Shown here: in pieces, positions 1 to 42,047 of the stretch
Layout: every line of letters starts with the position of its first letter
Position numbering within the stretch: position 1 is the stretch's first letter
Assembly (NCBI GenBank): GCA_947627255.1
Contig: CANQVI010000008.1
Span: 1-42,047, forward strand
Direction of reading: 5' to 3'
DNA: 42,047 nucleotides
DNA from: an uncultured Clostridia bacterium
Lineage (GTDB): Bacteria; Bacillota; Clostridia; TANB77; CAG-465
Position numbers and translations under genes: made by a program
The notes under the pieces: generated by a model
What the model was told of the DNA's origin: nothing
The model's input: the letters and a program-made list of their open reading frames with translations, nothing else
Databases searched by the model: none

Positions 1-3
1 CTT

Positions 4-249
4 TTATTTTGCAACACTTTCAATATTTTGTAATTCAAATCTATATTTTTGCTCTACATTAGGATATTTATTATGATCTACTTCACTTAAAAACATATCT
101 AATGGTCTAATCCAAAGATCTCCATCTCCATATAGTCTTCTATATACTACATATTTTTCCTTTGTCTCAGAATGAGTTGCAACATCTTCAACTAAATAAT
201 AATCACCTTTAAAGTGTTTATATATTCCCTTAATTTTTAACTCTCTCAT
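4..249 (-). CDS. DUF1653 family small protein
   Basis: This 81-residue protein matches the DUF1653 family: an opening I[12 protein letters not shown] segment, then a central [10 protein letters not shown] with a tryptophan and D-M-F about ten residues later. Family members are small single-domain proteins of unknown function, usually encoded alone. No signal peptide or membrane segment is visible. The gene lies downstream of secA on the same strand, but a hairpin separates them, so it is probably its own unit. The ribosome binding site is a purine run (GGGAAAAAT) just before the ATG. The family call is fairly secure; the role is unknown. Confidence 0.85.
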
Positions 250-312
250 ATTTTTCCCTTTCTCTTCCCTTTTCTAAAGAAATTTATTTTTTATAAAATC
301 TTTAATTACTAC

Positions 313-346
313 AAAAAGGAATGTTTATTTCTACATTCCTTTTTTT
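313..346. terminator. terminator after secA (works both ways)
   Basis: A 10-bp stem, AAAGGAATGT paired with ACATTCCTTT, closes an 8-base loop. A T run follows it on the plus strand and a shorter one of five on the minus strand. It lies 20 bases past the secA stop and is its likely intrinsic terminator. Confidence 0.75.
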
Positions 347-365
347 GCTACTTAAAACTTAGTTT

Positions 366-3122
366 TTATACATTTTTACCACAGCATTGTTTATATTTTT
401 TTCCACTTCCACATGGACAAGGATCATTTCTTCCTACTTTCTTTTCAGATTTTGCAGGTTTTCTTTTTGGTGTATCCTCTCCTGCTGCATTAGTCATTAA
501 ATTAGTTATATTGTTGTTCATTTTTACATTTACAACTTCTTCTTTTTTCTTAGGTCTTAATGAAAATACAGCTTTTACAGATTCTTCTCTTATAGCCTTT
601 ACTAATTCTTCAAACATATTAAATGATTCTATTTTATATGCTTCTAATGGATTAGTTTGTGCATATGCTCTAAGTCCAATTCCTTCTTTTAATGCAGTAA
701 TTGCATCAATGTGATCCATCCACTTTTGATTAACTGTATTAAGTACAAGATATTTAGCTATTTTATTAAATTCATTTTCAATATTTAATTTCTTAGCTTC
801 TTCTACTCTCTTATCATATATACTATCAATTTTAGCAGTTAAATATTCAACAACATCTTCTTCATTTAAGCTCTTAATTTCATCTTTTACTACTATTTCA
901 TCTTCGCCAAATAAGTTCTTTAAAACAGCATTTACAGCATTATAATCTATACTTTCGATATTATCTGCATCTGTAAAATATTCATTTGCAATATTTACTA
1001 ATATACCTGTATATAATTTCTTAACAATATCAAAAATATTGTCACTAGCTATAACTTCTCTTCTTTGAGAATATATAATTTCTCTTTGTTGATTCATTAC
1101 ATCATCATACTCAAGTACATTTTTTCTAATAGAATAGTTTCTTCCTTCAACTTTCTTTTGAGCACTTTCTATTGTACTAGTTAACATCTTTTGCTCTATT
1201 GGAACATCATCTGGTAATCCTAATGCATTAACTATTCCTGCCATTTTATCTGAGCCAAATAGCTTCATTAAATCATCATCCATAGCAATATAAAAACGAG
1301 AAGAACCAGGGTCACCTTGACGTCCAGAACGTCCTCTTAACTGATTATCTATACGACGTGATTCATGTCTTTCACTACCTATTATTCTAAGACCACCTGC
1401 TGCAATAACTTTCTCTTTTTCTTTTTGTATTTCAGGTCTATATTTTTCCTCTATTTTTGCCATAGCCTCTTTAGCTTCAATAATTCTTTCGTCATCATTT
1501 GGTATAGGAGTTATTGCAAGTTCTATTTCCTCAGGTGTATATCCTTTTTTAGCAAGTTCGCTTCTTACAATAAATTCTAAGTTACCACCAAGCATAATAT
1601 CTGTACCACGTCCTGCCATATTAGTTGCTATTGTTACAGCTTTAAACTTACCAGCTTGAGCTATTATTTCAGCTTCTTTTTCATGGAATTTAGCATTTAA
1701 AACTTGATGAGGTATATTCATTTTTCTTAATATATTACTTATAATTTCAGATTTATCTATAGAAACAGTACCAACTAATACAGGTTGTCCTTTTTCGTAA
1801 CATTCAGCTACTTCTTTAGCAATAGCATTAAATTTAGCGTTTTGATTTTTATATACTACATCATTATTATCTTTTCTAATAACAGGTTTATTTGTTGGTA
1901 TTTCAACTATATCTAACTTATATATACCTTTAAATTCATCTTCTTCTGTTTTAGCAGTACCAGTCATACCTGCAAGTTTTTGATATAATCTAAAATAGTT
2001 TTGGAAAGTTATAGTTGCAAGAGTTTGAGATTCATTAGCTATTGTAACTCCTTCTTTTGCTTCTATTGCTTGATGAAGTCCATCACTATATCTTCTTCCA
2101 TCCATTATACGTCCTGTAAATTCATCAACAATTAAAACTTTTCCATCTTTTACTATATAATCTTTATCTTTTTGCATTAGTCCATAAGCTCTTAATGCTT
2201 GATTTATATGATGTGAAATAGTAAGATTTGAAACATCAGATAAAGATTCAATTCCAAAATACTTCTCTGCTTTTTTAGTACCAGTATTAGTTAAAGCTAC
2301 TGTATGAGCTTTTAAGTCTACTATGTAATCATATTCTTCATCTTTTTCATCAAATTCTTTATCATTATTTTCTACTATTTTTCTAGATTTTAAACTTCTA
2401 GCAAATGCATTTGCTTGTTTATATAAGTCGCTTTGTTTATTAACATTACCAGATATTATAAGAGGAGTACGAGCCTCATCAATTAAAATACTATCAATTT
2501 CGTCTACGATTGCAAAATTAAGTTCTCTTTGAACCATAGATTCTTTATCCATAGTCATATTATCTCTTAAATAATCAAATCCAAATTCATTATTTGTACC
2601 ATATGTTATATCTGCATTATATGCTTTTCTCTTTTCATCAGGTGTCATATTAGGTACAACAAGTCCAACAGATAGGCCTAAGAAATTATATAGTTTTCCC
2701 ATCCAAATACTATCTCTTTTTGCAAGATAATCGTTAACTGTTACTACATGTACACCTTTTCCACTTAAAGCATTTAAATATACTGGTAGTGTTGCAACTA
2801 AAGTTTTTCCTTCACCAGTTTTCATTTCAGCTATTCTTCCTTGGTGTATTATAATACCACCAATTAGCTGTACTCTAAAATGCCTCATTCCAAGTACCCT
2901 ACTTGCAGCTTCAGCAACGGTTGCATAAGCATCAGGTAATATATCATCTAAAGTTTGACCATTTGCTAGTCTTTCTTTAAGCATATCAGTTCTATTTCTT
3001 AGTTCTTCATCACTTAATTTTTTTAAATCTTCTTCTATTAATTCAATTTTATCTACTAATGGCATTATTTTCTTTATTTCTCTGCCACTATATGATCCAA
3101 ATATTTTTTCTATAAGTTTCAT
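366..3122 (-). CDS. secA: SecA preprotein translocase ATPase
   Basis: SecA is the motor ATPase that drives secretory proteins through SecYEG. The sequence shows the usual N-terminus (MKLIEKIFGS, then REIKKI), Walker A M-K-T-G-E-G-K-T at about residues 100-107, the preprotein cross-linking region, DEAD-type V-D-E-I-D-S-I-L-I-D-E-A, and helicase motifs ending in R-G-R-S-G-R-Q-G-D-P-G-S-S. The C-terminus carries the SEC-C zinc motif D-P-C-P-C-G-S-G-K-K-Y-K-Q-C-C that binds SecB or ribosomes. I chose the ATG at 3122 (918 residues). The earlier in-frame ATG at 3137 sits inside the Shine-Dalgarno sequence (ATGGAGG), and homologues start at the MKLI position. Length is normal. Only one secA is seen in the window. 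The gene is followed by a terminator. Confidence 0.97.
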   Translation of the reverse strand: MKLIEKIFGSYSGREIKKIMPLVDKIELIEEDLKKLSDEELRNRTDMLKERLANGQTLDDILPDAYATVAEAASRVLGMRHFRVQLIGGIIIHQGRIAEMKTGEGKTLVATLPVYLNALSGKGVHVVTVNDYLAKRDSIWMGKLYNFLGLSVGLVVPNMTPDEKRKAYNADITYGTNNEFGFDYLRDNMTMDKESMVQRELNFAIVDEIDSILIDEARTPLIISGNVNKQSDLYKQANAFARSLKSRKIVENNDKEFDEKDEEYDYIVDLKAHTVALTNTGTKKAEKYFGIESLSDVSNLTISHHINQALRAYGLMQKDKDYIVKDGKVLIVDEFTGRIMDGRRYSDGLHQAIEAKEGVTIANESQTLATITFQNYFRLYQKLAGMTGTAKTEEDEFKGIYKLDIVEIPTNKPVIRKDNNDVVYKNQNAKFNAIAKEVAECYEKGQPVLVGTVSIDKSEIISNILRKMNIPHQVLNAKFHEKEAEIIAQAGKFKAVTIATNMAGRGTDIMLGGNLEFIVRSELAKKGYTPEEIELAITPIPNDDERIIEAKEAMAKIEEKYRPEIQKEKEKVIAAGGLRIIGSERHESRRIDNQLRGRSGRQGDPGSSRFYIAMDDDLMKLFGSDKMAGIVNALGLPDDVPIEQKMLTSTIESAQKKVEGRNYSIRKNVLEYDDVMNQQREIIYSQRREVIASDNIFDIVKKLYTGILVNIANEYFTDADNIESIDYNAVNAVLKNLFGEDEIVVKDEIKSLNEEDVVEYLTAKIDSIYDKRVEEAKKLNIENEFNKIAKYLVLNTVNQKWMDHIDAITALKEGIGLRAYAQTNPLEAYKIESFNMFEELVKAIREESVKAVFSLRPKKKEEVVNVKMNNNITNLMTNAAGEDTPKRKPAKSEKKVGRNDPCPCGSGKKYKQCCGKNV

Positions 3123-3146
3123 ACTTCTTGCCTCCATTTAGACTTC

Positions 3147-3174
3147 ATTATATCATAAAATGCTGTAAAGTTAA
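3147..3174 (-). promoter_or_regulatory. putative sigma-A promoter of secA
   Basis: On the minus strand TTAACT is followed after 16 bases by a perfect TATAAT. This leaves a short leader before the secA ribosome binding site. The -35 box matches consensus at only four of six positions. Confidence 0.5.
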
Positions 3175-3251
3175 ACAGTTAATATATATTTTATTCATAA
3201 AATGAATTTAAATTAATATATATATATTAGATTATTATACGGAGGAAAAAA

Positions 3252-3737
3252 ATGTTTGTTATAAATTTCAAAATCAATTTTAAAAAGATGATACTTATAT
3301 GCATTATTTGTGCAGCACTAATAGCTTCAATTGTAGAATTTTGCTTTAATGATACAACAATATTTGCTAATGCAAATGCAGAAGATTTTTATTATAATAT
3401 TAGTGATGATAATTTTATTTCAACTTTAAAAATGATACATGAAAATATTGACGAAAACATAGGAAGAACAATAAAAGTATCTGGATTTGTATATACACTT
3501 GCCGATTTTAATAAAGACTTTTTTGTATGTGGAAGATATATGTCAAGTGATGAAACAACACAGGTAGCAGGTTATCTTTGTAACTACGTTGGTGATTTAG
3601 AGCTTAATGAAAATGAATGGGTAGAAATATATGGAAGTATAATAAAAGGAGATTATAATGGTGAAGTACCAGTAATAAAAGTAGATAGAATTAATAAAAT
3701 TATAGCTCCTGCAAATACATATGTAGAAGAAAAATAA
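3252..3737 (+). CDS. membrane-anchored DUF1980-like protein
   Basis: This 161-residue protein begins with a signal anchor (hydrophobic stretch about residues 12-31). An extracytoplasmic domain of roughly 110 residues follows. The pattern I-G-R-T-I-K-V-S-G-F-V-Y, then F-F-V-C-G-R-Y-M, and later E-N-E-W-V-E-I-Y-G-S-I resembles the C-terminal OB-like domain of DUF1980/TIGR03943 (YcgQ-type) proteins. In those proteins the domain is normally fused to two membrane helices and paired with a YcgR-type permease. Here it stands alone, and the permease is not in the window. It reads away from secA, with GGAGG eight bases before the ATG. The fold assignment rests on motif memory and is moderately sure; the function is unknown. 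Confidence 0.6.
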   Translation: MFVINFKINFKKMILICIICAALIASIVEFCFNDTTIFANANAEDFYYNISDDNFISTLKMIHENIDENIGRTIKVSGFVYTLADFNKDFFVCGRYMSSDETTQVAGYLCNYVGDLELNENEWVEIYGSIIKGDYNGEVPVIKVDRINKIIAPANTYVEEK

Positions 3738-3766
3738 ATAGCTTAAGATTTCTCTTAAGCTATTTT
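3736..3766. terminator. bidirectional terminator between convergent genes
   Basis: An 11-bp perfect stem (ATAGCTTAAGA / TCTTAAGCTAT) with a TTTC loop lies in the 30-base gap between two converging genes, with T-rich tails in both directions. The same 29-base sequence recurs at 42007-42035. Confidence 0.85.
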
Positions 3767-3767
3767 A

Positions 3768-4322
3768 TTATTTTCTTTTAAACTTTTTCTTTATATCTTC
3801 TAATATTGTATTACCTATGTCTTCTTCTTTTACTTCTGGTGAATCATTAGTATCACTAAAACACATTCTAACCTGTTTAGAATTTTTTATTTTTTCTATA
3901 TGTGCCATTATAGTAGTATATAGTGAAATATATATTTCCACTTCATACCCCTCATTTTCTATTAATTTGCTAACATATTCAACTGTTTCTTTATCTTGTG
4001 GATTAGCAAATGCAATATGTATAACATTATTTACTTTTTCAAAAGGTAATGCTCTATATGTTATAATTATATCTGATGGTAAGAAGTTTAATGGATTAAT
4101 AGATAGCTTTCTGTCAATTATAGCAGATTTTACATTAAGGTTTGATGACAAAACAGAAAGTAAATCTTCTTTTTCACACATATCTAATACATCAACAATT
4201 TCACCAAATTTTAATTCTGGATGTTCTTCTTGATAATTTAAAACAATTCTTACATCTTTCTTTGTAAGTATACCTCTTTTTATAAATTCTTCACCTATTG
4301 GTAATTTTTCTTCATTATCCAT
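3768..4322 (-). CDS. stand-alone MshEN / GspE-N-like protein
   Basis: The protein (184 residues from the ATG at 4322) resembles the N-terminal domain of type II secretion and type IV pilus assembly ATPases (GspE/PilB/MshE). One arm reads P-I-G-E-E-F-I-K-R-G-I-L-T-K-K-D-V and ends L-N-Y-Q; the second reads F-G-E-I-V-D-V-L-D-M-C. A three-layer segment with A-L-P-F-E-K and I-A-F-A-N-P-Q-D follows. No ATPase domain follows: the protein ends in a short basic tail. In MshEN domains the first motif begins with Arg-Leu-Gly and helps bind c-di-GMP; here Arg is replaced by Pro. The GGGGGA site fits the ATG at 4322 better than the one at 4331. It is the last gene of a three-gene unit. The domain call is good; the function is open. 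Confidence 0.65.
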   Translation of the reverse strand: MDNEEKLPIGEEFIKRGILTKKDVRIVLNYQEEHPELKFGEIVDVLDMCEKEDLLSVLSSNLNVKSAIIDRKLSINPLNFLPSDIIITYRALPFEKVNNVIHIAFANPQDKETVEYVSKLIENEGYEVEIYISLYTTIMAHIEKIKNSKQVRMCFSDTNDSPEVKEEDIGNTILEDIKKKFKRK

Positions 4323-4346
4323 ATATATCATTCCCCCAAAATATTG

Positions 4347-4820
4347 CTAATTATTTATATATGTTATTTTTCCCTCTTTATCCACATTATAGTTTTCTAT
4401 ATTTGTATACACTAGTTCTTCTAGTTCAATAGCATTTAAACCAACTATATATTTTCCATCAGCATAGTTATCTTCTGCAATTTCAAATTTTTCTTTTCCA
4501 TCAACTTGTTTTAATATAATATTTTTATATTCATTATTTACCAATGTAACAAAATATATATCTATGTCTGAAATGCTACCGACATCTGCTAATTCAACTT
4601 TAACATTTAGTTCATCTTCTATTTTTTTCTTTATATCTGATAATAGTTTATTTGAATTATTTATTACATATTCTGATTCAATTTTTATATTTTGTAGTCT
4701 TTCAGCATTATTTTTTTCTTTTATTGTATCATCTTTTATTTTTAAAATAAGTAAAATTCCTAAAAAGATAATTACTACAAAAATTAAAAATTTTAAAACT
4801 CCAAGTAATATATTTTTCAT
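4347..4820 (-). CDS. single-pass membrane protein, unknown
   Basis: I do not recognise this 157-residue protein. It has one N-terminal membrane helix (about residues 5-27), a charged helical stretch (about 30-75) with coiled-coil character, and a small mixed domain. The short basic N-terminus suggests that most of the protein is outside the membrane. It lies between an anchored protein of similar size and the MshEN-like protein, with gaps of 11 and 24 bases, so the three are probably co-transcribed. The bitopic layout resembles accessory subunits of pilus or secretion assemblies, but no family motif supports that. Confidence 0.6.
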   Translation of the reverse strand: MKNILLGVLKFLIFVVIIFLGILLILKIKDDTIKEKNNAERLQNIKIESEYVINNSNKLLSDIKKKIEDELNVKVELADVGSISDIDIYFVTLVNNEYKNIILKQVDGKEKFEIAEDNYADGKYIVGLNAIELEELVYTNIENYNVDKEGKITYINN

Positions 4821-4831
4821 ATATTCACTCC

Positions 4832-5314
4832 CTATTTTAATATGATACTATTGAAATTGTTGCTCCACCAATCTGGCATAGAATCTAGTTTTACTTTAAC
4901 TAAATCTCCATCTACTACGTAGAAAGTTACTCCTTCATAATCATCTATTGATACACCTAAAGTTGTTTCAACATTTTCCATATTTAATTTATATGCTTTC
5001 TTATCATCTTTGTAATCTAAAGTTTCTTCTTCAATTAATGTTGGTAATAAGTTATCTTGATTATCCTTTATTTGCTCACCATCTGCTGTTTTTCCACTTA
5101 ATATTTCTTCCTTAGTATATACACCAAAAGAATCTGAATAAGAAGAACCTACATAATATGATAATGTAGATTGTAATTCAATCATATCATCAAAAAAATC
5201 TTCTCCTTTTTGTGAGCTTTTTATTCCATTTGGTCCCAATAATATGTACGCACCAGAAAGTGCTAATAATATCACTAAAATTATTATTATCAAAGTTTGT
5301 GTTTTACTTTTCAT
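4832..5314 (-). CDS. single-pass membrane or pilin-like protein, unknown
   Basis: This 160-residue protein has a basic start, a hydrophobic helix (about residues 8-27) and an extracytoplasmic domain rich in Asp, Glu, Tyr and Ser. After the helix, the segment D-D-M-I-E-L-Q-S-T-L-S-Y-Y-V is reminiscent of the amphipathic continuation of a pseudopilin helix. However, no prepilin peptidase Gly-Phe-Thr-Leu-x-Glu site is present. It is the first gene of the unit and has its own promoter and a GGAGTGA ribosome binding site. Because the third gene carries a pilus-ATPase-type domain, a pilin-like role is possible but unproven. Confidence 0.6.
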   Translation of the reverse strand: MKSKTQTLIIIILVILLALSGAYILLGPNGIKSSQKGEDFFDDMIELQSTLSYYVGSSYSDSFGVYTKEEILSGKTADGEQIKDNQDNLLPTLIEEETLDYKDDKKAYKLNMENVETTLGVSIDDYEGVTFYVVDGDLVKVKLDSMPDWWSNNFNSIILK

Positions 5315-5352
5315 TATATTTTCACTCCTTAAAATTTCATAATATCAAATTT

Positions 5353-5381
5353 ATAGTATCATAAATTATTTATTTTTTCAA
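5353..5381 (-). promoter_or_regulatory. putative sigma-A promoter of the three-gene unit
   Basis: On the minus strand TTGAAA, a 17-base spacer and TACTAT lie about 40 bases before the first gene and downstream of the spoIIIA terminator. This makes the three-gene unit independent of spoIIIA. Confidence 0.55.
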
Positions 5382-5430
5382 TAATATACTTAATTTTAAC
5401 ATTAGTTTTTTTATTATTCAATAAACACGC

Positions 5431-5460
5431 AAAAAAAGATATCTAATTAAGATATCTTTT
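5431..5460 (-). terminator. terminator of the spoIIIA operon
   Basis: On the minus strand, AAAGATATC, a 7-base loop and GATATCTTT are followed by a T run. The hairpin begins about ten bases after the spoIIIAH stop codon. Confidence 0.85.
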
Positions 5461-5470
5461 CACAATTTTC

Positions 5471-6016
5471 TCACATATCAATTTTCTCAATACTAATATT
5501 ATTAGCACTCACATCTAATTGATCAATTATTATTTGCATTACCTGTGCCACAATATTTTCTTCTAATTCTTCTGCTTTTAATATAACATTTACTTTGCCA
5601 TTATTTGTTGGTATTATAACAACATCATCTATATTTTTAGACTTTATCATATTTTCCACCATATTAATTTGATTTTTTTCTTCAATTAAGCTACTTTGCT
5701 TTTCTTGATATTCTGCCATAGTTTCAGAATTGGTATTGCTATTATTAATAATTTCATTATAATTATTTAAAAGTTCTGAATACATATTATCCCTATCATA
5801 TCTAAATTTAGCCATTTTTTCATCTTCAGCACTTTTTATACTAGATTCTTCATATATTTTTACTTCGTCATTATTTGAATTTACATATACTGTTTGACCC
5901 AAGTCTTTTTCTCTTTCCGGATTATATTTATAATTAATATATCCAGCTATTGTAATCATAAAGCAAAATGATATTCCAGCCATTAAAAATCTTTTTACTT
6001 TTTCTTTATTTTTCAT
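5471..6016 (-). CDS. spoIIIAH: stage III sporulation protein AH
   Basis: SpoIIIAH is the mother-cell protein that binds forespore SpoIIQ across the intermembrane space, forming part of the channel that feeds the engulfed forespore. The 181 residues show an N-terminal membrane helix (about residues 9-28), a charged linker with coiled-coil character (about 55-125), and a C-terminal ring-building domain of the EscJ/PrgK type with V-V-I-I-P-T-N-N-G-K-V-N-V and a V-S-A-N-N-I-S-I strand near the end. It is last in the operon, directly before the terminator. The SpoIIQ partner is not in this window. Confidence 0.9.
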   Translation of the reverse strand: MKNKEKVKRFLMAGISFCFMITIAGYINYKYNPEREKDLGQTVYVNSNNDEVKIYEESSIKSAEDEKMAKFRYDRDNMYSELLNNYNEIINNSNTNSETMAEYQEKQSSLIEEKNQINMVENMIKSKNIDDVVIIPTNNGKVNVILKAEELEENIVAQVMQIIIDQLDVSANNISIEKIDM

Positions 6017-6025
6017 ATTTACCTC

Positions 6026-6556
6026 CTATTTTTCAAATACCTGTACTTTATATGATGCTATTCCAAATAAATTTCCTATTGCTGTAGCAATTTTTTGTTT
6101 TAAATCATTACTTTCTACTCCCTTTGCTACTATTATTACCCCTTCAACTTTAGGAGTATTATACATTTGGATTATTGCTGTCTTTTCTCCACTTTTTTCA
6201 TTATATGCAACGTTTTTTTCAATACTAGTAACATTTCCGCTATCGTTAATTGTCTCTTTTGTATCATATACTACACTTGAATTTCCTTTATTAGCATAAT
6301 TTATTACTACAGATACTTCACTTATTCCAGAAATTTGTGATAATACATCACTAATTTTTCCATCTATACTTTCTACTTCTTCTTTTTCCTCTTTTACTGT
6401 ATTTTCTATATTAGTTTCTTTGGCACTTTTATCACTATTAAATATATAATTAATACTTATCAAAAGTATTACTAATAATACTAAAAGTAATATTAAATTT
6501 TCTCTTTTTCTTTTATTATCTTTTGTTATATTTTTAAGTGTTTCTAAATAGTTCAT
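6026..6556 (-). CDS. spoIIIAG: stage III sporulation protein AG
   Basis: SpoIIIAG forms a large ring in the intermembrane space of the sporulating cell as part of the SpoIIIA-SpoIIQ channel. This 176-residue copy has a basic N-terminus, one membrane helix (about residues 21-38), an acidic linker, then the family core starting L-S-Q-I-S-G-I-S-E-V-S-V-V-I-N-Y. The C-terminal half has P-K-V-E-G-V-I-I-V-A-K-G-V, a strong signature of AG proteins. The ribosome binding site is AAGGAGG. It lies 9 bases upstream of spoIIIAH and 3 bases after spoIIIAF. Confidence 0.93.
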   Translation of the reverse strand: MNYLETLKNITKDNKRKRENLILLLVLLVILLISINYIFNSDKSAKETNIENTVKEEKEEVESIDGKISDVLSQISGISEVSVVINYANKGNSSVVYDTKETINDSGNVTSIEKNVAYNEKSGEKTAIIQMYNTPKVEGVIIVAKGVESNDLKQKIATAIGNLFGIASYKVQVFEK

Positions 6557-6559
6557 TTT

Positions 6560-7054
6560 TTATCCTCCTTTAATAATTTGTATTTTTTCTTTTTCAATAC
6601 TATATCGATTACTTAGATATGATTTTATATCAAAAGGAGTATTTTCATATATGGTAATTTTTACATTTTCTATATTATATTCATCTGATATATCAATATT
6701 TACTTCAACTTCACTATTAATATTTTTATTTAAGTTCTCTTTAATATCCGTTTGCATTTTACTTTTAAAATTTGATTTTAAATTATCTTTTTGTATATCT
6801 TCATAATTTGCTTTTGCAACATAGATTTCATTTTCTATTTTTAAATTTTCTAATATTTTACTAAAATCTTCTGAGAAATTTCCTATTTTTATATAATTAA
6901 TTATTGGTGATAATACTACTATAATAGTCACTATTCCCATTAATGAATTTATATATTTTTTTAGACTAGTATTTGGAATAATTATTCTTATTATAGTAAA
7001 TATAATTCCCACACCTAATATCATATTTATCCAATCTTTAAACACATTTATCAT
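6560..7054 (-). CDS. spoIIIAF: stage III sporulation protein AF
   Basis: SpoIIIAF is a membrane component of the SpoIIIA complex with a ring-building-type extracellular domain. Two N-terminal hydrophobic helices (about residues 8-24 and 36-54, with I-I-R-I-I-I-P between them) precede the soluble part, which ends S-I-E-K-E-K-I-Q-I-I-K. The start is set at 7054 (164 residues): the upstream in-frame ATG at 7066 forms part of the TTGGAGG ribosome binding site, which also covers the end of spoIIIAE. The gene begins one base after the spoIIIAE stop. Confidence 0.9.
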   Translation of the reverse strand: MINVFKDWINMILGVGIIFTIIRIIIPNTSLKKYINSLMGIVTIIVVLSPIINYIKIGNFSEDFSKILENLKIENEIYVAKANYEDIQKDNLKSNFKSKMQTDIKENLNKNINSEVEVNIDISDEYNIENVKITIYENTPFDIKSYLSNRYSIEKEKIQIIKGG

Positions 7055-7055
7055 T

Positions 7056-8198
7056 TTAGCCTCCAATATTATTTATTATTGCCATTATAATACCTGTTGA
7101 CATTACAAAAAGCACCATTATTCCAATTAATATTCCAAGCATATCTTTATATATGGCTATAAATCCTTTTAAAAAATTTTCTATATCTTTATCTTCATTT
7201 ATAGGTTCACTAATAGCAAGTAACATATTATATAATAATATTATTGCTATTAACTTAATTATAGGGATAGATACAACTAGTGCTGTAACTATTAGTGCTA
7301 TTGCACCACCTACTTTTCCAATTAGTTGCGTTGTTCCTAATATTGTATTTAAACTATCTGATAAAAAATCTCCAACTACAGGTACAAAATTAGATAAAGC
7401 AGATTGTGCTGTTTTAAAATATAAATTATCTATAGATTTACTAATTGAAGTTTCAAAAGATAATATAAATACAAAGATTGCAATAATTGCACTAAATATA
7501 TAAATTGAACTTTTTCTAAACATATTAGATAGATTATCTATTTTAATATTTTCAGAAATTCTAGATATTATATTTAAAGCAACAGATATAGTAAAAAAGG
7601 GAATTATTAAATATTCGGTAACAACACATATAAAATTAGATATAAATAATAGCAGAGGCTGAATAACTCCCATAGATGCTGCTTTACCACTTGCTACAAG
7701 TATTCCTAATAAAAAAGTAGATACTATTTGCATAATATAACTAAGCGTATTAATTATATTTTTAAACATTGAGACTACATCTAGGTAATTCTTTAATAAA
7801 ATTGTACTAATCGATATTAATATTACTAATTTGGTAATTTTTACTACATCACTATTTTTATCCAGTTCTAGATTTTTTATTAATGCTAATATTATTAATA
7901 TAATAAATATACTTAGTACACTTGATAGGGATAATCTAAACTGCTCAATACAAATTTTAAATATTACATCAGCTATATTAGAATACTCAATTCCTTGTCC
8001 AGAAATTAATTGCTCGTATAAATTATTAACATCAATTTTAGAAATATTATTTTCTGATATATAATCTTCAAATGTCTTTAGATACTCTTTTATATTAAAG
8101 CTATTTGCCACATTTTCTACCACTTCATCATATGCATATACCTTGCTAATAGAAATTATTATTATTAAATATAGTAGAATTTTTTTTATTTTTCTCAT
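7056..8198 (-). CDS. spoIIIAE: stage III sporulation protein AE
   Basis: SpoIIIAE is the large polytopic membrane protein of the SpoIIIA complex. The 380 residues start with a signal peptide-like helix ending at A-Y-D-E. An extracytoplasmic segment of about 60 residues follows, then about seven or eight membrane helices. The family hallmarks F-V-P-V-V-G-D-F-L-S-D-S and G-K-V-G-G-A-I-A-L are both present. No clear ribosome binding site precedes the ATG. The start overlaps the spoIIIAD stop (ATGA), so translation is probably coupled to spoIIIAD. Confidence 0.95.
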   Translation of the reverse strand: MRKIKKILLYLIIIISISKVYAYDEVVENVANSFNIKEYLKTFEDYISENNISKIDVNNLYEQLISGQGIEYSNIADVIFKICIEQFRLSLSSVLSIFIILIILALIKNLELDKNSDVVKITKLVILISISTILLKNYLDVVSMFKNIINTLSYIMQIVSTFLLGILVASGKAASMGVIQPLLLFISNFICVVTEYLIIPFFTISVALNIISRISENIKIDNLSNMFRKSSIYIFSAIIAIFVFILSFETSISKSIDNLYFKTAQSALSNFVPVVGDFLSDSLNTILGTTQLIGKVGGAIALIVTALVVSIPIIKLIAIILLYNMLLAISEPINEDKDIENFLKGFIAIYKDMLGILIGIMVLFVMSTGIIMAIINNIGG

Positions 8199-8578
8199 AT
8201 TATAGTTGCTACTATTTCTGCAAGAGAAGCAATAATTGGTATAGAAAGTGAGATAACTATCACTTTTCCTGCTATTTCTATTTTACTGGCTATAGAATTT
8301 TCTCCAGCATCTATACATATATTTTTTCCAAACTCTACTATATATGATATTCCCACTATTTTTAAAATTATTTTCAAAAATTCTTTGTTAATTGAAGAAT
8401 TTTCAATAAGTCCATTTAATAATGCTATTACTTCTTTAAACTCATCAAATATAAAAGCTAATAGTATAATAGAAGAAGAAAGTACACATATTAAAGCAAT
8501 TTCTGGTTTTTCATTTTTTAAAATTATAATTAATGCAACAGAAATTATTGCAAAACCTATTACTTTAAAAATTATCAT
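8195..8578 (-). CDS. spoIIIAD: stage III sporulation protein AD
   Basis: This small polytopic membrane protein of the sporulation channel (127 residues, about four hydrophobic helices) has the family pattern L-K-I-V-G-I-S-Y-I-V-E-F-G-K-N-I-C-I-D-A-G-E-N-S-I-A. That run is broken here only by hyphens and spans about residues 71-96. The ribosome binding site AAGGAGA lies five bases before the ATG. It follows spoIIIAC by nine bases and overlaps spoIIIAE by four. Confidence 0.95.
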   Translation of the reverse strand: MIIFKVIGFAIISVALIIILKNEKPEIALICVLSSSIILLAFIFDEFKEVIALLNGLIENSSINKEFLKIILKIVGISYIVEFGKNICIDAGENSIASKIEIAGKVIVISLSIPIIASLAEIVATII

Positions 8579-8587
8579 CTTTTCTCC

Positions 8588-8782
8588 TTATAGTCCAAAA
8601 GTACTTCTAACATTATTAAATAGTTCACTAATTTTAGATATTACCATCATAAGTACTATTATTACTCCTGTAAGTGTAGTCATCATTGCTTGATCTTCTC
8701 TTCCCGCTTTAGCTAATACTTGATTTAATACTGCTACTAATATTCCTATTCCAGCTATTTTAAATAATAAATCTATATCCAT
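8588..8782 (-). CDS. spoIIIAC: stage III sporulation protein AC
   Basis: A 64-residue protein with two membrane helices, typical in length for SpoIIIAC. It begins MDIDLLFKIAGIGILVAV and has the conserved soluble turn around K-A-G-R-E-D-Q-A. I prefer the ATG at 8782 to the ATG two codons earlier, because the GGGGGT ribosome binding site sits directly against the earlier one and seven bases from this one. SpoIIIAC and SpoIIIAD are mutually related and probably form the membrane base of the channel. Confidence 0.93.
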   Translation of the reverse strand: MDIDLLFKIAGIGILVAVLNQVLAKAGREDQAMMTTLTGVIIVLMMVISKISELFNNVRSTFGL

Positions 8783-8794
8783 ATTCATACCCCC

Positions 8795-9310
8795 TTATAT
8801 GAATATAACGACAATTATTAGTCCTGATATTATTCCTATTGTCTTATATACTTTAGAGTTTTTTTCTTTTATACTACGAGCCTCTTTAATTTGATTTTTT
8901 ATTATTGCTATACCATTTTCTATAATATTATTTTGTGAACTTAAATCACTCCTTCCTAAATTTTTTAGTGTAGATATTATAATTTCTTTATCGTATTCTT
9001 CTAGTGCAGTTAAATTATTAATATTATTTGTTATACTGCTATCTATTTTATCTACTCCATAATTTGTCATATCTATAACTATAGCTCCTATTACATCTTT
9101 TAATTTGGAATTTAGTTTTTGCCTTGAAATTTCGTATGCATTTGGTAATGAATTTAGCATATATATCATTTCATTTTCTACCATTTTCAAAAAGGTTATC
9201 ATGTCTATTAAAATTTCTTCTCTTTCTTTTAAAGAACTTGCTAATTCTATCCCAATATATGAAGTTATGCACAATATAACTATTGAAATTACTATTTTAA
9301 TAAATATCAT
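8795..9310 (-). CDS. spoIIIAB: stage III sporulation protein AB
   Basis: SpoIIIAB resembles the GspF-type inner membrane platform of type II secretion. The 171 residues have a membrane helix at each end (about 2-20 and 155-170) and a helical cytoplasmic domain between them with L-K-E-R-E-E-I-L and L-G-R-S-D-L-S-S-Q. The start overlaps the spoIIIAA stop by four bases (ATGA), and its GGAGGTG ribosome binding site lies inside the end of spoIIIAA, implying coupled translation. Confidence 0.93.
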   Translation of the reverse strand: MIFIKIVISIVILCITSYIGIELASSLKEREEILIDMITFLKMVENEMIYMLNSLPNAYEISRQKLNSKLKDVIGAIVIDMTNYGVDKIDSSITNNINNLTALEEYDKEIIISTLKNLGRSDLSSQNNIIENGIAIIKNQIKEARSIKEKNSKVYKTIGIISGLIIVVIFI

Positions 9311-10218
9311 GCTACACCTCCTGCTACTGTTTCTAAGTCATATATTTTCTCAACAATACCCGGAACTTTACCATTAGATAAAATTATTATTTTTGAAAAT
9401 GTATTCATATCTAATAATTCTTTTATATCTTTGTTTTTATTTATATCTTGTAGTGAATCTCCATGCATGGTTACTATAACGCTTACTCCAGAAAGCATTG
9501 CTTCTTTTATTGCTACTATATCTTCCTTTTTTCCAATTTCATCAGTTGCTATCACATCTGGTGCCATTGACCTAATCATCATTTTCATTCCTGTAGATTT
9601 AGTTACATTGCTCATTATATCCGTTCTTACTCCAACATCTAAACTTGCTACCCCCTCATATACAGATGCGATTTCTCCTCTTTCATCTATTAGAGAAACA
9701 TTTTTTCCTTTAAAATTAAGACTTGGTACACCATTACTAATTTGCCTTACAATGTCCCTTATTAATGTAGTTTTGCCACATCCTGGTGGTGACACAATTA
9801 AAGTATTATTTACCTTCCCATTTTGAATTATACTTTTTAATACCTTATCTGCACATCCATATATTTGCTTTGCTACACGTATATTTAAGCTACAAATATT
9901 TTTAATATTCTTTATTTTTCCATCAACATATACAACCTCTCCACTTACTCCTATTCTATGACCGCCTCTAATTATAACGAACCCATTATTTATATCATTT
10001 TGTATAGCATATATTGAATTTTTAGATACATTCAACAATACATCTAAAATAGCATTTGTTGTAGCAATACAATCAAGCACTATTTCATTATTTATACATC
10101 TTAAAATAACTTTACATTTTGTACGTAATCTAATTTCGGTAATATTTTGACTGCAATTTAACCTTAATATCTCATTAGAAATATATTTAGGCAATACTTT
10201 TAAAATTTCATCTATCAT
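9307..10218 (-). CDS. spoIIIAA: stage III sporulation protein AA (secretion-type ATPase)
   Basis: SpoIIIAA is the cytoplasmic ATPase of the SpoIIIA channel, related to type II/IV secretion ATPases. Walker A S-P-P-G-C-G-K-T-T is at residues 143-151 and Walker B V-I-A-T-D-E-I-G in the C-terminal half; I-T-E-I-R-L-R near residue 30 and G-G-H-R-I-G-V-S-G-E at about 85-94 are further family marks. The 303 residues are normal. The gene heads the operon and has an AGAGGTG ribosome binding site. Expression in the mother cell under sigma-E is expected for the family, and a matching promoter is listed separately. Confidence 0.96.
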   Translation of the reverse strand: MIDEILKVLPKYISNEILRLNCSQNITEIRLRTKCKVILRCINNEIVLDCIATTNAILDVLLNVSKNSIYAIQNDINNGFVIIRGGHRIGVSGEVVYVDGKIKNIKNICSLNIRVAKQIYGCADKVLKSIIQNGKVNNTLIVSPPGCGKTTLIRDIVRQISNGVPSLNFKGKNVSLIDERGEIASVYEGVASLDVGVRTDIMSNVTKSTGMKMMIRSMAPDVIATDEIGKKEDIVAIKEAMLSGVSVIVTMHGDSLQDINKNKDIKELLDMNTFSKIIILSNGKVPGIVEKIYDLETVAGGVA

Positions 10219-10275
10219 ATAATCACCTCTTAGATATATCTAGTTATACTACTACAAAAAAGAATAATTTGTAGA

Positions 10276-10305
10276 AATGTACTATTTTTTAATAAAAAAA
10301 TATTC
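10276..10305 (-). promoter_or_regulatory. candidate sigma-E promoter of spoIIIA
   Basis: On the minus strand GAATATT matches the sigma-E -35 pattern. After 15 bases comes AGTACATT, which keeps the TACA core of the -10 pattern (five of eight positions). It lies about 60 bases before spoIIIAA. spoIIIA operons are known sigma-E targets; the exact site here is inference. Confidence 0.4.
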
Positions 10306-10331
10306 TAATTTTAGCAAAAAAATTCACATAT

Positions 10332-10360
10332 AAAAAGAGAGTTCATTTTGAACTCTCTTA
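10332..10360 (-). terminator. terminator of the copy 1 cargo operon
   Basis: On the minus strand, AAGAGAGTTCA and TGAACTCTCTT form an 11-bp stem with a 3-base loop and a T-rich tail, just after the stop of the 229-residue gene. Confidence 0.85.
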
Positions 10361-10367
10361 ATTATTT

Positions 10368-11057
10368 CTAATTAATAATATTAATTATATCGGATAATGA
10401 GGATATATTTTCCTCTGGTTGCACCTCTATAAATCCATAATTTGACATACTAATAAGTCTTCCATTATTGTTTTTTAGCATAATAATATATCTTTTATTT
10501 TTGTAAAAATTTTTTCCATATTTATAATTAAATACTATATATTTTTCTTTTTTATCTTTATCAGAAAGGTTATTTAATCCCATTTTTTCTATTTTTTCTT
10601 TTTTAGTATTAGACATCGTATTAATATAATCTTTTACTGTACAATACCCTCCATTAGAAAAAATATTTATTTCATTAGTTGACAAATTACCTTTTAGTAC
10701 AGTATCAACACATACTTTACCTGGTATACACGCATATCCATAATCTTCAAACATTATCCCATCATTTTTTTCTATAATTGTTCCAATAATTACCAAATCA
10801 GCATTATTATATATATCTTTAATATTAGACAAATCTATTTCACTTGCAGGATCAACAAATATTGTGGTATATATAGAATCTTTTGGAATATCTGAAGAGT
10901 AAATATCATTAAAATTATTTAAAACATTTGCATTTTGAATATTATAAATATTATTTGTTTTAAACTTTGAATATATTCCAAAACCAACTATAAATATAAT
11001 GAAAGTAAAAGATAAAATAAGTATAATAAATATTATTATATTTTTAATATTTTTCAT
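10368..11057 (-). CDS. membrane-anchored protein related to the anti-sigma ectodomain
   Basis: I do not recognise a named family. The 229-residue protein has one N-terminal membrane helix (about residues 7-29) and an extracytoplasmic domain. Within that domain, D-L-V-I-I-G-T-I-I-E, then V-L-K-G-N-L-S-T-N-E-I-N-I-F-S-N-G-G-Y, then V-K-D-Y-I, line up with the outer part of the anti-sigma protein encoded at 16281-17108 (V-Y-K-G-D-L-S-G-T-I-N-I-A-S-Y-G-G, then I-S-D-Y). The resemblance continues with a lysine-rich helical segment and a strand (Y-I-I-M-L versus Y-L-V-F-M). The gene follows the protease remnant by 18 bases with a GGAGG site and precedes a terminator. It could be a sensor, decoy or secreted target of the same signal. 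Confidence 0.6.
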   Translation of the reverse strand: MKNIKNIIIFIILILSFTFIIFIVGFGIYSKFKTNNIYNIQNANVLNNFNDIYSSDIPKDSIYTTIFVDPASEIDLSNIKDIYNNADLVIIGTIIEKNDGIMFEDYGYACIPGKVCVDTVLKGNLSTNEINIFSNGGYCTVKDYINTMSNTKKEKIEKMGLNNLSDKDKKEKYIVFNYKYGKNFYKNKRYIIMLKNNNGRLISMSNYGFIEVQPEENISSLSDIINIIN

Positions 11058-11075
11058 AAATTTACCTCCACTAAA

Positions 11076-11697
11076 TTAATTATTATATATAGCATTCAAG
11101 CCATTATGATCAGCTAAACTTGGCTTATAAACATTACATGGTGTATACCAACTGCACATTACACTATTTGAGTCCTCATTTGTTCCTAAACCAAAAGTAC
11201 TACCAAAAAAATGAGCTATATATCTTTGCATTCTATTATAATCATCCTTAGGATACATTTCAATAAATAATTCAACTTCTGTATAAACCCAATTTTGATC
11301 CCATGGATGTATTTCTGTAGCATTAGATGAATCTCCAACATAATAAAATATATTGCCTTTAATATATCCTTCTACATGAACGTAGCTTACATATATATCC
11401 ATATTAGAATTATAATAATCATATGAACGATATGCATATAAAGGATTCCACCCATAACCTGTATCTACCCAACTATTAACAGCATCTGTAATTAATGACA
11501 CCCATAAAGAAGCATTAGAATCATTTAATACACTATCTGTAATATAATAGTTAAAATGACTAATCCCGATATTCTAATCGATATGGACCAATTCTTGGTG
11601 AAACTTCATCAGCTGCATATACTGATGATATATTTAAAGAAAATACTACTATAAGTATAATTAATATTGCAAATAATTTTTTATTTAATTTATTCAT
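11076..11697 (-). pseudogene. matrixin-like secreted metalloprotease remnant, frameshifted
   Basis: From the ATG at 11697, GGAGG six bases upstream leads into a clear signal peptide ending V-Y-A-A. The frame stops at a TAG about 45 codons in. Dropping one base from the CCC run at 11565-11567 (GGG on the coding strand) restores a continuous reading of 206 residues: ...Y-R-I-S-H-F-N-Y-Y-I, then W-V-S-L-I-T-D-A-V-N-S-W. The body has the matrixin layout, but the zinc site reads A-H-F-F-G-S-T-F-G-L-G-T-N where HExxHxxGxxH is expected. The Met-turn-like N-S-V-M is kept. Both the glutamate base and two zinc histidines are therefore missing. A GTG at 11501 could start a 141-residue fragment but has no ribosome binding site. 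I read it as a decayed or catalytically dead protease; a sequencing error in the G run is possible. Confidence 0.7.
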
Positions 11698-11765
11698 AAT
11701 AAATTCCTCCTTAATAATATTATTTTTAATAAATTATTAATAGGGGGTGAACGAATTTGTTTCAT
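11694..11765 (-). CDS. leader ORF, copy 1 (frameshifted, 23 codons)
   Basis: A strong site, AAAGGAGG, lies seven bases before an ATG. The reading starts M-K-Q-I-R-S-P-P as in copy 2, but the base lost after CCCCC..CCT removes the Tyr and stop codons. Translation would run for 23 residues, across the downstream ribosome binding site (AGG AGG as Arg-Arg), and end in an ATGA overlap with the protease remnant. In copy 2 the same leader stops after nine residues. Confidence 0.5.
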   Translation of the reverse strand: MKQIRSPPINNLLKIILLRRNLL

Positions 11766-11827
11766 AATTAGAAACCTCCTTTCATAAATATTATTAAACA
11801 TTTATGTATGTGATTTTTCGCATAAAT

Positions 11828-11857
11828 ATTATATCATCGGTAATTACAATATGTCAA
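11828..11857 (-). promoter_or_regulatory. sigma-A promoter inside cassette copy 1
   Basis: On the minus strand a perfect TTGACA, 18-base spacer and perfect TATAAT point toward the leader ORF, leaving a 5' leader of about 55 bases. It is the best consensus promoter of the island. Confidence 0.8.
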
Positions 11858-11937
11858 CTTTTCTCTGATTTTTGTCTGATATTTCAGCAGTTGTAGTCTT
11901 TTTAGAGTATAGTAAAAGCTCTGATTTTTTATCAGAG
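11858..11937 (-). promoter_or_regulatory. operator-like repeats upstream of the sigma-A promoter (copy 1)
   Basis: Directly upstream of the TTGACA box, ATCAGACAAAA and ATCAGAGAAAA stand in tandem with an 11-base period (11858-11880). Further up, at 11919-11937, CTCTGAT and ATCAGAG form a palindrome with an A5 centre. Shared ATCAGA half-sites at one helical turn suggest binding by a dimeric regulator. The regulator is not identified. The same sites are in copy 2 at 15352-15431. Confidence 0.45.
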
Positions 11938-12097
11938 AAAATATCATTATTTTCTAATTTTAGAATTGTTTTATTCACCAATCATAATCATCAATAGTTA
12001 TTATCTTTGAATAAAATTTTTCTATTTTTACAACTTTACAATTACTTTCTTAGAAAGATATAATAAACAAAAAAATTCTTTTCAATTTCTACTATAT

Positions 12098-12129
12098 ATA
12101 TTGATAAAAAAATATGATATTTAGTTTCA
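12098..12129 (-). promoter_or_regulatory. ECF-type promoter, leftward, copy 1
   Basis: On the minus strand TGAAAC is followed after 19 bases by TCAATAT (equally, TGAAAC-N17-TATCAATAT). TGAAAC is the typical ECF -35 box. The same spacing and -10 pattern occur in both rightward arms. It points to the leader and cargo genes, with a 5' region of about 330 bases. Confidence 0.5.
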
Positions 12130-12204
12130 CTTTTTGTGTAAAAAATATTAATTTGTTATTTTTTATGATATACTTTTTATAGATTAAATATTTTTATTGA
12201 AATT

Positions 12205-12236
12205 TGAAACTTTTTTATAAAAAATATACTCTATAT
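12205..12236 (+). promoter_or_regulatory. ECF-type promoter of the 167-residue membrane protein
   Basis: TGAAAC, 19 bases, then TCTATAT, ending about 30 bases before the TTG start of the next gene. The two end boxes match those before the sigma gene although most of the spacer has diverged. Confidence 0.55.
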
Positions 12237-12267
12237 TAAAGAAGATATAATTTAACGAGGTGATAAA

Positions 12268-12771
12268 TTGATAAATAAGCTTATTAATAAAACTAATATA
12301 TTTATTACAATGAATGGTATATTTATGTTTTTGCTAATTTTTGTTGCCAAAACATTATTATATTCATTATATTTTAATCATCCAAGATTAGATGCTAGCG
12401 TATTTCAAGTTGGTATTTCAGCAATATTTATGATATTATATGTTTTAATCAGCATATATGGAGGGGAAATAATATTAAGTACATTGTTTTCATTAAAAAA
12501 TGAAATAAATAAAAATAATATATTTTTTTTATTTATATTTAATACGTTATTTTGGTTTTTACTTATATATTTTTCTTATGATGAATTTCAACCTTTCTAT
12601 GCCATAATGTATGTATTACAACAAATGCTTGGCTTCTTTATTGGGAGTCCATATACAAAATATTTAAAAAAGAAGATAAAAAATAACTTTTTAGTCACAA
12701 TGATATGTATACTCACTATGATTATGTCCATTATTATAATATTAAAATTTGATAAACTAATATATATATAA
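12268..12771 (+). CDS. polytopic membrane protein, unknown
   Basis: This 167-residue protein is mostly membrane: hydrophobic helices lie at about residues 13-33, 48-73, 84-103, 107-125 and 140-160, with a basic loop (K-Y-L-K-K-K-I-K-N) before the last. I do not recognise a family. Translation starts at a TTG preceded by GAGGTGAT. The gene stands alone between cassette copy 1 and a terminator shared with the converging 791-residue gene. Its promoter has the ECF pattern found before the sigma gene, so it is a likely regulon member. Small membrane proteins next to wall-active proteins can give protection or assist export, but nothing in this sequence shows either. Confidence 0.7.
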   Translation: MINKLINKTNIFITMNGIFMFLLIFVAKTLLYSLYFNHPRLDASVFQVGISAIFMILYVLISIYGGEIILSTLFSLKNEINKNNIFFLFIFNTLFWFLLIYFSYDEFQPFYAIMYVLQQMLGFFIGSPYTKYLKKKIKNNFLVTMICILTMIMSIIIILKFDKLIYI

Positions 12772-12776
12772 TATAA

Positions 12777-12811
12777 AAAACTAACCTAGATAAAAAATCT
12801 AGGTTAGTTTT
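12777..12811. terminator. bidirectional terminator between convergent genes
   Basis: AAACTAACCTAGAT and ATCTAGGTTAGTTT form a perfect stem of about 14 bp with an A-rich loop, flanked by A and T runs on both sides. Confidence 0.9.
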
Positions 12812-12812
12812 A

Positions 12813-15188
12813 CTATAAATTTATATTATAATTTTCTATAATATATTCACCAAATACATCACAGCATGCGTCTTTAGATTGATTACTAGGAATAGTTCCT
12901 ATATACATCAATATTAAATAATTTAATAAACCATCTGAAATAATTTGATTAGTCGATATAGATATTTCAGTTGAATTTAATGAACATTTTAAATCTTGAA
13001 TATAATATTGCATTCTATTTAAACTATTATTACTACTATAATATGCTTTCATAATTGAAGATAATAAATTTTGAACAACTTCATTGTCTTTCTCTTTTTT
13101 TAACTCATCACTTATTAGATTAGACATTGCTATCGCATCAGCATCAGAACATATATCTAAATATCCAAATTCTGATTTTGTTCCTAAAAGATGTTTTGCT
13201 ATATCATAGTGACTTGTCACTCTATCATAACGATTATCTACTTCACTCATTAATTTTGCTATATCTCCTGCCCATCCAAGCCAAAATGGTTCAAATATAA
13301 GTTCATCTTTTTTTAAATATCCAGACATAGTACAAGCTAAATGACCTAAATCTATGTATCCACCATAGTTATCTACAATTGCTCTATTTTCTTTTGCATA
13401 TTTGTATATGTTATCATATAAAGAATAATAGTTGCTTTTTATATAATTTACAAAATTGTCATCAGAATCTCCTAATACTACTTTAAAGTAATCTACATTA
13501 TAATTAAAGCTTCTAATAAAATCTAAAACTCCTAATACAATATTTTTAGTATTAATTAATTTATCGCTGGCAATACAATATTCTCTATAATAATTTTCTA
13601 AAAGCTCAATATTTGATAAAAATTCTAACATTCTAGGATATAATTCATCTACTGGTTTTATATCATACTCTTCTCCTTTTGAATCAGTTACTTTCAACAA
13701 TTTACCTGAATATGCATCTTTATCCAAATCCATATTTTCAGATTCACCATCAACATAAATGTTTTTAATCTCACTAAATTGATCTAATGCCCAATTACTT
13801 GGCATTTTAAACCCCATATTACCAGAAAATCCTGTTGACAAATCACTGACAAAGCAACTAGAAGCATAACCTAAATTCATAATTTGTGTACAAACATTTC
13901 TCGTTCCATATATTCCAACATAATAATTTATATCTATAGAGTTTGCTATAGCACTAAAGTATGGTATTATATACTGCTTAATCTCATCATCAGTAGGATC
14001 AGTATCAACAGCAAAATATATTACATTAGTTCCTGGTATATTTTTTTCTCTAGCAGATTTTACTGCTTTTTTAGCATCTAAAACCCCTTGAGTAGATGTA
14101 AAATATGATAAATCAGCTCCTGATTCTTGAAAAATCAAAAATAATTCTAAACCATTTTTTATTATTAACTCTGCTTCATTATATCTTAATTCTTTATAAT
14201 CTCCTCCTGTTAGATATCTACCAACAATTTTATATCCATTATCTTTTAAGTATTCAATTCTCTTTTGTGTCATTTCAAATCTTGTATCACATGCAACGCA
14301 TGATCTATCAGGATTACCTGTACTTATTAGTAGAGCCATCCATGTATCTTCATTACATATTCCTGTTTGATCAATACACATATTATATTGAAAAGCTTGA
14401 ATTGCAGATATAGTAATAATATCCCATGCAGTTGAATCAATATTTACAGTATAGCCATTGCATAGTAATGCTGTTTTTATTAATTTTATTGCTTCTTTTT
14501 CTGTATTTTGAGGTAATATACCATTACTCGGAATAATTGGTAATTTTGATCTTGTTCCATCTCCAAAGTTTCCTGTTGCTGCAGATACAGAAAAACCTTC
14601 AATAGCTTGAAGAACTTTAATCATTGATTTATTCATATCTCTACTATATAATCCATCACAAGGACTTAGTCCAATATAAGCTTCATACCCATAATTCATA
14701 TCTTGTTGAGCTTTTCTAATAGATGAATTTCCATTAGTTACTAATTCAAATTGAGTCATAGACATTAATGCCTTCATAACATTAAGTGTCACTGTAGAAG
14801 AAGTATCTTTGCATCCTGCTGCAGCCTTCATTTCAATAATTCCTTGAGCCGTTCCTCCATAAAAGTGTTTTGTAATCTCACTTGCCTCTGTAGAATACCC
14901 TTTACACCATAAAGCTCCCTGAATTATTCCATATATATTATCTTCATATTCAGACGGATACTCTTGTTCTTGTACACCATTAGGAAATCTTTCATTAAAT
15001 TTACTGGTAGTTCCATCACCAAAATTATTTGCTGTAGCTGTTATTCCTAATTCAATTTGTAATGCATGCAATAATGCATATATAGTTGTCCAACCAGTAA
15101 TACCTGTTTCAGGTATTATACTATATCCTAACTTTCCCTCATAATTTTTATTAAGCCATTTTTGAGTTTTCAAAACCATATTATCCAT
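12813..15188 (-). CDS. peptidoglycan-binding / DUF1906 glycoside-hydrolase-like protein
   Basis: The 791-residue protein has three parts. Residues 1-290 hold two copies of a unit of about 145 residues made of peptidoglycan-binding-like helices; both contain N-F-G-D-G-T (T/R)-S-K and an alanine/leucine-rich G-Y motif. Residues 299-495 match the DUF1906 (Rv2525c-like) TIM-barrel: G-Y-K-I-V-G-R-Y-L near 318, E-L-F-L-I-F-Q-E-S-G, V-I-Y-F-A-V-D-T-D and Y-Y-V-G-I-Y-G. Residues 505-791 are helical and unrecognised, with Y-I-D-L-G-H-L-A and F-W-L-G-W-A-G-D (611-642). There is no signal peptide or membrane helix, odd for a wall-directed protein; release by lysis or a non-Sec route would be needed. Translation starts at 15188 after AAGGGGGA. 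Expression comes from cassette copy 2 through the leader ORF. Substrate and activity are unproven. Confidence 0.75.
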   Translation of the reverse strand: MDNMVLKTQKWLNKNYEGKLGYSIIPETGITGWTTIYALLHALQIELGITATANNFGDGTTSKFNERFPNGVQEQEYPSEYEDNIYGIIQGALWCKGYSTEASEITKHFYGGTAQGIIEMKAAAGCKDTSSTVTLNVMKALMSMTQFELVTNGNSSIRKAQQDMNYGYEAYIGLSPCDGLYSRDMNKSMIKVLQAIEGFSVSAATGNFGDGTRSKLPIIPSNGILPQNTEKEAIKLIKTALLCNGYTVNIDSTAWDIITISAIQAFQYNMCIDQTGICNEDTWMALLISTGNPDRSCVACDTRFEMTQKRIEYLKDNGYKIVGRYLTGGDYKELRYNEAELIIKNGLELFLIFQESGADLSYFTSTQGVLDAKKAVKSAREKNIPGTNVIYFAVDTDPTDDEIKQYIIPYFSAIANSIDINYYVGIYGTRNVCTQIMNLGYASSCFVSDLSTGFSGNMGFKMPSNWALDQFSEIKNIYVDGESENMDLDKDAYSGKLLKVTDSKGEEYDIKPVDELYPRMLEFLSNIELLENYYREYCIASDKLINTKNIVLGVLDFIRSFNYNVDYFKVVLGDSDDNFVNYIKSNYYSLYDNIYKYAKENRAIVDNYGGYIDLGHLACTMSGYLKKDELIFEPFWLGWAGDIAKLMSEVDNRYDRVTSHYDIAKHLLGTKSEFGYLDICSDADAIAMSNLISDELKKEKDNEVVQNLLSSIMKAYYSSNNSLNRMQYYIQDLKCSLNSTEISISTNQIISDGLLNYLILMYIGTIPSNQSKDACCDVFGEYIIENYNINL

Positions 15189-15201
15189 AATATTTTTCCC
15201 C

Positions 15202-15232
15202 CTTAATAATTATTATTTTTAATAAATTATTA
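15202..15232 (-). promoter_or_regulatory. AT hairpin between leader stop and cargo ribosome binding site
   Basis: On the minus strand TTAATAATTTATTA begins at the leader stop codon and can pair, with one bulge, to TAATAATTATTAA just before the GGGGGA site of the 791-residue gene. A ribosome held at the leader end would cover the left arm and free the cargo start. Copy 1 keeps a shorter version. The stem is all A-T, so it is weak. Confidence 0.4.
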
Positions 15233-15259
15233 ATAAGGTGGTGAACGAATTTGTTTCAT
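15230..15259 (-). CDS. leader peptide MKQIRSPPY, copy 2
   Basis: A 9-codon ORF begins seven bases after a near-perfect AAAGGAGG site and ends in TAA, about 40 bases before the 791-residue gene. The ribosome binding site and the first eight codons are kept in copy 1. The ending Arg-Ser-Pro-Pro resembles the Arg-Ala-Pro-Pro/Arg-Ala-Gly-Pro arrest motifs of ApdA and SecM, in which a Pro-containing C-terminus stalls the ribosome. A regulatory uORF is more likely than a functional peptide, but a signalling peptide cannot be ruled out. Confidence 0.5.
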   Translation of the reverse strand: MKQIRSPPY

Positions 15260-15321
15260 AGTTAGAAACCTCCTTTCATAAATATTATTAAACATTTATG
15301 TATGTGATTTTTCGCATAAAT

Positions 15322-15351
15322 ATTATATCATCGGTAATTACAATATGTCAA
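15322..15351 (-). promoter_or_regulatory. sigma-A promoter inside cassette copy 2
   Basis: TTGACA, 18 bases and TATAAT on the minus strand, the same as in copy 1, directed at the intact leader and the 791-residue gene. Confidence 0.8.
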
Positions 15352-15591
15352 CTTTTCTCTGATTTTTGTCTGATATTTCAGCAGTTGTAGTCTTTTTAGA
15401 GTATAGTAAAAGCTCTGATTTTTTATCAGAGAAAATATCATTATTTTCTAATTTTAGAATTGTTTTATTCACCAATCATAATCATCAATAGTTATTATCT
15501 TTGAATAAAATTTTTCTATTTTTACAACTTTACAATTACTTTCTTAGAAAGATATAATAAACAAAAAAATTCTTTTCAATTTCTACTATAT

Positions 15592-15623
15592 ATATTGATA
15601 AAAAAATATGATATTTAGTTTCA
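15592..15623 (-). promoter_or_regulatory. ECF-type promoter, leftward, copy 2
   Basis: TGAAAC-N19-TCAATAT on the minus strand, the same as in copy 1, about 330 bases before the intact leader ORF. Confidence 0.5.
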
Positions 15624-15698
15624 CTTTTTGTGTAAAAAATATTAATTTGTTATTTTTTATGATATACTTTTTTATAAGTCAAATTTTTTATTAAAATT

Positions 15699-15730
15699 TG
15701 AAACTTTTTTACAATTTATTTTATCTATAT
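15699..15730 (+). promoter_or_regulatory. ECF-type autoregulatory promoter of the sigma gene
   Basis: TGAAAC, 19 bases, then TCTATAT, about 34 bases before the TTG start of the ECF sigma gene. ECF factors commonly transcribe their own operon from a TGAAAC-type -35 box. Confidence 0.55.
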
Positions 15731-15763
15731 AATTGACAGACCAATAATAAGGGGGTGTATATA

Positions 15764-16291
15764 TTGGATAACAATATAATAAAAAAGGCTATCAATAAGG
15801 ATAAAGATGCTTTTATAGAAATTATGAAATCTGTTGAAAAAAAGTTGTATATAATAGCTAAACTAAAATTAAATAACTATGAAGATATTAAAGATATTAT
15901 TCAAGAAACAATAGTTGAAAGCTATAAAAACATACAACAAGTAAGAGACCCAGAAAAATTTGAAAGTTGGATTACATCAATTCTTATTAACAAATGCAAT
16001 AAATTTTATAAAGACCAAAACAATTATAATAATATTCCATATGATGATAATGAGCCAGATATAGAAAATCATTTTAATATTATTGAAGATAAAATTGATT
16101 TTTTTAACTTGTTAAAATTATTAGGAAACTCTGAAAAAGAAATATTTACTTTATACTATGTAAATAATTACACTACTGCTGAAATATCTAGTATATTAAG
16201 CATTAATGAAAACACTATAAAAACAAAATTAAGAAGGTCTAGAGAAAAAATTAAAGAATATTTAGAAAGAGGTGATAAAAATGAATTTTAA
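15764..16291 (+). CDS. ECF RNA polymerase sigma factor
   Basis: This is an extracytoplasmic-function sigma-70 factor of 175 residues. Region 2 runs from D-K-D-A-F-I-E through D-I-I-Q-E-T-I-V-E-S-Y-K and F-E-S-W-I-T-S-I-L-I-N-K-C; region 4 has E-K-E-I-F-T-L-Y-Y-V-N-N-Y-T-T-A-E-I-S and the recognition helix N-E-N-T-I-K-T-K-L-R-R-S-R. I place the start at TTG 15764, six bases after GGGGGTG; a GTG at 15755 overlaps that site. The stop overlaps the anti-sigma start by 11 bases. An ECF-type promoter precedes it, so autoregulation is likely. No zinc-binding anti-sigma domain or protease partner is next to it. Confidence 0.95.
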   Translation: MDNNIIKKAINKDKDAFIEIMKSVEKKLYIIAKLKLNNYEDIKDIIQETIVESYKNIQQVRDPEKFESWITSILINKCNKFYKDQNNYNNIPYDDNEPDIENHFNIIEDKIDFFNLLKLLGNSEKEIFTLYYVNNYTTAEISSILSINENTIKTKLRRSREKIKEYLERGDKNEF

Positions 16292-17108
16292 TGATAATGA
16301 CATAGACAAAATTATAAAAGATAGTATAGAAAAAGTCGAACTACCAGAAGAAATTTTCAAAGAAGCATACAATAATTTAGAAAATAAGAAAAATAGTACA
16401 ATAATTTTCAAATTTTCAATTGGAATTGCCGCTGTAGTAATAGCAATATTTTTAGTAATATTAAGTATTAAAACTAACAATAAAGAAGATAACTATACAC
16501 CTGATATTAATGGATCAACAGAAGAAATACAATCAGAACTACCAATAGCTTCATATACTATAGATGAATCAGGAGATTCTTATCAGCCAATAATAAATCA
16601 TTTAAGTTCACCTTTAGGAATGACTTTAATTGAAGAAGACTCACAATTTGTAGGTATTGTAAAAGTCAAAAAAATATCAGGATATACTAATTATTTAAAA
16701 GAACAAGATATGTATAGTAGAACACCTTTTATAATATCTGAAGTTGAAATTGAAAAAGTATATAAAGGAGATTTAAGTGGTACAATAAACATTGCTTCTT
16801 ATGGTGGCGTAATATCAATAAGTGATTATGAAAAGGCATTATTAGATGGTCAGACTCTTCCTTCTCGTTATAAAGATTTTACAGAAGAAGAAAAGAAAAA
16901 TACATATGTAAATATTATAAATTCTATCACTATGAGTACACTAGAGCCAGAAGTTGGAAAATACTATTTAGTATTTATGAATTATAGTAAAAATTTAGAT
17001 TGCTATCAAGTACTAGATGATTTAATATATGAGTATGATATAGAAAATAATAAAACTAAAAATACATATACTAATGAATGGGAAAATTATGAATTTGGGA
17101 AAAAATAA
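16281..17108 (+). CDS. membrane anti-sigma factor-like protein
   Basis: The gene directly follows and overlaps the ECF sigma gene, the usual place for its anti-sigma factor. The 275 residues begin with a helical cytoplasmic segment of about 40 residues (N-D-I-D-K-I-I-K-D-S, then L-P-E-E-I-F-K-E-A-Y). One membrane helix follows (about 41-63), then an extracytoplasmic domain of about 210 residues. The zinc-finger HxxxCxxC motif of many anti-sigma proteins is absent. The outer domain contains V-Y-K-G-D-L-S-G-T-I-N-I-A-S-Y-G-G, matching the 229-residue protein at 10368-11057. I use the ATG at 16281 with AGAGGTG upstream; a GTG at 16272 is part of that site. Anti-sigma function is inferred from position and topology. 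Confidence 0.75.
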   Translation: MNFNDNDIDKIIKDSIEKVELPEEIFKEAYNNLENKKNSTIIFKFSIGIAAVVIAIFLVILSIKTNNKEDNYTPDINGSTEEIQSELPIASYTIDESGDSYQPIINHLSSPLGMTLIEEDSQFVGIVKVKKISGYTNYLKEQDMYSRTPFIISEVEIEKVYKGDLSGTINIASYGGVISISDYEKALLDGQTLPSRYKDFTEEEKKNTYVNIINSITMSTLEPEVGKYYLVFMNYSKNLDCYQVLDDLIYEYDIENNKTKNTYTNEWENYEFGKK

Positions 17109-17168
17109 AGAAGATTATTATAGAGGCTACTTCTTAGGTAGCTTCTATTTCATCTTCTTTATTTTTTA
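17104..17168. terminator. bidirectional terminator after the sigma operon
   Basis: AATAAAGAAGAT and ATCTTCTTTATT form an outer stem around a second inner hairpin (GGCTAC / GTAGCT), with a T run on the plus strand. It lies between the converging anti-sigma and SNF2 genes. Confidence 0.75.
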
Positions 17169-17171
17169 CTT

Positions 17172-20100
17172 TTATTCAAATAAATCTAACAATTCTTCTT
17201 GTGTCATATGAGATATAAATGTTTCACCAGATTTTATCACTGATTCTGTTAAATCTCTTTTCTTATCTTGTAGTTTTTGTATTTTTTCTTCAATACTATT
17301 TTCAGTAATTAACTTAAATACTTGAACATTATTTCTTTGACCTATTCTATAAGCTCTATCTGTTGCTTGATTTTGTGCAGATAAATTCCACCAAGGATCA
17401 AAATGTATTACCATATCTGCCCCTGTAAGGTTAAGTCCTGTTCCACCAGCTTTAAGTGATATTAAAAATACCTTTATATTATCATCTTTATTAAATTCAT
17501 CTACCATTTCAATTCTAGTATCTACTTTAGTTTGACCTGTAAGAATTGAATATTCTATTCCTCTTTTTTCAAGTTCAGGTACTAATATGTCAAACATAGA
17601 TGTAAACCCTGAAAATAGTAATATTTTATGTTTTGAAGCAATAGCTCCTTCAATTATATCTAAACATTGATTTAACTTTGAGCTTTCGCCAGAATAATTT
17701 TCTAAAAATAACTGTGGATGACAGCATATTTGTCTAAGTCTAGTTATTAATGACAATATTTTAAATTTACTTTTTTCAAATCCATTAGACTCAATTTCTT
17801 GTCTCATCTTAACTTTAGCAAGTGCTAAATATGAATTATATAGTTTTTGTTGTTCATCATCCATTTTACTATACATTATTTGCTCTGTCTTATCTGGTAA
17901 TTCTTTTAATACGTCCTTTTTAATACGTCTTAATACAAATGGTGCAACTAATTTTTGTAGTCTTTCCATAGTCAAATTGTCATTTTCTTTTATTATTGCT
18001 GTTTCAAATTCATCTTTAAATTTCTTATATGTGTATAAATAGCCTGGCATAATAAAATCAAAAATTGACCAAAGCTCTGCTAAAGAATTTTCAATAGGTG
18101 TTCCTGTAAGAGCAAATCTTACCTCACTTTTTAAATCTTTTAATGCTTTTGCATTTTTAGTATTATTATTTTTTATATATTGAGCTTCATCAGCAATAAC
18201 ATATTTGAATTTAAAGTTTTTGTATTTTTCTATATCACGTTTTAATAAATCATACGAAGTAATTACAACATCATAATTATTTATTTGACTTATTAAATTT
18301 TCTCTTTGATCAGCATTACCTGAAATTATAAGTGTTCTTATCTCATTAGAAAATCTTTTTATTTCCTTTTCCCAGTTTATATATAAAGAGCTTGGACATA
18401 CAACTATAGATGTTTTTTCAGTTGATTTTTTTTCATCTAATAAAAGAGCAATTATTTGAATAGTTTTTCCAAGTCCCATATCATCTGCAAGTATACCACC
18501 AAATCCATATTTTTCTAATGTTTTAAGCCAATTAAATCCTGTCTTTTGATATTCTCTTAATACACCTTTTAATTCCTGTGGCTCTTCAAATTTAACATCT
18601 TCTATATTCTTTATATTTCTAACTATCTCTTTAAAATTATTATCTAAATTTATAGTTATATCTGAATTATTAATTTTAGCTAAATTATCTAAATATAATG
18701 CTCTATATTTAGGAATATCTACTTTTCCAGATACAATATCTTTTTCTGTTATATTCAAAGTCTTAGCTAAATTAACTAAAGTTCCTATTCCATTAGAATC
18801 AATATTAATAAATGTTCCATTTTTTAATCTATAATATTTCTTTCTTAGTTTATATCTTTTAAATATATCTTTAAGTTCATTTTCATCCAGTCCTAATTCT
18901 TTAAAGTCTATTTCTAAGAAGTTATTTTCTATTCTAACACCCATATTAAATGTTTTTTGGCTTATTATTTGCCTATTTTTAAGTTTATCTGTAACTAGTA
19001 CTTCAAACTTTTCCATAAACTTATCTATACCTTCTGTTAAGAAAGTATAAATATCATCTTCATTTGAAAGATATATAATATGCTTCTTAAAGTTAATTAC
19101 AAAATTATACATCTTAAATAATTCCTTTGCTCTAGCTTCTTCAATAATGTTTCTATTACAAGAAACTTCTAAGTCTTTATCAAAAGGATTAAATTCATCA
19201 TTACCATAGCAAAATTTTACTTCTGCTATTATATTTCCCTTATTATCTATATCTAAAAATAGCTTTGTTCCTAATTTTTCTGCTTTATATTTTTCTAATA
19301 TTCCGTTTTCAATTATTAAATTTGTACTATCTTTTAAAGCTGGTATTACATACTCACAAAAACTAGTTGCACTATTTTTAGAAATAGTTATTTTTCCTTC
19401 TGGGTCTTCTGATAACTTTTCAAGTAATGGAAGTACCTTTGTTTTAAATTCATTTGAACATCTATGCAATTTATCCTTATATAGTATATATGAATAATCT
19501 TGCCCTTCAAATACATAGTATTTATCGCTATTACTAATTACATATAGTCCCTTTTCTTGTGCGTCAATTATTTCTATATCAAAAGAAGGGTCGCTATTTT
19601 CCAAAGTCACTACTCCATATGCTTTTTCATAATCATAGTTTTCTATTGATAATTTTTGCCCGTCTAATATATCAAAAATTTCATCTAATAATGAATATTT
19701 TAATTTAAAATTTGTTCTATATCTCTTATTTACAGTAAAATGATAAGTTCCTAATTTAGAAAATTCGTTATATTCTAATGCTTTAGCAACTATAAGTTTA
19801 GCAAGTGGCTTAGAATCTTTTTCAAATGATTCTATAGAATGTTTAAATTCTAACTCCTTACCATATTTGCATATATTTCCTTTTTGTACATCTTCACTAA
19901 ATTTGTACAAATCTCTTAATATATACATTCTATCTTTTCCAACTTTAAATGATATTTCTAAATCCTTTTTCATTTCATCTACAAGATGGAGATTTGCCTC
20001 TATTCTTACAGTTTCTTTATCTATATTTCTATTTAATTCGAGATTTTCATAATAGGCCATAAGTCCATTATTCTCTCTTTGTTCATTTATTTTATCTTTA

Positions 20101-20468
20101 TATGATTTGTTTTCAACTACATCATCGTCAATATCTGCAGATTCACTATTTTTTACATAGTTAATATATGAAGCCTCATTAATATACATATCAAAAATCA
20201 TTGCTACAACATGCTTACAAGGAGTTTCCTTCTTCATAGATGATGGGCATTCACATTTATATGATAGTACTCCATTTATTTTCTTTATTTCTACTTCATA
20301 AATATATGTACCTTCTACATATGCTTTAGCAATATAATTGTTCTCAGATACAAAATTAAAATCTGCTACTTTTACTCTATTTTGTTCAAAGTATTTTTTT
20401 CCTCTATTTGTTACTTCATTTCCAGCTTCAAATAATATATTATTTATTTCTTCTGCATTTATTAACAT
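17172..20468 (-). CDS. SWIM zinc-finger SNF2-family helicase-like ATPase
   Basis: This SNF2-type DNA translocase has 1098 residues from the ATG at 20468. A SWIM zinc finger at about residues 72-86 reads C-E-C-P ... P-C-K-H-V-V-A. A long bacterial SNF2-associated region follows. The motor domain has D-D-M-G-L-G-K-T-I-Q (motif I), V-I-A-D-E-A-Q-Y-I-K-N (motif II), L-T-G-T-P-I-E-N-S, and in the second lobe L-K-A-G-G-T-G-L-N-L-T-G-A-D and D-R-A-Y-R-I-G-Q. The start is fixed by the promoter: its transcript should begin within a few bases of the upstream ATG at 20513, so the ATG behind AGGAGATG is the usable one. The bacterial role is probably RNA polymerase recycling or DNA repair; which one is not shown. 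Confidence 0.9.
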   Translation of the reverse strand: MLINAEEINNILFEAGNEVTNRGKKYFEQNRVKVADFNFVSENNYIAKAYVEGTYIYEVEIKKINGVLSYKCECPSSMKKETPCKHVVAMIFDMYINEASYINYVKNSESADIDDDVVENKSYKDKINEQRENNGLMAYYENLELNRNIDKETVRIEANLHLVDEMKKDLEISFKVGKDRMYILRDLYKFSEDVQKGNICKYGKELEFKHSIESFEKDSKPLAKLIVAKALEYNEFSKLGTYHFTVNKRYRTNFKLKYSLLDEIFDILDGQKLSIENYDYEKAYGVVTLENSDPSFDIEIIDAQEKGLYVISNSDKYYVFEGQDYSYILYKDKLHRCSNEFKTKVLPLLEKLSEDPEGKITISKNSATSFCEYVIPALKDSTNLIIENGILEKYKAEKLGTKLFLDIDNKGNIIAEVKFCYGNDEFNPFDKDLEVSCNRNIIEEARAKELFKMYNFVINFKKHIIYLSNEDDIYTFLTEGIDKFMEKFEVLVTDKLKNRQIISQKTFNMGVRIENNFLEIDFKELGLDENELKDIFKRYKLRKKYYRLKNGTFINIDSNGIGTLVNLAKTLNITEKDIVSGKVDIPKYRALYLDNLAKINNSDITINLDNNFKEIVRNIKNIEDVKFEEPQELKGVLREYQKTGFNWLKTLEKYGFGGILADDMGLGKTIQIIALLLDEKKSTEKTSIVVCPSSLYINWEKEIKRFSNEIRTLIISGNADQRENLISQINNYDVVITSYDLLKRDIEKYKNFKFKYVIADEAQYIKNNNTKNAKALKDLKSEVRFALTGTPIENSLAELWSIFDFIMPGYLYTYKKFKDEFETAIIKENDNLTMERLQKLVAPFVLRRIKKDVLKELPDKTEQIMYSKMDDEQQKLYNSYLALAKVKMRQEIESNGFEKSKFKILSLITRLRQICCHPQLFLENYSGESSKLNQCLDIIEGAIASKHKILLFSGFTSMFDILVPELEKRGIEYSILTGQTKVDTRIEMVDEFNKDDNIKVFLISLKAGGTGLNLTGADMVIHFDPWWNLSAQNQATDRAYRIGQRNNVQVFKLITENSIEEKIQKLQDKKRDLTESVIKSGETFISHMTQEELLDLFE

Positions 20469-20521
20469 CTTTTCATCTCCTAATTTAAACTTATCATATA
20501 AGAACATTTCCAATAAAATAT

Positions 20522-20550
20522 ATTATACTATATTTTGACCCATTTGTGAA
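20522..20550 (-). promoter_or_regulatory. sigma-A promoter of the SNF2 gene
   Basis: TTCACA, 17 bases and TATAAT on the minus strand. The same box pair and spacing appear before the GH18 gene. Confidence 0.65.
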
Positions 20551-20566
20551 GTTTTATGTCAAAAAA

Positions 20567-20594
20567 ATATCCTAAGTTTATACACTTAGGATAT
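20567..20594 (-). terminator. terminator of the GH18 gene
   Basis: On the minus strand ATATCCTAAGT and ACTTAGGATAT pair around six bases and are followed by seven Ts, right after the GH18 stop codon. Confidence 0.9.
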
Positions 20595-20598
20595 TCTT

Positions 20599-22230
20599 TT
20601 ATTTTAATTTTTCTTTTAATACCTGCCATATATCATCTGTTTCAAATCCTTTTTGCCAAGCAGTTATTCCTCCAAGATTATATTTATTTACAAGTTCTGC
20701 TCTCTTACCCATTGAATATGCATCTTCAATCCATAATTTGTAAGTAATATCATCTTGTTTTGTTTCAACATAATTTTGTCCTGATACTTCATCAACAGTT
20801 GGTGTTAGTCCATATTTTTCTATAAATTCATTTGAATTATTCATACTATACACATTTGTTGAGAAAGTTCCATCACTATTAATCTTCCATAATCTAGTAT
20901 AAAAAGGTACACCAAGTATTATCTTAGAAGGATCTACATCTGAATCATTTATTAAAGACTCTATTCTACCTTCTGTCCAAGCAATCTCAGAAATTGATCC
21001 TGCCTCTTTAGACCATTCACCTCTTTGGTCATATCCCATAAACATTAAATAGTCACAGGCTTTTCCAACACCCTTTCTATCAATATAACTTGTAAAATAA
21101 ACATCAACTGACAACTTAGCACCTACTGACTTTACAACAGGATATAATTCTCTTAAAAATTGAGTATATAGATATTTATCTTCCTCTTTCATATTTTCGA
21201 AATCAATATTGATACCATCTAGTTTATTATCTTGTATAATTCCAACTATGTTCTTGATTAATTCTTCTCTTTCTCTTTCACTATTTACTATTTTAGAAGT
21301 TATTTCTTTACCATTAATATCTTCTGAATCAAAACTATTAGTTATTATAGGCCAAATCTGATATCCGTTTTCCTTTGCCTTTTTATAATAGTCTTTATCA
21401 TATTTTATAGTAATTGCACCACTTTCACCTTCCAAAGAATACCAAGTTGGCATTACTACATTTACTCCATCTATTTTATCTCCTAGTTTTTCTAAGTCGC
21501 TTCCATATTGCCAGAACATAATCATTTTTTCATTTACGTTGTTATTATTGTTTTCATTTTCCTCATTATTTTCTTTATTTAAAGTTACAGCAGCTTTTTC
21601 TATATATCCAATTTTTCCAGAGTCTGTTTTTACTTTATACCATCTATTATGTTTTAAACTATCTACATATACGTTTACTGTATTTTCTTTATTTAATACT
21701 TCTATTATCTCAGATTTTGTATTTATATCACTATATAAATTTACTTGATTATAATTTAAATTTATATCATTTAAATCTTTTTTATCAATAGAAATTGTAT
21801 TAGTTTCTTTATCATATTCGCTCTTTATATTATATATATCTTTAATAGTTGAAAGCTCAAGATATATTTCATCACCTACACTTCTAGGAGCATTTAGAAG
21901 GTCATATTCTTCAAGATTTTTAGTTGCTTTTTTATCTCCAACTTTAAACTTATATAAATAATCTTCATTTGTAATTATAATTTTTTTAGTAGCTTCATCA
22001 TAAAATATATTTTCATCTATAAAGCCAGATATTGTATCTAAAGATATATATATATTATCATTTTCAACAAAAGGATTATATTTTTTATCTATGTTATCTC
22101 CAAATATTATTAGCTTTGAACTAGTATTATTATTCTTTTCTTCTTCTTTATTATTTAAAATGAAAAATAACCCTGCAACAACTGCAAGTATTATTATGCA
22201 TTTTATTACATTTAACATTATATTTTTCAT
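20599..22230 (-). CDS. membrane-anchored SH3 / GH18 glycosidase
   Basis: A 543-residue wall enzyme of the YaaH/SleL-like GH18 group. It has an N-terminal membrane anchor (about 5-24) and a copper-amine-oxidase-N-like region with two similar halves (about 40-150). A bacterial SH3 domain (about 162-212) has W-Y-K-V-K-T-D-S-G-K-I-G-Y-I. After an Asn-rich linker comes the GH18 barrel (about 240-543). The catalytic motif is D-G-I-N-I-D-F-E with Glu at 345; Asn replaces one Asp of the chitinase DxxDxDxE pattern, as in spore cortex-lytic relatives. The start is the ATG at 22230, because the promoter would begin transcripts downstream of the ATG at 22257. Likely substrate: N-acetylglucosamine links of peptidoglycan, perhaps spore cortex. 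Confidence 0.88.
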   Translation of the reverse strand: MKNIMLNVIKCIIILAVVAGLFFILNNKEEEKNNNTSSKLIIFGDNIDKKYNPFVENDNIYISLDTISGFIDENIFYDEATKKIIITNEDYLYKFKVGDKKATKNLEEYDLLNAPRSVGDEIYLELSTIKDIYNIKSEYDKETNTISIDKKDLNDINLNYNQVNLYSDINTKSEIIEVLNKENTVNVYVDSLKHNRWYKVKTDSGKIGYIEKAAVTLNKENNEENENNNNNVNEKMIMFWQYGSDLEKLGDKIDGVNVVMPTWYSLEGESGAITIKYDKDYYKKAKENGYQIWPIITNSFDSEDINGKEITSKIVNSEREREELIKNIVGIIQDNKLDGINIDFENMKEEDKYLYTQFLRELYPVVKSVGAKLSVDVYFTSYIDRKGVGKACDYLMFMGYDQRGEWSKEAGSISEIAWTEGRIESLINDSDVDPSKIILGVPFYTRLWKINSDGTFSTNVYSMNNSNEFIEKYGLTPTVDEVSGQNYVETKQDDITYKLWIEDAYSMGKRAELVNKYNLGGITAWQKGFETDDIWQVLKEKLK

Positions 22231-22255
22231 AAAATTACCCCTATTACATATGTCC

Positions 22256-22284
22256 ATTATACTATAAAACGAAATTTTTGTGAA
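22256..22284 (-). promoter_or_regulatory. sigma-A promoter of the GH18 gene
   Basis: TTCACA, 17 bases and TATAAT on the minus strand, about 26 bases before the chosen start codon. Confidence 0.65.
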
Positions 22285-22331
22285 TAAGTTACACAGATAT
22301 TATTAATTAATATTTTATATAATAACTAAAA

Positions 22332-22352
22332 GGCAGAGTAAAAAACTCTGCC
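22332..22352 (-). terminator. terminator of the alr-ddl operon
   Basis: On the minus strand GGCAGAGT and ACTCTGCC pair around five bases, followed by TTTTAGTT, six bases past the ddl stop. Confidence 0.85.
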
Positions 22353-22357
22353 CAATA

Positions 22358-23563
22358 TTATTTTTTAGCTGTCATATTCAATATATTAACATCTGTTGAA
22401 TAAGTAATTTTATCTCTTTTATCTTTTCTTTTAATAGCATATCTAATAGCTTTATCTAAAAGTTCTGAGAATTCTACTCCTTTTGGTTGCCACAAATAAA
22501 AAGATAGAGAGCCAGGTATTGTATTTATTTCATTTACATAGATTTTATTATTATCTCCATCTATAATAAAATCTATTCTTGAAATTCCTTCACAGTTTAA
22601 TATTTTAAATGTTTCTCTTGCTAGATTATATATTTCATCTTCTTGTGATTTTGTAAGGTCAGCAGGTATTTTTCTTGTTAAAGATGCCATTCCAGAAGAT
22701 TTACCACCAAATTTTGCACCACTTTTAGCTCCAAGTTTTGAAAGTTTTCCACCTTTTGCTCCTTCGCCCATATATTTATCTTTGTAACTTAAAATTTCAT
22801 CATTTTTTATTGGTTCTTCTAAAACAGATACTTCTTGAGATGAGAAATTACCAACTACAGAGCAATTAATTTCTCTAATATTAGTAACACATCTTTCAAT
22901 TAGAACACTATCACAAAATTCAAATACATTTTGCAGTTTTGATACAAATTCATCTTTTTCTTTTACAACTTCTATTCCAACGCTAGAGCCTAAATTTGCA
23001 GGTTTTACTATTATTGGTAATTTAAGTTTTCTAGTAACTTTCTCATATGCTTTTTCAGCATCCTCTTCAAACTCTGCTACATTTAATGTCTCATATTCTA
23101 CTACTGGTAATTTTGAAGCTTCAAGTACCTTTTTAAATATTATTTTATTCATTCCAACTGCTGATGAACAAACATCACATCCAACATATGGAATATTATA
23201 CATTTCCAAAAATCCTTCTAAAGTACCATCTTCTACATTTAAACCATGTACTACTGGAAAAGCAATATCTATTTTAGCTAAAACTTTTTTAAATATTCCT
23301 CTTTTTAAATTAACAATTAAACTTGTTCCTTCATGTGTAAAATATACCTCATTACTTAATCTTTTTACTTCGTCTAAATCTTTATATTCTTCTACTCTTG
23401 TTAATAATTCTGATGTATAAAATCTATTGTCCTTAGATATGTATATTGGTACAATATCATATTTCTCCCTATCTAAATTTTCAATAACTTGAAGAGCTGA
23501 TATTATTGATACTTCATGTTCAACACTTTTTCCTCCAAAAAATACTCCTATAACTGTTTTCAT
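22358..23563 (-). CDS. ddl: D-alanine--D-alanine ligase
   Basis: Ddl joins two D-alanines for the peptidoglycan stem peptide. The 401-residue ATP-grasp enzyme shows F-F-G-G-K-S-V-E-H-E-V-S at residues 8-19, V-V-H-G-L-N-V-E-D-G-T-L-E-G at about 104-117, I-V-K-P-A-N-L-G-S-S-V-G at 185-196 and V-N-E-I-N-T-I-P-G at 343-351. The omega loop Y-K-D-K-Y agrees with D-Ala-D-Ala rather than D-Ala-D-Lac specificity. Right after it lies an unusual insertion at about 266-293, rich in Gly, Lys, Ser and Ala, which makes the protein longer than most Ddl (about 350-370). It is last in the alr-hydrolase-murF-ddl operon, 15 bases after murF. Confidence 0.95.
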   Translation of the reverse strand: MKTVIGVFFGGKSVEHEVSIISALQVIENLDREKYDIVPIYISKDNRFYTSELLTRVEEYKDLDEVKRLSNEVYFTHEGTSLIVNLKRGIFKKVLAKIDIAFPVVHGLNVEDGTLEGFLEMYNIPYVGCDVCSSAVGMNKIIFKKVLEASKLPVVEYETLNVAEFEEDAEKAYEKVTRKLKLPIIVKPANLGSSVGIEVVKEKDEFVSKLQNVFEFCDSVLIERCVTNIREINCSVVGNFSSQEVSVLEEPIKNDEILSYKDKYMGEGAKGGKLSKLGAKSGAKFGGKSSGMASLTRKIPADLTKSQEDEIYNLARETFKILNCEGISRIDFIIDGDNNKIYVNEINTIPGSLSFYLWQPKGVEFSELLDKAIRYAIKRKDKRDKITYSTDVNILNMTAKK

Positions 23564-23578
23564 ATTAATACTTCCTTT

Positions 23579-25159
23579 CTATTTTATATAACTATCTGGT
23601 AAATCATTTTCAAATAATGCTAGTAAATTTTCATGACTTATTTGTAATTCTTCTAGTTTTCTAAAAGCCTCATATAAATCATCTACAACTATATAATCTT
23701 TATATCCTTTTTCGTCCATTCCCTCTTTAATTTTATCTGTTGTAATTTTTCCTACTAATATAACGTAATCTAAAGTAGTAGCATATTCTCCTAATTTTTT
23801 ATTAAGTTCATCTGTCTTTTCCCCAAGCTCTATCATTCCAGGTGTAACTAAAACTTTATATTTATCTTTAAACATATTTAAAGTTTCTATAGCAGCCTTT
23901 GAGCCTTCTGGATTAGAATTAAATGAATCATCTAAGCTAAGTATGCCACCCATTTTTTTAAGTTCTAGTCTATGTTCTACTGGTTTTATTTTACTTATTG
24001 CTTTCTTTATTTCTTCATTTGTCATACCAAGTTCTTTAGCAATAGTAACTGCACAAGTTATATTATATATGTTATGCTTTCCAAGCAATTTTGTCCTAAT
24101 CTGTATTTTTGAATCTTCATATACTATATCAAAAATACTACCTTTATCTGACATAGTAATGTTTTCAACTGTATATTCAGCATTTTTTTCATTCATGCCA
24201 TAGCTTATTATTTCTGTATTTTTAGCATATTTTTCTATTCCTTCTTTAATATAATCATTATCTAAATTTAAAACTGCTTTTACATCTTTCTTAGCATCAG
24301 TTATTATTTCAAATTTTCCTTTAACTATATTATCCATAGATTTAAAAGTTGTAAGATGTTGTGGACCTATAGATGTAATTACAGAGATATCTGGTTTTGC
24401 AATATCACAAATTTCAGATATTTCTCCAAGACGTGCAGCACCCATTTCACAAACAAATACCTCGGTGTATGGCTTTATTTGTTCCCTTATAGTCTTAACT
24501 ACACCAAGTGTTGTATTGTAACTTTTAGGAGTCATAACAGTAATATATTTTTCTTCTAAAAGAGAAGTAATAATATTTTTAGTAGATGTTTTTCCATAAC
24601 TACCTGTTACTGCAATTATTTTTAATTTTTTATTCGAATTTATAATATTTTTTGCCTCTTTAATATATCTAGAGTTTATAACATTAAGTAAAGGTTTGGC
24701 TATAGCATTTCCTATAAGTACTAAAGCAATAGCCCATAATTTATATAATGATAAAATAACAAATACAGCAATTATTCCTTTAGTATTTATATTTATTCCA
24801 ACAGCAAAAACACTTAAAGCTACTAAAAAAGCAATTATTGCATAAGTTATTCTAACTCTACTTGTATATACAAATTTCTTTTTAGCTACTGCCCTTTTAT
24901 TTACAGTATTAAAAGATGTGTATATACTAATAATACCATATAATATTAAGAAGTAATTATTAAATAATGAAAGTACAGCAAAAATAACAAGTAAAATTTC
25001 GTAAATTTGCATTTTATATACTTTAGTTGTTTTTATAGCTGGTAAAAAATCATCTAGCTCATAAAAAGACTGCTGAAATATATGCATAAATTTATTTACA
25101 TTTACTAAGATAAGTACAACGATAAGAAAATATATAATTAAAACTATTGTCGTGCTCAT
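23579..25159 (-). CDS. murF: membrane-fused MurF-type ligase
   Basis: MurF adds D-Ala-D-Ala to UDP-MurNAc-tripeptide. The Mur ligase core starts near residue 175: A-V-T-G-S-Y-G-K-T-S-T-K (ATP loop, 183-194), then Y-N-T-T-L-G-V, E-M-G-A-A-R-L-G-E-I, S-I-G-P-Q-H-L, H-N-I-Y-N and D-S-F-N-S-N-P. The N-terminal 160 residues replace the usual substrate domain with about five membrane helices (near 4-22, 50-85, 103-120, 126-150). The family is an integral-membrane MurF variant of Bacillota. It starts directly after the hydrolase stop codon and lies between alr and ddl, which strongly supports the D-Ala-D-Ala step. I do not see a second MurF in the window; a related amide ligase role is the alternative. 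Confidence 0.85.
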   Translation of the reverse strand: MSTTIVLIIYFLIVVLILVNVNKFMHIFQQSFYELDDFLPAIKTTKVYKMQIYEILLVIFAVLSLFNNYFLILYGIISIYTSFNTVNKRAVAKKKFVYTSRVRITYAIIAFLVALSVFAVGININTKGIIAVFVILSLYKLWAIALVLIGNAIAKPLLNVINSRYIKEAKNIINSNKKLKIIAVTGSYGKTSTKNIITSLLEEKYITVMTPKSYNTTLGVVKTIREQIKPYTEVFVCEMGAARLGEISEICDIAKPDISVITSIGPQHLTTFKSMDNIVKGKFEIITDAKKDVKAVLNLDNDYIKEGIEKYAKNTEIISYGMNEKNAEYTVENITMSDKGSIFDIVYEDSKIQIRTKLLGKHNIYNITCAVTIAKELGMTNEEIKKAISKIKPVEHRLELKKMGGILSLDDSFNSNPEGSKAAIETLNMFKDKYKVLVTPGMIELGEKTDELNKKLGEYATTLDYVILVGKITTDKIKEGMDEKGYKDYIVVDDLYEAFRKLEELQISHENLLALFENDLPDSYIK

Positions 25160-25933
25160 CTACTCACATCCTTCCAAAAATTTATTTACAACTACCATAA
25201 AATAATTAATATCATTTAAATAACTAAAATGTCCTGCTCCCTTTATTACTACAAGTCCTGAATTATTTATTAGCTGTTCCATTTTCTGTGCATCTTTTAA
25301 AGGAGTGTCATTATCTAGTTCACCCCAAATTAAAAGTGTTGGAGCATTTATATTTTTTAAATATGGTGTTAAATCTTCATTAACAACATTTTTAAATACT
25401 TTTTTCATAGTTTCATCTGCATTTTTATAGTCTTGTGATCCGAATTTATTTTTATATTTATTAATAATTTCTTCACTCTTATTTTTTCCTAATAATATTC
25501 TAACTATATATTTTACAGTTTTAAAGACAGATATTTTAATATAATATTTTAATTTTCTCTTTGGTCTTATACCTGCACTATCAACAAGTATTATTTTAGC
25601 TGGTTTATATCCTAATTTTCCAACTAACTTTATTATAACTCTTCCACCAAAAGAATGTCCAACTAGAACTACATTTTCTAAATTTAATTTATTGATAAAC
25701 TCTAAGACTATTTTAGAGTAATCTTCAACAGTATAGCTTTCATCTGGTTTTTGACTTTTTCCAAATCCAGGGAAATCTATAGCATATACTTTATAATTTT
25801 TTGAAATATTCTCTATTATTGGTTTAAAAGAATCTATGCTTGTTCCCCAACCATGTAGCAATATAATATTAGTTTTGGTATCTGGACCTTCTTCTATATA
25901 ATTTATTTTTAAATTATTTATATTTATTTCCAC
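25160..25933 (-). CDS. alpha/beta-fold hydrolase
   Basis: This 257-residue alpha/beta hydrolase has L-L-H-G-W-G (oxyanion region, near 25-30), the nucleophile elbow G-H-S-F-G-G with Ser94, an acid loop W-G-E-L-D-N-D-T-P (Asp about 209) and the catalytic His in G-A-G-H-F. The chemistry is therefore a serine esterase, peptidase or related reaction; the substrate cannot be told from sequence. The start is a GTG behind GGAGG. It lies between alr (9 bases) and murF (no gap), inside the D-alanine operon, so a link with cell wall precursor turnover is possible but not shown. Confidence 0.88.
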   Translation of the reverse strand: MEININNLKINYIEEGPDTKTNIILLHGWGTSIDSFKPIIENISKNYKVYAIDFPGFGKSQKPDESYTVEDYSKIVLEFINKLNLENVVLVGHSFGGRVIIKLVGKLGYKPAKIILVDSAGIRPKRKLKYYIKISVFKTVKYIVRILLGKNKSEEIINKYKNKFGSQDYKNADETMKKVFKNVVNEDLTPYLKNINAPTLLIWGELDNDTPLKDAQKMEQLINNSGLVVIKGAGHFSYLNDINYFMVVVNKFLEGCE

Positions 25934-25942
25934 ATTTTCCTC

Positions 25943-27013
25943 CTAATCTAAAATCCTTTCTATTCTTGTTCCTAAAGTAGATATTGTTTCATATACAATT
26001 TTATTACTAATTTTAGATATTTCATATAGATTATTATCATAATCCCATATAACAGCTTCTTCATTAATACTAACATTATCCACATTAGTTACATCTATCA
26101 TAGCCATATCCATGCAGATATTTCCAACTATTGGGCACTCTACATTTTTTACTTTTACCTTAATTTTGTTAGATAATGCTCTACTAATTCCATCTGCATA
26201 TCCCATCTTAATAACAGCAATTTTCATATTAGGCTTAGCTATAAAAGTACCACCATACCCAACTTTTGTATATTTAGTTATGTGGTTAATATGAAGAATA
26301 GGTGCTGTTAGTTTTAAAATTGGCTTAGTATCCTTTGTATATCCATATAGCATAAGTCCAACTCTTACATGGGTATACTCTATCTCTATGTCTTCATTTG
26401 CATATTTTTCTGTTCCATCAGAATTTAACACATGTATATATTTAAAGTTAAAATATTTAGACATCATATCTAATATTTTTTTAAATTCACTAAACTGCTC
26501 TTTAGTATATTCTTCGTCTATATCTGCACATGATAAATGTGTATATATTCCTTCAAATATGATATTTTCAAGACAAAGTAGTTTATTCAAATTTTCATTT
26601 AAAGTATCAAAAGTAAATCCAAGTCTTGTCATACCTGTATCTATTTTTATATGTACTTTCGCTTTTTTATTATGATTTTTTGCTTTGCTATTTATATCTA
26701 TAAGATTTTCAATATCTGAAACAGATAAAGATATATCATTTTCGATAGCTAAATCTATCTCATCACAAGTGCATACAGAAGTTACAAGTATCATGCCATT
26801 TACAACTTTTCTTACTCTTATCGCTTCATCTATATTCGCTACACCAAAGTCTTCTATTCCTAGTCTTTCCAATTCTTGTGATATTAATGTATCTCCTGCA
26901 CCATAAGCATTGGCTTTTACCATAGCAATTATTTTTTTATTTTTTATTGCTCTTTTTATATATTCTACATTATATTTTAAATTTTCTCTACTAATATATA
27001 GTTTGGTTTTCAT
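25943..27013 (-). CDS. alr: alanine racemase
   Basis: Alr converts L-alanine to D-alanine with pyridoxal phosphate. The 356-residue protein has the PLP lysine in M-V-K-A-N-A-Y-G-A-G (Lys33), the barrel signatures K-I-D-T-G-M-T-R-L-G-F and T-H-L-S-C-A-D, R-V-G-L-M-L-Y-G and the second catalytic base Tyr253 in V-G-Y-G-G-T-F. Length is at the short end of normal. It is the first gene of the operon and supplies substrate to ddl and, through it, murF. TGAGGAA serves as ribosome binding site. I did not find a convincing promoter in the divergent gap to the Sel1 gene on this strand. Confidence 0.95.
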   Translation of the reverse strand: MKTKLYISRENLKYNVEYIKRAIKNKKIIAMVKANAYGAGDTLISQELERLGIEDFGVANIDEAIRVRKVVNGMILVTSVCTCDEIDLAIENDISLSVSDIENLIDINSKAKNHNKKAKVHIKIDTGMTRLGFTFDTLNENLNKLLCLENIIFEGIYTHLSCADIDEEYTKEQFSEFKKILDMMSKYFNFKYIHVLNSDGTEKYANEDIEIEYTHVRVGLMLYGYTKDTKPILKLTAPILHINHITKYTKVGYGGTFIAKPNMKIAVIKMGYADGISRALSNKIKVKVKNVECPIVGNICMDMAMIDVTNVDNVSINEEAVIWDYDNNLYEISKISNKIVYETISTLGTRIERILD

Positions 27014-27071
27014 GTAAAATTCCTCACATTTTCCACATTATTTACATTAAGCAGTTATATCCGTTACTTTT

Positions 27072-27101
27072 TTGACTTTTAACTTGTTTTTATGCTATAA
27101 T
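27072..27101 (+). promoter_or_regulatory. promoter of the Sel1-repeat gene
   Basis: TTGACT, 18 bases and TATAAT, with TG at the extended -10 position (ATGCTATAAT). A 5' leader of about 100 bases precedes the gene; I see no known riboswitch in it. Confidence 0.7.
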
Positions 27102-27208
27102 GTTAATGTTATAATAATATTATACGCAATAATATACGTTTTTGCAACATATATTAAATTACATTAAAAATATTAAATCCACACTAAATTCACATTTAAG
27201 GAGTAATA

Positions 27209-28768
27209 ATGAATAAAAAAAATTATGTTAGATTAAATAATAACAATCGACACTTATCTTTAGGTAATCTTTTTAGAATTTTAAAAGAAGAAGCAAACAA
27301 TAAAAACTTTACTATACAATCTGAAATATTTTGTATTTTATTTGATATAGATAATATTTCTGATACAACTGTAAATAATTATTGTACTGGTGTACGAGCT
27401 ATTAATTCTAAATATAAAAGCATATATGTAAATTGGAAAAATAAGTATGAAAAAGATGAGACAATATTTAAAGATATAATTTTAAATATAATAGCAACTA
27501 TCGATAGTAAAAATGTTTTTATAACTAAAGATTACTTTAAACAATCACTTGATACTATTAATAGTAATCAAAAGTTTAATAAAGTATGTCTAAGATTATA
27601 TAATATTTCTAAAAATGACTTGGAAGTAACTAATGAATTTTCTTCTTTATTAAAAAGACTACTTGATTCAAAGAATTTGTATAAATTTTTTGTTGAAGTG
27701 CTATTTTTCACTATTTTAGATAAAAAACAACCTGTATATGTAGAAGATAAATTTATGGATACACTTGATGACTTTTTATATTCATCAGAAGTATCCTCAG
27801 ATGATGCTATAGATTTTGTTACAGTTCAACTTAAAGGTGGACTTTGGTCCATTAGAGGAATACATGAACTAGCTAAAAAAGGAAATCCTTATGCTTGTTT
27901 TGAAATGGGCTCTTTAGAGTTATATGGACAAGTAGCTGGATATCCTAGATATCAAGAAAGCTATGATTTTTATATGACTGCTGCTAAGAAAAATCATCCA
28001 AATGCAATATGGGCATTAGGTCATTTGTACTATAATGGCTTTATTGGTACAAAATCACGTGATGATATGAAAAAGGCTTTCCACTATTTTAATAGAGCAA
28101 GAAAAGTTAATTGTATTTCTGCTATAAATAGCTTAGGAACTGTATTTAAAGAAGGAAATATACCTTTTATACATAAAGATTTAAAAAAGGCTAAAAAGTT
28201 ATTTGAATTTGCCGCAAATAAAAACTACGTTTATGCAATTAATAATCTTGGAACAATGTATGAAGAAGAAGGAAATACCAAAAAGGCTTTTGAGTTATAT
28301 AAGTCTTCTGCTTCTCAAGGAGAGAGTTGGGCAGCAAATAGATTAGGACAAATGTATAGACTTGGAATAGGTACAAAGAAGAATTTAAAAAAAGCATTTG
28401 AATATTATAATCAAGCAACACAAGCAACTATATATTCTGTTTGCTTTTGGTCTAAATATAATTTAGCACATTATTTTTATGAAAATGGTGCTCCAGAAAT
28501 AGGAATAGCTAAAGACTTAGATAGAAGCATATCACTTCTTAATGAGTGTACTAATCACAATATTGATAAAGCATATGAAGATTTAGTCTATATTTATTTT
28601 TATAAATATAAAAATTCTGGAAATATCGAATTTTTAAATAAAGCTAAAAAGTATGCAAATATTTATATTTCAACTGATATTTGCACAAAAGAAGATGTTA
28701 AAAAGATTAATAATGTACTAAAAATGATTAATAAAAAAGAAGAATTAAATATAAACTTAGATATATAA
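27209..28768 (+). CDS. Sel1-like repeat protein
   Basis: The 519-residue cytoplasmic protein has two parts. Residues 1-210 are helical with no family I can name. From about 215 to 480 come Sel1/TPR-like repeats of about 36 residues: A-C-F-E-M-G-S-L-E-L-Y-G, A-I-W-A-L-G-H-L-Y-Y-N-G, A-I-N-S-L-G-T-V-F-K-E-G, A-I-N-N-L-G-T-M-Y, A-A-N-R-L-G-Q-M-Y-R-L-G-I-G-T. Such repeats form scaffolds for protein-protein contacts. No signal peptide is present, unlike secreted Sel1 proteins of pathogens. It stands alone, divergent from alr, with AAGGAG before the ATG and a terminator after it. The role is unknown. Confidence 0.85.
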   Translation: MNKKNYVRLNNNNRHLSLGNLFRILKEEANNKNFTIQSEIFCILFDIDNISDTTVNNYCTGVRAINSKYKSIYVNWKNKYEKDETIFKDIILNIIATIDSKNVFITKDYFKQSLDTINSNQKFNKVCLRLYNISKNDLEVTNEFSSLLKRLLDSKNLYKFFVEVLFFTILDKKQPVYVEDKFMDTLDDFLYSSEVSSDDAIDFVTVQLKGGLWSIRGIHELAKKGNPYACFEMGSLELYGQVAGYPRYQESYDFYMTAAKKNHPNAIWALGHLYYNGFIGTKSRDDMKKAFHYFNRARKVNCISAINSLGTVFKEGNIPFIHKDLKKAKKLFEFAANKNYVYAINNLGTMYEEEGNTKKAFELYKSSASQGESWAANRLGQMYRLGIGTKKNLKKAFEYYNQATQATIYSVCFWSKYNLAHYFYENGAPEIGIAKDLDRSISLLNECTNHNIDKAYEDLVYIYFYKYKNSGNIEFLNKAKKYANIYISTDICTKEDVKKINNVLKMINKKEELNINLDI

Positions 28769-28770
28769 AA

Positions 28771-28795
28771 GCTCCCCTAATACAAGGGGAGTTTT
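28771..28795. terminator. bidirectional terminator between convergent genes
   Basis: CTCCCCT and AGGGGAG pair around a short loop, with T-rich tails on each strand. It separates the Sel1 gene from the Ham1-type gene. Confidence 0.85.
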
Positions 28796-28796
28796 A

Positions 28797-29369
28797 TTAA
28801 TTATTTTTATACCAATCTGCAAATTCTTTTAAAGATGAGCCTGTAACTTTTCTTCTTTGAGTCATTTCTTCTTCAGAAAGTTCAGATAATGTTTTACTAA
28901 GATCAAATTTATCTTTATATATATGCCATAACGGGCTCCATTGCTGCTTTCTATCTTCTCCACGATATTCTTCTGCAAGTATTCCTTTATGTTCATAGAA
29001 AAAGTATTTTATTTCTTTTCCATCATAATACGCAACGCATTCCTTAAATGAACAGTTTCTATTTTCTTTTCCTTTCATTAAATCTAATATTCCTTGTGTA
29101 CCTATTGTATCTAGTGCAAAATTTACAAAAGCTCTAGGAAATCCATTTAATGCTTCTATATAAAATCCAGAATCTAATGCAATGCAAGGTTGCTTTACAA
29201 CTTCATAAGCTTGTAATACTTTCTGTCTAGCTATTTCTTGTATATCATCAGTTCTAGGCTCTATTAACTCATAGTTATATGGTTCTACCTCAATATTAGC
29301 ATCACCTAAATATTGCTTTGCTGTTGAAATTTTTCCTTTATTAGTAGTTACAAATGTTATCTTTTTCAT
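28797..29369 (-). CDS. Ham1/RdgB-family nucleoside triphosphatase
   Basis: The Ham1/RdgB family hydrolyses non-canonical purine nucleotides (ITP, XTP) to keep them out of DNA and RNA. This 190-residue protein has the opening I-T-F-V-T-T-N-K-G-K, the loop A-L-D-S-G-F-Y-I-E-A-L-N-G-F-P and a substrate-side R-R-K-V-T near the end. It departs from typical bacterial RdgB: the loop reads G-F-P-R-A-F-V-N-F where P-G-x-Y-S-A-R is usual, so it belongs to a divergent branch and its substrate may differ. It starts three bases after pcrA and ends at a terminator, making it the last gene of that operon. Confidence 0.85.
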   Translation of the reverse strand: MKKITFVTTNKGKISTAKQYLGDANIEVEPYNYELIEPRTDDIQEIARQKVLQAYEVVKQPCIALDSGFYIEALNGFPRAFVNFALDTIGTQGILDLMKGKENRNCSFKECVAYYDGKEIKYFFYEHKGILAEEYRGEDRKQQWSPLWHIYKDKFDLSKTLSELSEEEMTQRRKVTGSSLKEFADWYKNN

Positions 29370-29372
29370 ATA

Positions 29373-31685
29373 TTATGCATCCTTTCCATTATTTATTATT
29401 TCAAGTGGAGTATAATTTGCCATAAGTCTTTTAAATCCAGAATCATTAAACATAATTTCAAGTTTAAAATCATCACCTTCTGGCTCTATATTTTCTATCG
29501 TACCAATTCCAAACTTTTTATGCTTTACTTCCATTCCAACTTTATATTCCATAACACTAGATGCAGTATTTTTTACTACTGTATTAGCTCCTGCTAAATT
29601 TTTCAAAAATGAATCTACACTCACTCCAATATTTGGTCTAACTTTTCTTTCTACAGTTTCACTTACTCTATTTCTATTAGATAAATATGTTTCTACACGT
29701 TTATATTCAGAGTCAAGCCATGTTGTAGTATTTGGCTTACTTTTTCCCTCTTTATTTTCTAATGATTCAGCACTTAATACATTTTCTGGTATTTCATCTA
29801 TAAATCTTGAAGGTATTGAATAACTTGTAGAGCCATATAATGTTCTTTTTTTAGTATTTGTAATATATAAGTGTTGCTTTGCTCTTGTTATTGCAACATA
29901 GCAAAGTCTTCTTTCTTCTTCTGTTTGGCTATCTTCATCTATTGAACGTTTTGATGGGAAAAGACCTTCTTCCATTCCAACCAAAAATACATTTTCAAAC
30001 TCAAGTCCTTTAGCACTATGCATTGTCATAAGAGTTACTGCTTCTGTACTTTCATCTAAGTTATCTACATCTGAAACTAGAGCTATACTATCTAAAAAGT
30101 CCCCTAATGTATTTTCTGCATTTTCATTTTCAAATTCTATTGCTACACCTATAAATTCCATAAGGTTATCAAAACGAATTTCTGTTTCTTTTGTACCTTC
30201 AGCATTAAGCATGTCCTCATATCCAGTATCTTTAAGGACTTTCTTTATAAGTTCTGATACTTTCATTTCATCTTTTGATTTAATTAAACTATTAATCATA
30301 TCTTTAAATAATATAATATTTCCAGAGCTTCTTAGCCCTACTAAATTATTACTATTTTGTATTAATTCAAATATTGGTTTGCCCTGTTGAGTAGCTAACA
30401 TATCTAGTTTATCTAGTGCAGTATCACCTATTCCTCTTTTAGGCTCATTTATTATTCTTCTTAATGCTATGTTATCATTTTGATTTTGAATTAATTTTAA
30501 ATAGCTAATTATATCTTTAATTTCTTTTCTTGCATAGAATTTTATTCCACCAATTAATTTATATGGTGTTCCTGATTTCATAAATACTTCTTCAAGTACA
30601 CGTGCCTGTGCATTAGTTCTAAATAGCACTGCAAAATCTGAGTATTTTTTATTTTCTTTTCTACAAATTTCATCTATTTTATCTACTACATATTCAACTT
30701 CTTCATACTCGTTATTTAAAGTCTTATATTCTATCTTGTCTCCTTCGTTATTTTGTGTCCAAAGTTCTTTATCTATTTTAGATGTATTGTTTTTTATTAC
30801 TTCATTTGCTGCACGTAATATATTTTTTGTACTTCTATAATTTTCCTCTAATTTTACAATTTTAGCATTAGGAAATTCTTCTTCAAAATTTAATATATTA
30901 GTAATATCTGCTCCTCTAAAGCCATATATACTTTGAGATTCATCTCCAACAACACAAATATTACCTGTTCCAGACGATAATAAACTAATAAGTAAAAACT
31001 GTGCTCTATTTGTATCTTGATACTCATCTACCAATATATACTTAAATTTTTCTTGATAATACATTAATCTATCTGGATTATTTAAAAATAGCTTTACAGT
31101 AAGCATTATAATATCATCAAAATCTATAGAATTATTTTTTCTTAACATTTCTTGATACATAACATAAATTTTAGCAATTTCTTCTTTTCTATAATCTCCA
31201 ATAGCATCTTTTTGATATGCTATTTCATCTTTCATTATTTCTTTGGCTTTGCTTATTTCTGATTTTATAAGTCCTACTGGATATACTTTTTCATCAATGT
31301 TATTTTTCTTCATGATTTCTTTTATTACTTTTTCTTTATCTAAATCATCAAAAATATTAAATTCGTTAGTATATCCTAATAATTCTATTTCTCTTTTTAA
31401 TATTCTTACACAAACTGAATGGAATGTTCCAAGCCACATATCTGATGCAACTTGTCCAACTAAACTTTCTACTCTTGCTTTCATTTCTTTTGCAGCTTTA
31501 TTTGTAAATGTAATAGCAAGTATTTGCCATGGTTTTAATATGTTTTGCTCTAATAAATAGGCAATTTTATATGTCAATACTCTTGTTTTTCCAGAGCCTG
31601 CACCAGCAAGAATTAAAAGTGGTCCATCCATATATTCTACTGCTTCTTTTTGTCTATCATTTAATTTGTCTAAAAGTTCACTCAT
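29373..31685 (-). CDS. pcrA: ATP-dependent DNA helicase PcrA/UvrD
   Basis: PcrA is the 3'-5' superfamily 1 helicase used in repair, plasmid replication and removal of stalled RNA polymerase. The 770 residues show the Q motif (L-N-D-R-Q-K-E-A-V), Walker A A-G-A-G-S-G-K-T-R, T-F-T-N-K-A-A-K-E-M, D-E-Y-Q-D-T-N, Q-S-I-Y-G-F-R-G-A-D, L-E-E-N-Y-R-S-T, and M-T-M-H-S-A-K-G-L-E-F ... V-A-I-T-R-A-K. The C-terminus has the Tudor-like RNA polymerase-binding domain (V-G-M-E-V-K-H-K-K-F-G-I-G). It lies between a DUF6873-like gene (11 bases) and the Ham1-type gene (3 bases). Confidence 0.97.
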   Translation of the reverse strand: MSELLDKLNDRQKEAVEYMDGPLLILAGAGSGKTRVLTYKIAYLLEQNILKPWQILAITFTNKAAKEMKARVESLVGQVASDMWLGTFHSVCVRILKREIELLGYTNEFNIFDDLDKEKVIKEIMKKNNIDEKVYPVGLIKSEISKAKEIMKDEIAYQKDAIGDYRKEEIAKIYVMYQEMLRKNNSIDFDDIIMLTVKLFLNNPDRLMYYQEKFKYILVDEYQDTNRAQFLLISLLSSGTGNICVVGDESQSIYGFRGADITNILNFEEEFPNAKIVKLEENYRSTKNILRAANEVIKNNTSKIDKELWTQNNEGDKIEYKTLNNEYEEVEYVVDKIDEICRKENKKYSDFAVLFRTNAQARVLEEVFMKSGTPYKLIGGIKFYARKEIKDIISYLKLIQNQNDNIALRRIINEPKRGIGDTALDKLDMLATQQGKPIFELIQNSNNLVGLRSSGNIILFKDMINSLIKSKDEMKVSELIKKVLKDTGYEDMLNAEGTKETEIRFDNLMEFIGVAIEFENENAENTLGDFLDSIALVSDVDNLDESTEAVTLMTMHSAKGLEFENVFLVGMEEGLFPSKRSIDEDSQTEEERRLCYVAITRAKQHLYITNTKKRTLYGSTSYSIPSRFIDEIPENVLSAESLENKEGKSKPNTTTWLDSEYKRVETYLSNRNRVSETVERKVRPNIGVSVDSFLKNLAGANTVVKNTASSVMEYKVGMEVKHKKFGIGTIENIEPEGDDFKLEIMFNDSGFKRLMANYTPLEIINNGKDA

Positions 31686-31696
31686 TTTTATCTCCT

Positions 31697-32416
31697 TTAT
31701 ACTTCAATTATAGAGCCATAATCTATTACATCAAGACCTTTAAAATCTATTAAGTTTAAATTTCTTGATTTTATAAAATCTCTTATTTGATTGTTTTTAT
31801 CTATTTTACTTAAATCTCCAAAAACTATAATATTATTATCTACTTTTCCTATTGCACCACCAATAAATCCTGTCATATTACTATAGTTTCCATATTCATC
31901 AATTAGCTTTATATCTGGAACATAATCTAGTAATAGTACACTTATATTGTTTGCAATCAATTTTTCTGCAATTTTCTTATCTGTAGTTATAACACTACTT
32001 TCATCAATTACTGCAATTGAACAATTAGTATATCCCTGTTCTACATTTATAAGTTCAAAGTTATTGTCCTTTAAATAATCTAGTAAGTTTTTATCTGTAT
32101 ATTTAAAATTATGAATAGCATAATTTCCTAATATACATACATTATACTTTATATCTTCAGGATAATTAATTCCAACTTCCTCTTTACCTGATACAACATT
32201 ATACTCTGTATCTTTTAGCATAAATACTAAATCTTCATACATACTTTTTTCAACAAATAAAGTGTCACCAACTTTACAGGCAAAAATATCTACATGAGAT
32301 GATATTTCATTATATACGTTATTGCTTTTAGGAATCTTTACTAATTTATATCCTAAATATTTAAGCATATTTTGCTCTTTATTTCTCATTCTATTATCTA
32401 TTAATATATATTCCAT
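31697..32416 (-). CDS. DUF6873-like protein (GME-like fold)
   Basis: This 239-residue soluble protein begins Y-I-L-I-D-N-R-M-R and has S-S-H-V-D-I-F (usually H-P-D-I), C-I-L-G-N-Y-A-I-H-N, V-E-Q-G-Y-T-N-C-S-I-A-V-I, T-T-D-K-K-I-A and T-G-F-I-G-G-A-I-G. I recall these as the marks of the clostridial DUF6873 family, assigned to the guanidine-modifying-enzyme-like propeller fold; that name is from memory, not a search. A catalytic Cys in G-Y-T-N-C-S is plausible. The first gene of a unit with pcrA and the Ham1-type gene. The function is unknown; alternatives are a non-catalytic relative of arginine deiminase or dimethylargininase. Confidence 0.6.
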   Translation of the reverse strand: MEYILIDNRMRNKEQNMLKYLGYKLVKIPKSNNVYNEISSHVDIFACKVGDTLFVEKSMYEDLVFMLKDTEYNVVSGKEEVGINYPEDIKYNVCILGNYAIHNFKYTDKNLLDYLKDNNFELINVEQGYTNCSIAVIDESSVITTDKKIAEKLIANNISVLLLDYVPDIKLIDEYGNYSNMTGFIGGAIGKVDNNIIVFGDLSKIDKNNQIRDFIKSRNLNLIDFKGLDVIDYGSIIEV

Positions 32417-32517
32417 ATATCACCATAAACCTTTGTTTGATTTTCAAGTCAATTATATCAAAAAAGATATAGTATTTCAATGTAATAAAACTAAAAAAGT
32501 AATAATATTTTGTAATG

Positions 32518-32541
32518 AAAAAATAGGGCATTACCCTATTT
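32518..32541 (-). terminator. terminator after the sleB-ypeB unit
   Basis: On the minus strand AATAGGG and CCCTATT pair around a short loop and are followed by six Ts. The stem overlaps the stop codon of the small gene. Confidence 0.85.
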
Positions 32542-32788
32542 CTTCTAATTCTAATTTATTGTTATGATATTTTATAATTTTTCCAAATCTTTTACAATTT
32601 TTAATCATAGTAGAAAAAAATGGTATATCTTTTGAAGTTCTACTTTCTTTTAATATAGGAAGCAAATTATATCCTCTTTTTTCTAGTATTTCTATACCTT
32701 CTTTATCTACTTTATATTCAACATTTTCTTTGTCTATTATATTGTATGTCCCTATAACTACATTATCATATTTTACAATATATTTCAT
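32531..32788 (-). CDS. small protein of unknown function
   Basis: A soluble protein of 85 residues from the ATG at 32788, beginning MKYIVKYDNVVIG. It appears to be mainly beta strands followed by a basic helix (M-I-K-N-C-K-R-F-G-K-I-I-K). I do not recognise a family. A GTG at 32800 is in frame, but the purine-rich GTGGTGAAG before 32788 looks like the ribosome binding site. It follows ypeB by under 50 bases and ends in a terminator, so it is probably the last gene of the sleB-ypeB unit and may be expressed with the germination genes. Confidence 0.6.
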   Translation of the reverse strand: MKYIVKYDNVVIGTYNIIDKENVEYKVDKEGIEILEKRGYNLLPILKESRTSKDIPFFSTMIKNCKRFGKIIKYHNNKLELEEIG

Positions 32789-32836
32789 AATCTTCACCAC
32801 AATATATTATATACCATAAATAACTGTTATTTTCAA

Positions 32837-34210
32837 TTAAATTGTCATAGTTCCACCAGGCGTTTCTAATACAATATATATTTTTTCTTCTACTAAAGTA
32901 TTAGCATTTATATATATTAAAAATATTTTATCATCAACTTTTCCTTTAAATTCATATGCTATAACCTCATCTTTAGAATCAGTAGGTATTATACATAATC
33001 TTCTACTTTCAATAGACAAGTCTTTATATAGCTTTTTTTCAGCCTCATCAATAGTATTATTTACATTTATTTCTCTTTCCTTATGATTATATATATATCC
33101 ATTTGCTTCAAATGCCATTATTTCTCCGTTATCTAAAGCTACTTTTACTTTTATTAGGTCTGAATATATTAGCACATCATCTTGCATAGCAGCATAAGAT
33201 ATTGTTACCATATTATCATTTTTTAAATAATATGTGTCCTTTACATTTTCTATTCCAAGCGACGATATAAAATTTAGAGCTTTATTTTTAGCTTCATCTA
33301 TATCAATTTTTTCCTTTTCTACCTCTCTATCTGAAATAATTTGGTAAATTCTAGCATCCTGTTGAGTTACATATACTGTTTTAATATCCTCAAATCCATT
33401 TAACTTTACTTCATACACATATAATGGTATCATTCCGTTTAATTCTTCTTTAAATTCTGCACTATCTATATTGAGTTTATTTTTTATCTCTCTTAATACT
33501 TCATCGCTAGATAATTTTTCACCTTGTAAAAAGGCTGGTTCTCTTGTTAATATATGGTTAGAAAAAGCCCCATCATATATAATTCCCTCATATTCAGTAA
33601 ATGTTTTTCCAATCTTATTTGCACTAGATAATTCATCTTGTGCACTAGAAGTATTTATTTTTTTATTACCAATTTTTTCTAATTCGTTCCACTTTATATT
33701 TTGACTATTTAAATCTGAATATATTTCCTCCGTTACTTTAGAAAGGTCACTTATTTTAGTATAGATAGTATCAATTTCTTCTTTATAATTTGATATATTT
33801 TCACCATTTATTATATTTCGCATAAGTGAATATGCAAAATCACTAACCTGACTTAAAAATTTAGATACATTTGATATGCTATTTTCTGAAAATGGTAATA
33901 TATCTAAATTAGATTTAGCAGAATTGGCTTTTGCAAAAATACTTGCAAGAGTTGTTAAAGTATATGTATCATTACTTGTTATTTTTAATTTTGCTATTTC
34001 GTTTTCTACGTTATTAATATTAGCAACAAAGTCATACATACTTCTATTATATCCGTCTTGAACTGTTTGCTTTTCAATTTTAAATCTTTTTAATGTTATC
34101 ATGAAAAATAATGCTAATATGCAAAATATACTGAAAAATATTACTCCTATTTTTCTACTTCCTAGTTTTTCTTTTAAATTGTTAATATATTTTTCAAATT
34201 TATCTAACAT
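32837..34210 (-). CDS. ypeB: germination protein YpeB
   Basis: YpeB protects and localises the cortex-lytic enzyme SleB in spores. The protein (457 residues from the ATG at 34210) has one N-terminal membrane helix (about 22-40), then a long helical domain with Y-N-R-S-M-Y-D-F-V and L-P-F-S-E-N-S-I-S-N-V-S-K-F-L-S-Q-V-S-D-F-A. Three PepSY-like domains follow (after about residue 200). GGAGG lies at the very end of sleB, so the ATG at 34210, not the codon at 34234, is the start. sleB-ypeB is a conserved pair. Confidence 0.93.
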   Translation of the reverse strand: MLDKFEKYINNLKEKLGSRKIGVIFFSIFCILALFFMITLKRFKIEKQTVQDGYNRSMYDFVANINNVENEIAKLKITSNDTYTLTTLASIFAKANSAKSNLDILPFSENSISNVSKFLSQVSDFAYSLMRNIINGENISNYKEEIDTIYTKISDLSKVTEEIYSDLNSQNIKWNELEKIGNKKINTSSAQDELSSANKIGKTFTEYEGIIYDGAFSNHILTREPAFLQGEKLSSDEVLREIKNKLNIDSAEFKEELNGMIPLYVYEVKLNGFEDIKTVYVTQQDARIYQIISDREVEKEKIDIDEAKNKALNFISSLGIENVKDTYYLKNDNMVTISYAAMQDDVLIYSDLIKVKVALDNGEIMAFEANGYIYNHKEREINVNNTIDEAEKKLYKDLSIESRRLCIIPTDSKDEVIAYEFKGKVDDKIFLIYINANTLVEEKIYIVLETPGGTMTI

Positions 34211-34211
34211 A

Positions 34212-34700
34212 TTAATCCTCCAAAGCAAAAACATGTTTTCCTATTGTTGTAACAGTTTTTAAAGAAAACAGCCACTTACTTTTAGTTTTTGAAGGATTAT
34301 AAAAATAAAGAGCACCATTTGTTGGATCAACACCATTCATAGCATCTTCTGCTGCTTTATACACTGTAGAATTTTCATCTATATCTACATTAAATTGTCC
34401 ATCAGTTACAGATGAAAATTGCCCTTTTTGGTATATCACACCAGCTATTGTATTAGGAAAAGAAGCATCCTTTACTCTATTCATTATAACTGCTCCTACC
34501 GCCACTTGCCCTATATATGGCTCTCCTCTTGCCTCTCCGTTAATTAATCTTGCTAGTAGTTCTACCATATTATCTCCTGATACTCTATCTGTCGATGTAG
34601 AGCTTTGAGCTTTTTGTGTTTGAGCAAATATTGTTATTCCTAATGATAAAATTAAAACAAAAAAAATACATGTTGCATATTTATTTATCATAACATTCAC
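34212..34700 (-). CDS. sleB: spore cortex-lytic enzyme SleB-like hydrolase
   Basis: SleB is a lytic transglycosylase that breaks down spore cortex during germination. The 162-residue protein has a signal peptide (about 1-25) followed by the Hydrolase_2 domain: L-A-R-L-I-N-G-E-A-R-G-E-P-Y (catalytic Glu), G-Q-V-A-V-G-A-V-I-M-N-R-V, F-P-N-T-I-A-G-V-I, Q-F-S-S-V-T-D-G and A-L-Y-F-Y-N-P. It lacks the N-terminal peptidoglycan-binding domain found in Bacillus SleB, so it is a short form. It ends one base before ypeB. Forespore (sigma-G) expression is usual for the family; I could not fix a sigma-G promoter in the 55-base gap upstream. Confidence 0.92.
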   Translation of the reverse strand: MNVMINKYATCIFFVLILSLGITIFAQTQKAQSSTSTDRVSGDNMVELLARLINGEARGEPYIGQVAVGAVIMNRVKDASFPNTIAGVIYQKGQFSSVTDGQFNVDIDENSTVYKAAEDAMNGVDPTNGALYFYNPSKTKSKWLFSLKTVTTIGKHVFALED

Positions 34701-34755
34701 CTAATATTAGTTTGAGTTAATATAAATAAATTATACAACATGTTTATATTTCAAT

Positions 34756-35010
34756 TTATATAAAAAATCCAATTATAATTAGTAATATAACACCAGGTAT
34801 TCCAAGTATTCCTGCTATCAATGCAGTAACTACATTAAATGGTATTGTTATACCTATTGAAGCACCAAAATTATTTACAAGTATTATCATAACAATTCCA
34901 ATTACGACATTTATTGCAAGTTTCATAATCTTTTTTACTGGCCAAGCAAGTAGTTTAGCAACTACTAACACTGCTATTGCAGCAAATATTAAAACAACAT
35001 ACTCTGTCAT
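34756..35010 (-). CDS. bofA: BofA-like pro-sigma-K processing regulator
   Basis: BofA holds the intramembrane protease SpoIVFB inactive until the checkpoint is passed in Bacillus subtilis. This 84-residue protein has the family layout of two or three hydrophobic helices, with N-N-F-G in the middle and the C-terminal I-P-F-N-V-V-T-A-L-I-A-G-I-L-G-I-P-G. It is encoded 18 bases after rseP, a site-2 protease of the same superfamily as SpoIVFB, and just before sleB. No SpoIVFA or SpoIVFB is visible here. Confidence 0.9.
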   Translation of the reverse strand: MTEYVVLIFAAIAVLVVAKLLAWPVKKIMKLAINVVIGIVMIILVNNFGASIGITIPFNVVTALIAGILGIPGVILLIIIGFFI

Positions 35011-35028
35011 ATTGGTTCCTCCTTATAT

Positions 35029-36291
35029 CTATATAATTCTTATTATATCTTTATATGTTACAAAAACTGTAAGTAATAATAAGCAACCAAGTCCTATATA
35101 TGATATTGTTAATTCTACTTTTTCAGATACTTTTTTTCTTGTTATACATTCAATTAATACTAATAATATCTTTCCTCCATCAAGTGGTGGAAATGGTAAT
35201 ATATTAGCTACACCAACAGCCATACTAATCATTGCCATTAAGAAAAAGAAATTTAGTATTCCAGCACTTTTTGATACAACTTCACCTATACCAACTATAC
35301 CTGACATATTAGATAAAGATACTTTACCAGTAAATAAATCTACATATGAGCCAACTATATTTTTTATATTTTCAGTTGTTTCTATAAAAGCATATGAAAT
35401 ATTTGATTTTGTTGTAGCAACACTTGCAACACCTAAATCAAAAACTTCTTTAGACTCTGGTATAACATTATAATCAATTACTTCTTCATCTCTTTGAACA
35501 GTAACTTTTATTTCTTTACCAGCTTTATCTTTTACAGCATTAACTACACTTTCTGCATCAGGTGTAGAAATACCATCTACAGATAATATAATATCTCCTG
35601 ATTTAATTCCAACTTTTGCAGAGCTTGTTCCTGCTCCTACTAATTCTATTGTATTTGTAGGATTTCCTTGCTCATCAACTTTAAAGTTTATACCTATTTT
35701 TCCTTCAACTTTTTGAGCATTGCTTACATTTGTTTTGTATATTTCTCCATCTCTTTCATACTCAATTTCAACATCAGTTTGACCTGATGGCAATTCAAAA
35801 TTTGATACTTGAGAATATAATTTCATTTCTTTTCCATTAATTGAACGAATTATATCATTTTCTTGTAATCCAGCTTGTGCTAAAACAGAATCTTCTGTAT
35901 AAGATACTACTTTTGTAGTAGCAACATTTCCTGGCATATATACACAAATAAATACAACTAATGCTAATATAAAATTAAAAATTACTCCCATAGAAAGAAT
36001 AATTATCTTTTCAAAAGCATTTTTCTTTTGATAGGATGTTTCACTATCTTTATTTTCCTCTGTTTCTTCTTCACCTTCAATAGCACAATATCCACCAAGT
36101 GGTAACCATCTTAATGAGTACATTGTACCCTTGAATTTCTTTTGAATAATCTTTGGTCCAAAGCCAATAGAAAATTCATCTACTCCTACTTTTAATAACT
36201 TACTAGCTAAAAAATGTCCAAATTCATGAATAGTGGCAACAACTAATATTATAGCTAAAAGCTTTACCACAGTTATTAAAAAACTTAACAA
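35029..36291 (-). CDS. rseP: site-2 metalloprotease RseP
   Basis: RseP cuts membrane substrates such as anti-sigma factors and signal peptide remnants within the bilayer. The 420 residues show the zinc site H-E-F-G-H at 22-26 in the first membrane helix and G-V-D-E-F-S-I-G-F-G-P. A PDZ domain follows (A-G-L-Q-E-N-D-I-I-R-S-I-N-G, then G-D-I-I-L-S-V-D-G), then N-I-L-P-F-P-P-L-D-G-G-K as the third zinc ligand. It sits in the frr-cdsA-rseP order typical of Bacillota, 13 bases after cdsA. It is a candidate to process the anti-sigma protein at 16281-17108, though nothing in sequence proves that. Confidence 0.95.
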   Translation of the reverse strand: MLSFLITVVKLLAIILVVATIHEFGHFLASKLLKVGVDEFSIGFGPKIIQKKFKGTMYSLRWLPLGGYCAIEGEEETEENKDSETSYQKKNAFEKIIILSMGVIFNFILALVVFICVYMPGNVATTKVVSYTEDSVLAQAGLQENDIIRSINGKEMKLYSQVSNFELPSGQTDVEIEYERDGEIYKTNVSNAQKVEGKIGINFKVDEQGNPTNTIELVGAGTSSAKVGIKSGDIILSVDGISTPDAESVVNAVKDKAGKEIKVTVQRDEEVIDYNVIPESKEVFDLGVASVATTKSNISYAFIETTENIKNIVGSYVDLFTGKVSLSNMSGIVGIGEVVSKSAGILNFFFLMAMISMAVGVANILPFPPLDGGKILLVLIECITRKKVSEKVELTISYIGLGCLLLLTVFVTYKDIIRII

Positions 36292-36304
36292 TCTATCTTC
36301 CCCC

Positions 36305-37138
36305 TTATACTATTTTTAATAAATATATAAAAGCATATAAAATAGGTGCAATAAACATTACACTGTCAAATCTATCTAATATACCGCCATGACCTGGTAA
36401 TATATTGCTAAAGTCTTTTTGTCCACAATATCTTTTAATAGATGAGGCAGCTAAGTCGCCTATTTGACCTACTATACTTAGTACTACTCCTATAATTGCT
36501 ATTACTATTATATTAAATTCAGTAGCAAAATATGCATTTGTTATTAAACTTACAATTACACATCCAACTGATGAGCCTATAATACCTGCAACAGATCCCT
36601 CTATACTCTTTTTAGGGCTTACTGTTGGAGATAGTTTATGTTTTCCAAATCTTGAACCAATTTCATATGCAAAAGTATCAGTGCATATAGAACTAGTAAA
36701 TGCTAATATAGCAAATATTCTTCCATGTGGTAGTAAAAATAATATTTTTATAAATGAAAATAAAAACGGAACATAAAGTATTGAAAATATTGTTATAGCA
36801 ATATCAACAATATTTACTTCTAATTTTTTTACTACTATATATCCAAACATAATTACTAATAATATTGGCAGTACAATCGCTACCATATTCATTTTTACTG
36901 ACGAATCAATATTTTCTCCTAATAAAAAAATCCCAAGGCAACTAGCATATCCAACCAATGGTATTGGATGATGCCCTTTTAATTTAAAGCATTTATTATA
37001 TTCATATATACCTACAAATGATAATAATGCAACAAATATAGAATCTATTAAAGCATTATTTAAAACTAGAACTAATATTAAAACAAACATAAAAATGAAT
37101 CCAGTTGTTATTCTTTTTACGTTATCTTTCAATTTCAA
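36305..37138 (-). CDS. cdsA: phosphatidate cytidylyltransferase
   Basis: CdsA makes CDP-diacylglycerol, the precursor of membrane phospholipids. The 277-residue protein has about eight membrane helices and the signature S-S-I-K-R-Y-C-G-Q-K-D-F, followed by L-P-G-H-G-G-I-L-D-R-F-D-S in the C-terminal third. It follows frr by 16 bases. uppS, which often lies between frr and cdsA, is absent here. Confidence 0.95.
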   Translation of the reverse strand: MKLKDNVKRITTGFIFMFVLILVLVLNNALIDSIFVALLSFVGIYEYNKCFKLKGHHPIPLVGYASCLGIFLLGENIDSSVKMNMVAIVLPILLVIMFGYIVVKKLEVNIVDIAITIFSILYVPFLFSFIKILFLLPHGRIFAILAFTSSICTDTFAYEIGSRFGKHKLSPTVSPKKSIEGSVAGIIGSSVGCVIVSLITNAYFATEFNIIVIAIIGVVLSIVGQIGDLAASSIKRYCGQKDFSNILPGHGGILDRFDSVMFIAPILYAFIYLLKIV

Positions 37139-37154
37139 AACTCCTTACTTATTT

Positions 37155-37703
37155 CTATACTTCCATTACTTCTTTTTCTTTTTCATCAATAATTTTTTCT
37201 ACATTTTCTATATATTTATCTGTAATTTTTTGTACTTTTTCCTCAGCACCTTTTAGCTCGTCTTCTGTCATTTCACCGCTATTTTTTAATTTTTTAGCTT
37301 CATCAATTCCATCTCTTCTTACATTTCTTATAGCGATTTTAGCTTCTTCACCAAGAGCTCTAACATCTTTTACTAATTGTTTTCTTCTTTCCTCATTTAA
37401 TTCTGGAAAAGTAAGTCTAATACCATTTCCATCATTAATTGGATTTACACCTAGTTCTGCAACTTGAATAGCTTTTGTTATTGCACCAAGTAAAGATCTA
37501 TCCCAAGGTGTTATTAATATTTGACGTGCTTCTGGTACAGATATAGCACCTATTTGATTTAAAGGTGTTTGTACTCCATAATATTCTACTGTAACTTTAT
37601 TTAATATTGCTGGATTTGCCCTTCCTGCTCTAATTCCAGCTAATTCTTCACATAAGTAATCAATAGCTTTTTGCATTTTTTCCTCTAATTGTTCATATTC
37701 CAT
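37155..37703 (-). CDS. frr: ribosome recycling factor
   Basis: Frr releases ribosomes from mRNA after termination together with EF-G. The protein starts M-E-Y-E-Q-L-E-E-K-M at 37703 (182 residues), with A-G-R-A-N-P-A-I-L-N-K-V, I-S-V-P-E-A-R-Q-I-L-I-T-P-W-D and L-T-E-E-R-R-K-Q-type L-N-E-E-R-R-K-Q. An in-frame ATG at 37748 would begin upstream of the AAAGGAGAG ribosome binding site and does not match homologues. pyrH, the usual upstream neighbour, is replaced by topB. Confidence 0.97.
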   Translation of the reverse strand: MEYEQLEEKMQKAIDYLCEELAGIRAGRANPAILNKVTVEYYGVQTPLNQIGAISVPEARQILITPWDRSLLGAITKAIQVAELGVNPINDGNGIRLTFPELNEERRKQLVKDVRALGEEAKIAIRNVRRDGIDEAKKLKNSGEMTEDELKGAEEKVQKITDKYIENVEKIIDEKEKEVMEV

Positions 37704-37739
37704 AATTTCTAACTCTCCTTTAAAATTCCTCACAATATA

Positions 37740-37767
37740 ATTATACAATAAAAATCAAAAAAAGCAA
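37740..37767 (-). promoter_or_regulatory. putative promoter of frr
   Basis: TTGCTT, 16 bases and TATAAT on the minus strand in the 67-base gap after topB. It suggests that frr-cdsA-rseP and followers form a unit apart from topB. Confidence 0.5.
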
Positions 37768-37770
37768 TAA

Positions 37771-39738
37771 TTAGTAACCATACAAATATTGATTTCTACT
37801 TTTTTTAAATCTTACTACTTTACTTCTAATATAATTTTCAAGCTTGTCCATAAATTCATCAGCACTTATCTCTTTTTGTGCTACCATAGTTAGTCCTTTT
37901 TCCCAGCTAGCAGTTAACTCTGGATTTAATAAATCAGGCATAGTTTTTAGCACAATATCGTAAACAGCCTCTCCTCTTTTTGTAGGTGTTAAAATCTGTG
38001 TTTTAGTATTGGTACTAATATAATCTATTTTTCCAAGTTTTTTTATTATTTCTGCTCTTGTAGCACTAGTCCCTATTCCACTTCCCTTTATTTGTTCTCT
38101 TAGTTCTTCATCTTCTATTAGCTTTCCTGCATTTTCCATTGCAAGTACCATTGTTCCAGAAGAATATCTTTTAGGTGGTGTTGTTTCTCCTTCTTTAATA
38201 GCATAATCTAAAATATCAATAGTATCATTTTTCTTTAGTTTTGCTAATACATCAATATTTTCATTTATTGTTTCTTCATCTTCTTTTTCATCATCACTTT
38301 TCAATTTAATATTTTTTTCGTCCTTATATAATTCTAAATAACCCATATTGGTACATACTTTACCATTAGCAAAGAATTTTTCTTTACCAACAGATAATGT
38401 AACACTTATCCTATCATATTGTGCTGGTGGAAAAAATATAGCTAAAAATCTCTTTACAATTAATATATATACTTTTCTTTCAGTTTCAGTAAGTTTTTCT
38501 AAATTTTCTTTTCCCTCTCCAGTAGGAATAATAGCATAGTGGTCTGTTATTTTACTATCATCTACATACTTTGTTTTTTCTAGTTTTGTACTATATTTTT
38601 CCTGAGCCATCTTCTTTAAATATGAATCTATCTCATCATTAATTTTTAATTTTAAAAGACCATTTAAGTTTTTACTTATTACCTTAGCTACAGCAGTAGA
38701 TAGCACTCTAGCATCTGTTCTAGGATAAGTAACTAATTTTTTCTCATATAAACTTTGGATAGTCTGTAATGTTTGGTCTGGATTCATTTTAAACCTTTTG
38801 GTACATTCATTTTGTGCTTCTGCTAAATTAAATAAAAGTGGTGGATTTTCTTTATTCTTCTTTTTACTTATATTTTCAACAGTTGCTTTATTATTTAGTT
38901 TTAAATATTCAATAAATTTTAAAGCATCTTCTTTTCTTTTAAATCCATTTTCATTATATAATTTTGGAGATTCAAAAACTGATGAACCTTCAACAGATTT
39001 AAAGTCTCCTAAAAATTCCGCCTCTTTAGAGAACTTACCTTGAATTTTATAAAAATTGACCTTTTTAAAATTTCTAATTTCTCTTTCCCTATTTACAACT
39101 AATCCTAATACACAAGTCATGACTCTACCAATAGAAATTACCGCTCTTTCTTCATTCATGCTTTTAGCTAAATTTTTAGCATATAATAATGATAGTATTC
39201 TTGAGAAATTTATTCCAATTAAATAATCTTCTTTTGCTCTTAAATACGCAGAATCGGATAAGCTATCATATTCTTTTAAATCTTTAGCCTCTTTAATTCC
39301 TCTTAAAATTTCTTCTTCTGTTTGAGAATCTATCCAAACTCTTTTCATCTGTGCATTTGGATTTGGTTTTGCCATCATAAATACAAGTCTTTGAATATAC
39401 TCTCCCTCACGTCCAGAGTCACCTGCATTATATATTATATCTACATCTTCTCGTTGTAAAATGTTTTTTATTGTATCAAATTGTGTTTGTTGTATTCCAG
39501 GCAATATCTCGTATTTCCATTCTTGTGGTAAAAATGGAAGTGTATCTAACCTCCAATATTTTAATTTTTCATCATATACTTCTGGATAGCTCATAGTTAC
39601 AAGATGTCCATAACACCAAGTTATTATCCATTCATCTGATTCAAGATAGCCATTTTTTCTATTTACATTTATTTTTAAAGCCTTAGCAAATTCCATTGCA
39701 ACGCTTGGTTTTTCAGTTATTATTACTTTTTTTGCCAT
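37771..39738 (-). CDS. topB: DNA topoisomerase III
   Basis: TopB is a type IA topoisomerase that unlinks single strands in replication and recombination. The 655-residue protein opens with the Toprim domain (V-I-I-T-E-K-P-S-V-A, later A-G-D-S-G-R-E-G-E). It has the catalytic tyrosine region V-T-Y-P-R-T-D-A-R (near residue 340) and G-I-G-T-S-A-T-R-A-E in the C-terminal third. It ends in a basic stretch with no zinc ribbons, as usual for this group. I use the ATG at 39738, six bases after AAGGAG, instead of the ATG two codons earlier. Confidence 0.95.
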   Translation of the reverse strand: MAKKVIITEKPSVAMEFAKALKINVNRKNGYLESDEWIITWCYGHLVTMSYPEVYDEKLKYWRLDTLPFLPQEWKYEILPGIQQTQFDTIKNILQREDVDIIYNAGDSGREGEYIQRLVFMMAKPNPNAQMKRVWIDSQTEEEILRGIKEAKDLKEYDSLSDSAYLRAKEDYLIGINFSRILSLLYAKNLAKSMNEERAVISIGRVMTCVLGLVVNREREIRNFKKVNFYKIQGKFSKEAEFLGDFKSVEGSSVFESPKLYNENGFKRKEDALKFIEYLKLNNKATVENISKKKNKENPPLLFNLAEAQNECTKRFKMNPDQTLQTIQSLYEKKLVTYPRTDARVLSTAVAKVISKNLNGLLKLKINDEIDSYLKKMAQEKYSTKLEKTKYVDDSKITDHYAIIPTGEGKENLEKLTETERKVYILIVKRFLAIFFPPAQYDRISVTLSVGKEKFFANGKVCTNMGYLELYKDEKNIKLKSDDEKEDEETINENIDVLAKLKKNDTIDILDYAIKEGETTPPKRYSSGTMVLAMENAGKLIEDEELREQIKGSGIGTSATRAEIIKKLGKIDYISTNTKTQILTPTKRGEAVYDIVLKTMPDLLNPELTASWEKGLTMVAQKEISADEFMDKLENYIRSKVVRFKKSRNQYLYGY

Positions 39739-39760
39739 ATTCAACTCCTTGACTTTCTTT

Positions 39761-39789
39761 ATTATACACTAAAACATTTAAATAAGCAA
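39761..39789 (-). promoter_or_regulatory. putative sigma-A promoter of topB
   Basis: TTGCTT, 17 bases and TATAAT on the minus strand, about 25 bases before the topB start codon. Confidence 0.55.
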
Positions 39790-39811
39790 AAAAATTTCCA
39801 CCACTTTAAGC

Positions 39812-39842
39812 AAAAAAAAGTGGAGAAATTATATCTCCACTT
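39812..39842 (-). terminator. terminator of the 145-residue gene
   Basis: On the minus strand AGTGGAGA and TCTCCACT pair around a short AT loop and run into eight Ts, directly after the stop codon. Confidence 0.9.
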
Positions 39843-39845
39843 AAC

Positions 39846-40283
39846 TTATTCATCTATTACAAATGTGAAAGTTTTACTAGTAGTATTATAACTATTTTCA
39901 TCATATCTTTTTAATTTAGATGTTACTTTTACATTTAGTGTATTATTTTCTTTGTATGTGTCTATTTTTTGTACTAGAATATCTTTTTCTCTTAATACGC
40001 CTTCTGCTGTTTTAAAGTTTTGCTTTTTTATTGAATCTATTAAAGAATCTACATATTCATTTACTGGTGTTTCTATATATTTATCTGTATCTATCTTTTG
40101 AGTATAAATAGTATATAGTGCTGTATTTTCTGCATAATACTTTAATTTTCCAAATTCTAAACTTTCTGTTTCTAATTTAGGAATTTCCTCCATAGTATTC
40201 TCATCATTTGCAACATCCATATATGCAAAAGAAAAAATAGCAACTATTGAAATTAACAATAAACATATACCTAGCTTTTTCAA
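39846..40283 (-). CDS. secreted protein matching the deacetylase N-terminal domain
   Basis: The 145-residue protein has a signal peptide or anchor (about 3-20) and one extracytoplasmic domain. I-P-K-L-E-T-E-S-L-E-F-G-K, then Y-T-I-Y-T-Q-K, V-N-E-Y-V-D-S-L-I-D and I-D-T-Y-K-E-N align in order with the N-terminal 140 residues of the polysaccharide deacetylase next upstream. It appears to be a free-standing copy of that domain without the enzyme. A TTG start follows AGGGGG. It has its own promoter and terminator. The function is unknown; substrate or wall binding is one possibility. Confidence 0.65.
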   Translation of the reverse strand: MKKLGICLLLISIVAIFSFAYMDVANDENTMEEIPKLETESLEFGKLKYYAENTALYTIYTQKIDTDKYIETPVNEYVDSLIDSIKKQNFKTAEGVLREKDILVQKIDTYKENNTLNVKVTSKLKRYDENSYNTTSKTFTFVIDE

Positions 40284-40358
40284 AGCTATCCCCCTCTTTC
40301 AAAATTTTTTTGTTATAGTCATAATATAGACTATATTGATATCACAAGATGTTTAATT

Positions 40359-40387
40359 ATTATACATTACTTTATTACAAATGTCAA
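40359..40387 (-). promoter_or_regulatory. sigma-A promoter of the 145-residue gene
   Basis: TTGACA, 17 bases and TATAAT on the minus strand. The flanks (TATGTAAAAT before, AAGTAATG before the -10) closely match the promoter of the deacetylase gene. Confidence 0.8.
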
Positions 40388-40399
40388 TATTTTACATAA

Positions 40400-40427
40400 A
40401 TAAAGCAAGGAAAATTCCTTGCTTTAT
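40400..40427 (-). terminator. terminator of the deacetylase gene
   Basis: On the minus strand AAAGCAAGGA and TCCTTGCTTT pair around a short loop with a T-rich tail. The stem overlaps the stop codon. Confidence 0.85.
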
Positions 40428-41704
40428 TGTCTAGCCGAATAAAATACTCTAGTAGTATTAGTATCATATCCTTTAGCTTCTAACATTTGAGAAACTGTAA
40501 TTATTTGGTAATCATTATTAACTAAATACTCTAGTATTCTTTCAACTGCTGGTACTGTTGTAGAATGTATGTCATGCAATAATATAATATCTCCATCTTG
40601 AACATCATTAACAACTAACGGTACTATTTTATCTGGATTTCTACTTTGCCAATCTAAAGAGTCAATATCCCATAGTATAAAAGGATTATCTACTGCACTT
40701 TTTACAGTATTATTGATAGAGCCATATGGTGGTCTTACAAGTCTTGGTCTTTTTCCTGTTATTTTCTCTATTACATCTGCTGTAGTATTTATTTCATTTG
40801 CTATCTCTTGCTCAGATAATTTTGTAAGTTGTTTATGTGACCAAGTATGAACACCTATTTCATTATCTCCATCATACACTTTTTTTACTATATCAGGATA
40901 TCTATTAGCATTTTCTCCTAACATAAAAAATGTTGCATGTGCATTGTATTTAGAAAGAAGCTCTAATATTTTTTCAGTATTGGAAGCATGAGGTCCGTCA
41001 TCAAAAGTAATTGCTACCATTTTTCTGTCTTTATCTATTAATGTAGAAACAAGACTATTATATTCTTCTTGTGTAATTTGATAATTGTTAGCTGTCAATA
41101 ATTTTGAGTTATTATATTCTTTTAATAAATTATATGTATATTTATATTCTTTATCCCCTTTGAAAAATGTTACTTGATTTTTTTCAAAAATATAGTTTTC
41201 AGAAGAATTTTCACCTACTATTTTAGTATATCCATCTTTAAACAATTTATCTAACGTAACATCTGCATTATCCTTTACATTATAATTTATTGTTTTAATG
41301 CTTTTAGCATAGTCTTTTTCAAACAAATTTTTAGTCATAGATGTAATTTTTATACTAACTAAATTTTCATTTGCACAATATGTATCTATGCTTTGAAGTA
41401 AAACTGCTTTGTCTTTCTTTTTTACTTTCTCATTAAGAGAATTTCTTGTTTTAAACTCATTGACTTCACTTTCAATTAATTCTGTTACTTTAGTGTTGAT
41501 TACCTCATTATTAGAAGTAAACTTCTTAGAATAAATCTGGTATTCATCACTTTCCTCATTTTTACTCTCTACTTTTCCAAAATCCATAGATGAGTTCTTT
41601 AGTTCTGGTATTTCAAGTTGTGAACTTTTCAAAATAATAACTGGTATTGATATTCCCACTAATCCTATAAGTGTACCAATCAATATTTTTTGTAACATAC
41701 TCAT
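40424..41704 (-). CDS. membrane-anchored polysaccharide deacetylase (PdaC-like)
   Basis: A carbohydrate esterase family 4 enzyme that removes acetyl groups from wall polysaccharide, probably peptidoglycan. The 426 residues comprise a membrane anchor (about 5-25), a PdaC-like N-terminal region (about 30-220, of the DUF4163/DUF3298 kind) and the NodB domain (about 230-410). That domain has T-F-D-D-G-P at 233-238, G-V-H-T-W-S-H with metal ligands His286 and His290, R-P-P-Y-G at 324-328, W-D-I-D-S-L-D-W and I-L-L-H-D. All catalytic positions are present. The start is the ATG behind AAGGAGGAG. The neighbouring 145-residue gene carries a copy of its N-terminal domain. Confidence 0.9.
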   Translation of the reverse strand: MSMLQKILIGTLIGLVGISIPVIILKSSQLEIPELKNSSMDFGKVESKNEESDEYQIYSKKFTSNNEVINTKVTELIESEVNEFKTRNSLNEKVKKKDKAVLLQSIDTYCANENLVSIKITSMTKNLFEKDYAKSIKTINYNVKDNADVTLDKLFKDGYTKIVGENSSENYIFEKNQVTFFKGDKEYKYTYNLLKEYNNSKLLTANNYQITQEEYNSLVSTLIDKDRKMVAITFDDGPHASNTEKILELLSKYNAHATFFMLGENANRYPDIVKKVYDGDNEIGVHTWSHKQLTKLSEQEIANEINTTADVIEKITGKRPRLVRPPYGSINNTVKSAVDNPFILWDIDSLDWQSRNPDKIVPLVVNDVQDGDIILLHDIHSTTVPAVERILEYLVNNDYQIITVSQMLEAKGYDTNTTRVFYSARQ

Positions 41705-41785
41705 TTTACCACTCCTCCTTAATAATTATTTTAGGTAAACTATAGTATAAATTATTTACTATATATATTCATTATAGACTCTAGT

Positions 41786-41814
41786 ATTATACATCACTTA
41801 GATTTTAAAGTCAA
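41786..41814 (-). promoter_or_regulatory. sigma-A promoter of the deacetylase gene
   Basis: TTGACT, 17 bases and a perfect TATAAT on the minus strand, with a 5' leader of about 75 bases. Confidence 0.8.
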
Positions 41815-41887
41815 CATTTTACATAAAAAAGACTAGTATATTAAATACTATTTTAAATTTTATTAATTATAATTTACTTTTTAAAAT

Positions 41888-41918
41888 GTAAAAGGAGACA
41901 TTAAATGTCCCCTTTTAC
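41888..41918. terminator. terminator-like hairpin
   Basis: GTAAAAGGAGACAT and ATGTCCCCTTTTAC pair with one mismatch around a 3-base loop. A short T run is inside the stem. It probably ends a gene beyond the window or limits read-through toward the deacetylase promoter. Confidence 0.5.
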
Positions 41919-42006
41919 GTCACATTCCAATAATATATAGGTCTATAAAAACCAATTCCCTATGTATCATTTATATTATAACATACATTATCTGCTATTT
42001 CAATAC

Positions 42007-42036
42007 AAATAGCTTAAGATTTCTCTTAAGCTATTA
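42007..42036. terminator. terminator hairpin identical to the one at 3736
   Basis: A perfect 11-bp stem (ATAGCTTAAGA / TCTTAAGCTAT) with a TTTC loop. All 29 bases match 3736-3764. It likely ends a gene outside the window. Confidence 0.7.
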
Positions 42037-42047
42037 TTTAGACTACG

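Follow-up and report, generated by a model that had tools for sequence, protein, structure and literature searches.

ECF stress systems of the Bacillus subtilis SigW/SigM type share with the locus described here a sigma factor that is autoregulated (here by prediction), an overlapping gene for a membrane anti-sigma factor (here a candidate), a TGAAAC-type -35 element and a regulon linked to the envelope. They differ from it in three respects: here the back-to-back promoter pair is duplicated as a cassette, the regulon is nearly confined to one locus, and the -10 region is ATC/CTC-TATAT and not CGTC. In the UviA-UviB-bacteriocin module of C. perfringens and with sigma factors of the TcdR type, too, a dedicated ECF-like sigma factor is coupled at its locus to bacteriocin or toxin cargo and to a small membrane protein. 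Sigma factors of the UviA/TcdR type act without an anti-sigma partner of the kind present in the window (the whole stretch of 42,047 nucleotides that was analysed), and the small membrane protein of the window is more immunity-protein-like than holin-like. In Bacteroidales, a sigma pair that is induced by the toxin BcpT protects against antibacterial proteins (PMC9308784).

On the cargo side, bacteriocin 41 of E. faecalis (bacL1-bacL2-bacA-bacI, pMG2200/pYI14) has in common with the window a BacA-like cargo without signal peptide and an adjacent four-TM gene; in contrast, the window locus has no bacL1-like lysin, its four-TM neighbour is not homologous to BacI and its regulator is an ECF sigma factor instead of BacL2. 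Enterococcus copies of bacteriocin 41 have no leader and one shows a LexA-like box. For the leaders, there are two points of comparison: the RAPP-like arrest peptides (RAGP in SecM, RAPP in ApdA/ApdP, RAPG in ApcA), with which they share an Arg-small-Pro core in an upstream ORF, and the ermC, ermB and toiL leaders, likewise very short upstream ORFs close to the regulated gene.

Duplicated cassettes and the predicted ECF promoter pair

The two near-identical cassettes of the original prediction are real: copies A and B align over 531 nt with 97% identity, and their cores (11742-12173 and 15236-15667) differ at 2 of 432 positions (430/432 identical). The 1.4-Mb genome has these two copies and no other, and a DNA search of 95 relatives returned only short AT-rich matches and none of full length; the duplication is known from one draft genome only. 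No Rfam family matched between 10200 and 17200. The features of the locus are:

10368-11057, minus strand: 229-aa membrane-anchored protein, ectodomain homologous to the anti-sigma ectodomain
11076-11697, minus strand: gene for a secreted M10/matrixin-like protein, interrupted after 11560 by a frameshift of 1 nt
11690-12220, 531 nt: cassette copy A, bidirectional regulatory region (from self-alignment)
11694-11765, minus strand: leader ORF A, MKQIRSPPINNLLKIILLRRNLL, its stop overlapping the next start as ATGA
11828-11857, minus strand: predicted sigma-A promoter of leader A, TTGACA-N18-TATAAT, 12/12
12097-12129, minus strand: predicted ECF-type promoter, copy A, leftward, TGAAAC-N18-ATC-AATATA
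12205-12237, plus strand: predicted ECF-type promoter, copy A, rightward to the membrane protein, TGAAAC-N18-CTC-TATATT
12268-12771, plus strand: membrane protein of 167 aa with four TM segments, candidate immunity-like protein, gene convergent with that of the BacA-like protein
12777-12811: 15-pair terminator-like hairpin between both convergent genes
12813-15188, minus strand: 791-aa BacA-like protein, PG_binding_1 and DUF1906 (glycoside-hydrolase-like), without signal peptide
15181-15714: cassette copy B (from alignment with copy A)
15230-15259, minus strand: leader ORF B, MKQIRSPPY, motif kept in relatives
15322-15351, minus strand: predicted sigma-A promoter of leader B, TTGACA-N18-TATAAT, 12/12
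15591-15623, minus strand: predicted ECF-type promoter, copy B, leftward
15699-15731, plus strand: predicted ECF-type promoter, copy B, rightward to the sigma operon, kept upstream of the orthologous sigma gene
15764-16291, plus strand: ECF sigma factor, regions 2 and 4 (Pfam PF04542, PF08281 and PF04545 above cut-off)
16281-17108, plus strand: anti-sigma-like protein, gene overlapping the sigma gene

The ORFs for a sigma factor and an anti-sigma-like protein are thus present, as had been said before. The sigma factor has regions 2 and 4 only and its likely start, judged by comparison with the relative G012, is the TTG at 15764; the likely start of the anti-sigma-like protein is the ATG at 16281. 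This protein has one TM segment (about residues 48-66 of P0002) and an ectodomain of about 210 aa, and its gene is kept together with the sigma gene, yet it lacks any known Pfam anti-sigma domain.

The pattern TGAAAC-N18-nTC has five matches in the window, and four of these are the cassette sites, two leftward and two rightward, so that the ECF-like pattern is found on all arms, as originally claimed. By chance, a mean of 0.74 matches is expected in the window and five were reached in 1/100 shuffles. The strict form of the motif has four matches in the 1.4-Mb genome, three of them inside the cassettes, and its reversed control has no match genome-wide. The motif recurs before the orthologous sigma gene in three relatives (G002, G009 and G012): in G009, 3/4 matches are at the sigma locus, and in G010, which is without the sigma factor, the matches are scattered only. 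The spacing of the divergent pair is 76 nt in copy A and 77 nt in G002. G009 has a row of homologues of the membrane-protein gene at 12268-12771 with its own ECF site, divergent from the sigma gene, and the leftward cassette site is similar to a site before a Spo0A-like gene in G002. Because the motif is concentrated in the cassettes, rare in the rest of the genome and kept at the sigma locus of relatives, a local, self-amplifying ECF regulon with bidirectional promoters, as first proposed, is well supported at the level of sequence.

In such a regulon, an attack on the envelope, by the cell's own weapon or that of a neighbour, would be sensed via the anti-sigma ectodomain, and the freed sigma factor would make more of its own operon and of the four-TM immunity-like protein; it would also add a second transcript with a long leader to the cargo arms. 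The ECF half may serve as a clean, small model, from uncultured bacteria of the gut, for an envelope-stress regulon that is complete in itself and wired to a bacteriocin-like protein and a probable immunity protein.

The leader and cargo module

The leader is a conserved micro-ORF with the motif [IV]-R-[SAG]-P, situated upstream of mostly secreted proteins. There are 11 in-frame leaders in 36 family genomes, compared to none for the permuted motif, and a twelfth, an RGP variant, in G018. Leaders are 8-28 residues long, the distance between the starts of leader and cargo is 65-89 nt, and in the alignment the start codon and the motif alone are invariant. The Arg codon varies (CGT, CGG, AGA, AGG). 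All 12 leaders have the Arg-small-Pro core; a second Pro is restricted to the two window leaders, the other ten continuing after R[SAG]P with C, N, T or L. Peptides of the set include MKQIRSPPY, MIRIRSPCC, MNYIRAPLKKKLY and MRLVRGPTF. Leaders are located near Spo0A-like regulators or boxes. In a phylum-level search with a degenerate pattern, chance matches swamp the signal in GC-richer genomes; a search for MK[QHKN]IR[SA]P over 84,980 species returned 56 DNA stretches, mostly chance matches or long genes, plus G010 and a few candidates.

Each window leader has a perfect sigma-A promoter of its own, which separates it from the leftward ECF site, and leader and cargo occur without the sigma factor in five relatives (G010, G008, G013, G029 and G033); the sigma factor is also found in relatives without the leader/cargo module. 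Cassettes in relatives that lack an ECF sigma factor, which the original prediction had named as its refutation, thus exist where the leader half is concerned, and no such case was found with the ECF half. G002 is the only relative with both sigma factor and leaders, and no TGAAAC site is present upstream of its leaders. By this distribution, the leader/cargo half is a module separate from the ECF half. Since the modules occur apart and each window leader owns a sigma-A promoter, the idea that one sigma factor drives all arms is only partly supported: the local ECF circuit has support, the sigma factor as driver of the cargo has none in the form proposed. Cargo transcripts would be made by sigma-A, in relatives with the addition of a Spo0A-type regulator.

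A single regulon, with the ECF sigma factor as main driver of all four arms, both cargo arms included, and the leader as a translational gate downstream, would explain the TGAAAC-N18-nTC site on every arm and the likeness of the leftward site to that before the Spo0A-like gene of G002, but the intervening 12/12 sigma-A promoters, the modules without sigma factor and the G002 leaders without TGAAAC site make it unlikely. Even less probable, and in our view very unlikely, is an ordinary ECF stress operon beside unrelated surface-protein genes, with cassettes that arose by a recent chance duplication and leaders that are non-functional: it is true that only this genome has the duplication and that one of the cargo genes carries a frameshift, but the leader motif is kept before many downstream genes even though the DNA diverges, the permuted control found 0 leaders against 11 in the family, and the ECF sites are kept in three relatives. 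Sequence comparison instead separates two modules: a back-to-back pair of predicted ECF promoters, reading into sigma and anti-sigma genes on one side and into another gene on the other side, and a predicted sigma-A promoter with, behind it, a micro-leader that bears the [IV]-R-[SAG]-P motif and precedes a cargo gene. That the locus is an antagonism or defence island in which these two modules were fused and the junction was then duplicated is, with the full mechanism included, a reading we consider about evenly balanced between right and wrong.

Leader peptides and possible ribosome stalling

The RSPP of the window leaders is a documented arrest-permissive motif of the RAPP-like class: arrest is known for RSPP and for RxPP with G, A, S or P as x, and the Arg is irreplaceable (PMC12992588). 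Published RAPP-like peptides are longer and have an N-terminal localisation signal, whereas the leaders lack such a signal, have no fixed second Pro and are not upstream of secA, secDF or yidC; at 8-28 residues, they are also too short to reach the tunnel exit. To our knowledge, no RAPP-like arrest peptide is nearly as short as these leaders. Stalling, which we infer from the sequences, would keep a ribosome close to the 5' end, at R-S-P, and would thereby set translation of the cargo or protect the mRNA.

The original prediction had the leader gate the cargo, and the conserved peptide motif agrees with this, but the classical hairpin-attenuator form is not kept in relatives. In an attenuator of the ermC/cat type, the stalled ribosome would open a hairpin in which the Shine-Dalgarno site of the cargo is sequestered, so that an antibiotic acting on the ribosome, or some other stress on translation, would induce the cargo. 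Pro codons do pair with the cargo Shine-Dalgarno site in both window copies, and with a stalled ribosome masked, this site becomes more accessible (0.22 to 0.90 in one copy, 0.15 to 0.65 in the other). However, this pairing is absent in relatives, matched leaders and Shine-Dalgarno sites pairing no better than mismatched ones (permutation p = 0.85), the leader alignment keeps the peptide motif only, and, in contrast to ermC, ermB and toiL, there is no conserved hairpin switch and the genes downstream encode secreted or antagonism proteins and not resistance. The matched/mismatched comparison rules out hairpin attenuation as a general mechanism, and we regard an attenuator as quite improbable. 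The lack of a conserved hairpin fits a 5' mRNA protector, in which 5'-3' decay would be blocked by a ribosome that stalls intrinsically or is strongly bound, while the cargo would have an initiation site of its own, a constant distance away; the strong Shine-Dalgarno site and the near-constant spacing of 65-89 nt, with space for a second ribosome, fit too. On the other hand, a second family of the order has related ORFs with the motif in tandem, and these form short units apart, each with a promoter and terminator, which does not agree with protection of a downstream gene; this role is unlikely.

Tentatively, and with somewhat less than an even chance of being correct, we propose that the micro-ORFs encode arrest peptides of a new, ultra-short class. 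Their [IV]-R-[SAG]-P, placed in the first ~8 codons, would act near the peptidyl-transferase centre and would need no long nascent chain; in this Clostridia order, secreted and antagonism proteins would commonly have such an element for control at the 5' end, often under Spo0A-type regulators. In the window, fusion of the element with a bidirectional ECF promoter, and duplication, would let one sigma factor override it or add to it at two cargo operons. If the leaders stall ribosomes, the Arg-small-Pro core would be shown to work almost alone, which bears on the nascent-chain length that arrest needs. Stalling would also make them an exception to the survey in which RAPP/RGPP upstream ORFs are absent from many Bacillota (PMC12992588).

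Cargo proteins and their neighbours

The 791-aa cargo had been described as a wall-type protein, too loose a label: with its PG_binding and DUF1906 domains, the protein is BacA-like. It matches phrog_15213 along its full length, and its residues 1-496 are 39% identical to the protein in BacA position of enterococcal bacteriocin 41 (after bacL2, pMG2200), with which its C-terminal third does not align. Matches to this cargo are carried by 545 plasmids; no close relative was found in viral contigs. It would act as a BacA-like, peptidoglycan-binding bacteriocin component. No BacL1-like lysin is encoded among the island ORFs of the window.

The four-TM gene is convergent with the BacA-like gene in both the window and G002, and in bacteriocin 41 the gene after BacA likewise encodes four TM segments. 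The four-TM protein has no detectable sequence similarity to BacI and was rejected as a BacI homologue; pairwise comparison with mem124 of G002 detected no homology. It has no match to a holin family, and we prefer an immunity-like protein over a holin, a preference based on gene position only.

The supposed protease remnant on the other cargo arm is indeed a degraded protease-like gene, more exactly an M10/matrixin-like one with a 1-nt frameshift and a lost zinc motif: the signal peptide is in one frame (11560-11697) and the remainder in another. The homologue in G002 is intact and also lacks the zinc motif. With zinc motif lost and frame broken, an active protease role of the window's gene was rejected. 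The ectodomain of the neighbouring 229-aa protein matches the anti-sigma ectodomain with an E-value of 7e-4 and an hhalign probability of 99.5%.

The duplicated cassette and its ECF-type sites

The window spans an entire contig, has a G+C content of 25.5% and derives from an AT-rich draft genome of 1.4 Mb. As originally observed, it contains two nearly identical cassettes with ECF-like sites: identity between the copies is 97% over 531 nt, the 432-nt aligned core differs at 2 positions, and the copies start to diverge toward either end. These mismatched repeat edges argue against an assembly artefact. No third copy was found in the whole 1.4-Mb genome, and the duplication is present in one draft genome only. 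The left border of the island is a spoIIIAA gene (9307-10218), so that the genome, though only 1.4 Mb in size, has at least part of a sporulation operon.

Cassette copies and the elements of each, left to right in plus-strand coordinates
11690-12220, cassette copy A
15181-15714, cassette copy B, in direct orientation to copy A
Element 1, minus strand, start of the cargo gene
Element 2, minus strand, leader micro-ORF
Element 3, sigma-A promoter of the micro-ORF, TTGACA-N18-TATAAT, perfect (12/12)
Element 4, leftward ECF-type site, TGAAAC-N18-ATC
Element 5, rightward ECF-type site, 76 nt from the leftward one in both copies

Four of the five matches to TGAAAC-N19-TC in the window fall within the cassettes (chance mean 0.74). 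Across the whole genome the strict pattern TGAAAC-N17/18-NTC-WNTATA has four matches: three are in the cassettes, and the fourth precedes a gene that itself lies upstream of an ECF sigma paralogue. Orthologues of the sigma factor are present in the related genomes G012, G009 and G002 (61-68% identity). In each of them TGAAAC stands at the equivalent position ahead of sigma, with TATC, CATC or a similar sequence and then TATAT after it. In G002, two back-to-back ECF sites, 77 nt apart, face the sigma operon and a Spo0A-like response regulator; in G009, a pair 41 nt apart faces sigma and four small membrane proteins encoded in a row, including two homologues of the window's protein at 12268-12771. 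Three of the four strict matches in the G009 genome lie within 2.7 kb at the sigma locus; G010, which has no close sigma orthologue, has three, scattered. Together these comparisons are good evidence for what is probably a small regulon, confined to the locus and with promoters facing both ways. The proposed self-amplifying circuit is supported as a local ECF circuit with sites conserved in G002, G009 and G012; the idea of one sigma factor for everything is not supported. At L078 (5883-7549, minus strand), four small multi-TM proteins in a row lie under an ECF site divergent from sigma, with no BacA-like neighbour, possibly an orphan immunity array.

Anti-sigma-like protein, proteases and cargo

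The gene after sigma encodes a protein with a single TM segment and an ectodomain of 210 aa, which it has in common with the anchored 229-aa protein at 10368-11057 (hhalign probability 99.5%). Other ECF loci of this genome show this pairing too, and there M10-like secreted metalloproteases adjoin it. By coordinate comparison, an ECF sigma gene lies within about 5 kb of 15 of the genus's 20 M10-like genes. It is reasonable to suggest that a protease or an ectodomain decoy may act on the anti-sigma-like protein. HExxH is kept in 18 of 20 M10-like homologues checked and lost in those of the window and G002. The window gene has a 1-nt frameshift at 11560-11573, which could be a real pseudogene mutation or a draft-assembly error; the G002 homologue is intact. 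Examples in the genus of M10/matrixin-like secreted metalloproteases near ECF sigma/anti-sigma pairs are those at L080 (5851-6444), L081 (6957-7544, beside an anchored protein whose ectodomain is of the anti-sigma type) and other loci.

The 791-aa cargo protein of copy B matches phrog_15213 over its full length, has Pfam domains PG_binding_1 and DUF1906 and is matched by 545 plasmid records, mostly from Enterococcus and lactobacilli. On pMG2200 the match is a 726-aa protein encoded after bacL2 and a holin gene (39% identity over cargo residues 1-496), which from the published gene order we take for BacA, the protein that serves bacteriocin 41 as cofactor (PMC9951850). Both in Bac41 and in the window, a four-TM protein is encoded beside the BacA-type protein, but the window's four-TM protein has no sequence similarity to that of pMG2200, and we therefore use BacA-like and immunity-like rather than BacA and BacI. 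The window's locus showed no BacL1-like lysin. Directly upstream of the E. faecium BacA-like gene found on plasmids (L222, 2700-2748) is a LexA-like box (CGAACGTATGTTCG).

The leader micro-ORFs

Overall, the locus is a variant of known elements (ECF regulon, BacA-like antagonism, RAPP-like leaders), in which the leader family most deserves further attention. The window's leader peptides are MKQIRSPPINNLLKIILLRRNLL and MKQIRSPPY. Searching 385 genomes from the order for a Shine-Dalgarno sequence, a start codon and I-R-[SA]-P returned the in-frame leaders MIRIRSPCC, MQLIRAPNFYI, MYYIRSPNLSY, MLKNIRAP..., MKQIRSPN, MNYIRAPLKKKLY, MSWIRAPCKNLCY, MVLIRSPCFKE and MLSIRSPCIIN; G018 has an additional one, MRLVRGPTF. 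Within the 36 genomes of the window's family there are 11 in-frame leaders, spread over 7 genomes, and none with the permuted motif I-[SA]-R-P. The next gene starts 65-89 nt from the leader start and nearly always encodes a signal peptide, the exceptions being the BacA-like proteins of the window and G002. Across 12 aligned leader regions only the start codon and motif codons are conserved, and the Arg codon varies (CGT, CGG, AGA or AGG), indicating that selection acts on the peptide. The leaders have the R-[A/G/S]-P core in common with RAPP-like arrest peptides. In the latter, Arg cannot be replaced, Ser is partly permissive, and random screens selected RxPP with x being G, A, S or P (PMC12992588); the leaders differ in being tiny and unsignalled and in mostly lacking the second Pro.

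The Spo0A-like regulator has close paralogues in G002, G008, G010, G024 and G033, a set that overlaps with the leader-bearing genomes (P = 0.003, indicative only). Up to 200 nt upstream of leaders there are seven TTCC box pairs (0.40 expected) and three exact TTGTCGAA 0A-type boxes (0.09 expected), motifs picked after looking, so that P values are indicative only. The window cassettes have neither. Spo0A-like regulators of one clade (receiver plus Spo0A_C; L041 6700-7422, L042 6818-7576, L301 889-1551) adjoin or diverge from leader-bearing genes.

The duplication, promoter sites, conserved peptide motif and homologies are seen in the sequence itself. In the inferred mechanism, basal cargo transcription would be set by sigma-A, with Spo0A-type control in relatives, and the leader would pause the ribosome; through the ECF system, envelope stress would further increase transcription of the immunity-like gene and of the system itself, and possibly of the cargo. 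Gating of the cargo by the leader, as predicted, is plausible and gains support from the conserved motif. In the window copies, masking by a paused ribosome could open a hairpin, raising Shine-Dalgarno accessibility from 0.22 to 0.90 and from 0.15 to 0.65, but such opening was not seen in relatives, and matched pairs had no more complementarity than mismatched ones (p = 0.85). The fixed leader-to-gene spacing would agree better with a pacing role or with protection of the mRNA 5' end. In another family of the order, however, related ORFs bearing the motif in tandem seem to stand alone, which no single model explains.

Single or tandem IR[SA]P micro-ORFs in other genomes of the order (L127 4860-5100, L128 4470-4860, L126 5080-5200, L123 4700-4900; all minus strand) have a sigma-A promoter before and a terminator-like hairpin after them (hairpins judged by eye), and are apparently stand-alone transcripts. 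In three genomes they lie upstream of fba, an aldolase gene, and in one upstream of leuS. Hornefia butyriciproducens and one viral contig carry repeated micro-ORFs of the form MKHIRAPAR[QR]L (L180 685 and 3320, L159 344, L217), two of them directly before a gene resembling a phage terminase.
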